Shown one piece after another: positions 1-64,000 of a DNA stretch of 64,000 bases. Origin of the DNA: Xiphophorus maculatus (taxonomy: Eukaryota; Chordata; Actinopteri; Cyprinodontiformes; Poeciliidae). The DNA is taken from positions 11,771,698 to 11,835,697 of the forward strand of contig NC_036443.1 of NCBI RefSeq assembly GCF_002775205.1, read 5' to 3'. The notes under the pieces were generated by a model that saw only the letters and a program-made list of their open reading frames with translations, was not told the origin of the DNA and did not search any database. The translations under genes were made by a program, and so were the position numbers. Each line of letters begins with the position of its first letter. Position 1 is the stretch's first letter.

Positions 1-3000
1 TTGTACGTAATGCATTCAGTGTTCTCTAAAGCAGAAAAAGGCCTTTTCTCATTAATAATTTTATAATTCATATATTGCTGAAGGTCAGTGTGAATACTGG
101 TGAATGAATATTCTATATCCGGATTCTTTGCTTGCAATGACTTTTAGTTATTTCGCATATTCTAGCTTTCATTTCCATTCATTTCAGTCATTTCCATTAA
201 AGAATGCACTTTTCCTTTTCAGGGGCTGAATAGGGTCATTTTGTGAAGATCTTTTTAATATATCACCCTTGAAATGGCCATTTATTGATCTCCGGACCTC
301 TTTCTCATTTGGTCTCATTTCTTGCTATCGTAACTCGCTTCAGCCCTGCGAGCTCTTAGCTGCGTGCCCTGACTGTGGCCGGGCCCCTGAGGCAGTGGGG
401 CCACAGACAGATGGCACCACAGTTGCAAAGCCAGGGGGGTAAAATGAAGAGGTTAGATGGCGTGGCGCAAAGCAGCGAGGTGCTCCATTGAAGGACATGT
501 TTTCGGTGCCTTGGCGGGGGGACGAGGGCGAGAAACTGAGGCTTTTAAGGGTCTTTAGGGATATCAAGGAAAAGTCTGATGTTATTTATAGCTGCACGCT
601 GTGACCACGGAAGCACAGATGCAGTACAGTGAAGTGCAGTTTGCGTAGTCAACGGTGATTTAAAGGTGCCAACAGGAAGCTAGCAGCTCAGTGCATCTCG
701 GATCATAAAGCAACTTGCAGGGAACGCTGGAAAAAAATGACTGCAATAATTCCAGTGTTTTAATACCTAAATACCTAGACTGATAGTAATTTTATTAACT
801 AGGTTTTGTATATTAGTTTGCTAATATATCAGGAATATAGCACTCCTGAAGAAATCAGTCAGGAAGTAAGTGTAGTTTGGTAGACCAGGCAAACTCTCTC
901 CCAGACAGTTGCCCTGTCTGCACCCGTCCACACACAGCTCTTACAACAGATTGTACTGCAGGACTGATTAAATTTTCAAAAGGCCTATTGTTTTTTTCAT
1001 TTCACACAAATGTCACAGAAAAGCAGTTAGATGTACAATGCAGTGAATATAAAAACGTCTACAAAGTCTTGTGAAAATGAAACATATTTGAAACATGAAG
1101 AAATGCCGCAAGCATTTTCATCTATTTAATGTGATAAATATCCTGTGCAGTTCTATTAAAAACAAGCAAAAAATATATATATATTTATGAAAGGGAGCAA
1201 ATCTTTAAACTCGTACTTTCTTTACTAAACCATTTCTTTTTTAGATCAATAAAAAAAAAAACCCGATTATCTCTAAATAAAGTTTAACTCTTTGATTTGA
1301 TTATTGGCGTTCTTTAATTAAAGCCATAGTTTGCTGAGCGATTACAAAGGATCAAAAAAAATCTTATTGTACAAATTTATTAGTCAACAGAAGAAGAGAA
1401 ACTAGGCATTTCTTTGTTATTAATGACAAAACAAGATAGCAACCAGTCAGATAGTTTACCAGAAGCCTGACAGAAGCTGCTTTCTAACCAGTAGCTTTCG
1501 GTTAGACAGCAAAGTCATAAATGTTTCCACTTTTCCAGTTGCCTAACTCAAATCACAGTTTATGTAAAGTTTTGACTAAGGTGATAGTATTAGAGACATT
1601 TTGTCCATTTAAAAGGGTGTTTTTACCTTCTACAGCAAGATCACAAGGCATGTTAAAGTAAATCTAAGCATCAAGATAGTACGAATTTTGTAGTTGTTAA
1701 TATCGATGCCACTGAGAACTCGGGCGTTGTCAGGGCTGCAGGTGGCTGAAACTCCACTTTTCGGCCACATTAAAACCGTCTTGTCAACATCTTCTTTGCA
1801 TCAAAACAAAAACACACCCAATATCCCACAACTATTTATGGAGTCTTTCTTTTTCTTTGAGAAGATGGCTTAGATACGACGTTGTAGTCGCGTTTGTTCT
1901 CATGGTGGATGTTAGCATCAGATTGTCTTCCATTTTGTTTAACAATAATAGCACTAGTCTTTATGTGTATGCTACAGTCATAAGTTGGCTGGCTCCACCT
2001 TCGCCACACAGGTTGAGAGAAGCATCTGGCGCATTAGTTGGTCGATACACCACTTAATCATTGTGGACGGAAAACCCATTCAAAGCACGGTGGGCGTATG
2101 TGGGTGTGCTGAAGGTGTTGAAATGGTGCTCCCTCTCCAGTAGAGATAGTTTTTAACTTAATGCCATTGGTCTTAAGTTAACCCTGGAACACATGGAAAA
2201 AGATGGAATTTGTCTTTGTTGTCATTAAATTTAAATTTTGCGAAAAACACAATCAATTGGCACAAAATAAAGTTTCCAGGCTTTATTTCATGTTATGATA
2301 AAAAAAAACCATACTATGAATTTTGTGATGAGCCACAAAAAAAATATTTTTGTTTACCACATATAAGCTATTTGCCAACCACACTGATACTCTTCTTGTT
2401 TTTGATGTACTAACAAAATAATATGTGGTTTCAACTTTTGGTGGCTTGCTAATTGTTTTCTGTTTGGGTTTGAAGCTGTACATCTTCATCTAGGTCTGAT
2501 TAAGATGCCAAAGAAAGCATTAAAATTCTTAGGGAAATCTTGTAGAAGGAAAAAGTCTGGCTTTGTAAGTTTGAAAACATGGACGTGCAATGGCCCCGTA
2601 CCACAATGCGGAATCGGAAGAAAACTTTAGCACTGTGTTGTTTGATAATTTGTGTGATAAAAAAAAAAATAAAGCACAACTAGGTGCGCATTTCATATTC
2701 AAACATAAAATTCCATTGAGTTTTAGGGGGGACATACTGTATGTTCAATAGAAAGCAACATGCTCCAAGCGCAGTTTGCCCTTGCATCCAGCTCCCTTAC
2801 ACTGATACCGATAAATATGATAAAGTGCAAATAACAGCTTTTAGACTTTGCTATTAAATAAACTCCTATGTGTATCATTTAAACCCACTATAAATGTAAT
2901 TTGTCTCCTGAAGGCTGAAAGCAATTATGAAAACTATGACTCATTTTCCTTTCACTCGCCATCAAAAGAAAATAAAAAAAACTCGCCAAAAAATGCCGCA

Positions 3001-4503
3001 ATCATGTCATAAATTCAGTGTGAGATCTGAGAATTCACTTTATTTTTTTCCCTTCAGTTCATTTCCGTCCCAGAAAACTGAATGGGTTGCATTATTATGA
3101 GAAAAAAATAAAATAAAATCGGCAATGGAGTAAGGTAAAGTTGAACGGATTTAAAACCTTCATTCATAGTGGTGTTTTCTTTTTCAATACCGCCCAGAAA
3201 ACACACTCATCAGATCAGTGTGTCAGGTGATCCAGCTTGCCTCATTTAACCTCAGATCGGAAGCTGTGCCTCTGATGTTATCCTGCCACTCTGTGTGTTT
3301 TACTTTCCTTACTAAATCTGAAAAGGTCATAATATTCAGCATACCCAGTTTAATTTTTGGAGACTTTTCCATTTTCTTTTTTTGCTGCAGTGGTTATATC
3401 ACCAGAGAACAGCAGGTGGGATTATTTTCTCTCCATCATTCACTTTTTTTTATAGGTTATATTTCTTTTTTTTTAGAATTTCCCAGGCAAGGGATTTCAC
3501 TTGGTTCACTCCGTATTTTGTGTACGGAAGGGGGGGATGTGCTTGGAGTGTATATGTGGGAGATATCTGATGGTCTTGAATGTGCTGACAGGGCGGTGAA
3601 ACAGGGTGTGGTACTAACTGGTGCAGTTATTAATATTTTCCCCTACCCCCTCACACACCCCCAAATCATATAATCATAGTTCCTACATCATCCCCCCTTT
3701 TTTTCATTTTAACTGGGTTCAATAGTTCTGTGAAGAGTTTGTTGCTTCCTATAGCATTCTCTAAATTAAATCATGCTTTTCATAATTACTTAAAATTTTT
3801 GTGGCACGCAAAGATGCCACCCCTTTGTTTGCAATAACAATCTGCACAGACTTGCATTGGAAAGAGGGGTTCGACACGCTGACTGTTGGTCAATGCGTGT
3901 GCGTGGCACATGGATTTAATAAATCCTATTTGCACTATTGCATATTAATTAGAGCGGCGCATCATCTCCACATGGCACGGCGTCCATTAATGCCCGCCCG
4001 GCACATTTTTGATGCAGCTTCCCGTGTTTGTTTTCACCTGACTTTGCTGTCGTTTTTTTTTTAAATAAACACACCTTCTATGAAAACCAAATTTGCTTGA
4101 GAGACATCATAAATAGCTGCTTTGTGATTGGCCGAAAACAACGTCCTCTGGCAAAGCTCTTCCGTATAGCAACAGCCCCCTCCCTCTCTCTTCTTCTTCT
4201 CCCCTCTTTTTGCTGGAATCTCCCTTTGCACCCCCTCCACCCCCCCCCCCCCCCCCCACCCTCCACCACCTTCAAAGGATACAGGCAGACCTCTGTGTGG
4301 CTCACCTACCCACAATGCACTGGGTGGTGCCATTGGCTTCAGATGTATGTGTGTTTGTTTGGGGGGGGTGGTCTTCTTTTTCCTTCCTCACCTCTTCATT
4401 CTGCTGTAAGCTCCAACTCAACTCAGTCACCCCGCCTCCCCTCTACCCTCTCTCCTCCTCCTTACACCCCTCTGTCTCACTGCTGCAGCAGCATCTGGAT
4501 GTA

Positions 4504-4517
4504 GTCGCCATGGCAAC
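4504..4517 (+). promoter_or_regulatory. RFX-type X-box
   Basis: The 14 bases GTCGCCATGGCAAC match the RFX dimer consensus GTNRCC(N2)RGYAAC at every fixed position. RFX factors bind such imperfect palindromes in front of many neuronal and ciliary genes. Binding has not been shown here. Confidence 0.4.
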
Positions 4518-4554
4518 AGCAGCAGGCCAGACCCCACCTCCTTCTTATGTCTCT

Positions 4555-4557
<3 letters not shown>

Positions 4558-4587
<30 letters not shown>
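4558..4587. repeat. CA dinucleotide microsatellite
   Basis: An uninterrupted CA repeat of about 15 units lies within the pyrimidine-rich segment. It is likely length-polymorphic. Confidence 0.9.
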
Positions 4588-4589
<2 letters not shown>

Positions 4590-5784
4590 CACTCTCTTTA
4601 TATGCAGACGCAGCGCCTCTTCCTCTCCCATTCCCCCCTCTCTCCTTTCTTAAACCCCCACCCCCTCCTCCGCCTCTCCCACCGACTGGCTGTGTTTCCT
4701 TCAAGCTTGACCTGGATTCAGTGCGCCGCCACCGCCGCCGCGTTTGCCACAGTGATGATGGCAGTGACGCAGTAGCACGGTCGGTCCACTGATCTGCTTT
4801 TAGTGGCAGAATGGTTATCCACCCTCCTCCCCTCCTTCCCAAAAAAAAAAAATATTGACCCTCTTTTATCTGTTCTCCTATTTTGCACTTTCTACTTTTT
4901 TTTTTTTATTTAAACCACTCCCAATTTTTTTCCTCTTTCTCCTCCATTCCTTTGCCTACCACGTGCTTAAAAGAAAGAAGCGACCCTCCCTCCTCCATCA
5001 CTCTGCATGTCCCCCATCCTTCCTCCCTGATTCTACCCTTTTACTCCTGATTGTTTGAACAAAGATACATGCTTCATAAAGGCAGATATTGCTTCATTAT
5101 ATATATATATATATTTTTCCCCCCTCCCCGTTGTGTCACATTGACGTATGTAGCTCTTTAAGGCATGGTATTTAACATGCATTTCCGTTTTCTTGGCTCT
5201 CTTAGAAGCCGGCAGCCCTAGCGGCGATGTGCGCACGCAGATTTCTAGGCCCACACTTTCCCTAACATGAGTCACAGCCGTCATTCATTCAAATGCACGT
5301 TTCCTGTGGACAGAGCAGAGGGAGAGGTAGCATGGATGTGTTTGGGGATCAATGCTGCTGGACTCTCATGCAGAAGTTTGTTTATTTCGTCCAGTGATTT
5401 GTAACAGTTTCAATCTGAAAATTGGCCCATTAATTTTAATTTTTTTTTTTTTTTTTTTTGATGACTGTGGTGCGTTTTGTTATTGCCGCCCGAATGTTTT
5501 TGAGCTGTTCTGTGTTTTATTTTTCTTGTGTAATTTGTTTGTGCACAGAGGGATCCGCGAGCGTTTTACGGGAGCTAATGGGATTTCAGAAATAGAATGA
5601 AAAATAACTTAGTGAGAGCAAAACACAAACAGGAGGAGTGCAGCTCGACTGAGAAATAATGGCTAAATATGATTGGATTTTCAATACGAGTAAAACAGAA
5701 ATAAACAGGATGATGGATGAAAAAAAAGGAAGTGACATATCAGTTATGCTGTTTGTAAACTGAGTCACAACTAATAATCTTGAA

Positions 5785-6690
5785 TACCTTGCAAATGTAT
5801 ACTACCCTCTTGAACTTTTTCACATTTCATCAAGCGATAACGCTAAAGGGTTTAGTTGGGATTTTATGTTCTATATTGGTGAGTTAATTAAAAGTATTGG
5901 ATATTAGTGAAGCTTAAGGAAAATCGTAAATGGTTTTCAGAGGTTTCTGTAGGCATAAATCTGAAAAGTGACGCCTGGATTTTTATTCAACACCAATTCA
6001 TAAATAATCTGTTGAATAATCTGATATCTTTGCTCATTCTTCTCTGCAGAATAAACACAAGTCAGAAAATACCATCATAGCACGATGCTCTCTTCATTTT
6101 GTTTCACAGTGAGGACGGTGTGTTCAGGATTTAGGATCTTTTTTTTCGTCATAAAAAGGGTTTTGTATGTTGGCCAAAACGTTACATTTTGTTTCACCCG
6201 ACAAACATCTTCCACATTATTGGTTCTCCTTACATGACTTGTGTTTGATGTCTCATGGTTTTTTTTCAGCAGTGACCTACTTTCTGCTGAAGTGCATGAC
6301 CTTAATTGCAAAGTTCTTCCACTTGAGTTGTGGTTCTCTAATCCAGAATTACCATGACCCTTTTGGTTGCTTCTCCATGCAATCTCTAAATGTTTCGTTT
6401 CTTTTTTTTAAATAATATGCTTTAAACTTCTCCACAACTTCCTCCCTGATCTGTCTGCTTTGTTCCTCTGACGTTAAATTTATTGGTTGCAATGGACTTT
6501 ATTTAGGCGTATCGGGGTAAAGGGAGCTGAATTCAAACAGTTTTTAAAGTTGTTGTTTTTTTTTTTGCTTGTGAAAAGTTTGCTTATCCACTCCTTTGTG
6601 TAAATACGTATTTAAAATAACAAAATTCTTATAAAATGCACCAATGTTGATCATGACAAAACATGAAAACGTCTAAAGGATGTGAATGCG
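5785..6690 (-). mobile_element. Decayed Tc1/mariner element, antisense
   Basis: Read on the minus strand this is a degenerate fish Tc1-like transposon. The left side (about 5785-6040) matches the usual Tc1 end and 3' transposase region. About 6105-6250 matches the middle of the transposase gene, and 6420-6545 matches its 5' region and the opposite flank. The far end (6620-6690) again resembles the terminal sequence. Large internal deletions and many stops are present, so no transposase is encoded. The limits are approximate and rest on recalled consensus sequence. Confidence 0.65.
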
Positions 6691-7182
6691 TTTTCAACTG
6701 AAAGGTTGATATTAGACACTAAAATAATCATTCTCTCTCATGTGGTCCCATGGCCGGAGCACCTGTTGGGTAATGCGTCCCTCGCGCGGCAGCCTGTGTC
6801 ACAGCGGTGATGAATTCGGCGAAAAATTTAGAATGGGAGAGATATTTATTTTGATAGATGACGTATGGCTCAGTGGGAGGGAAATAACAGTCGTAGGAGA
6901 GTGTGCCATGATTGAATTAGTCTTTCTAATTTAATCTGTTCACAGCACTTGGACTCCATCATGGTTTATTCAGTGAGGTGAGCATACTAATTGGGCTTTT
7001 CTCTCTCTCTCTCTCCCTCTTTCTTGTTCCTTCCCTCCTTCTTTTGGACATTTTAACCTCATCCTGTCAACTTTGAACCTACACCCCCCCCCTTTGCCTC
7101 CTAACTACATATTTCCTAAAACAAACAAACAAAAATCTCTTCCCTTCTTTGGGCCTCCTCTCTGCATCTTCTGTTGCTGCAG

Positions 7183-10100
7183 TTGAACTTGTGGACCAGC
7201 AGAGGGTGCTGCGAACAGGCTGCCTGGTGACGGGGGTTCACACTCCACCCATCCGACGTAACAGCAAGCTGGCCACCCTGGGGCGAATTTTCAAGCCCTG
7301 GAAGTGGAGGAAAAAGAAAAACGAGAAACTCAAGCAGAGCTCCACAGGTACGGCGGAGAGCCTGAGATCTCCATCCGACCTCTCTGAGGCTCATCATGCG
7401 ACCACATTAGTCCTAATCTTTTGGTAATGAATTAGGTTAGGAAAACCTAATGAAGGGATGTGGCAATTTAGGATTGAGCCGCTTGAATTAATTTAGTCCA
7501 TGTCAATTTCACATCATGCCTGTGAAGATCGCATGTGGATTAATACTGCAGTAAAGCCCCACAGGTGTTCTGAGTGTGGAAGTTAAGAAAGAAAATTGTA
7601 AACAAAATATTGGAGACTTCCCTTGTATTGTTTAAATTGAGGTTGTTGGAAGGACTAAATGCAAAAATTGTAAATTAAAAGTTGGCGAGGGAGCTTAGCT
7701 AAATTAGAACTCAACAGCACTCCATGGGACAAATTCATTTATTAAAATTTTGTATCCCTTCTTGGTCTTTTTTTTTTTGTCCCTCATATTGATGTAAGTT
7801 ACCTTGGAAAAGGAATTTGTTGAGACCATTCCAATATTTTAAAAAAAACACAAACAAATCCATACACAGTTACCCTATATGTTCCTTTTACAGATTTCAT
7901 ATACCTTTTGTAACACTAATTTCACCAATTAAATGAGACAATTTAATCCAATTTAAAGGGGCTTCAGTAAATGTGTAATAATAAACAATAGACTTTGTGT
8001 TTTGCTTTGAACACCAAAAAATTCGAGTCGCGTTTCAGCTGCGGTAACTGACTCCAATCAAATGATTTTTCTTTTTGAAAAGATGTAGCATTATCCAGCA
8101 GTCTCCTGTGCCATGATCCCAGCTCTCCCACCCAAGGTTGCTGCTCAGATGGGGCCGTCTTACTCGGTGGGTTTGGGGGACCTTTGAATCCAAACCTCAC
8201 CGTCAGCAGCGTTGAGTACCTCGGTCCTGACGAGGAGCTTCCCTCTTCAGGTATATTTATTGTGCAAAATGGACATGAACCATTAAAGCAATACTCTTTT
8301 TTTTTGTAACAGAGATGTATGAGTATTTTTAGTTGCAAGAACAAGAAATTTCTGGATTTTTGTCTGAGAGTAATTTATAAAGTACGGTAGTTGAAACAGT
8401 GGGTTTTGTTGCTATGATGCCTGCAAAATAACTTATAGATGCTGAATGAGTAATGGTTTTTAAATAGTTTCAGACATTTTTCTTTTTAATTTATACCTCA
8501 CGAGCCAATATTCTTCTTTCACCAATAGAGGGCAGCAAAGACAACTAAATGTTAGGTTCAATCTGTCTTTTACAAATGGCTCTCCTCCTCTTTGCTGCAT
8601 CAAACACAGTGCTGTTTTTATATGGATAATGTGGCTCACTGCCCAAGGCAACATGGCCTAGAGAAAGCCACAAGCGCAACAAAGTCATCTGTCAGATACC
8701 AAAGGAGTTTCGTATTGTTTATTTGCAGGTCCAGTCATTAAAGCTGAATTTGGTGTTTGTTTTAAAGCTTCTAGTTCTAAGCTATATTAAGGAGATATTT
8801 CAGTTTTTAAAAGTTGGTCTGCAATTTGATCATTTGAAATCTTTAGTCTGAGTGAACTATAGTTGGTTTGCTCCACTGTGACTCTTTAAAATACAACTTG
8901 AGATTTTTGAAAGTTTTGTTCTATTTATAAGAAGAAGAAGAAAACAGATTTTTACACATTCAACTTATTTTTTCTAATAAAGTATCTCAGTGAATTGTGT
9001 TTCGGCTTATATTGTCCAAACTGCATACATTTGTCCTTTGTTATGCAAATGTAACATTGATGTAAAGTGGCTTTTTCTGCACTGTTTTTTGTTTTTTTTA
9101 AAATTGTGCTGCAGTGGCTGCTCCTCTCCAAGACTGCGACCGGGTGGAGGAGAATGTAGCACCATCAGAGGAGAATGCAGAGGAAGAGTCACGCCCAGCG
9201 GGGGATCTCCCTGAGGGGCTGCAGGACGCGGGAGAGCACATGGAAGAGCGGTCGGAAGAGGAAATCGCTCCGGGAACGTCGCCACCACAAGTACCTCCTA
9301 AACTTTTGCCCCAGCTGGGTTTTGGAGACGGTGAGAATAGTTCTGAAACCATACGAGTTAGGAGGGAACAGAAAAAGATCTTGAAGCTCCTAGTGAAACA
9401 ATATTACCAACACTAACATTTGCAGGGGGGAAACATGTCAGTTTATTGTAGATAAAGGGTTCCTACAGTTCCCCCTTCCTTTTTCTTCCTTCCTTGAGAC
9501 CTAACTTCATCCATTCCCTTCTGATGTGTCATCTCCCTATCTTTCATTTTTTTTAACTTTGATTTTAAAAGCTGAGTAATCCTAAATAATGACAAATAAA
9601 ATATGACAATATGGCATTACTATTCCTGCTTCACTGAACAGAATGGGGTGAATGTGGAGCCTCCCTCTCTACAGGTTGAAAGCTGTCCAGTATGTTTACA
9701 GTTATTGTGCTAGTGAAGTTATTTCTGAAAGACCCTTAATTTAATTTCTATTACAGTACCAGATGAATTAGCATCTAACCAAAAAGCTGTAAACTCGGCA
9801 TGAAGCTGGTATATTTTGATGCATAGACCTGTTAACTGGATACATGCTATTTTCTGTTTAATTCTGCTAAGTACATAATTTACCCGCAAGCTGACAAAGA
9901 AACAAAGAAAACATGTACCCATGTAAAGTTAAAGCTGAATCCTAAATATGTACACAAATACAGATAGGTAAGAAAAATAAGAAAAATTTACATGATTAAC
10001 AATTATTTATGTGCCTTTTAGATTCGGGACCTGTGTCGCTCCCTATACACCTGCCCAACTCCTACCTCCCCAAAGAGCCTCTGCCCAGGGCCACAGAAAG

Positions 10101-13100
10101 CCTGACGTCGATGACCCTGCCACTACGGGGGCCCCTGGCAAACCCTTCGGGGTCCCCACATCTGGGCAATATGATCCACCCTCCCATGCCTCCCAGCTGC
10201 ATTATGGAGGAGCTGCAGAGGGCCTTTGCTTCCAAGAATCGACAGGAGAGGTTAGTTTTCAATTCCTGAATATTCCATATTATGATTTATTTAGTTGTTA
10301 CTGTTTTTAGTCATATTCTTTGTTAAAAAACAAAACAAAACATAAATAAGATAGAATTGGTCCCTGATGGAAGAATGATCTTCTAGATCCATGTTCGTCC
10401 CAAAAATAAAAAAATATATATTTTCATAAAATATTCTTCTAATATAGATTTTCCCCCAATCCGTAAAACTTATAATCCAGTCGGCTGCTGATTCCTAATT
10501 TATGAGACGCGTTTTAATCGTGACACTGCCTACTTTAGAAGCAGGAGGCAAAATAAATAATTTCACAATATTTATTTTTAATGTTAAAGCTTTTAAAACT
10601 GCATCCAGTCCCTGCTAGGATGTCGAACTAACAAAAGTTTCAACATAAATCCACTCTGTGTCCAGACACAGACTGGCGAAGTGAATTTTTCTTTTTCTTT
10701 TGGCCTCACAAGCCTCTTTTGACCCATGATCCACTCATTTATTGTCAGTGTTTTTTCATACAGTTCAATTGTATCTATCTCTCTTTCGCTGTCGACATTA
10801 AAACGCCATCTGTCCTTTCGTGTTTCCTCAGTGTCCACGACGGGTGTGAGCAGGGCTCGCCCCCAAGGCTATGGTGCTCCGACGGACGGCTCTCTCGCTC
10901 CTGCAGCTCTGATAACCAACACATGTCGTCTTTGACTGGCGGCTGCATAGGAGCCGGAGGGTCTGACTGGCCCAAGAAGGAAGCGGAGGAGAATAAGGAG
11001 AACGTACGGCTGGACCAGTGCTTCTCCAAGACCTCAGGCCTCCCCTTCGACCTAGAAAGCTGGAACGAGTCTGTCATCTCTGGTGGGTCTTAGAGGGTTT
11101 CTTGTTGTTTAGGACGTTATTTGAGTTTTGAGCGTCACAATAACATTGTTGTGGTTTCCATCCTACCTTTTCCAGGCTTATTTTCAGAAACAGTATTCTT
11201 CTATTTTATAATAATGTTGCTCACTCCACACACCACCTGACCACAAAATGAATCCATTGTCAGAAAAAAAACTGTGTAGCATTTACTTCTAAATTGATGA
11301 TGGGAAAATAGAAGAACTTCAGTGAAGCTTGAGAGCTTTTCTCCTCACATTAAATATACTAATTAGATAATGCACATCATTTTTAACTACAGTCAATAGA
11401 AAAATTCTAATTTTATATTGTGGCATTTTATCTAGAGTTATTTACTGCAGCTCGTGTCTAGATGCCATGGTGTTCTGCATTGTTGCATTGGTTTCTAGTT
11501 AAGCCTATGTCTTAGCATGTCGGTGCAATGGACATGTACTGTATGGTGTTGCAGGTACACTTCCTCGCAGGCTAAGGAAGGAGCTGCTGGCCGTCAAGCT
11601 ACGAAACAGGCCGAGCAAGCAGGAGCTGGAGGACAAGAATATCTTTCCGGCACGGAGCGATCAGGAGCGACAGGAAATCCGTCAGCAGATAGAGATGAAA
11701 CTTGCCAAGTAAGAAGTAGAAGCTTTGCAATGCTCCTAACTATAGAGCTGTGAAACACGTGTCCTCCCTCCTGCGGATTAGCTCTGGTTTGGATTTTCTT
11801 TTTGTCACACAATTCAGATCATCAAACAAATGTTAGCTTTGCAAAAGAAGCCAGAACAACATCCAAAAGTAAAGATGAAGGAGGCAAAAACAACAAAAAC
11901 CAATCCATGCGCAATCGTCAAAAAGAAAACACAGGCCAAACATATATTGATGATCGTCCAAACTTTTGGAAATTATTCTGGGGTCTAATGTGACAATAGT
12001 GAGAATGTTAGAAGGTTTAGTTGTTACATCTGGTGTACAACCCATATCTGTGTGACTGTCTGAAACTTTGCTGAAATGTTGTTGCCATAAATTCTGCTCT
12101 CTGCTAAAATGAATTCTGCAAAGAGACTTCATATTTCTCTGCAGGGATTTTATACATAAAACTTTATGGCAATTGTTGCTTCCAAATGTGGCACAACACA
12201 TAGTGGATGTAGGGAACAAGTATCTTTGGATAGCTACTTCCCTTCTTAAGTGAAATAATTGTTTCAAAACTGCATCATCTCTGCCTGACATTGAAATGTG
12301 TTTGATAAAAATTTCAATTGTGACAGAAAAGCCAAAATGGAACAAATGTAGGGAAAACGACAAACGTTGCACAAAACGTCTAGACTAAGCACATCTTGAA
12401 TTTACCTGAAAATGACTTCTATGTAGTTGATGATGCAAGAAAGTTTTTTTTAACGCTGAAAACTTTGCTTATGCATAATTGCATAAATCATCTACTATTC
12501 GAAGTGTAGTTGAAATACACTGTTCCAACTGTTTACCAAAGTGTTGTATTGTGCACAACCTGTCCTAAAATGAATGTTTTCATGCATCTACGGTACAGTT
12601 ATTTATATATCAACCCATAACAATTCTAACTAAAGCTGAAAATCTTCACAGCACAGGAAGTGGTGCGTCTGTCGTAGGCAATCTTCCAAATAGATGAATA
12701 TCACACGTTTTTTGTTACTAGAAATTCGCACGTCCTGTCCTTTCTTGAAACTTTCACATTACCCTCAGTCTATCTGCTGATTATTTTGGGCGCAACAAGT
12801 GAGGCAAACTCGTTCCAGGAAATGTTTCCTCTGTGAAGCTTCATTGATGTGTACGTACATTTTGTACCTCTTTGTAAAGACATTTGTGGAGTTATTTCCC
12901 CCCGCCCTCCCAGCACAGCTGAGCCGCATAATGTTCACAGACTGACAGCAGTTATCTCATGATTGGATATATCACCAGACTCAGGCTCTTTAACACCGGC
13001 ATTTCAAACTGAGACACACAAGAGCGTTACATAACCCGCTGTGAAATCATTCACAGCCAAGCACAAAGTGGCACCCACACTTCAGAGGACAATGTCCAAC

Positions 13101-16100
13101 GGGCGTCTAATAGGCAACTAATAATATGGCCTCTTACTCTTTTCTTAGAAGCACTGAAAGAAACGCCTCTTTGGTCATTTAATAAGACTTTCAATGATTT
13201 GAAGTGTGCAGTACATTGTTATAAAAACAAGTTGGATAAATCTGCGAGAAAGCAGCACAAAAGGCTAGTATGAAAAGCTATTACTGCTTAGTGTTATAAT
13301 ATCGATACACTCCTTTTGTGTCATAAAGGAAAAAAGACTGTAAAAGACTTTTACAGAGTGATATGCTTTGAGTTAGAAAAATTAACTTAAGACTACCAAG
13401 TAACTTAACTTACCTTGTATTCTAAGTATGTAATTCTTTTCAGTTCTGGTTTGATACTCAAGCTACTGGCTACTTCCCTTAATACAAATATTAAAGTGTA
13501 GCATTAGACCTAATGTGGCAAATCTGGACATATTTAACAATTTATAATCATTTTTGTCAGACCAAGAAGTCTAAACTCAGGGAACTTTGAATAATACATC
13601 TCTCTAATTCCACATTGCTGCAAAGAAAAACTGTGGAGGATAACCTTTTCTAATTATAGCTCAGATTGATTAACTGAAGGAGGAAAATCTACCCGAGGCA
13701 GTCGTGAGAAACAAAACACAGTAAGCACCAATACATTTCTGCACGGCTCCAACCTCTAATTGTCTTCTTTGCCTTTGAGCTTTTGTGTGTTGCTGCAGAA
13801 CAGATGATGGATGATAACACACCGTCTCTCCGTCGGTGTCAGTGATCGACGACCTTTCTATCTTTAGTGCCAGAGCTAGAATCAGCTCTGCAGCCACGCT
13901 GCCATGTTGTTTCTAATCTTAGCTCCTGCTACTGTTCAATAATGCATTCCACCTTCGTGCACTGCTGCCTCCTCACAGATGTCGGGGAGTTATATCAGCA
14001 GAAATAATACCAGCGTAGGAGGAGGCAGGGCACCCTGCTACAGTACTACGAGAAAGAAGAAAGCTGAAAAAGGCGAATTTTACGTTCTCGGTGCAGTTGG
14101 CAGGTGAAATTAACGACTAAACAACCGCCTACATGCAGTTTTTTTCCACTCAGTTGGTCAGAAATTTAACAGCTCTCTCGACTGGGGCACTTATTGATTA
14201 CTTTCGCACCTCACTTAAAAGGGGAAAACATCCAAAAATGAAAAGTCTAAACGATCCGGGTGTTTTCTGTGTATCTTGAAGAAAAAACTCTAACTTTCAC
14301 TAATAATCTGCAATGCAATCAGTGTGTCAGTTTAAACAAAACAGACGCACACACACGCCCACAAGAAATCTCAATCACATCATAGTAAATTAAGCCTTTT
14401 GTTTCACATGACGAAATTACCTGAGGTTTAAAAATAGTCTACTGTACCTCGAGTCAGATTTAATCAGCTCCTAAGCTGATTAAATTTAGCAACTCCGTTA
14501 GCACATCTATCTTTCCTGCCGAGGCAGAAAAAAGAAAACAGCAGCATGTTTCCAAAAATAGCTGCAGACTGTCATTTAAAGCACACGCAGCTTGGAGTGC
14601 GGTGGTGAAACCCCCACCTCCCTGTGTTACTAGGGAGAAATGAGAACTTCTGCAGGAAAACTCCATTGTCTTCAAGATACTGTTGCTAAGCAACCCAGCG
14701 ACCGGGTCAATACAGTGGATGCTCATACGCGCTGGGGCTTCACTGGTGATTTTCCGTTGTGTACGTTTGGAATGTAACAGCGTTCGAGGCGCTTCGCCGT
14801 GGTTCTTCTCTTCGTTTGTCAGTGAGGGGAACAAAAGAATCGTGAGCTCTAAGTGTTTTCCACCTGATGAGATCATAAGACAGCAATGAAATCCAACTGA
14901 TCTGATCAAAGGGGAAGCTGTAGACGAGAGAGGATAGCCATGAGTGCTACTCCTTTCATCAGGTTTTAGGAACTAACAGAATTCCTGCTTGGGATTTGGA
15001 AAGTGTTCTACAAACACTTGTGATTGTTGCGTTCCTGTTCTAATCTTTGTTCTCAGAAGGCATTCCTCCAGGGGAATACGGCTGTTGAGCGACACCTTGT
15101 ACCGTGTAAAGATCTCTACATGCTGACTAATTACTGAAGACGGAACAGTCGACTTTCTGTTTAGCACTGAGAAGAAACTGTTCTTGGGAGAAGGGGGAGA
15201 TATCAGACATTATCTTGCTCGGTTAATTTAAAAATAGATGAAAATTGGATTCCAAGTTGCAGTCGAATGCCGGTCATTTTGCCCCAACAGGGTTTCATAT
15301 TTGACTTCCTCATGTACAAACTGGGGCCATCTACTGTGGAACGTACTCATCAGGCATTGATACCCAACCTGGGGATGTTTTCACAATTGATTTAGAGTCA
15401 TTTTCAAAGCCAATGTTTTTTTAGTGGTCATGATGTGTCATATTTTGGTGGATTCAGCTTGGCAAAATGGGAATTAGAATCAAATTGGTTGGAAATATTG
15501 AGGGCAATACAAACAATTCAAAAATAATTTACAATTACTGTGAGATATTAGCAGGACTTGAGAGGGGAATATGAATTTAGAGGGGAAACATGATAGAAGC
15601 TGGTCAGCAATTCAAAGAAAGTTTGATTTCCAATAAATAACCAATTAAATATGCTTAATGATGATGGTTAAAAACAATTTTGACATGCCAGGTTTTTTAA
15701 TATTTAATGTTGGTGGTTTCATAAAAATACTTATAATCCATATCTACCAGGGTATGAATAATTTGGGGTTTTCTTTTAAGACCCTCTGAAGGCAGTCAGA
15801 GTACCACCAGAAATACATGAAGTCCTCATCTCCTCCAGTATTTGCAGACACAGATAAAGAGCTACTTTCACTTTTGCATATGCATCATGGGCGTCCAGGT
15901 TTCAGTTCATGTGACCTAACTTTGATGTTTTAGAGAACCAAACTATAAAGAGTCCAGTGTTTGCCAGGGTGAGGGGATGAAGAGTCCTGTTGCGTAGAGG
16001 CATTCAAACTCTCTTTGTGGTTTCCACCTCTGGAGGTCTGCTGGGGTATAAACCCACAGGCTGTCTGATGTTGACCTCTTTAAGATGCTCACATATATAA

Positions 16101-18114
16101 TTCACACAAAGCCAACACAGCGACACATAGCTGGACCTTTTGATTGCTTTGATGGCGAAGGGACAACTGGAAACTAAACTTTCAGGTCAACAAGTAGTTA
16201 AAGCTGCTGTATTATTATTGTTTTTTTTTACAAAAAAATTATTTGTATATGTTTTTTAAAGAAATAACTTAAGAACTCATTTCAAAATAAACCGACGCTA
16301 CTGTTAGCGTAGAGTACTACGCTGGTGCGAGTTTGCTCCCTCCTGCTCGATTGTAAAAGCAGGGGAAGCCTTGGTGGGCGGGGCTTCCAACACATTATGC
16401 ATGCAGTAACCAGGGAGACTAGCGGAGTCGCGCCCCGCGCCAGCCCCATCACGACCCGCTTCAAAAAGCGCTTGTGGCTGATAGTAGAGAGAGTAGAGAG
16501 GAGTGCCAGAGCCGCCGAGACAGAGTGGAGTTTTCCCGCCGCAGAGACGCTGCTCGGTGACGCCGAGATATAAAACTTGCTCGAGGAGATTCTCTGTGCG
16601 GGGACAAATCGGCGCCGTTCGTCACTCTTCCAAATGTGGGGAGCCCCTCTGCCCAAGCAGCACAGCCGCGGTTTGGATGGGAGATGGAAACATAGGGGAT
16701 TCCTCTCGAGGACGCGCGTCGTGAAGAAACTGCAACCTGTTTAATACGAACAGAGAGGGAGGAGGAAAGGGGCTGGAGGAGATTTGGTCAACATGGTTCA
16801 AAACGTGGTTCTGGTGTTTCTCCGCAGGAGGTTGAGCCAGAGACCGAATGTGGAGGAGCTGGAGAGTCGAAACATTTTAAAACGTGAGTCTTATCGTATT
16901 TGTTGTGGTATTTGTGACTCAATGTGTTGGAAATTAAGGAAATAAGCACACTTTATTTACAACAATTAATTTATATGATTTTCTTTTTGCATTGAGAGCA
17001 AAAATGTAAAGCGTTTCCAAATGTTTTCATTTTTTTTTCCAGAAAGAAACGATCAAACAGAGCAGGAGGAGAGGAGGGAGATAAAACAGCGACTAAACAG
17101 AAAGGTACAACACTTTTGGTTAATTTATATGTAACTGATAACATGCATTACTTTTTATTGGTGTGAATTAATTTGACCTTTTTTGGGGTGGGTGGGCATT
17201 CTCAGCTCAATCAGCGGCCAACAGTTGATGAGCTGCGGGAGAGAAAGATCCTGATCCGCTTCAGTGACTACGTGGAGGTGGCCAAAGCTCAGGACTATGA
17301 CAGGAGAGCAGACAAGCCCTGGACTCGTCTCTCAGCGGCGGACAAGGTGAGTGTTTGTCAAGATAAGTGACCTTCAGCATGTACAAAAAATAAATAATTA
17401 AAAAAAAAAAAAAATCAATATTTAGGTCAGATATTATGAAATTCCCCAAATTCCGTGACTATCACTGAAGACTATCAGCATGTTCATGTCGCTGTTATCA
17501 GCTTATCTCACAAAATCCCCCACCCTTTTAAATGATTTATCCTGATTATGTCTTTCTCCTGCTGTTCACTGATGCTCACTCAGTGGCTCAGGAGGCTTTT
17601 TTAGGGGATTCACTGATGATGGTCTTTTTTGCCTTTTCCCCCACAGGCTGCAATCCGGAAAGAGCTGAATGAGTTCAAGAGCACAGAGATGGAAGTGCAC
17701 GCCTCAAGCAAACACCTAACTAGGTTAGTATTCTGAGCTGCCTGCGTGTTAGTGTGTTTGGTAATGCATGCATGCTCTATTCTGGGCAGCAGCAGTCTAT
17801 AAATAGCTCTCTGTGCTCCTTACATAGAGCAGGAGACGCTATAGATAGATGGGAGTGCATCTTAACTGGGGAGGGGGAGGTCGTCCCCTGGAGAGCTAAG
17901 GGTATCAGAGAGAGGCTATAATGAAATGGTACAATGTCCTTGGCTGTGCGGGTCTACAAATGGAAGATCTGTGGGTTGTACCAGTGACCCAGAGAGTTTA
18001 AAAATAGCTCCTGGTTAATGGCTACACAGCCAGATTTGATGACAAAGGTATCCTCTCCCATCCTCTGCACTAACACACAGCGTGTCTGCCTTCTGCAGGT
18101 TCCACCGGCCGTGA
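7183..18114 (+). CDS. phactr3: Phosphatase and actin regulator 3 (5' end not found)
   Basis: PHACTR proteins bind G-actin through RPEL repeats and PP1 through the extreme C terminus. Coding exons: 7183-7347, 9115-9330, 10022-10250, 10832-11082, 11555-11708, 16828-16883, 17043-17104, 17206-17346, 17647-17723, 18099-18114. All junctions are GT-AG and phases join into 454 codons plus stop. Exon 1 carries [20 protein letters not shown] and a basic stretch (WRKKKNEK), the conserved N-terminal and nuclear-localisation region. Three C-terminal RPELs are clear: NRPSKQEL (exon 5), QRPNVEEL (exon 6) and QRPTVDEL (exon 8). The C terminus is HLTRFHRP, the PP1-binding end. PHACTR3, rather than PHACTR1/2/4, is supported by its C-terminal sequence and its SYCP2 neighbour. 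The first exon(s) were not identified. The exon expected to encode RPEL1, between 7347 and 9115, was not found. Human PHACTR3 is about 559 residues. The first exon's acceptor (after 7182) has a possible alternative a few codons downstream. Confidence 0.93.
8089..8250 (+). CDS. phactr3: Possible PHACTR3 cassette exon
   Basis: A 162-base stretch with a pyrimidine-rich 3' splice site (acceptor AG 8087-8088) and a donor GTATAT after 8250 is open in the one frame that fits the flanking PHACTR3 exons. It is phase 1 at both ends, so it could be included or skipped without a frameshift. It would add 54 residues, including [17 protein letters not shown]. It is clearly richer in GC than its surroundings. 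The sequence does not resemble RPEL1 or any PHACTR region I recall. A long open frame also runs on the opposite strand, so chance is possible. Confidence 0.35.
14458..14485. repeat. 12-bp perfect inverted repeat, 4-base loop
   Basis: ATTTAATCAGCT and its exact complement AGCTGATTAAAT are separated by CCTA, in PHACTR3 intron 5. It could form a hairpin or be a palindromic homeodomain or bZIP site. No transposon context was recognised. Confidence 0.6.
14682..14694. promoter_or_regulatory. X-box-like palindrome
   Basis: GTTGCTAAGCAAC is a near-perfect inverted repeat close to the RFX consensus, with one mismatch in the GTNRCC half. It lies in PHACTR3 intron 5 in a locally GC-richer stretch (about 14580-14900), about 1.9 kb before the internal promoter. 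Function is inferred. Confidence 0.3.
16373..16792 (+). promoter_or_regulatory. phactr3: Internal PHACTR3 promoter and 5' leader (CpG-rich, TATA box)
   Basis: A CpG-rich island interrupts an AT-rich intron. A GC box (GGGCGGGGC) lies at about 16376-16385, and TATAAAA lies at 16569-16575, which would place transcription start near 16600. A 36-codon upstream frame runs from ATG 16634 to a stop at 16742-16744. A second ATG at 16793 opens directly into PHACTR3 exon 6. Together these predict a short isoform with only the last two RPELs and the PP1-binding tail. Intragenic promoters are known in the PHACTR family (PHACTR1). Use of this one is inferred. Confidence 0.55.
16793..16883 (+). CDS. phactr3: Alternative first coding exon of short PHACTR3 isoform
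   Basis: ATG 16793 opens a frame of 12 codons ([12 protein letters not shown]) that runs through the acceptor AG at 16826-16827 and continues in frame into exon 6 ([11 protein letters not shown]). The same bases therefore act as a 3' splice site in the long transcript and as coding sequence in the short one. The long form starts the exon at 16828. The short protein would join to the exons at 17043, 17206, 17647 and 18099. No transcript evidence is available. Confidence 0.5.
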
Positions 18115-19178
18115 AAAACTGAAGAGTTTCTTCTGTGAAGAAATGCTGAGCGTAGAAATTTCCTGAAGCTGCCTGTCGCCAGCTCAGTGGTGACACATCG
18201 AAGAGCCTGAAGCCTTTTTTTTTTTATTGTCTTCAGCGTGTCTTTAGCTTTCTTCCGACACCCCTCATATTTATCAGTATGAAGTAATGGGTGTGGGAGA
18301 AACGACGGAGGGACGTTTGCCGGCGTTGTGTCCCGGAGACCGCTGGACGCGACGCGGAAGCAGGCCGGCGGAGGAGACTTCAGTGGAAACCCCCTGACTC
18401 TCAGGATGAGAGCAGAGGGAGGGGAAAAGAGAAAATAAAAACAATCCTGTCGTTCTTTTTTTTGTACTAATTCAAGGACTACTTTGACAAATCGGTGTGA
18501 ATCCATGTAGTGGGAAGAAGTAGTGCATGTGACCACCTTTTCTTAACTGATGAATAATGTGTCACTTGGACTGTGTACAGACTGTGAAGTTGGGTGAGAA
18601 TGCGTCGGGGAGGAATTTGATATTGACTGTACATACAGTATGTCAATCAAAACAGGACTGACAGTGTCTTCACTGAAAAGAGAAATACCTTTGTAAGCAC
18701 TACTTCAAAACTGTCTTCAAAAATACATGTTTTTTAAGAACGGGCATTGTATTCATTTCTCAAACTATTTTATTTCAATTAAGAATAGCTTTAACAAGAG
18801 GTTTAAAAACAATTAAATACATTTAGGATTTTTTTTTTTTTTATTACTCAAACATCTTTCACTAAAACATAAATACAGTGTTTTAAAAATATCAAAGCCA
18901 TGCAGAAGGTAATGCCCTGTTTGTACTAACACCAAGGGGATTTTCTTTAGATCTCACTGGATAGTAAAGAACATTCTTCTAAAATTTAGAAACATCTCCA
19001 ACGAAACACAATGCATATTAGGAACAAATCCAGCTCTCAAACAACTGGATGCATCCACACAAAACAAAAGAATCTGGAGTAAAAACATCGTATGTGAGCA
19101 CAGTAGAAACAACATTACATGTTGACACATTGGTTCATAGTGCAAGGTAACCTTTGGTCACCTCCAAACCTGGATCCA
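18115..19178. other. Convergent 3' UTRs of PHACTR3 and SYCP2
   Basis: The two stop codons face each other about 1.06 kb apart. A plus-strand AATAAA for PHACTR3 lies at 18434-18439. A minus-strand AATAAA for SYCP2 reads as TTTATT at 18840-18845. If these are used, the transcripts end about 400 bp apart; longer forms would overlap. GC-rich sequence at 18270-18420 may be a conserved UTR element. Confidence 0.45.
18840..18845 (-). terminator. sycp2: Possible SYCP2 polyadenylation signal
   Basis: TTTATT on the plus strand is AATAAA on the minus strand, about 335 bases after the SYCP2 stop codon. It sits beside a T-rich run. Use is inferred from position only. Confidence 0.35.
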
Positions 19179-22100
19179 TCAGGGGAAAAACAAAGCATGT
19201 AGTCCTCTCTTCACACTCTGGATCTCTCCCTCGTGCTACGAGCGGCGCACAAGCGTCGGAAAAAATAATTTAGAACAGGATAAAGCATCTCAGGCGATAC
19301 TGTTTACAACACTGGATGTCAAAGTGGATATTCAGAGTCCACACATTCTTTCTAACAGTTTTGTTTTTCATTTGATTTGGACAGAATAAATGTCACACTA
19401 AAGGTGGGGGGGGGGACGGTCTGGAATTATCCGTCTTGCTTTTATCTTCCTACGTGACAAAATCCTGGTGTTTAAACGCAGGTGTGTAGAGTTCTTACAT
19501 ATAACTGAATGTACACGTTCTCAGAGGCAGGGTGAAAAATAAAACACGAAAGCCAGATTTTTAGGCTAAGCAGTCACCTGTGTTGGTGTCAACTCACCAT
19601 TTCACTGAGAAGCCTGTCCTGAATTGACTTCATGTCTTTTTTTATCAGGCACATCTGAAAGCAGCAGCGAGTACAAAAAGATTTTATGGATATGGGACAC
19701 AATTTGGTCTGTGAGTAAATTGATGACATGGAGAGAAAAGAGTACAAATTTCTGGTACTAAAATTGATGCTTAAGCAGTGATTACAGTCCTTAACAGGAA
19801 CAGGCTGAAGTGGTCTACTATGATTTAAAACTAAAGTTTCTCCTCTTGGGATTTGTACAATTATTACCACAGAAGCAACACAATAAATCATACAATTTAT
19901 ATGTATGTGGGAGTCATACCTCTGATTTGAAAACCCCGTCTTCGTAATCCCAGCTGTGACCAGTGACACTTTGTAAGGTTTTCTTCAGTGTATCAGTTCT
20001 GGAAGGAAAATGCATACCAACACAAAAAAAGAAGGGAAAAGATTGTTTGTGAAGATTAAAAAAAAAAAAAAAATTGCAAATAACACATTTTCAATGGCAA
20101 AAATTATGGATCGGTTGACAGAATGACTTCAAATTCAAAATCATGTATAGAAGTGAATACTTTTTAAATTGAGTAACTTATTTAAATGGGCAGAATAATA
20201 AGGCCACCACATGTTTTTTTTTATCAGGATTTGGTGACGATTCACACACATGCTAACAATCTCACATAACACGGCATCAAGATGGATAACTAATTAAAAT
20301 CATTAAAAACTGAGTGCAATTCAATAATGATAACATAGTCAAATGCAATCTGTTTCCAGGTGGTTTCTAATTTTATGTGTCCAAGAAAAATACACATTTG
20401 AAATAATTATTGATCACAGAGATGCATAAATAATTGGTGAGTGCAGGGGTAAAATAATAAAAAATAATGTTTCCGTCTATTCACTAACTGTGTCAAAACT
20501 ACAAACTCCCAACCTTTTGGTCAACAGTTTATTTAAAAAAAAAAGAAAATCAAAGTAAGAAGTGTTTATTGTGACAAAATTTTTTAATTTCTTTTTTTTG
20601 TTGTTGTATTTAACTTGCAGCACATTTTTTAAATGTTAAATTCCTCAGAAAAAATGTCATATTTGCTCAAAATCGAATTGGCAAGAGAGATTTCAAGAAA
20701 ACTGGACGTTAGTATCTATCAGGAAAAAAAGCCAGACCAATGTAATCATGTTTATATAATAGAGACAAAAACTTTTATCTCATATATTACTATGGTATGG
20801 CAATTTGTTTCTTAATATTAGTTGCATATGACTGCTATCAGGTAATATGCTAACGGTGTCTTTAAAGCCTATAATGTAAACATTGGGAGAACAGTGACAG
20901 TGTACCAGAAAGCACAGTGATGTGCATAAGGACTTGTTGCCACACAGCATAACAAAACTTCAGAATCAAGTGTTAATTTAACAAAAAGGTCATTGCTTGG
21001 ATAATAGAGTGTGCTAGTTACAGCCTGAGAAGAATAAGGTGTATACGCCATGGTGGTAAATCTGGGTGCCGGCTGGACAATCGCTGAACACAGGCAAATC
21101 ATCTGTAAAATCCCTGTTAGTTACAGCAGTGGCAACATCTCTTCAAAAATAGCTTGTGCTGCAGGGAGACATATTTAGTTTCTGATGATAGCCCAGAGGG
21201 GGGAAATGATTTTCCAGTCAACCCCTTTAATTCTTGTTCTATTGAATAAACAAGTGTGTTGTTCAACATTTTACAGAGTATTTTAGTCCAAACCTGAGCA
21301 AAAAGAACAAAAAAACAATCAATGATCAGAAGAGTGTGGCTGAAGAACAATATGACTCTTTCAGCGTCTACGGAGACGCACATAAGTCTTTTATTCACCT
21401 CTTAGTTTCCTGTTTCTGGTAAGTACGGAGAGTCATCATCTGCTTTTTCCAGAATATCTGCAAGACAGAAAGGTCCAAATGATGGCTGTCATCTGTTTAA
21501 AATGAGCAATTTTAAAGTTTTTACATTTGAAATGGTAGTTTCATGATCACAGTTACAGGTGAAAACAAGCTTAAGTGACCCACAGTCACGTCTTTCTCCA
21601 TGTTTTGCAGCATGTTGTTGTCTAGCTCCATCTTCTTGATCTCCTCCAAAAGGACCTTTTGAATTTGTCCAACTCTCTGTACTCTGTGCAGAGCAGAAAA
21701 CAATTAAAGAAGAAAAGCATGCATGCAGAGTTTTATCCCACAAAGTAGGAACATTGAGGATTTAGAGCCTATAGTAGCGTGTGACTATTCAATAACTGGA
21801 AATTTAGAGCACTGATAAAACAAAAGTCAGACAACCATCTATATTTTACTTTATTAAATAGTACTGAAGGTCAAATCATTTTCAAGTCAATTTGTGCATT
21901 TAACAAAAAGGATAGAAATACGTTAAAAAGCCAAAAAATCCCCCAGAACAGACCTTTTTTTGTTAAGTTGGACACCAATAGAGGAAATGTGTTGCTGGAC
22001 GGTTTTGGAAGATTGTTTGTTGTAGATTTCCATAATCTTGCAACGGTTCTGAAAACATTTATCACACGACATACAGTTGGTCAAGACAAGTCAGAGAAGA

Positions 22101-25100
22101 GTCCATTCTTAAAGGTAGTCACTGCTTTCTAAACTAAACTCAGTTAATTGAAGCCTTATAAGAGTACTCCTGTTCATGGTGTCAGAAAGGGTATGGGCAT
22201 AAAACACAGTACAGGATATTTTCTTATTTTGGGGGATGTGTGCGTGTGTGTATGAATGTGTGCAAGTAAACCTGGAACTTGTTTTTCAGATCAGAGCTCA
22301 GCTGCTGACAGAGGTTATTTGGGTTCAGAGTTCTTTCTGGCAGCTCTGAATCCTCCTCCATCTCTTCAGTCTCCCAGTGACTGCAGCTTATGTGGCTCAG
22401 TTCATCCACCGCAGAAACTTCGGCAACTGTGAGCAGAACACATCCAGACGTCACTTCTAGTTTGAATCGCTTTTGTTGTTCCAACACAAACCCACTAAAC
22501 ACGTCTCACTCGCTGCATAATTCTCACTGAAAAATCAGATATTTTCTTTTTAGAAAGTTGTCTAAACCCCACATAAAATGTTTGGTAAAATCGTGGTGAA
22601 AACATAATTTCATCATGTACTGTAGAGTTCAAGAGTTTAAGAGAATGAGATGGCTCGTGGTTTCACCTCATCCCAGGCCTTTTTATGCACAATTACTGCC
22701 AGCAGTGTTCTGGCTTTTCTAAAAAATTATTTCAGCAAAAGAGCTATTTTTTGGGGGAGAGGGAGGCAGTCTGAGAATGATAAATATGGCTTACAAGACT
22801 TGAAAAGTTTTCTTGGCTTCATTCGAGGAGAATGCTGGCCTCTCATCTTGCTTTTCTTCTTCTCTTCTTCTTTCTCATCTTCCTCAGAATTACTGGATAA
22901 TGAGATGCAGCGCTTGCGAGCGGGTCCTAAAAGACACGTCCAGGCATCAAGCAGCCATCGTTTTTTCTCTTTTTCTACACTAATATATAGCAGCGATTTC
23001 TTTGTGGTGCACACATTATGTTGTTATCAACTTAACAAACAAACGTTTTACCTGAGACGAAATGCTGTGTCAGCTCAAGGTTCTTGTCAGTGACCGGTGT
23101 TTTCTATCAGAATCAACAGTGATGCAATAGGCACTTATTTTATGGTCATATAAATTCACCAATCGTAATAACGTAATAATCTATTTCCACTTTTTAAATT
23201 GTCCAATCCACTCAGTAATCTACAAACATCCAAGATAGGGGTTCCTACATAGTTAATGACAAAAATCTACACTTTTACAAACTCTCTAAACATTAAAAGT
23301 TCTCAATGTTTTACACATTATAAAGAGTAAGTACAGTAAGTCTGACATATTACTATATTTAGCAATATGTCAGACAAAACAAATCGGTCAAAATTGGAAC
23401 TGGCAATCGGGGATCAGCCAAAAAAACTACAATCGGTGCACTCCTAAAAAAATCCTCAGGAAAAGAGATAAAAACCTCGTTCATGTTTCTGCTGAGAACT
23501 GACGACTTTGGCGATGAATGGCTTAGGGAGCCCAGAGAAACTGAGGACACTTTACTGAGGTCAAGGTAACAACCACTGGGTAAGGCGACTCCAGGGACCG
23601 GTGACCTGGGGGCAGACGGTACTGGTGGCTTGTCTAGCTCCAGAAGAGTTGATGTCAAGAGTGGCTGTGTGGATGGAGACAAAAGTGACGGAGGCGCTGG
23701 GGACAGATGTTGCTGGACTGCGCAAATCTGAAAACAAACAATTAAGGCGAGAGAACATTATGACAAATTGTTGATCTGAGGCGATATTGCAGCTCATTTT
23801 GTAATTACAAATGTCTGCTGTGGATTACAAACAAGGAATGATGAGGGCAGTAGGAAGCAGATGAAGTGCAGCAGTAATATTATCAGCCTGGAGTTCGAAA
23901 GAATATTTCAATCGTGATACTTCACTGTTCATTATATCCTACGTAATCACTACACAATTTCCTTTTTAACTCGTCAAATAACTCGTTCCCTCTGAATGGT
24001 CTAGTTTCAGTTTTAGCTAAATAGTCTCATGTTACTTTATGATCTGTGTATAACTGTGGGTTTGGCTGTTACAATAATGATTCTTAAAAGAGAACCTCTG
24101 TGTTTCTCCATAAAGTGTCGCAGTTTGTTTGAGTTCAACTTCTGGGAATTCCAGCTCACCTATCGGACGGTCTTCGGATATTTAACAGCTTACAGCTGAT
24201 ACATTTTTCCAGGGATTCACGACTGTCAACTAACGCTGGTGGCTTACACGTGAGGTAATGGTATGTGAATCATATGAAGATGCTACATTTCAGACTAAGA
24301 GGGGAGATGTTGAATAATTGCCAAGATGAAGTGTTGCAAGAAGCATTTGATAACTGGAAGAAAACATCACAAGTGAACGTTTTACCTGGAAGGTAAAACT
24401 CAATAATATAGAACATTACTGAAAAAAAGGTGATTTATATCAGTAAATTTCTGGATTTATAAATTCTTATAAAGAATCTAAAAACAGCAACGTTTCTTCT
24501 TTTCACATAGTCTTACATGTCAGTAGAGGTTATTTGCAGGTTTTTCAAACCTGAACAATTTCCTTTCCACTATTTCTCTTTTTTTGTTGGTCTACCCAGC
24601 TGTTGATTAATTTCAACAGAATTTGTTAGTTTCTTAATTAGAATTCGAAGACAGATGGTTGAAATTCCCCATCTATTAGATATTGTCCAATATCCTAAAG
24701 TTCAACTACCTTCTCTCACAAATCCACTGATAATCATTTTGCTTTCTCTAAGAATTCAGCAACCATCTGTATCAATTTGTGAATATCAGGCCTGAACTTC
24801 CAGGTATGCAAATATTTGATAAAGAGTAAATTGGGTTGTTTCTGGAGCTAACAAAATGGCTCAATCCGACCACGAGCAGTATTATCAAAGTGGAGAGAGA
24901 ACACAGTCAACCACTCTTTAACTTTTGAAGCAGAATATTTGAGAGTGACATACGTTTTCAGAATTAGGAGGTTGACCAACCTCTGCAGCAGTGAGTCCAG
25001 TGGGGGGACTGGGCGCAGGGGTCTGACCTGAAAGCGAACAGGCAGACGGGATGGACGGAGTCTTCGAAGAGTCCTGATTTTGTTCTACATTATAGAAAGA

Positions 25101-28100
25101 CGGCTTAAGCTGGCCTTTGCTGCTGACTGTGGAGCGAACTTTGGGTAGCAGCAGGACTGGAGAGGGGGTGTCCTGGCAGGATAGATCTCTGGAGGTAGGG
25201 AGTGGGGATCCCCGTGGGCTGAGGACAGTGGAGCAGGTCAAACCCAAGGTTGGAGCTGACCTCCCAGCGGCTGTGAGGGTCCAAAGCAAACACAGATGTT
25301 CTAACAGCTGGCTTCAGATATTGGTCAGAGTACAGAAGGTCAACATATACACCCTTTCTACACACTGTTTTATGGTTAAGGGTTTGGAGAGCATAACATC
25401 GTGTGGAGCAAAGAAGCACCACGTACAAACTGAGACTCAACTGAATATACACATTGACAAAATGTTAAGATAAATACCATAAGGTGCAAAGTGTTGTTTG
25501 TATAAAAGCATGTTATGTGCAACTATTCTAGTCAAATTTTATAGTCTAACCCTACTTCTGAAACAAATCGTCACTACCTAATTGCTAACAATAACACTCC
25601 ATGTTATTTAGATTTAAAAACTGAGATCACATTCACCAGTAGCTATATCTGTTAAAATTACAAACTTTCCACTTAATTTAGCCATGCTGTAAAAATTAGG
25701 AAATCCTTACAGTTGCCCAACTGTACTCAAATTAGCCAATTTGAATGATCTGAATCATTTTCCACTTCAAGAACTGTCAAAGGGACTGCAAAATATATAT
25801 AAAAGTGGCTTATGTGATGTAATGAAACCATTTTATTAACCATGACAAATTTTACTGATGTCAAAGAAGTCAAAAGACTGTTGTCTCTCTCTGAAGTTGG
25901 TAAGGAGCTTTCCACTCCAACTTACATCTCATCTTTTCAATGAAAGGAGGAGTCGGACAGAAAGAGGTCTGGCAGGCGGCCAAGGAATCCTTCAAAGAAC
26001 TCGTTTGTTCTTGACCTGGGATGACATTTTTCTTATTCAACATCAAAGTTTCCTGGAGAATGTTCCCCGCTTTAATCTGTTGGGAAATAATCTTTTTATT
26101 CATTCTGGACAGCTGTAAGCATGAAATACCACACTATTTATATATAAAAAAGTAAATAACTGAAAACAGCTGTTTAACACATATTATGTAAAAAAGACTT
26201 TCAACCGTTTTTTGTCAGATCAAATCAAACTAAACTTTTTTTGTTTTCTTTCAGCTTTACGTTTTGTTTTGCTAAATACCAGACAAATACGACATTAATA
26301 GGTTCCAAAGGTGCATCAACAAATTACTGAGAAAGTTGTGAATACTTATGGACATAAGATATCTTACTTTCAATGTACTTTCAAAAATCTCTAAATTCTT
26401 TTCATGTTGTCTTTATGTGATGTGTGTAGAGTTAGATAAGGCTGTAACATTACAAATGTGGAAAATGTGAAGCTTTATACATTCCAGTTCCTCTGTGGGC
26501 TCTGTTTCTTTTTTCTTGTACAAAAAGAAATGTAAAATAAAAGATTAAATAATTTCTCATGAATTAGCCATTATCATTGTTTCATATAGTACTTTATTAG
26601 AGGGTTGTTTATTCTGGGGATTTTACCACCAGGATTACTAAGTCATTAGAGTAAACTAGCATCGACTGAAAGGCTTTATTCACAAATCATATTTCACAAT
26701 ATTCATTGTTATGACTGAACTCTCACCTTAAGATCTGTTTCTGTGAGATTGGCCTCCCTGTATTTGTCTGCCTGGTGGTCAAAAAGGTTTTTTTTACTCT
26801 TCTTTATCGGTGGATCATCACAGTTCTCCTCCTTGTTCCACTGCTGTGCGACAGAACAAATCAAACAGCCAGACACACCAAAATGTATTATTTATTCAGC
26901 TCTTTCTGTGATGTCTAACTATGAATATTTGTGCACAATCATCAGTTAATGTGAGTGAAACTAAACAAAATGTATCTACCTCTACTTTGGAAGAAGGATA
27001 CAGATCCAACACAGGCTCTGTTGGTGGTTTCATTTTGACTGGTTGTTTGCTCGCAGTCCTTTTCTTCTTTGTTGGCGCAACCTCTTTTGTCTTTTCTGAA
27101 TTCTTCAAATTATCGGCAGAGGAATGCTATTTTAAAGGAAAAATGGCACTTTGTCAAATCTGAAAAAACCAAAGTTGGGATTTACCATTCACTAAAATAC
27201 TGGAGTTGACACGTACTAGTAACACACTCACAAAAAGAAAGGGATTTTGGGTGAAATTTATGGTAAGTGTAAAAAGTTCACCCTATAATGATATATAATG
27301 CAATGCAATGGTCCTTTCTTCATGTCACAGAAAAAAGCCAACAAAAGAGTTGTGTATGCAACACATATATCAATCCCTAAATAACATCTCATGTGCCTTT
27401 GAGCATCAACAACACCTTGATAACGACATCTCATTCTGTTCACTAGTTGACTTATTGTTTGCTGGAGAACTGTTATCCATAAAAGTGAAATTAGGCATGT
27501 GTTCTTCTTGCTGAATGAATGTTATTCACAGTATATGGGTTTGTCACTGTTATAGTCACTAAGTGTACAGTAGTTCTGTATTGACTATACACACATGCCC
27601 ACACTGTAACACTTCCAAAAGCTCATTTAGTGACAACAGTGGCTGATGCACAGCGCTCTCTTGTCGCCTCCAGCATCGTTATTGGCTCATTTTGCTAAGC
27701 ATGAATCGACTTTGATCAGAAAACAGTACTTAGGCCCAATGGTCCCTTGTCCAGTCAGTGTAAATGCTCTCTGTTCAATGCAAGACGATTTGACCTGGTG
27801 GTGTGTTCAGGTGCCTTTGTGGGTCATCTAGCACGCAGACCATGCGGATGTCAACAGTTTCGAATGATCTGAAATGACCTTATGTATTCCTGGTATTCAT
27901 CACACAGTTCCACAATGAAGCAGTCATCAGTGTGGTGTATGCCCAAAGGTCAGCCAATTCTATGGCTTTCTGCTTTCTTTCTGTTGCAACCTGCTGATGA
28001 CACTCTGTGACACTAAAAGCTCAGTGGCCGCTTCCATCTGTGGACATGCGGTTTGAAGCCAGGAGATGGCGAGGTACTGCTAATTAGTTGTTAGGTGTTG

Positions 28101-31100
28101 TCTTGGTTTCATGATGTTAAAATGCCAACTCTGATTGTATCTGGAAATGTATTGGTTGATTCATGGGCCAAACACTTGTTATGAAATTGGTCATTACTCA
28201 GGATGTTATAGAACAGAAAGCTGTGCATTCAGAAATTTTGATAAGGTAACATAAAGTTCACCTGTCAAGGTTGTAGTGAATCGGGTTGTCCTAAAATTTC
28301 ACCTGAAAGCTGAATATCCCTATCTTTTTTTGAGTAGTTTATTTACTTAGAAAGTTTAAAATTATATATTTTCACAGTATAACCAAAATGTTCATAAAAA
28401 ATTTTATATAAAATTTTATAAAGCTCAAAGCCACGACTTTGTGTATGCTTTCAACAGACAGTTCTGTGAAATTGGCACAGATGAGCATGCTCAGATGAGT
28501 TGTTTAAACACAAAACACAAGGCATAGAAAAAGCTCTTTTGCCTTGGGTGAGTGAGACGTCTCTGTTTCCGACTGGCTGTCATCTGTATCTGGGTCCTTG
28601 TAGTTCTTCTTAGAGGTGGCTGCCACTCTCCTGGGCCTCTTTGCAGCAGCTTGTGGTTTACTGCTGGCTGCTGCTTGCTTCACTGCCTTTGGCTGATCCA
28701 TAGCCTCCTATGAACACAGATTCTTGTTATACAATAGTGACACACAGTGGTAACGTGGGGTACAGCAGCAGCAGTTTGTGGGGCAGTACTTAGATGCAAT
28801 GTCTTACCTGAGTAAGTTTGCTTTTGTCTTTCCCAACTTTTGAAAATGATTGTAAATCTGTGGGTATGTCTGTAAGTAAATACCAAATGATATAAGAAGC
28901 TGTATGTATAGGATCACTGACTCACTCTGTTATTGAGCTTTTCTGGAATAAATTAAATGCTATGGACCTGGAGACTGCAGAGGGACTTTTTTGGGTTTGA
29001 TCTGTGCCTGTCTGGAGTATTTGATGACTTGGGGTTTGGGCTTCCTGGCTGACTCTCTCAGCCAGCTGACATCTGTCGTGGCGTCCGTCTCAGTGTCACT
29101 GAACAGATGCTTTTTCACATGCAGCTTGTTCTGCAAAATACATGTCAGCAGGTGACAAATGCAGATGTATGTTGTCAGACAAGCCAATACGCAGCCATGC
29201 TGCTCCAAACAGAGAAACATCAATTATTTTGGACTTCTGTAACTTGAACGTACTTTTGCCAGAGGTTGCGCTTTCTTAGATGTGATGAGAAATGAAGAGG
29301 AGTTGTGGATGCCACTGTCAAACAACAAAAATAAAATGAAACATCCAAAAAAAAAAAAAAGAAAATCTCAGAAGTTCCACATTTGAATAGTTATGGAGTG
29401 AAACCTCTGAAGATTGGATTTTTTTTTTCTTCATTTTCTCATTGCATATGTTATTGTGGTTTACCTGGTTGATGTGACAAGTGATTTGGTAAAGGGTTGG
29501 TTCTCTTTCTAATGGGCAAGAACACATTTATAAAACTTAAATATCTACAGTAATTAAAAACATTAAATTAGAGCAGTTACGCCCCCTCTTGAAAAATGTT
29601 GGCCACTGAATTACAGGTCAAGGTTCCTACACATTTTTCATTTGCAAAACAATCAAGTAGGAAAGTAAGGAAAAAACAGGATCCATTACCCCAATGGAGG
29701 GAGGAGAATCAGCACTGAATGCAAAGGTATCTTTCCTACGAAACAAAAGGGAGATTAAATACAACTTCAAATAAATCACAACCCTACAATTTATCATTTC
29801 CTCCCCAATTTCAACTCAAATGTTTGCATTACTTGTTTCTCACAGAGGCTGTGGTTGAATTTAAGGATTTCCTATCATTTACTGTTCTGAGTGTTTCCAT
29901 CTGTAGCATAAAATATCTTCAGTTAAACAAGCAGGTGAAACAGTAACTTTTCAGGTAAAGTCAAGATATCAGCTAAACAAAGACTTACGTTACCCGTCGG
30001 CATCTTGCCCATGTTAAAGATTGACCTATGACGACAAAAAACGAAACCAGGCAGTGTATGGTGTTTTTCTGCGCAAACTGAAGTATGTTTATTGATACGA
30101 AGAAAATCCCTAAATGTGCATACCTGTTTATAAGAGGGGGGATCCAGTTCTGAGTCATTTTCTCTGTGCTGCTTTTTCTTGTGGTTTGGGCTTTAGTCTC
30201 GTAACGGCTGGAGATGAGCTTCATCATGCTAGCTGTGACCTCTGAGTCTCTCTGAGTTATACATGAGAACGAGAATAAAACTGATCACTGAAACCATTAA
30301 TAACTTTAAACATCTGGTTAAGACGGATTGAATACACAAAATTCATACTTTGTCTCTCCTCGAAATCGCCATCTTGATGTCGTCTTTGACCTGAGATTGT
30401 TTTTGGTTCTCGACAGTCTTATTTGTGAAGGTCTTCTCTGAAGCTTTCGCGGCATCAGCATCTGCTTCCAGTGCCGCCTTTTCTTTCCTATTCTCTTTAG
30501 ATTGTTTGCTTCTCTGAGCCCTTTGTGTTTTGGGAACAGTCTCAGTAGCACGGGTGTTTTCTGAGTCTGTTTCTCTGGAGCCCCGTTTGGTATTGGACGC
30601 TTTCCTGTGGTGATCAGCTGATTCCTGAGGCGGAGGATCTTTGCTCCTGTCATTGAGGAGCTTCTGCAGTCGCTCGGTCAACTCACTGTGGAACTGTTTG
30701 TGGAGAACAAGGCTCGACTCGGAAACGGACAATTTCTGGCCTGAGGAAGGGCAGCGCTGCTGCGGTTCCAGCAAACTTGAATTAGGCTCTAAACAGAGAA
30801 AAATAACAGCACAGATTAACACACCCAAGCATACATACATATACACTATGTTGATATCGGTTTTCAACTTTGTTTACCAGGTCTTGATAATGAGGTGACT
30901 TTCTGAGTTGGCATCCTTAACATTTCAGAGGCGGATAATTTGCTCCAGTTAGAGCTGCTGTAGTTTGAACAAACCAGATGACTTCTCTTTATAGAAAAAC
31001 TGTCTTTGACTTGAAGAGTGTAAGTTTATCCCTAGACTTACGTGTTACATGCCACTCTGGGTTGTGTGTCGGGTACAAAATTGGTTTCTGGAGGTAAAAA

Positions 31101-34100
31101 GGTGAAGAGAAGAAAAATTTTAGAATCTAAAGAATTACAAACATATGTTTGTATTTTTGGTGGCAAGTTCAGATCAAAGTCGCTGTAGCAATACCCTGAG
31201 ACTTTTCTTCAAATAGAAAGGAATCTTCTGCTGCTGCCACTGGCATCTTCTGTAGAAACACAGAAACAACGCATAAAAATGAATGACATGCAGATATTGT
31301 TAACATACAACTTTCAGTAAACTATGACATCATCGGTGAAACAAAAAGTAATAATTTTCAAGACTTTATGTAAACCAACAATTAATTCTGCTGAGTTTTT
31401 GTAGAGGTCGTTTACAATCTACCAACACTAATTTTACTATAGAATTAGTGGCAAATATTATTTCTGTTATTTCAGAATAAAAAGAATGAAACTTTTTTTT
31501 CAGATTCTGTTACTTTCTGTGTTGATCTAACCTTTAGAAACCTTAAGAAATTAAGCCTAAAATGGACTGTAACATTTAGCCTAAAATATGATAAAAAAGA
31601 TAGTGTAACAAATTTGTTTTTAAAAAAACACCGGTAAATTGATAGATCAATAAATGATCTTGTTTAAGGTTGATTATCTGTTTTAATTGAGTGCTCAACA
31701 TAAAGGGCTTTTCAAAAACAATTGTATGCCTTAAACCTTTTCACATTTTGTCCCATTGCAACCAGAAATGTTGATGTATTTTATAAGACAGACCAAGTAG
31801 TGCATCATTGAAGTTTTCTTTTGTGACAAACCTGGTCCTTGTTGCCAAACACTTGAGTGCTGCATGGTGTTGTGTTGTGGCTGCTGGTCCTAACAGCTGT
31901 ACTGCAAACAGAGACCTTCAGCAAAGAGGTGCTGTCTTTGCTATTGGCTGTAATGTACAGACAAAAAGAAAAGCAAATGGTATCAAGTAAAGGTTGACTC
32001 ACATGTTTGTAATAATCACTATATTTTAATCCTGACAGACAGGTTGCTGTATAAATGAGTCCTTAAGAGATAATAAATGAACTCAGCATTGGTCAATGAA
32101 CAGATGTGTGCTGCAGAGCAAAGTATCAACCATATGCCAAGTTGGAACTTGAGCAAAAACAATCTAACACAACCACTAACACGTTCGAGCTGGTATTAAC
32201 TTATTTCTTACGCGACTAGTGATGTTACACTTTCAAGGAATTACTCACCTGATGGCTTAGCAGGAAGAAAACGGTCGACATTTACACTTCCTCTCTCACT
32301 GCTGCTAAAGTAGATGGTGGACTCTGACATCCGCTGTCTGGCAGGGGTCACCATCTAGATGCAAGACAAAAGACAACCTGATAGGTTCACATTATTATTA
32401 CAATATTAAACAACAGATTAGAGTATTTTTTTGATTCATGTAAAATCCAAACGTGTTGCCTGTGCAGGTGCAGTTGTGGCGGACAACAGGTAGGGGACGG
32501 TGTTTTTCTCATTTTCACTCAGAGACACCTGGCTCTCTGGAACAACCTGTGTGAAAAGACACACACAAACAGCAACATCAATACATGAATTTTTGGGTTT
32601 GTTAAGACAGCTTGAAGACGCTCTGAGAAATAAACTTGTCGACAAAGGATCAGCACACTGCATTTCACGTGTAAATATCACAATAAATAAAGCCTGCTGT
32701 CAGGATTTTGCTTACCTGGGTGCTGCTCCCTTCTACTATGTGTTTAGCTGCTGTTTTCACTACATTGGTGCCCTGACAGAATAAAAGAGATTAACGCCAG
32801 ACAATAATTTATTATGACAGAAATGTTTCCTTTTCTCAGAGTCTAATTGACAGTACATACTAACATTTAAAAGTTTGTTGTTTGTGGAGTGCCAGGTTTC
32901 CCCACCTTAATGTTTCATCAGTTTTGCTCAAAACCTCTTCTATACCACAACAAATGTTGTAGTATTTATATATTATACAATGAATCGGCCACTAACTTTG
33001 TTTTTGTCATCTCCAAAAACATTGCAAGCGGCCTGTAGGATGTCCAGAGAGGAGCTGAAATGGATGATGAGACTGGATCCTTCCACTGAATCAACAACGA
33101 CGACCTCTGACAGCTTGAGCAGCAAGATTTTCCTCTTGCCCACCTCTAGAGATAAAGAGAAGTTTTTATTGTATATTGTCCATTTATCTCGCCTGCAGTA
33201 AAGACCAAAGATACAGAGTTATTTCAGTGCCGTGGTAACCTGTCACCGTGTAGCTGAGGATTTCATTCTCATTGATGCAAACTGTTTCCCAGTGGCCATC
33301 CTGGATAAAACGGAAAATTTGGCCTTGTTAGGCTCTAATCAAGGCTAACCTTCGATAAAACATAACAAACAAATTCTGTTCAGCTGATTTTGTTTCCCAC
33401 AGAACAACCTTGATGTGCCAGTACCTCTTCATCAGGCAAAGAGAAGTAAAAGGAGATGCTGCTGCTGCCAAGGTTGAAGTCAATCCAGAATTCCTCGAGT
33501 TTCTCGTCGGATGGCATCAACAGCTAACAAGATAAGCAGAATCTTTTTACAATAACTACTTTTATAGACTAATAAATTCCACTTTTATCTCTATGTGCTC
33601 AAAACCTAATGACAAGATAATCATTCACTACCAGAGGACATTTACTTTCGTGCCACAATCAATCATGTTTTAGAGTACCAATACATATTGAAGCTCTGAT
33701 TAAAAACCTTGTTGAGACTGACCTCATACTTGCCCAGATACACTCTTAAACAGGGGTAAGAGTAGACTCTGCGGCACAGAAGGGACACTGCTGTTCAGTT
33801 AAAAATACAAACTTTCCAAACACAAAAAACAAATATTCAACATGTTTTAGAGAAGATATGGTTAGAAATCGTCCAAAAAGCTTCTGCGGTGTGACACAGC
33901 AAAGCAACATGTAACGATAATTGTTTGAATTCATTTCATAGAATTAAATGTGAAAATGTGTTGTGCTGTCATACCTTCTTTTGTCTCCCTGCATACCGTT
34001 CACCATGTTGAGAAACCTTCTGCAAGCCTTAAATTACAAATTTATTTGGTTATTTTGTCTCTTAAAGATAAATAAAACAACATGTTACTCCAGTAAGTAA

Positions 34101-35758
34101 ATATTCATATTAATTATTAGTACCGTTTCAAATTCGGAGTCACTGATCTGGGCAAAACCACTGGCAACGTGGGCCATGCTGAACCACTGGTCTGCAAGCT
34201 TCTTCCTCTGATCGGGAGTGGCCATTCTGCATAATGCCTCCATCAGGGATGACTGCAAGTCATAATCTGCAAAATAGAATGTTTCTGTATTTATTTTGGA
34301 TGAAAAAAGCAGCAGTATTTGTTTAAAAAATATAAAAATTAAATAATAATATATTTTTTTAAAAACTTACCACCACCCTCCACAATCCGACCTGCCAGTT
34401 TGCTCCTGCAGAAAAATAAACGCATGTGGGTTCCAGCAAGCGTGGGAATTTTAGAAATCGGAACCACGTCGAGAAAACTAATTACACACATGATATCTGA
34501 AGCGTCTTGTGATGTTACGATTCTCCTGTTTTTCTTGAACTCCACCGGGAGTTTATCCAGAATTATGTTATATTTACGAATTGCCTGTCGGAGCAAAATG
34601 ATTGCGTTTATTTGCAGTCAAGACCTCCGTTTATCAGACTCAACATCATTCTCAAAAGAAGTTACACAAATTCTTCCCCACCTCTTTCTGGATCAGAATG
34701 TTGATTCTGGGGTCTATTGCCAACTGACCGACAGGATACAGGAAGGACTCAGTCACTTGGGAAGTTCCTGAAAGGAATGTTAGGGAATAAAGTTTGCAGG
34801 GAAAAGAAACACCTTTAGCCACTTACCGTCATCTGATTTTATGCAAATGACACACAAGTGTTACCAACAGCATTAACATAGTTGTATAATTGAACAAACA
34901 GGATTTCTAACTCTGTGTTAGTTTTCTCAACATTTTATTTTCAACTAAAAGACAAATGAAATGTGAAATTTACAGACATACCCTCTTTGCATGACTCATG
35001 AACTACCTGCAGCAGAAGAAATAGGAGAAAATATTTTAGGCAGAAAACATGTCGTTGCACTAAATGTGCTAACTGATCAACACAAACTCACCATTAAGGC
35101 ACTTAGGAAGTTCTCTGAGAGCTCAAACATGGTCTCATTCCAGTGTGGGCCGTGTTGGATCCACAGCTTCCTGCATTTCTCAAACCACTGTACCATGTAC
35201 TCAAAAAATAATGATAATAATTTAAAACCTGAAAATACTTACTTTGTAAACATTGTTGGATATGTTTTAGCAGCAAATACTTATCTTTTTAATTAGTCCT
35301 TGAGATATTAAACCTGAAAGTCCTGCCCCACTCGGTAATTTCAAATTGTTCCCACATTTGTAGAGGCTCGCAAGTCCCAAAATGGCTGATTTGGTCTCTT
35401 TATGATCCAAGCCCTAAAGAGTATAAAAGTTCTTTAGAGTTTTTTAATAGTAAAATTAAACTAACAGAATGATGAACAACTATTTGAACCTAATCTTACC
35501 CTGGTCACAAGTTTGTCCAATTTATTGAGGAACTGTTGGGAGCATTTAATGGACATGTCTTCAAATGTATTTCTCTCTAAGAACAAGTCGAGAGGCCGGA
35601 CATCTCCACTCTTCAACGCTGCGCTGATTATATTCTCCAACTGCACATACACATTTCAAGTTTTAGAATGTGGTTAGTTTCACAATTAATACTGGACTAA
35701 CCTTGAAATGAACTGACAGTGATGCAGACACAACCTGAGTGCTGGCGCTTGGAGCCAT
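19179..35758 (-). CDS. sycp2: Synaptonemal complex protein 2
   Basis: SYCP2 is a meiotic chromosome-axis protein that pairs with SYCP3 through a C-terminal coiled coil. I traced 44 coding exons from 5' to 3': 35735-35758, 35500-35640, 35285-35413, 35092-35196, 34982-35006, 34682-34767, 34490-34584, 34371-34405, 34124-34266, 33975-34027, 33723-33768, 33425-33523, 33240-33300, 32997-33145, 32716-32772, 32460-32546, 32249-32354, 31832-31947, 31195-31249, 31042-31087, 30878-30957, 30349-30788, 30124-30251, 29994-30025, 29690-29730, 29465-29508, 29254-29314, 28968-29130, 28808-28869, 28519-28707, 26980-27126, 26727-26843, 25926-26112, 24954-25270, 23476-23727, 23052-23082, 22795-22926, 22272-22426, 21954-22048, 21590-21683, 21399-21457, 19920-19998, 19598-19654, 19179-19235. 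They join to 1558 codons plus stop (human protein 1530). Landmarks: N-terminal armadillo-like domain ([17 protein letters not shown]), Spt16-like domain around [25 protein letters not shown] plus [18 protein letters not shown], and a C-terminal coiled coil ending [16 protein letters not shown]. Middle boundaries (exons 24-25, 30) are less certain. One AT-AC and one GC-AG intron are needed. Confidence 0.93.
23300..23455. mobile_element. hAT-like terminal fragment
   Basis: The sequence around 23385-23450 (CAATCGG, GATCAGCC, ATCGGTGCACTCCTA) resembles the ends of fish hAT elements, which typically begin near TAGGGGTGCACCGAT. No transposase remains. It lies in the SYCP2 intron immediately after the donor of the exon at 23476-23727. 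Identification rests on recall of the terminal motif. Confidence 0.4.
27560..28320 (-). mobile_element. Degenerate Tc1/mariner transposase relic in a SYCP2 intron
   Basis: Read on the minus strand, about 27700-27770 encodes WTRDHWA, a stop, then [12 protein letters not shown]. This matches the conserved Tc1/mariner catalytic-core stretch (consensus KVLFSDESRF), with the stop and with Glu changed to Gln. About 27590-27650 resembles the following SVTVWA region. The element sits in the 1.4 kb SYCP2 intron between the exons at 28519 and 27126. It is broken, and its ends are not defined. Confidence 0.5.
31715..31825. mobile_element. Tc1-like terminal fragment beside a SYCP2 exon
   Basis: The run CTTTTCACATTTTGTCCCAT and what follows matches the usual terminal region of fish Tc1 elements. 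It ends just outside the SYCP2 exon at 31832-31947, on its donor side. Only this end is present. Confidence 0.5.
35197..35284 (-). other. sycp2: AT-AC intron of SYCP2 (88 bp)
   Basis: The exon before ends LIKK (AAA AAG) and is followed by ATAAGTATTT. The exon after begins ATG GTA CAG TGG (MVQW) and is preceded by GAGTAC. Human SYCP2 reads LIQKMVAW across this junction, so the boundary is fixed by homology to the codon. Reading through meets a stop within seven codons. The donor is ATAAGT, not the U12 consensus ATATCCTT, and no U12 branch site (TCCTTRAC) is visible, so it looks like the rare U2-type AT-AC class. A GT-AG alternative would leave a 52-base intron and add 11 foreign residues. Confidence 0.75.
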
Positions 35759-35936
35759 TCTGGCTTCCTAAGGAACACTTTCTGTTCTTGACCTGCGCAG
35801 TCCGCAGGACGAACTGAGAAAACATACACCTGTCAATCACAACGCAAGTTAACATTATACATGTAGTATGGTGACTTTATGAAGTTATAATTAGACGTTA
35901 TTTTACCTCCACTATAACAACTTGTGTATGAGTATA

Positions 35937-36014
<78 letters not shown>

Positions 36015-38747
36015 AACCCATTGTCTACTGTGGGAAGATGTGACTGGCTCAAGAATGAAATGGAAATGAGGTGGAATAAATTCTAAAGCAATATACAAAT
36101 AATAAATTTATTTATACACAATATTTGAGCATATGTATGACTAATTTATTTATAAATATACTTAACATAGAGAAGAATCTATTGATATGCAGTGGCTTAA
36201 GTATATATAAATATATCTTTTCGAAATAGAGGATACTGCTGTCTCGGAGAATATTTTCAGGACTGTTAAAACTCGGCTAATGACATTTAAAACAATATGT
36301 GTAAACACTAACAAAGTAAGCTTACTTACTCTTAGTATGTTCCATCATTCACCTAGAGTAAATCAGCCTAAAATAAGCGTATATAAAAACACAGAGCCAA
36401 GTTAATATCTCCGAAACCCACTTTGCTAGCATATCGACAACTTCTGACAGCAGTACCTTCACCTTTTGGGTTGGATTACAATTAATACTTAACGATCATA
36501 ATGGAACTGAACGGGTGAAAATACGTCGATAAAATAACCATTACATTGTGTTAATTGTGAGCAACTTACCGTATTGTAAAAAAAAACACCCAAACAAAAT
36601 AAGTAAAAAGTATATCTTTGGCCGTTATTTTTTAGTTCAAACGGCTGTCAGGAGACCCGCGAAATCTACGTCAATCTCGCACGCGCGAGTCAGGCAAATG
36701 GAGGTGGTAGATCTATTTTTGTAATCCCTCGGATTTCAAGACTCTGGAAGGTAGCAACCAAGGTAGCGGTATGATAACTACCACATTGTTAGACACTTAA
36801 AAGTTGTGGTTGTGTTTTACCGCTGAAGACACCATTACTTCCAACACTCCCACTCTTATCAACATTGGCTTTGCTTAGGGTGCATGTTCACAAATTTAGA
36901 TATTCGTAAAAGATGTTCAGCAATAATTATAGATTTTTGTTCAGGCACATAAAATGTAGGTATAATTTTTTTGCTTAGGGTTTTTCATGTGAGAGATAGG
37001 ACCATTATAGTATGATATTTTATGCCTATGGTAAGGAGGGTTAACTGGTATGCTAGTGTCATCAATATAGAAAAGTAGACGTATGTTGAGGTTCGAGTAT
37101 ACGTACCTCAACAACTCACAATATCGCTCCGCCATATTGTGAGGAGCATGTAAGTCTACAAGGTCGCCATATTGTGAGGGGGAGGTTAAAAATGAATACT
37201 AAAAAATACGTTCAATTAATTTTGACAAATAGCTTGTAATTATAATTAAAATATAATTTTTAATATAAATAAGAGCGACATTTTGACAAAGATAAGCAAA
37301 TTATATTGATCACAGTAGAAGAATTTAAATGTGCCTAAAATGTCTTACCTTATTTCACTTCAGATAACCAGCAAATACATTTAATTATTTTTGAATAACA
37401 GTAAAAGAGTGAAAGTAAAAATACATAAAGTATTTTTTTCATGTGTTAATTGTTTTATATAACTAACATACATTAAATCCATATAATAGCAATAGAAATA
37501 TATATAGTCATATATAACACTTGCATCATTATTATTATTAAGGAGTTGATTAAGGAGTTGATTCTTCTAATTAAGAAAAAGGGCCAACTAAGTAGACTTA
37601 AAGTGATATCTTATTACTGACGGTCTTATTTTGGGGGTTAAAATTAGTTTAAAATGGTTAGTTTTGATGTAATAACATCAAAGCATAATTCTCTTTTATA
37701 GCTTTGTAATGTATTTATAAAAGTGCCACTCACAATATCCAGTCCAAATGTCCATGCAGAATTCATTCTTCTTCTTACACTGAGTGTCAGTTTTTAGGGG
37801 ATTTTTAGGATCTTTTACTGAATAATATTTTCCAAGGCAAACACGGACAGCATGTTTAATCAGAAAACATAGAAAGAAAGTATTGAAAAAGAACTCCTCA
37901 TAACACTGATCTTATGAACCTCAATTTTTATTTTTATTTTTTGGCATTTAAATTATATTAAAAAGAAATGCACATTTCATTACTACAAATCAAAAATACT
38001 GGGATTGAATATAACTACAGATTGACCAATCAATCACCAAGAGACTGCATTCTGCCAGTATTTCCCTTTGATTATCTCCCATTGGTGTTTAGTTTCATTT
38101 ACTGTCCACAAACTCATAATTTGGTGCACTGATTAAAATTTCATTAAACAGATAAAGTGTACGGACAAATACTTAAAGCACTTTTTTCCCTCTTTCATCC
38201 GTTACTTTTTCCATGCTTAGAACAAAAAACAAATCAAAATTGATCCAATAGGAATTTGCTGGTTAGATCTGATAGAAAACTGAAAATCTGCATTGACCAG
38301 GGAAAAGATGATTGTTGCGTCTCTAAATATAACATCCACAATTTTTGTAAACTTGTTTTTATTTGGAAAATGCTCTGGAAATTGTATTTAATGGGATCCA
38401 AGTAAAAATGTACTGAGAGAATAATGGGCAACACATTTTGCATGAAATCATTTATTCCATCAGATATCCAGCAAGGTGACCTCCCCTCTTAAAATGTCCA
38501 TGTGTGGAGTGTGCATATATATGCATATTATTTATTTCTTTATTTATTTAGTGCAATTTTTAAAACTATAAATGCCTTAGTGCTTGATCTCCTCTATCTA
38601 TAAAAGTGCTCATAGATTCTGTCTCTTAGCATGATTTTGTTAGCAGTGCTTAAATCAACAACATATCCTCTGTAGGTATTCTCAATATGTATTGCTGCTA
38701 GATTTAAAGTGCTCAGATTGCATTTTTTACCCCATGTAGTCTGCATC
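35759..38747. other. SYCP2-PPP1R3D interval
   Basis: No coding sequence was recognised. It contains the AT repeat, a CpG-containing patch at about 36640-36710 that may hold the SYCP2 promoter (meiotic genes often have short CpG promoters), and about 1.9 kb of very AT-rich DNA. The PPP1R3D 3' UTR probably occupies the last few hundred bases, where TTTATT signals for the minus strand occur around 38527-38552. Confidence 0.5.
35941..36011. repeat. AT dinucleotide microsatellite
   Basis: Uninterrupted AT repeat of about 71 bases, 180 bp upstream of the SYCP2 start codon. It probably lies in a 5' UTR intron or the proximal upstream region. Confidence 0.95.
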
Positions 38748-40069
38748 CTAAATGAAATGCACCATGCTGTCTTCACATTCTTTAGGCACTGTTAGCTTGT
38801 AGTTTTGACAGACTAATTTATAATTCTTTCCATAGTTGTTGTCCCAATATTCAGCCCCACAAACTTTGTATTGGATAGCAAACTCCAGCTGCGCTCCTGG
38901 TCGAAGGGAGGGAGGGACTGGTAGGTGGAAACGAAATGTATCGCAACTAAATTCCTGCCCTCTTCCTCCTTCTCCGTCGCAGGTTTTGGTGACAGTGGAG
39001 ACCCAGGAAGCCTTAGTTTCTGCAGAACCTTTCCACTCTGTAAACGAATACCGAACTTCAACTTCTTTCTCAAAGTCTAAATTTAGGACTTGCGTGATTC
39101 CGATAATGCCCAGTTCAAAGCACAAGACCCTCTCCAGACACACTTTCTGTTCGTAGAGATGCTGCAGGAACTCCGGCTGGTCACCGGGCTGTTGGGCAAA
39201 AACCGGCTTTAGGTATGGCAAGTTAATCTCAAGATGCCTTCCATCTGTCATCTCGGCGCCCATCAGGAGTCTGAAGGTAACATGTTGTGGCACAAATGGG
39301 TCCTCGCCTGATTTAAAAACCCTAACGTCTTCCAGGTCGAGGCCTAGAGAGTCGACAAACCTCACGCCAACACCTCTGCTCTGTTTCTTTTTGTTCTGGG
39401 TGGCAGAAGGCAGAGAGCGTGACCGTTGTCGGATGATGGGCTTCGGCGTAGGCTCACAGGTGAGGAAGCTGTGGGAGTCTTTTGGCCGAGTAACTCTTGG
39501 ACTTGGCGGGCGGATTGGGACAGGCTTCCTGACGGTGTTGGGCTTGTCAGCTCGAAGCATTTCGTTCACGTTTATAGTCAAGAAGGACCTAGACACACTG
39601 CTGCAGCTGGACAATGGCTGTTGAGATTTGGGGAGGAGTATCCTCTCATGTCCAAGGAACCACCCTCTTTCCATGTTCTCTGCTGGCCCTTCTGACCTAT
39701 ATAAATACACATTAAAATTAGCTTTGAAGCAGAATCACTTAGTATGTCACATTAAGTTTGTAAATCTGCTCTAAGCAAAGTGTTTAGGTTCGAAATTAAA
39801 CTTTTTTTTTAAGAAAGAAAAAGAACAGCCTTTTTATGAAACTGTACTGCCAGAAACTTCGAGTGGGCGTGTCTGCTGGTAGTACGTGCCCGACTGCACA
39901 GTCTGTCTGAACAGCTGCAGCAATACTGAAAATGCCCTTAATTAATGAGCATCAAATAAGGAAACGTGCATCAAACAAGCAAACTTTGACCTCACCTGAA
40001 CATACACAGATATGAAGCGTGTTGCATGCAGGCTGCAGAAACACTGTCGCTTATGGCGCGATCCTCCAT
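38748..40069 (-). CDS. ppp1r3d: Protein phosphatase 1 regulatory subunit 3D (R6)
   Basis: This is a glycogen-targeting subunit of PP1. The main exon (38748-39696) encodes RQRSRSLPS, a likely 14-3-3 site that is also present in the human protein, then VGVRFVDSLGLDL (the PP1-docking region) and a CBM21 glycogen-binding domain with YSFTEW and AEYWDNNYGKNY. It ends MVHFI, close to human WIHFI. An upstream exon (39996-40069, MEDRAISDSVSAA...) joins in frame through a CAG/GTGAGG donor and a TATATAG acceptor. Its ATG is directly preceded by an in-frame TAA, so it is the first possible start, giving 340 residues. Without this exon, translation would begin at ATG 39674-39672 (308 residues; human 299). 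The human gene is a single coding exon as I recall. The docking motif lacks the usual Arg/Lys before V-x-F. Confidence 0.92.
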
Positions 40070-42405
40070 TTAAAGCAATGCGTGGCAGGATTTCGGGTTG
40101 CGCTACGTCGTTAAGACTGCGACAATGATTTCAAGCATGAACCCAGACTTCTAAACACTAACAGTTCGCATGCACCCAGCGTAAAGTCGATGGAGATCGG
40201 CTAACAAGCGCGCAGTTAGGAGGAAATGTACAGTACGCAGATTCATTGGGTGCGCACCATTTGTCAGCTGGCATGGAAAACGGTGCCAAAGTGGGCGTGG
40301 CCTGGGAACATTTCAAACGAATCATAAACTTCTTGATTTTAATGTTTACAAGGTAATTTTTTTTAAGACATTGAACGATTATATCATAACAATTATATTA
40401 TAACTGCTTCTCTTTTCAAGTATGCACTCTCAAAATGGGTTGGATTGGAACTGCAAAACATATGATTCTAGCTTCAAATAACATGTACAAGTAGATGATG
40501 TATGTGGGAATATAATTATACATGTGTGTATGTACAAATAGAACTGCATAGACTGATGCCTTTGTTTATGTATCTCTCCTCCACCAGAGAAACGGAATTT
40601 ATTGCACTGTGTACAATGTCTGTCAATGAATTTAATTTGATATTTTTGATGGTTTAATGTTTCATTTGGAAAGACATTTTCAAAACAAACAAAAAAATCA
40701 ATATCCAAACAGTAAAACTACAAACAGTGAATATATGTATAATTTACACATCTGAATATTTTTCACAAATGGATCTAATTTGGGCCCTAGCAAGTCCTCC
40801 CTGTACAGAAACAAATGAGCACCAGTTCTTTTAAATAGATGAAGGCTATCTGGCACCAAATTAGCTCCAATTAGCTCCAGTTTCATTTTGATTCCCATAA
40901 AGAAAATGACTTGTTTACTCTCTTCTAAAGAATGCAGTAGAAAAAAATAGAATCCAATTTCCTTCCTATACATTTCCCATTGGTTGATCAGGCCATCATG
41001 ACGTCTCCTTCAGACCAGCTCCTGAGACAGCTGAGTACCGAAACTTACACTGGGAAGAGAGACACCAAAAAAGCATAAACCAGCAAGGACCCAGACCCTG
41101 CAATGAATTCCCTACCAACTGGGAAATACTTATATAACACGTTATCAAAACCAGAGGACTCCATAGCATTTCACACGACATTAAATCATTTACCCATACA
41201 TTCAAATGCCGATGGAGGTACGCTACATCGTAGCCACAGAAGCACCGGTGCTGCTTGGCCCTCTGACTACCACCAGCAGGCAAGGCAGGTCTTTAAGGAC
41301 ACAACAGTAGAGATGGTGGCGAAGGTGCTAAGCCCCACCGATTACAGGACGACCTCCTACCGCCACCACCATACTACTGATTTGGTGTGTTTCCTATTTA
41401 CAGCAGAAGTCTCTCCATCTGTCACCAGAGCGTTGCCAGACAGTGTCAGAAGCCATACTCTTCTCAAATGACTGGCAAATGTCCACTTGTACCACATGAC
41501 TGTAATAATGAACATAGCAGGGTTTTTTTTTTTTGCATAACAGGATAAAAATTAATCAGTAAATAATTTGATGTGTGTGTATCACAAGCAGGTGAAACAT
41601 AGTAGTTTAATTTAAATTACTGCTGCACATTTATCCTGTCAGCTATTAATGATGCTATAAACCAAGATCCTTCAGACAGATCTTTACCTGACCTTCACTT
41701 ACGAGAAATCCCGCCCAAATCGCCCCGTTATTTCTTCTAGCCGAGTGATTCGCCGGCTGACTGTTAAGAAACGCGCTCATTGATGTTGCCTGGGTGATTG
41801 AGTTGTACAAGGCTGAGTGCCAAAAGTGTGTATCTTATTTTTCACTTCCTGCATCTATTTTGGGGCCTCAAAATAAGATTTAGTTCATCTCCAATGTTTT
41901 GAAGTGATAATTAGACTCTTTTAAACAGCGCCTGTGGTGGGTTTAAATCTCGATTACTAACGCTTACACTTCAAGTCCCATGATGCACTCCGGCGGCTCA
42001 CTTCGGCAGAGGCAGCGAGCCAGTCAGCAGCAGGTAAACAAACCTATCTCACAGGGAAACAAAGCGTCTGCGCTGCTTTTGCTTTGTTGCATTCGTAATG
42101 ATGAAAAGGATGACATTAGAATTAGATATACCTTTTCTTGTCACAGGTTAATTACAATTAGGAAAAAAAGCGGAATTGTGTTTGAGCAGCGACGTAGCGT
42201 CGACGACCAAAACAGTAGTTCGTGTGTTAAACCTGCAGCAGAAGAGGAGAGGCTGGTGTCTTCACATGATGCATTGCAGCACTTCGGAGAGAATGGGAGA
42301 TTTTAGCCGTATCCTCAGACTAGACTGTCTGATTAGAGATGTCGGCTGGCTTCTTTAGCTACCGTGCAAGACTAGATCCGTGCTGGACTCCAGACGCAGC
42401 GTCCC
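40070..42405. other. PPP1R3D-FAM217B intergenic region (divergent)
   Basis: This holds the promoters of two genes read away from each other. CpG-containing sequence lies next to both starts (about 40060-40290 and 41950-42420). Around 41140-41290 is a block that looks like a common teleost interspersed repeat; the open frame over it has no recognisable family. The rest is AT-rich and unremarkable. Confidence 0.5.
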
Positions 42406-45400
42406 ATGTGGTGCAACATGGGCCCCATCATGCAGGAGCGCACGGCTTCCACAACACTGAAGCGCGTCGTTTCCAAGGAGAAGATACGAGTTAAGAATAC
42501 CGAGAATAGCGGGTCACTTACCAGGTAGGCATTTTCTACATTAATGGGACTGAACGTTATGTTATGGATTGCATTTTATTTTAAAAGCCATGCCTGATGC
42601 TATTTTCTGTTTCGTAGCTCAAAGAAATGTAACAAGACCACGAAAGCAATGAGCCAAATGAAAAATGGTTTCCCGGGACCAGATAAGGATAAGGACACAG
42701 CAGCCCTACAGAGGGTATGTGACTGGCACCGTTACTAAGTAATATATGCAATAGGTATAAATACCACAGGTTACTACTGTTATTACTACCCAGTAGCTGA
42801 TATATACACAGAAATGGGCCAGATTAGACTGTTCAAAAGTTACACCTTTCATTCAGCACAGCACTGGGTAATAAGTAAGCTCAGATGTGTTGTACAATTA
42901 GAACTGATTAGCTTAACACCTGTTTGACACCCACCTAAGGGTTTCCAACTGGCTTTGCTGAGTTGGTTGTATTAAGTCAGGTCACAGGGCTCTCATTCAA
43001 GAAGCCTGTGTAAGTCCAGGCACAGGTGGTATCCCTTCAGCATGAATGACATCCTTATGCAGCCAACAAACGCACACCGGCTGAGCAGCTCATAGTGTAG
43101 CCGCACTGCTTGAACCAATTCACGTTTCCTCATTTTACAATCAGAAAACTTAATGTAGGTTTTGAGGGGTTTTATGTTATAAACATAAGGGTGAACTTTC
43201 ACTTCACACTTGCATGTGAAGTGGAAGTAAGATTATACATACTCTACCAGTTTTGCACATCTAGGGATTGATAGATCTGGTGTCTCTTCCTCGTAATATA
43301 ATTAAAAATCAGTCCGATTCAGTGGAAAGTTCCACCGCAGATTCTTTATTTATTTACACAAATAACCCTTGACCTTAAACATTCATCGTAATTGTGGCTC
43401 AGACTGTATGTTTGGGATTGCTTATTCCATGTGTTTGATGTGTTTGCTATATGGCTCGTGGCAAACTGAATACAGAACTTCTTGTGGTTTTGTTTCAACA
43501 ATCACTATTTTTAGAGTGTACATATAATTGTTCACATGTCTACAGATTCTCCAACCTGAACAGCAAATCTTTTTTTCTCCTCCATGCAAGTCTTTCTGCA
43601 TGTTTGATTAGGGCTCTCCTTGTCTGGTGTGTCAGTGTAGTGGACATCCCTGTCTTGATATGTTTGGAATTGAGCCGTACTCTTTTAATTTTCTGATAAT
43701 GGATTGAACAGTACTCTGAGTTATTTGGAGCTTGGCATATTACTTTATGGGACTGAGAATCATTTTGTGTTGTAATGACTTTTCTGCAGGGTGCTCAGTC
43801 TAAAGGTGGCAGGATAAAGTCAGGTGCGTCTCAAAATGCAAGCAAACTCTCAAGGTAAGAGCTAAAAGTGGCTTGTATTATTTGTAAGTGCTTTCCTTCA
43901 GGTACATTAAATCCCTAAATCCTCCAACAACTTCTCCCCCATTTCCTAAATCCATCTGTCTCTTCTCAGCCCTGAAGCAGAAGGAGACTTTAGACCTCAA
44001 CTTCGCAAGCAGTCATCTGCACACAGGAAAGAGGAGAAACGAGAAAATCAGCGGCTGTCACCGTGCGGCACGGAGCTCCTCCCAAATCGTCAGGGGATGG
44101 GAAAAAATCGTAGAGCGCTCTCTCTGCCTATTTCTCCAATATCAGGGCTACGGATGTCGCCATCCCACCCGCTAATGCATTCCCCAGCTCCGACCCCAGA
44201 AGCACTGCAGCATCACTACAACAACAAGGAGGACGACTCTGACAGCGCTAGCGATCTGTCAGACTCTGAGCGGCTGCCTGTTTTGCCCTCGCCGTGCACC
44301 CCGTGCACCCCGCCCCACCTCAACCTGCGGGCGGAGATCATTAACACTAACGACTTCCTCCCAGATATTCCAGGACCCCATGGGATGGCGGGGGACGAAG
44401 ATGAGAGTGAGAAACCCGCGTACACATACTCTGATTTCCTGCCTCCTCCCTTCAACTGCTGGAGCCTGAGACAGCTGGCGGTGTTTCTTCACACAGAGGG
44501 TCGCGGGGCGCCCCGACCCAAGCCTGTGGGGCCCTTAGAGAAGTACCTGGAGAGGCTGCTGCAGCTGGAGTGGCTTCAAATCCAAACGGTGCAAGCAGAG
44601 AGCAGCCGCCCCCCTGGGGGTCGCACAAGACCACAGAGCTTCCCTTCTTCCACGGCCGTGCACTCGGCCAGACCTCACACCGCACCATCTTCCCGACTCA
44701 ACTCCCCCAAAGGGCTGCGGCACGGCTCGCGAGCCTTCCCTTTCACACCTGTTAACAACCCGCCATCTCCTGCCTCAGCCCAGCAACAGCTCTCCCGCTT
44801 TCCAGTGTGTCCGCAATGTCACATGCGCTACCCTCTCTGCAACGGAAGCTGCTCTGCCTACGCCTACCAGCGCCACTCGCGGCTCAGCCCATTGCTTGAG
44901 CGCAGGGCGCGCCCAGGAGCAGCGGCGAAGCGGAGCAGCAGCGAGACCCGAGCCGCCTCTTCTGAAGGTATTAGCCCTGGAGCACAAGGCGGAGGGGGAG
45001 GGGCCCGAACACCAGTTAGCCCCTCAGCTGGGAGGAGTCACCTCAGGCACATGCAGGCTGCGGGCAACACCCGGAAACAACCCCAGGAAGCCGGCACTAA
45101 CCAAAAGGGCAGAGGGCAGGTGAGGAAAAGCCGCGTCAGAGCCAACTCTGAGACAGATGTGAAGAAGGAGCCCAGTGGGATCAAAGGTGCTGCCACCGAG
45201 AAACGGGGACATCCCGGAAGCAAGAGAGAGCTCATTACTTCCAAAAGAGACGAGAGGGACTGTCAGAGGGCCGAGGCGGGAAGTCAGGCCTCTAAAACTG
45301 CCACGAAAAGAGCTGCTAAAGACCCAGCGAGTCTCCCCAAAGCTCCACCTAGCACCCACAGCATTCCTAAACAAAATGGCAAAACAAAAAATGTGCACTT

Positions 45401-45413
45401 TGTTGCTAAGTAA
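42406..45413 (+). CDS. fam217b: FAM217B family protein, function unknown
   Basis: Four coding exons (42406-42524, 42618-42714, 43790-43854, 43970-45413) join to 574 codons plus stop. The start ATG follows an in-frame TAG about 35 bases upstream. An alternative ATG four codons in (42418) is equally possible. Family signatures are DDSDSASDLSDSERLPVLPS, then HLNLRAEI, YSDFLPPPFNCWSLRQLAVF and EKYLERLLQLEWLQIQTVQ. All match human FAM217B in order. The long C-terminal half is basic, low in complexity and poorly conserved. It contains a C-x2-C-x6-C-x3-C cluster (44808-44852) that I do not recall in the human protein. The gene is larger than the human one (about 380 residues). No biochemical function is known to me. 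Confidence 0.9.
43560..43790 (-). mobile_element. Tc1-like fragment in FAM217B intron 2
   Basis: About 43600-43760 matches the antisense 5' portion of fish Tc1 transposase genes (phrases such as GGGCTCTCCTTGTCTGGTGT and ATGGATTGAACAGTACTC). It ends close to the acceptor of FAM217B exon 3. The piece is heavily mutated. Confidence 0.6.
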
Positions 45414-47778
45414 CCCCTATAGGCCTGAAGTATATTGCTTTAGTGAGTGGTTACTTGGTAAAAAAATCCTAAACCTATGCTTGCTTTGTGTAAAATCTGT
45501 GTAAAACTAACATGCTCTAACTCTTATACAGCAGGATGCACACAGCCTTTAAACCGTAGACATGGTCTGTCATTCATCAACTAGTAGAGAATAATAGGAT
45601 AGCACAGGTGTGTCCTAATAAATTTTAATATCCTCAAAAAATTTCTTTATTTCACAAATTTAGAAAGTAAAACTAATTTTATAAAGATTAATGACAGATT
45701 GCATACATTTTCAAACCATGTTCTTTGCTTCCACATAATTTTCCTTTTGTGTCTTACCCAGAAGGGGGTCCTTTTGGTGGACTTTCTGCTGGACAATTGT
45801 CCAGTTGGTGGTCTTACCCATGATTGTGTTGTCCATGAGCGTCTATTTAGAAATAATTTCCTTAGCTAATATTCAGATTCTGTGAGAAACTGAATTTTGA
45901 GTTTTTATGAGTTGTAAGCCACAGTCTCTCATCATCACGAGTTTCGCTCGTATAAAACTACTGAAATAAATAAACTCTCCAACGATATTCTAATTTTATT
46001 AAGGCATCTGTATTTTTGGCATTTGTTCAAAAAAAATTTAGAATTAAAAGCGTAATGCTGAGCTCTGCTTAAACATGAGGTTCAGTATCAACATAGAGAC
46101 AGCTCCGAATTTTAATGCACTGCACTGTCATCCCTCCGTTCTCTACTAATGTTAAAATAGATATAGGATAAATGAAAACAGATACGAGCATAAATAAGGC
46201 ATAATGATATTTAGTACAAGTCATAGCATTTCATAAAATACTCAAGCAGCTTTTGATGTTTGAATGTATTTTTGTTTTATGTTGTTTTTTTTAAAATTAT
46301 AATTCTTTTGTGACTCGTGTTTTAAACGTTTAAGCGTCTCTTCAGCAAAAAAGATACGCACTGGATCACCTTGTGACTTTGGGATGTACTGTTTTTTCAC
46401 CACTCTGTCAGCTTTTTTTTTTTTTTTTGTTACAAGGGCTTTGCATTGTCGAAAAGCTTGAATTGTAGTTTACATTAACTTGATGTATTTTGCATAGAGC
46501 TGAGGTCGTCTCGTCACTGAAGGCGGTGGATTGTTTGCTACGAATGTAAATGCGTATTTTTCCAGAATTTCTATACCATAGCTATATTTATGAGATGTCG
46601 TTGTGGTCGACTTTTATTTATTTTGGTCATCTACATGTTTACATTGTGTCTAACTTAAAAAAAAAAAAAGAGGAATTGTTTTGTAGAAGAGCTGAATGTA
46701 ATTTCTCTGGCCTCTGCAGTCATCCCAATTATTTGAATGGAGCTTTGACACATCAGGGCCGCTGGGCTGTAACTGGGTGATGGTGGACAAATCACCTCCA
46801 CATTCCACTACATACTTAATGTCTGTAAGGCAATGTTAATATTACAGCGCTTTGTCTGTTTTATAGTTTGATTTAAATGTTCAAAGCACTCAAATTAATG
46901 TAGATGTGACGTACTATGACTGCACTCACTGAATATACAGTATATTTATGTAAAATGTCAAAGCCATAGTGAAGGGGCCAGGACAGACGAATATTGTTCA
47001 TGTGTACACTATACACTACGTTGAAAGATTGTGGTATTTTTCTCAGTGTTGGATGCGAGTATTTGTAAGGCATAGAAATAAATGTTTTGGACGCAAGAAA
47101 ACATGTCATGCAGTTATTTGTCAATATTGTTGTTATATGTTTAATATTTGTTCAGTTATTATATTGGCATTAACAAGGACAGACCAGTATACAGGGAATT
47201 GCAAAAGTTGGGGTTGGACTGGGTTTCTCCAACACATGTGGATTAAACCATTCTATTGTAGCGGTACTTATATTTTGACACAGATAGATTCTTAAGAAAA
47301 TTATTTGCTCTGGATTTTATTTAGGGCTTCAGAGTAAAGGGGGATTGAACACAAATGCACATCACACATTACAGATTTTATTTGTAAAAACAAGACATGA
47401 CAGTCTGTGCCCGTCTTGTTAAATCAACCTGTTTGTTGCACGTTCAAAATTGGTCTAAGGTTGAAATATTGTTTTTACTTGCAGAAAACATTGGGGGGAA
47501 CTGGGTCGGCGTCCTTTACCACGAACAAAAAAAAGAAAAGCCATGTTGGAGACTCAGGATACAATTAGGTCCTCCTCTGAAATGGTTTAAAAAGATGGCG
47601 AAGCTGCTTTTCTCTGTCATTCAGACACCCTGCAATGAAGAACGGGCAAAACCAGAGCGTCATTATTAATAGAGCGATTTAGACCGTAAAGCACACCCCT
47701 ATAAAGAGAATGGTAATAATAGATTAGCGGATCACTTTCAAAACCAAAAAAAAAAACGAGTCATCTTTTTTTCCCTTA
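45414..47778. other. FAM217B-TTLL9 convergent 3' region
   Basis: This is the 3' UTR of FAM217B followed by noncoding AT-rich DNA, then the 3' UTR of TTLL9 on the other strand. Several AATAAA candidates are present (for example about 45617 and 47070). A short Tc1-type terminal fragment lies at 47300-47400. No coding exon was recognised. Confidence 0.5.
47300..47400 (-). mobile_element. Tc1-like terminal fragment
   Basis: The run AGAGTAAAGGGGGATTGAAC and the T/A-rich stretch after it match the outer end of fish Tc1 elements. Only about 100 bases remain. It carries a minus-strand TTTATT that could serve as a TTLL9 polyadenylation signal. Confidence 0.5.
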
Positions 47779-52089
<4,311 letters not shown>

Positions 52090-52193
52090 AGACCCGTTCA
52101 CCACAAAGTAGCAGCAGAAGGCTCCGGAACTTCCTATTGAGGTATTTGTATGGAGAAAGCTACATTATCTGAAAGGACGGAAGAGTTGTTGTC
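52090..52193. promoter_or_regulatory. Probable bidirectional promoter of TTLL9
   Basis: Only 104 bp separate the TTLL9 ATG (minus) from the ATG of the possible plus-strand exon at 52194. The region is GC-richer than its surroundings and has no TATA box. Short head-to-head promoters of this type are common for ciliary genes. No perfect X-box was found. Confidence 0.35.
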
Positions 52194-52274
52194 ATGACTA
52201 CCGAGAAACCAACCGGAGTAGGGAGATTGTCCCGAAGAGCTTGCCGTAGTATCCTCGAGAAAATAAGTTTGTTT
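52194..52274 (+). CDS. Possible first coding exon of an unidentified divergent gene
   Basis: ATG 52194 opens 27 codons (MTTEKPTGVGRLSRRACRSI...) that end exactly at a consensus donor GTAAGT. The exon is GC-rich with several CpGs, in contrast to the AT-rich DNA that follows. I do not recognise the peptide and found no convincing second exon downstream within the window. It may begin a small gene or a noncoding divergent transcript. Confidence 0.35.
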
Positions 52275-53657
52275 GTAAGTATTATATAGCTTGTATTTGT
52301 TTATTTATTTATTTGGACCGACTGGCCTTTACCGAACTGATTAGCTTTAGACTGTCGAAATGCAACTGAAAATATAATGTGAGGAAAGAATACAACAATC
52401 ATCAGTTATGACTTTAAATTTAATAATTTGACTTAGATCTGCTATTGAAATTAACTTAAAATGGATGTCATTTATAAATATATACAAATGAAAGTTGATC
52501 TCCAGTTTTATCTATCGTTGCTATTTACCATCTGATAACCACACGGGGGCACCAAATCCTCAAATAAGTTGAGTTTTTGGTTCTTTTCTTAACATTAGAT
52601 TTTTAAATATTAACATACATCCTTTAAAACAATCCAAACCTGTCAAATAATTTATATATCAATATATTTTGTGATTTGAAATAGTTCATTGCAGAGCCTA
52701 GCATTTTTTTTTAAATCTAGTACAACGGTTATATTGAATAATAGGTGCTGTTCAGTGAGCAAGAACTTTATAAAATCAAACGGTCCTGTTTCGAATCACC
52801 TGGTTTGCACTTTGATCTTTCAAAAGATTAAAATCCTGCTCTGCTTATTGAGAAAACACCATTCTCTTGATATTCCCTCCCTAAGTACCTGCAAAGACCA
52901 ATGGATTTGAACAAATCTATATTTATTTTGTGACTAAGACACACTGTTTTCCCTCTGCTTAGCACACCTTGCAGATTCTGGTTTTGTTGATCATTTTGTT
53001 TTTCTTTGTAAGATCAGAAAAAGGCGGTTTTAGGTGTACTGTTTATCCTGCCTCTGAAGTCTATGCGCTGTCCAGCTCATAAAACAGTGGTGATTATTGT
53101 TTTTAACACATTGCAGTCGGTAATGTAAAAATAGCTTATATCTGGCTTAGATTCTTGTGGAAAGATCCATAAAAGGCTAGAACCTCAATCTCAGCTATGC
53201 AGTATCAATAAGTGATCTATCATATTGAAAACTAATGAAAAAAACAGGTTAGCCCATAATGAAAATGACTTTCAGTTAAATTAGAATGTGGGTGGTCAGC
53301 TACTGCAGTGCCTCAACTGGAAAGCAACACAAGGCAAACCTCTGATCCAAAGCTTAGTTTCACAATGGTCTCACTGAGCGGATAAATGACAATGGACATC
53401 AAAGTTAATATTCAAGTGAGTTTGGGGAACATATCTTTTATCATGCATTGACATATTCAGAATTTATTTTATTGTTAACAACATTGAAGATAAAGCAAAA
53501 GAAGATATGGTAAAAGAAAATGGCATATTTTAAATTAAAACAGATGGTGGGAATATAGTCTCATTAAAATCCTGGACTGGAGCCTCTAATAAAAATGTTA
53601 TTTTGCAAATGAGCTTCAATATGTTCAGACATATAAGACAATTCCACATGAGAATCA

Positions 53658-54116
<459 letters not shown>

Positions 54117-55369
54117 TGCAGTCTTGCTATCTATCTTTGTTGGCTTATATGGCTTGTAGGAAAAAAACAGCTTAGCTTTTTTAAAAAAAAATCTGATTTA
54201 AACGTTTTAATCACAATATTATTTTTTTTTTACACAATAGTGCAGGTTGACCTTTTCTTCCAACCACAAACTTGCTGTTTTGAACAGAGCATCTTCAAAT
54301 AAATAGTTTCCTCCATTTTATAAATCAGTGGCTTTAAAGATCAAAGTTCACCTTCAGCCATGAGTTTCCATTTATATGACCACAGTAGCACTGGCTTTCG
54401 CATTTTCATGTTCAGCCTTTTATTAGATGTAGAGTGCACTACTTATTCAGTTGACAACAGAAAACTTTGTTTCTCAGGCACAACAATCAGTTGAACCACA
54501 GGTGCCTCTCAAAGATCAATCTCTGAGCGATATTTTTTTTATATGGCGACAGATTATCTGAGCTTGTTTTAGTGAAAAATTTTAGGTTTGGCATCCCTCC
54601 CTCCAGGGAACTGATATCTGTTGCTTGTAGCAGCTGTGCATGGTATACATATAATTTTGGCTGACCACTTGTTCTTATGCAACACAAAAAAAATATAAAC
54701 GTTATTTTCACCGGTATCTTGGAATAAAGATTGTTTTTGAGGACCAACCCGCAATGTTTTTTTTTTTCTCTTTCAGACATGCAGCTTGTGTTTTCTGAGG
54801 AAATCAAATTGAGTTCCAGCTTTATTGTCTAATTTAAATTGTCATATCCAATACTGAATTTCATTTTACACAGATTTTATGTTTGCCTCAGTCTGTCAGT
54901 GCTGGCTTCATCACTGTTGGGGTTTTGCATAAATCTTCACCAATTACTGTGAGGTATCCCACAGGTCATACATTTTCCAGAAGGTGAAAATCATCAGTCC
55001 TGCTGAACCGTATGCTCCTCAGCAGCTAAACCACAAAGTAGGAAACTTGTGGGATTTAGAGTATAAAATGCTATCTGTCTTTGAGTTACGCTGCCTACAT
55101 TATAGTGCCTATATAGCTGTTCTCCTTAGAAATATACTGCTTTGGTAGATGAGTAAGCACTGCAAGCTTTTGGCAAACTAGCTTGGTTTGAATCCTTTAG
55201 ATCAGTAATAGGAATATAATGAAAAAAGACCAAAGTATTCATATTGTTTTAGGTTAGAGAACAGAGAATATTCAGTGCTCAATTGGTGTAGTGGGGATTT
55301 ATGAGCAACAAAAATCACCTTTAAGACAATTTTCATGTAATAAAACAACGTTCCACAGAATTGAAATAA

Positions 55370-56260
55370 AAAATATGCATAGTTTTAATTATTTCTTTAC
55401 TAATAAAATTTTGTGTATACCCCCCTCTACTTAGATAACCCCAAATTGATTCCAGTGCAGTCAACTGCCTTCAGAAGTAAACAAATTGTACAATTGGGTA
55501 AGTATGTCAGTAATCACAGTTATAAATCTAGATGATCTGTCAAGGTTTCAGATGATTGTTAGGGAATATTGGCAAACAAATATTATCACGTAAACTAGGG
55601 ATTAAAGTAAACAGATCAAAGTTAATGTTTTGAACATGTTTAAGACAGATTTAGGCTATAAAAAATACACTAAGCTTTGAACTTCTGAGAGAGAGCACTG
55701 TTCCAACCATAATCTGAAAATGAAAATGAGTATGGCATAACTGTTAACCTAACAAGACATGGACATTTCCCTAAACTGACATCTAAGTGACTGTGGATGG
55801 TAACTCGGGAGGAGCTGCATAGATCTAGTGGAAGAATCTTTCAAAAATGAAAATCATGTAGTAGTCACACAGTCCCCAAACAAAACCATTGTACAAAGAA
55901 AGGCCAGTTTGCTGTTTGTCAACTGCTATAGAGGTGACACAGCAATCAGATTAGACCTGTATTGATGTTTTTACCCCATAAAGCTTCACTTGTGGAGGAA
56001 GTAAAACATCCCACTGATTACTTCTTTCATGCAGTGAAATCTGGTGGAGGATCTGTGGGAATATTTTCTTCAGCAGGGAAAGGAAATCTACTGGACAGAA
56101 CTGAGTATACGTGGTAATCTTGCAAGATCTTATGCCATCCTTTTCACAATTATGTGTGGTTCTATCAAATAAAATAAACTGAAGTTTGGGGTTGCAACAA
56201 GACAAAACGTACACATCTTGGAAAGACACGAATACATTAATGAAAATCCCTCTTATCACA
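55370..56260 (+). mobile_element. Decayed Tc1/mariner element, sense
   Basis: The left part matches the 5' leader of fish Tc1 elements (AACTGCCTTCAGAAGT at about 55470). Then comes a mutated transposase 5' half (GCTATAAAAAATACAC, CACTGTTCCAACCATAATC, ACATGGACATTTCCCTAAAC, GGAGGAGCTGCATAGATC), the TTTTCTTCAGCAGGGA block (about 56065) and a terminal region at 56165-56255. Stops and deletions interrupt every frame. Confidence 0.7.
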
Positions 56261-58434
56261 ACCATTCAAGCGAAAATTGTGATAAAAGGTTGATTGTAAA
56301 TTACTAGATTGTTACAGCGACCCATTCAAAGCATCATTTAAAACCTTTATCCAGTTTACCATCACCAACCAACCTAACAGACAAAATCATGGGAAAACAA
56401 ACTAATCTGATCTCCTCTCACCTAAAAGGGGACGTTCTATTTTCAGAATGAATCCAAGATATTTTACATGGTTTCAGACTCAAATATGAGTCCCACCTGT
56501 TTATTGCTTCTCTGCTTACTAACTTAGAAGCAGCAACACAACACTGTTTTGGTAATGAAATGCAAATCCCTGGGTGGTGCACACAATTATGTTTTCTAAT
56601 AAAACATGTGAAAGCCCAGAATAACAGGTCAAAGTGGGATCTGAAATACCTCTGCAATTTAACGCATTCCTTAATGTCTCGTTGTTCTTGCTGAAGTTTA
56701 TGAATGTATTCTTCTGCCGAAAACCACAACATAAGCAAAGGCACCAAGGCTATTGTCAAACAGAACATAGCGTATGGTGCTAAAGCAAAGTCTAACCTGT
56801 TGTGTTAATGACCTGATAAAACAAAAAGAATAAAGGACTATGCATAGCTTAACTCTATGGACAATATCTGAAGTTTAAAGACTGTCATAATGAGCTAAGT
56901 TGCAAAATGCAATTTAAACTCCTAAATGTGAAACAAAACACAAAGAGGAGGGAGAGAGAGATTTAATTGAGATACATTTACTGCTCTCAACCTCATTTTA
57001 TTGCCTTAATTAGCAATGCCAAAGCATGCTAACCGAGGAGATTGTGTTCCCTTTCTGTTTAGCTCTGACGCCCCACTTATGGTAAATAACTAACAATGAA
57101 TGCATATCGAAAAAAGCAGACTGAATACATCAGAATGTACAAGGTTTTCGCAGCACGCACACATCCTGAAACCGCCAAACCACACACAGCCAACTTTCCT
57201 GATAGGGCTCTGTCTCCACAACTGGGTTGAGGAGAAAGAAAACAGAATATGGTCTTAATTTATCTGGAATTCTCTCTGTTTCCCAGCTTGGGGATTGTGC
57301 CAGAGGACTTGGGTATGGCACAAAACCGTAGCCTTAGGGAATTTGGAAGGGGACCAGAGGGCAGTCATGAGTCAGACAGATTTGGCTTCAGAGGATGCTT
57401 CAGTAGGACAGTTAATGTGTCTAATACTGGGACTAAGGAAGTAAATGGTTTGAGAGGCTGTAGATTATTAAACAAACAATAAAAAAGAGTTTAATTCTTT
57501 TCAGGAGCTTATGCCTTTGGTTCATGTCAGTGCTCTGTTCATGCATTTCTATGTTTGCCCTTGGGTTTTGGTCTGTTTCTTTCATCTTCAGGTAATTATT
57601 TCCACAAGTGAGACAATGCCTTCAGACATAGTTATAAAAAAATAAAATAAAAACAAAATCCAAATAACTCAGTTTCCTCTTTGTTATCCTGTTTCAGGCT
57701 GTCTGGCAGCCCAATATCTGAGTGTAATAAACACCTAACAGGGCCCAAGCAACTAAAGGGAAATTGGACTTGCAGACTCAGTGGGTAAAGTTTGTTTTAA
57801 TAACACTGATTTGAGCATGATTTGAAGCAACCTCCACCTAAAAGTCACCCAATCCGTGCTCCAGCAGTGTGACTCATTTCTACCACCTGCATCATTGCCT
57901 TTCATTAAAAAATATGTTCCTGTTTAATTGCTACATCTTTGGCTCACATTTGCCACCTCAGAGTGTTTTTATTTTGGTGAGGTCACATCCATCCATCATG
58001 GTGTAACACATATGATTACAATTACTAGTAGCTATTTTATGTCTTACATAATATTGCAACAACAGAACTATAACTTTCTTTGGCACACACCTTTCACAGA
58101 TGAGATTAGTCATCTAAAATAATTGATTTAATAGATAATGTTCAATAAATCATCCAATAAAACATGCAACTTTTTGTAAAAGTTATCATAACCCCCTAAA
58201 ACTATTTAAGATATGACTCCATCTTAACTGCAGATTAGGTTTATTAGTAAAATATGCAAACTTACATTTTTTTTTTACAATAAACAAATCACAGAAGAAC
58301 AATTTAAATAACTGAACACAAGCAATATTACAAGTGCTTTCTTCAAATACCACACAAAATTATTTGAATTCATTCCTTGCAAATTTGTCAAAACATAAAC
58401 ATCTTGGAAAGACATGAATACATTAAATGTATCA

Positions 58435-58470
58435 ACACTAAAAACATGCATTTTTGCATGTTTTTAGTGT
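58435..58470. repeat. 16-bp perfect inverted repeat, TTTT loop
   Basis: ACACTAAAAACATGCA is followed by TTTT and then its exact complement. Just before it (about 58390-58430) is a copy of the CATCTTGGAAAGACA(T/C)GAATAC sequence that also occurs at 56208-56233 in the Tc1 relic, so the hairpin is probably at the end of a small related element. Confidence 0.65.
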
Positions 58471-59100
58471 CAGTGGAAGCAAAGCATTATTGGACACTGC
58501 CGTGCTTCTTTGCTATTAGGATGTTCTTCTTTAGATAATGTTCTTCTTACCGCAAACACTCCAGGTGTTTAGGAGTTGTATCTCGAACACGCCTAATGCA
58601 GCTATCATGTCTTCGATTGATTGCCTCAAGCACGCCTGATCCACACTATGAAAAATTCTGTTCAGGTATTTTAATAATTCTAATACTGAAATGGCAATTA
58701 AAAGTAGAAATTAATCATTCATTTGGATCAAAACCTCATAATTAGTTAATTTTGTTCCTAGTTTGTTCCTGTGTAACTTATTGTAAACACCTGAGCAGTT
58801 TTGAGTTTTCCCCATAATTCTGTTTGCAAGAGGTTGAATATTTTCATCTGCAACTGTGTGAGGGCACTTCGAAATCTAAAGTATGTGAACCCACATTGTT
58901 TTTATAACAAATAATTGTATTATTATTTGTACTCACTTATTTACTTATTTGTATTATTAGTATCATTTTTTCCAAGTGTTTTTTTTCTTATTTAGCTAGT
59001 TATAAAGCACTTGTGTCATGTTCTGTTGTTTTCAAACAAGCTGTAGAAAATAAATTGGCATCTTATACATAGCAGCCTCAACACCGACACAACATTGCCC

Positions 59101-59147
59101 TTTTTCTTTCTTTCTTTCTTTTTTTCTTTCTTTCTTCCTCTCTTTCG
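59101..59147. repeat. TTTC microsatellite
   Basis: Interrupted TTTC/TTCC pyrimidine repeat about 530 bp upstream of the EDN3 start codon. Confidence 0.85.
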
Positions 59148-59555
59148 CCTTGCCAATAAGATCCAAATACGCGTAATTGTCGTTTCACTGACTTCTAATT
59201 AGAAGTCTTCTGCATTTTTATTAATGGTAAATGAGAATCAATTAATCAAATTAGGCCTAAATATATATTATACAACTTGTGAGACTTCAGCATCGCATGT
59301 GCCCTGCAGTCTCCTGTTGCGTAAGAGTGTTAGGAGAGGTGTGGGCGTGGACCTTTGCCTCTCCAAAGCCCCACACCTTTGATTTGGGCTTTTTAGGAGC
59401 AGTGACATTGTGGATCATCGCCCCGCTCTTTGCGGACGTCGTTTTATTGAGATACAGGCACGTTTGTAGTTGATATTAAGACGGGAAAATATTAATTCCA
59501 CTTTAATACGCTTGCTTGGGATTAAATTTATGACTTAATTTCAAAGAGTGGAAAG

Positions 59556-59563
59556 CATAAAAA
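59556..59563 (+). promoter_or_regulatory. edn3: Probable EDN3 TATA box
   Basis: CATAAAAA lies about 120 bp before the EDN3 ATG, in a locally GC-richer stretch. Transcription would start near 59590. Endothelin genes commonly have TATA promoters. The call rests on position. Confidence 0.4.
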
Positions 59564-59677
59564 GCCGCCTTGCTGACCGTCTGGACCATGTGAGCTGCGA
59601 GGATTTTACATCAAACTTAATGGATATACGTTCTCATCTGACTATGATTCAGTTTTGGAGAGTCTGACGCAGCTAGA

Positions 59678-60081
59678 ATGCTGTTCTTTCACACAAGTAT
59701 GATGGTTTTCCGAATACTGGTTCTGATAATTTTGCAAGGTAAGTTTTTATTTTGTATTTTTTAATATATATTTATATTATTTAAAATATATTCAGACAGT
59801 AGTCGCCTTGGTTTATTTTTTGGGGTGGGGGGTGGGGGTGTACTTATTTGACATATTGTTTCACGTCCTTTTAATAAAGGCGTTTTGATGTCCCACGTGA
59901 AATCCGAGAGCGACCCCAGAAGTGTCCCGGACTCCAAGGTGATGGGCTCCACGGGATCGGAGGCTTCAGAGCCGTCTGAGACCTCAAGGTCCAGACAAAA
60001 GCGCTGCACCTGTTATTCCTACACGGACAAAGAGTGTGTCTATTACTGCCACCTGGACATCATCTGGATTAACACTCCTGA
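59678..60081 (+). CDS. edn3: Endothelin-3 precursor, first two coding exons
   Basis: EDN3 encodes a secreted vasoactive peptide that signals through endothelin receptor B, important for neural-crest cells. Exon 1 (59678-59738) encodes a hydrophobic signal peptide, [20 protein letters not shown]. Exon 2 (59880-60081) encodes an acidic/Ser-rich propeptide, the furin-type site SRQKR and the mature 21-residue peptide at 60005-60067. The mature peptide starts [14 protein letters not shown] and ends HLDIIW, with the four cysteines and C-terminal Trp in place. It differs from human ET-3 at three positions near the N terminus. INTPE follows, as in big endothelin-3. The exon ends in phase 2 at a GTAAGA donor. 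The remaining exons, including the endothelin-like repeat, were not found by 64000. Two further in-frame ATGs at codons 8 and 9 could also start. Confidence 0.93.
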
Positions 60082-60224
60082 GTAAGATAGGATTCTCAAA
60101 ATAACTGATCTGCTCACAATGTATCTTTTACAAGTCATTGTACCTGTAACAGCATGACCCTGTGTTGTTTAGCTCTGTTTGCGTTCCCTTCCACTCTGAC
60201 CTGCTTCCCCTGTCCGTGCTGAGC

Positions 60225-60690
60225 TAACGCATCCCCACAGCATAATGCTCCCACCACCATGTTTCACATCTATACAGCTTTGTTCAGGCTCTTGTGCAGC
60301 ACCACACACAGCTCCTCCGGAGTCACCATGTGCCTCTTGGCAGCTGCTCTCCCTGATGTTAGTTTACACACAAACGGACTACGTTTACCAGCTACGTGAC
60401 TTATAAAGGCAGTCGTGTGCAATGGATCTGATTTGAGTGTATCAGATTCAAAAAAGTTTATTAGATATGCATACTCCAGGTTTTTCTCTGTAAAAAGACA
60501 ATTAAAATGTATTCTTTTCCTCACAGTTACCTACTGTGTGGTAGGTAACTGTGTGTGGTAGGTAACTACGAGTTACCTACCACATTGTGTGAATAACTAT
60601 CACATAAAATCCAATAAAACACATCAAAGTCTGTTATTTTAGCACAAAAAAATATGGATAAACCGCCAGATGTTTGAATACGTTTGTGAA
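60225..60690 (-). mobile_element. Internally deleted Tc1-like element in EDN3 intron
   Basis: 60229-60275 matches the antisense GCATCCCCACAGCATAATGC block of Tc1 transposase. At about 60310-60345 it jumps to the GCTCCTCCGGAGTCACCATG block, skipping several hundred bases. 60600-60690 matches the element end (ACATAAAATCCAATAAAACA, then GAATACGTTT). The deletion makes it resemble a MITE derivative. It contains the paired hairpins listed separately. Confidence 0.6.
60522..60584. repeat. Two adjacent hairpins built from one GTAGGTAACT unit
   Basis: CACAGTTACCTAC (60522-60534) pairs with GTAGGTAACTGTG (60541-60553) over 13 bp with a 6-base loop. TGTGGTAGGTAACT (60554-60567) pairs with AGTTACCTACCACA (60571-60584) over 14 bp with a 3-base loop. 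All four arms share the same 10-base unit, giving a tandem cruciform-forming repeat inside the Tc1 relic. Confidence 0.75.
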
Positions 60691-61364
60691 GGCGCAGGAT
60701 AACAGTGTAGAACGTGTGGCATAGTTTCTACAAGCCTCTCTAGACAGGATCCTGCCATATGTCAGTGAGGACAGAGTGAAGGAAATGATCTGCCGATTGG
60801 CTTGCGGTGGATTTATGCAACTAAGAGAGAGAAATCATTTATGTTTAGGGAATATGCTATTGTCAAATCACACCCTGTCATATTCCCCCAAGGCGACGCA
60901 GTTTTAGTTCAAGTGATAACAAGCCCGAAAGAGACTTCTCGTCTTCCCCCAGTTTCAATTCACAAGCTAAATCCCTGTAGTATTATCTAGTAGAGCTTGC
61001 ACCGTACACCCTTTTCTACTGGATTAGTATGTACTCAGAGCTTCAACCGGGTCTAATAGTTTTAATGACGTTCACGGTCTTTTTGTTGTAATTCGACTTT
61101 GCAGGATCCAGAACAAAGGTAATTTTGCTAAAGCTTAATGTTAAGAAAATAAAAGCCTCGCAATACGATTGAAGAGACAGCAATGCGTTTAATGGTATAA
61201 TTACATTGAATAAGGTTAAAATAAACTCTGACTCTGAAACTGTGAAGATCTGGAACAAAACAATAGGAAGAACATCATCATTAACCAACACCATTTCCAT
61301 TGCAGCAAGGTCAAAAACTTTCAGGTTTTTTTGTATTAAAGCAAGACTTTAATTCTGGATGAAC

Positions 61365-62110
61365 ACCTCCTTGCAAAAGTATTCATTGTCTTTGAACATA
61401 TATATATATATTTTTACATTTTGTCAAACTGCAGCCATTCAATCTTTATTTACAGAGCACAGTGAAGGCGGCACAAAGTGCTTTATGGAAAATTTAGAAA
61501 AGACAAACCAAGGGTAACCATGTGGAAAAAGTACAAAACAGTGTAGCTATCAAAGGTTTGAAGCACTGAGATAGGTCTCTTGTGGTAATAATAATCATAA
61601 TTCTTCTGCAATTGATATCACAAAGAAGTGCATTGTAAAGTGAAGGGACAAGAATGCCTTGTCTGTGTTTTACAAACTTTGTATGGTGGAAAACTAATCC
61701 TTCACATCAAAATGAAAACAATAACTCACTGTGAAGTATGGTGATGACTTCGTCACGCTGTGGGGATCTGTTCTTCATCAAGAACAGGCAAGCTGGTCTT
61801 AGTTGACGAGAAGATGGATGGAGCTAAATACAGGGCAAACCTCAAAGAAATCCTGTTAGAGGTAGAGAAGGACTTGAGGAAGTAGAGGAAGAATCCCTTC
61901 AATGACCCAAAACACAGGTAGAATGGAATGCTTTAGATGAAAGCATGATCATGTGTTAGCACTGTAGCCACTGATGACCTAACCTTATAGAGGCTAAGAG
62001 ATACCAATGCGATGCACATTTAAGTCAGCTCATACCTTTTTTCATAGTTAATTTTAAAATGTTACTGCCAATGTTGTTCTTTGGCTTGATGGTGGCATGA
62101 AACATTGCTA
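61365..62110 (+). mobile_element. Decayed Tc1/mariner element, sense, in EDN3 intron
   Basis: The element begins near CCTTGCAAAAGTATTCATTG, the typical Tc1 end. It resumes at about 61715-61960 with transposase-derived sequence (ACTGTGAAGTATGGTGATGA, GAAGATGGATGGAGCTAAAT, ATCCTGTTAGAGGTAGAGAA, GACCCAAAACACAGG). Frameshifts and stops show it is inactive. Confidence 0.65.
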
Positions 62111-63009
62111 TCTAATCATGCTAAATTTAGACTGAAAATTATTTCAGCTTTATTGTTTTTGATAAAGCAACAAACATTGGCAGAAAAAAGACAGTATGAT
62201 GGTTGTTTTTGGTGGTTGATATTTTCCTCTGTTACCACAAAACAGTCATATTTCAATCACTAAAAGTGATAAACAGAAGCCGTAAACAGGGGCGGTGACA
62301 CATGCACCCGTTTACGGGAAACTTAAATATCTCAAGTGTATCTTCCTGCAGCATTTTTTTTTTCTTCTCCATGTCAAACTGAGGAAAATTGCTCTAAGCA
62401 TAAAGGCAGTCAGACCACAGATTACAATCAAGGTGTTAAAATATAAATTCCAACACACCCAGCATTGACACCTTCATACCACATCTCAAGCAAGAAATCA
62501 AACAACCATCCGTGTTTTTTTCTTCCTGGCTTCTACTGCCAAAATTGCTACAGGCTGTCTCAGATAAACAACTAAATTTATTACTTCAAAGCATGTCAGG
62601 ACAAACAGACATACTTCAAATACTGAATGAAGCAATGAAATGGAAAACAACAAAAATATGGGAGAATATGTTGGGGGGGGGGTTTGTATGGAAATTTCTG
62701 AATAAACAATACCAAACCAGGATGAGAAAGTCAATCTTTCTGATACATGATTTTCCAGTGTTTTGTGAAAAGTTTTATAGCCTTTTCAACTTTTTTTTTT
62801 CATGTTACAATGACTACACCATTCTGAATACACTTGATTTAAACTATTTTGTTGTAGATCTAACTGTATGCTCAGAGCTGCTATTTTGCTGGACGGTCAA
62901 ATTTTGCCCCAAGCAGTTTGTAATTTCTCCATTGTTGCCCATTTAGCTCCATCCGTTATCCTTTAAGCTATGGCTAATTTCGCAGTACATATTAGAAAAA
63001 AAATATTCT

Positions 63010-63440
63010 CAATGACATGCGAACATGTGGTGCGTTTGTTTTCTGCACACACCGCATTTTACATAAAGGTCAAAAGCTTGACTTTCAGTCTCTTCTGAAT
63101 GCATTACATTCTTCTAACATGATGTATGACACATGGAACATCAAGCAGGACTTCTTACGGTTTTCTTATTGCCACCTTTTCATTTACACAATATTATTAG
63201 TTGTCCTGTTCACAGATTCTCCTGCCTAACTGTGGATGTCTGCAGCTCCTCCATACTTACCATGGACCTTTAAGATACTTATGAGTTGCTCGTATACTGA
63301 AATTTACACAAAGTTGGAAGGGACATTCTGAAATCGAATTGGTTGAGGTTTATTTTTTATCAGAGTAAAGGAGGCTGAGGACAAATCAACACTTGTTTTC
63401 AGACCTTAATTTGTTCAAAAGAATTCCACTTTCAATTCAT
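63010..63440 (-). mobile_element. Tc1-like fragment, antisense, in EDN3 intron
   Basis: About 63055-63140 and 63185-63280 match antisense transposase sequence (AGGTCAAAAGCTTGACTTTC, GATTCTCCTGCCTAACTGTG, GTCTGCAGCTCCTCCATAC). 63360-63425 matches the outer end (CAGAGTAAAGGAGGCTGAGG). Internal parts are lost. Confidence 0.6.
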
Positions 63441-64000
63441 AAATCTGAAGTACTCTCTGTTCGTTTATTAAATTATAATAAAATACAAAAGGTGAATAAG
63501 GTTCAAGATGTGTAGTTGGATTGGCATGACAGTGTATTAAACAAAGCTTCAGTAAGGCTCGAGTGAGGCTACTTTTTAGTCATACTTACACGTGGCTAAA
63601 AATAATTTCCAAATTTAATGCTGTTGTACATGGAAGTGGAGACTCCTTATCTCCCAAACGTGAAACAAAAGAGGGTACGCTGCCTCAAAGCAATTCCCTC
63701 CTCACCAGCTCGTGCTAGGATTTGCAGAATCATTTGTTTTTATATTAAACCGTAACTCTGATGCACAGCTGCCATTTCACACTGAAGAGTCTTTTTAGGC
63801 AATCATATGTAAACTGGCAGACAAAGGAGGAGGCGAGCACTTCAAAGTGGAAGCAATGGGAGACATGTCTGTTACACTGCAGGTATTCAGTAAGACACAG
63901 GCAGTTTGGCATATTCTAACAAGTAAAGCAAGATGGGAAGATGGGAACAGTAAAGGAGGGAAAGTGATTTATTTTATTTATTTATTTAGTGATTTATTTT

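Follow-up and report, generated by a model that had tools for sequence, protein, structure and literature searches.

The question raised by this locus is whether an 88-base stretch inside SYCP2, lying on the minus strand of the window (the whole 64,000-nucleotide stretch of DNA that was analysed), is an intron that begins with AT and ends with AC and, if it is, which spliceosome removes it. An AT-AC intron in SYCP2 is already known, as it has been reported for human (PMC8280824), and that paper rules out presenting it as an unreported intron. What is added here is the fish case at the position reported for human, a GT-AG intron at the same site in a paralogue, and a tandem GAG/TAC acceptor.

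SYCP2 and the place of the intron

The start-codon exon of SYCP2 (MAPSASTQ...) occupies 35702..35758 on the minus strand and ends at a GT donor. Coding exon 2 (35500..35640) has an AG acceptor and a GT donor. Coding exon 3 (35285..35413), which encodes GLDHKETKS...GLIKK in the armadillo-like domain, lies upstream of the AT-AC intron, and coding exon 4 (35092..35196), which begins MVQWFEK, lies downstream of it. GT-AG introns accompany coding exons 5 (35006-34982), 6 (34767-34682), 7 (34584-34490), 8 (34405-34371), 9 (34266-34124), 10 (34027-33975), 11 (33768-33723) and 12 (33523-33425), and a GT-AG intron precedes coding exon 13 (33300-33240), all on the minus strand. The ends of these 13 coding exons were set from sequence, frame and similarity, and all of them join in one open frame. 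The introns between them are GT-AG in 11 of 12 cases and AT-AC in one. A long run of TA dinucleotides is found at 35940-36011, about 180 bases upstream of the start exon.

The first eight coding exons match the Pfam family SYCP2_ARLD (PF18581) at 4.3e-45, with 154.2 bits against a curated cut-off of 27.8, and mouse SYCP2 is the only protein of solved structure that the fish protein matches. The gene is accompanied by those of a CBM_21 protein that is PPP1R3D-like (38751-39734, minus strand), a FAM217 protein (43950-45410, plus strand) and an endothelin (59852-60082, plus strand). We take PPP1R3D, FAM217B and endothelin-3 to be the neighbours of SYCP2 on human 20q13, an order that fits the CBM_21, FAM217 and endothelin genes found here. 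Because the neighbour families resemble this human set, the gene in the window is in all likelihood SYCP2 rather than SYCP2L.

The intron (35197..35284, minus strand) is the third from the start-codon exon and is in phase 0, as determined from sequence and frame. Its 88 bases have AT-AC ends, ATAAGTATTT...TTTTTTGAGTAC, and a fuller reading of these ends gives ATAAGTATTTGCTGCTAAAACATATCC...TTATTTTTTGAGTAC. The 5' splice site ATAAGT (35279..35284) is U2-like, with A at +4, G at +5 and T at +6. The 3' end is GAGTAC (35197..35202), in which the AC splice site lies at 35197 and an AG stands three bases earlier. The intron is flanked by the codons GGA CTA ATT AAA AAG (GLIKK) and ATG GTA CAG TGG TTT GAG (MVQWFE), and AT-AC splicing would give the exon junction AAG/ATGGTACAG. 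Retention of the intron brings stops into the coding frame. The exons joined over it give an open frame and a junction that aligns without gaps to mouse SYCP2 (5iwz, 7.6e-39), which reads QGLVQK/MVSWFE at this point (QGLVQKMVSWFE). Frame and homology fix the place of the intron, and both of its ends are non-canonical together. The 704-Mb assembly held a single match to a 261-base query that covers the site. Inside the intron, on the minus strand, canonical-looking sites are also present, namely GTAAGT (35242-35237, with ACAAA before it) followed by TTTTCAG (35235-35229).

In-frame, open GT-AG, GC-AG and AT-AC pairs spanning at least 40 bases were listed by a script over 35085-35415, with AT-AG pairs left out. 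Among the pairs in this listing, 35284/35197 alone restores the aligned residues exactly. The same interval holds 11 in-frame GT-AG pairs, and these canonical alternatives were rejected, as every one of them drops conserved residues or adds residues absent from both mouse SYCP2 and the fish paralogue. The sequence-only reading had proposed an AT-AC intron of 88 bases in SYCP2 at this place, and the proposal is borne out by the sequence, the frame, the mouse alignment and the PF18581 match. Its exon boundary was also correct; the flanking residues that it named, LIQK and MVAW, are the human ones, and those of the fish are LIKK and MVQW.

Acceptor choice and spliceosome class

As a control, the same genome was read at the voltage-gated sodium channel intron that follows DNFNQQKKK and that we take to be a known U2-type AT-AC intron. 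The search returned 23 matches, among which are seven places where the matched exon starts right at this intron (C1, C6, C7, C10, C16:2802718, C20 and C24). The weaker matches C2 and C16:2827737 (next exon only matched) were left out of the count, and 13 other matches lie close to the seven and seem to be additional exons of those genes. The donor AAG/ATAAG was found at 7/7 places read, and so was an AC acceptor before the conserved exon. The wider donor context AAAAAG/ATAAG is common to SYCP2 and several of the sodium-channel places. At two of the seven (C6 and C7), the exon after the intron starts TTAGG, so an AG just past the AC might be used there, judging from the letters alone. Passages of PMC2831892 state that SCN4A intron 21 requires the major spliceosome and describe sodium-channel AT-AC introns with G at +5.

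The alternative that survives best is AT-AG splicing, in which the AT donor is joined at GAG/TAC, either as the sole product or as a minor isoform alongside the AT-AC one. Choosing the AG of this tandem acceptor adds one Tyr in frame (KKYMVQW). The GAG, at 35200, precedes the AC by three bases and would be met first in scanning from the branch site, but neither mouse SYCP2 nor the fish paralogue has a residue there, and poor pairing is expected between an A at +1 and a G at the last position. Such splicing could be helped if the first A underwent A-to-I editing, which part of PMC4176328 describes for a few human AT-AG introns, whereas the human intron is named as AT-AC in the relevant passages of PMC8280824. 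AT-AG splicing is considered unlikely on this balance. Since SYCP2 has an AG three bases before its AC, unlike the seven sodium-channel acceptors, a one-Tyr isoform made in this way is possible but less likely than the AT-AC form. The likelihoods given to the different explanations overlap, because an AT-AG isoform could coexist with the AT-AC form.

Removal by the minor spliceosome as a U12-type AT-AC intron is the label that a passage of PMC11353295 gives to the human intron, and AT-AC ends agree with it. The SYCP2 donor, AAAAAG/ATAAGTATT, is of the GTAAGT type with the G at +1 changed to A, and against the U12 AT-AC consensus ATATCCTTT it has 4/9 mismatches, at +4 to +7. The U12 donor ATATCCTT was sought in the intron and its consensus was absent. 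The U12 branch site TCCTTAAC was sought near the 3' end, where the best matches depart from the consensus at 3/8 positions. In two of these weak matches the A stands 11 and 17 bases, respectively, before the intron end, a distance usable by a U12 intron, and this counts as weak evidence against the U2 reading. For the U2 branch site, no strong candidate stands out in the intron. In print, human intron 5 belongs to the major class, whose AT-AC introns are described as unresponsive to CENATAC loss (passages of PMC8280824). The U12 assignment was rejected on the mismatches of donor and branch site and is held to be very improbable.

Use of a 52-base GT-AG intron at 35280-35229 (ATAA/GTATTT...TTTTCAG/GTTT), with 12 residues inserted in frame, has even less in its favour. 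Such an intron is open, in frame and canonical at its ends, but its donor is weak and it is very short. It would also leave a mostly hydrophobic 12-mer at a point where neither mouse SYCP2 nor the paralogue has any residue, and it does not fit the human AT-AC intron. An assembly or sequencing error in a GT-AG intron is scarcely credible, as it needs two errors that jointly yield the one usual alternative pair, at an intron that is AT-AC in print for human.

The stretch is very probably the AT-AC intron of fish SYCP2 and, as far as its sequence can indicate, would be excised by the major (U2-dependent) spliceosome. The favoured reading is a U2-type AT-AC intron common to fish and human SYCP2. 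Independence of the minor spliceosome, which would be expected of such an intron, is reported for the human major AT-AC introns taken together. The earlier assignment to the U2 class is supported by the U2-like donor, by the absence of a convincing U12 branch site and by the major label of human intron 5. The earlier statement that the two ends deviate together, and not through one sequencing error, also holds, since two bases would have to be wrong for a GT-AG intron here.

In the mechanism proposed for this intron, positions +3 to +6 of ATAAGT would be paired by U1 and U6 in the manner of an ordinary GTAAGT donor, and a branch site within the AT-rich last 30 bases would be used. The first A and the last C would stand in for the G-G contact normally made during the second step, which would account for the joint deviation of both ends. 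Reversal of the AT-AC state would need two substitutions at once, and the state would persist; a change at a single end would break the A-C contact, which may explain this persistence. The same "trapped" argument is made for sodium-channel introns in a passage of PMC2831892.

The human intron in print

Human SYCP2 intron 5 is given as a major (U2-type) AT-AC intron in the Fig 5E legend of a 2021 paper (PMC8280824), and the legend and text describe its RT-PCR. Passages of the same paper name TAF2 intron 1 as another human major AT-AC intron and report that, taken together, the major AT-AC introns of human show no response to CENATAC loss. A published supplementary table is described as covering 85 major AT-AC introns. 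According to Table 2 of PMC7367187, AT-AC introns account for 0.01% of the U2-type introns annotated in human and for 0.02% of those in zebrafish. PMC8280824 was the only source found for SYCP2 together with an AT-AC intron, and no wider claim of absence from print is made. SYCP2 is not named in the portions of PMC10639083 and PMC13149111 that were available. For zebrafish sycp2 (among PMC6259924, PMC7062287 and PMC12106479), the passages available concern intron 8 and not the AT-AC intron.

Passages of a 2024 paper (PMC11353295) assign c.89 of human SYCP2 to exon 4 and c.946 to exon 14. They also describe the variant c.298-3dup beside a splice site, the intron ending at c.298. The U12-type label that these passages give to this intron has a general citation as its basis there. 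By arithmetic, codon 100 starts at c.298, which matches the codon boundary of the fish AT-AC intron. Codon 100 of human SYCP2 is presumably the Met of QK/MVAW, and the matching Met in the mouse chain 5iwz is chain residue 103, which fits codon 100 if the chain has three added residues. In fish, the positions equivalent to human c.89 and c.946, which come about 30 to 40 bases later, fall within coding exons 2 and 12, so the number of a human exon appears to be that of the fish coding exon plus two. On this count, human intron 5 would be the fish AT-AC intron. We infer that human intron 5 and the human intron ending at c.298 are one intron, at the position of the fish AT-AC intron. The suggestion made from the sequence, that the intron might be conserved beyond this fish, finds support in human intron 5 (legend and text of PMC8280824) and in the c.298 boundary (passages of PMC11353295).

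The presence of an AT-AC intron in fish SYCP2, together with the one in print for human, suggests an origin before the fish-mammal split. The fish sequence and the passages of PMC8280824 support the U2 class over the U12 label in those of PMC11353295, which bears on the reading of human c.298-3dup.

The paralogue and other known introns

A search of the genome for the family found one other place, C21:24401000-24420000 (G000; L004 1501-1629). With a single exon it scores 22.7 bits, below the family cut-off, and with three exons joined it scores 50 bits, above it. Its downstream exons resemble those of SYCP2 (DYEFQVSLLEALCRL and KLDKFWIDFNVGS), and from this sequence likeness it is taken for SYCP2L. 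Its intron, GTAATC...TTGCTCAG, is GT-AG. It can be hypothesized that SYCP2 and SYCP2L hold one ancestral phase-0 intron in two U2-like states, AT-AC and GT-AG, as a natural case of a major-spliceosome intron whose two ends changed together after gene duplication and that has been locked since the fish-mammal split, and that the fish GAG/TAC may give two isoforms one Tyr apart; this combined proposal is tentative and is given somewhat less than an even chance. A paralogue pair with different intron ends is a place to ask how AT-AC introns arise and persist.

Compared with known systems, the SYCP2 intron shares its codon boundary and its phase with that of the paralogue (GLIKK/MVQWFE in SYCP2, GLTAK/VMLWFE in the paralogue), but it has AT-AC ends and 88 bases where the paralogue has GT-AG ends and 64 bases. 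It shares its terminal dinucleotides with U12-type AT-AC introns and differs from them in a donor that is off consensus and a branch site with at best 3/8 mismatches. The sodium-channel U2-type AT-AC intron (SCN4A intron 21 and its paralogues) has AAG/ATAAG, G at +5 and an AC acceptor as SYCP2 does; however, it belongs to an unrelated gene and position and has no AG directly before its AC. Human SYCP2 intron 5 is in the same gene, is AT-AC and of the major class, and would lie at the same phase-0 boundary by exon count and c.298. The fish intron, with its 88 bases and GAGTAC end, is compared with the published description of the human one.
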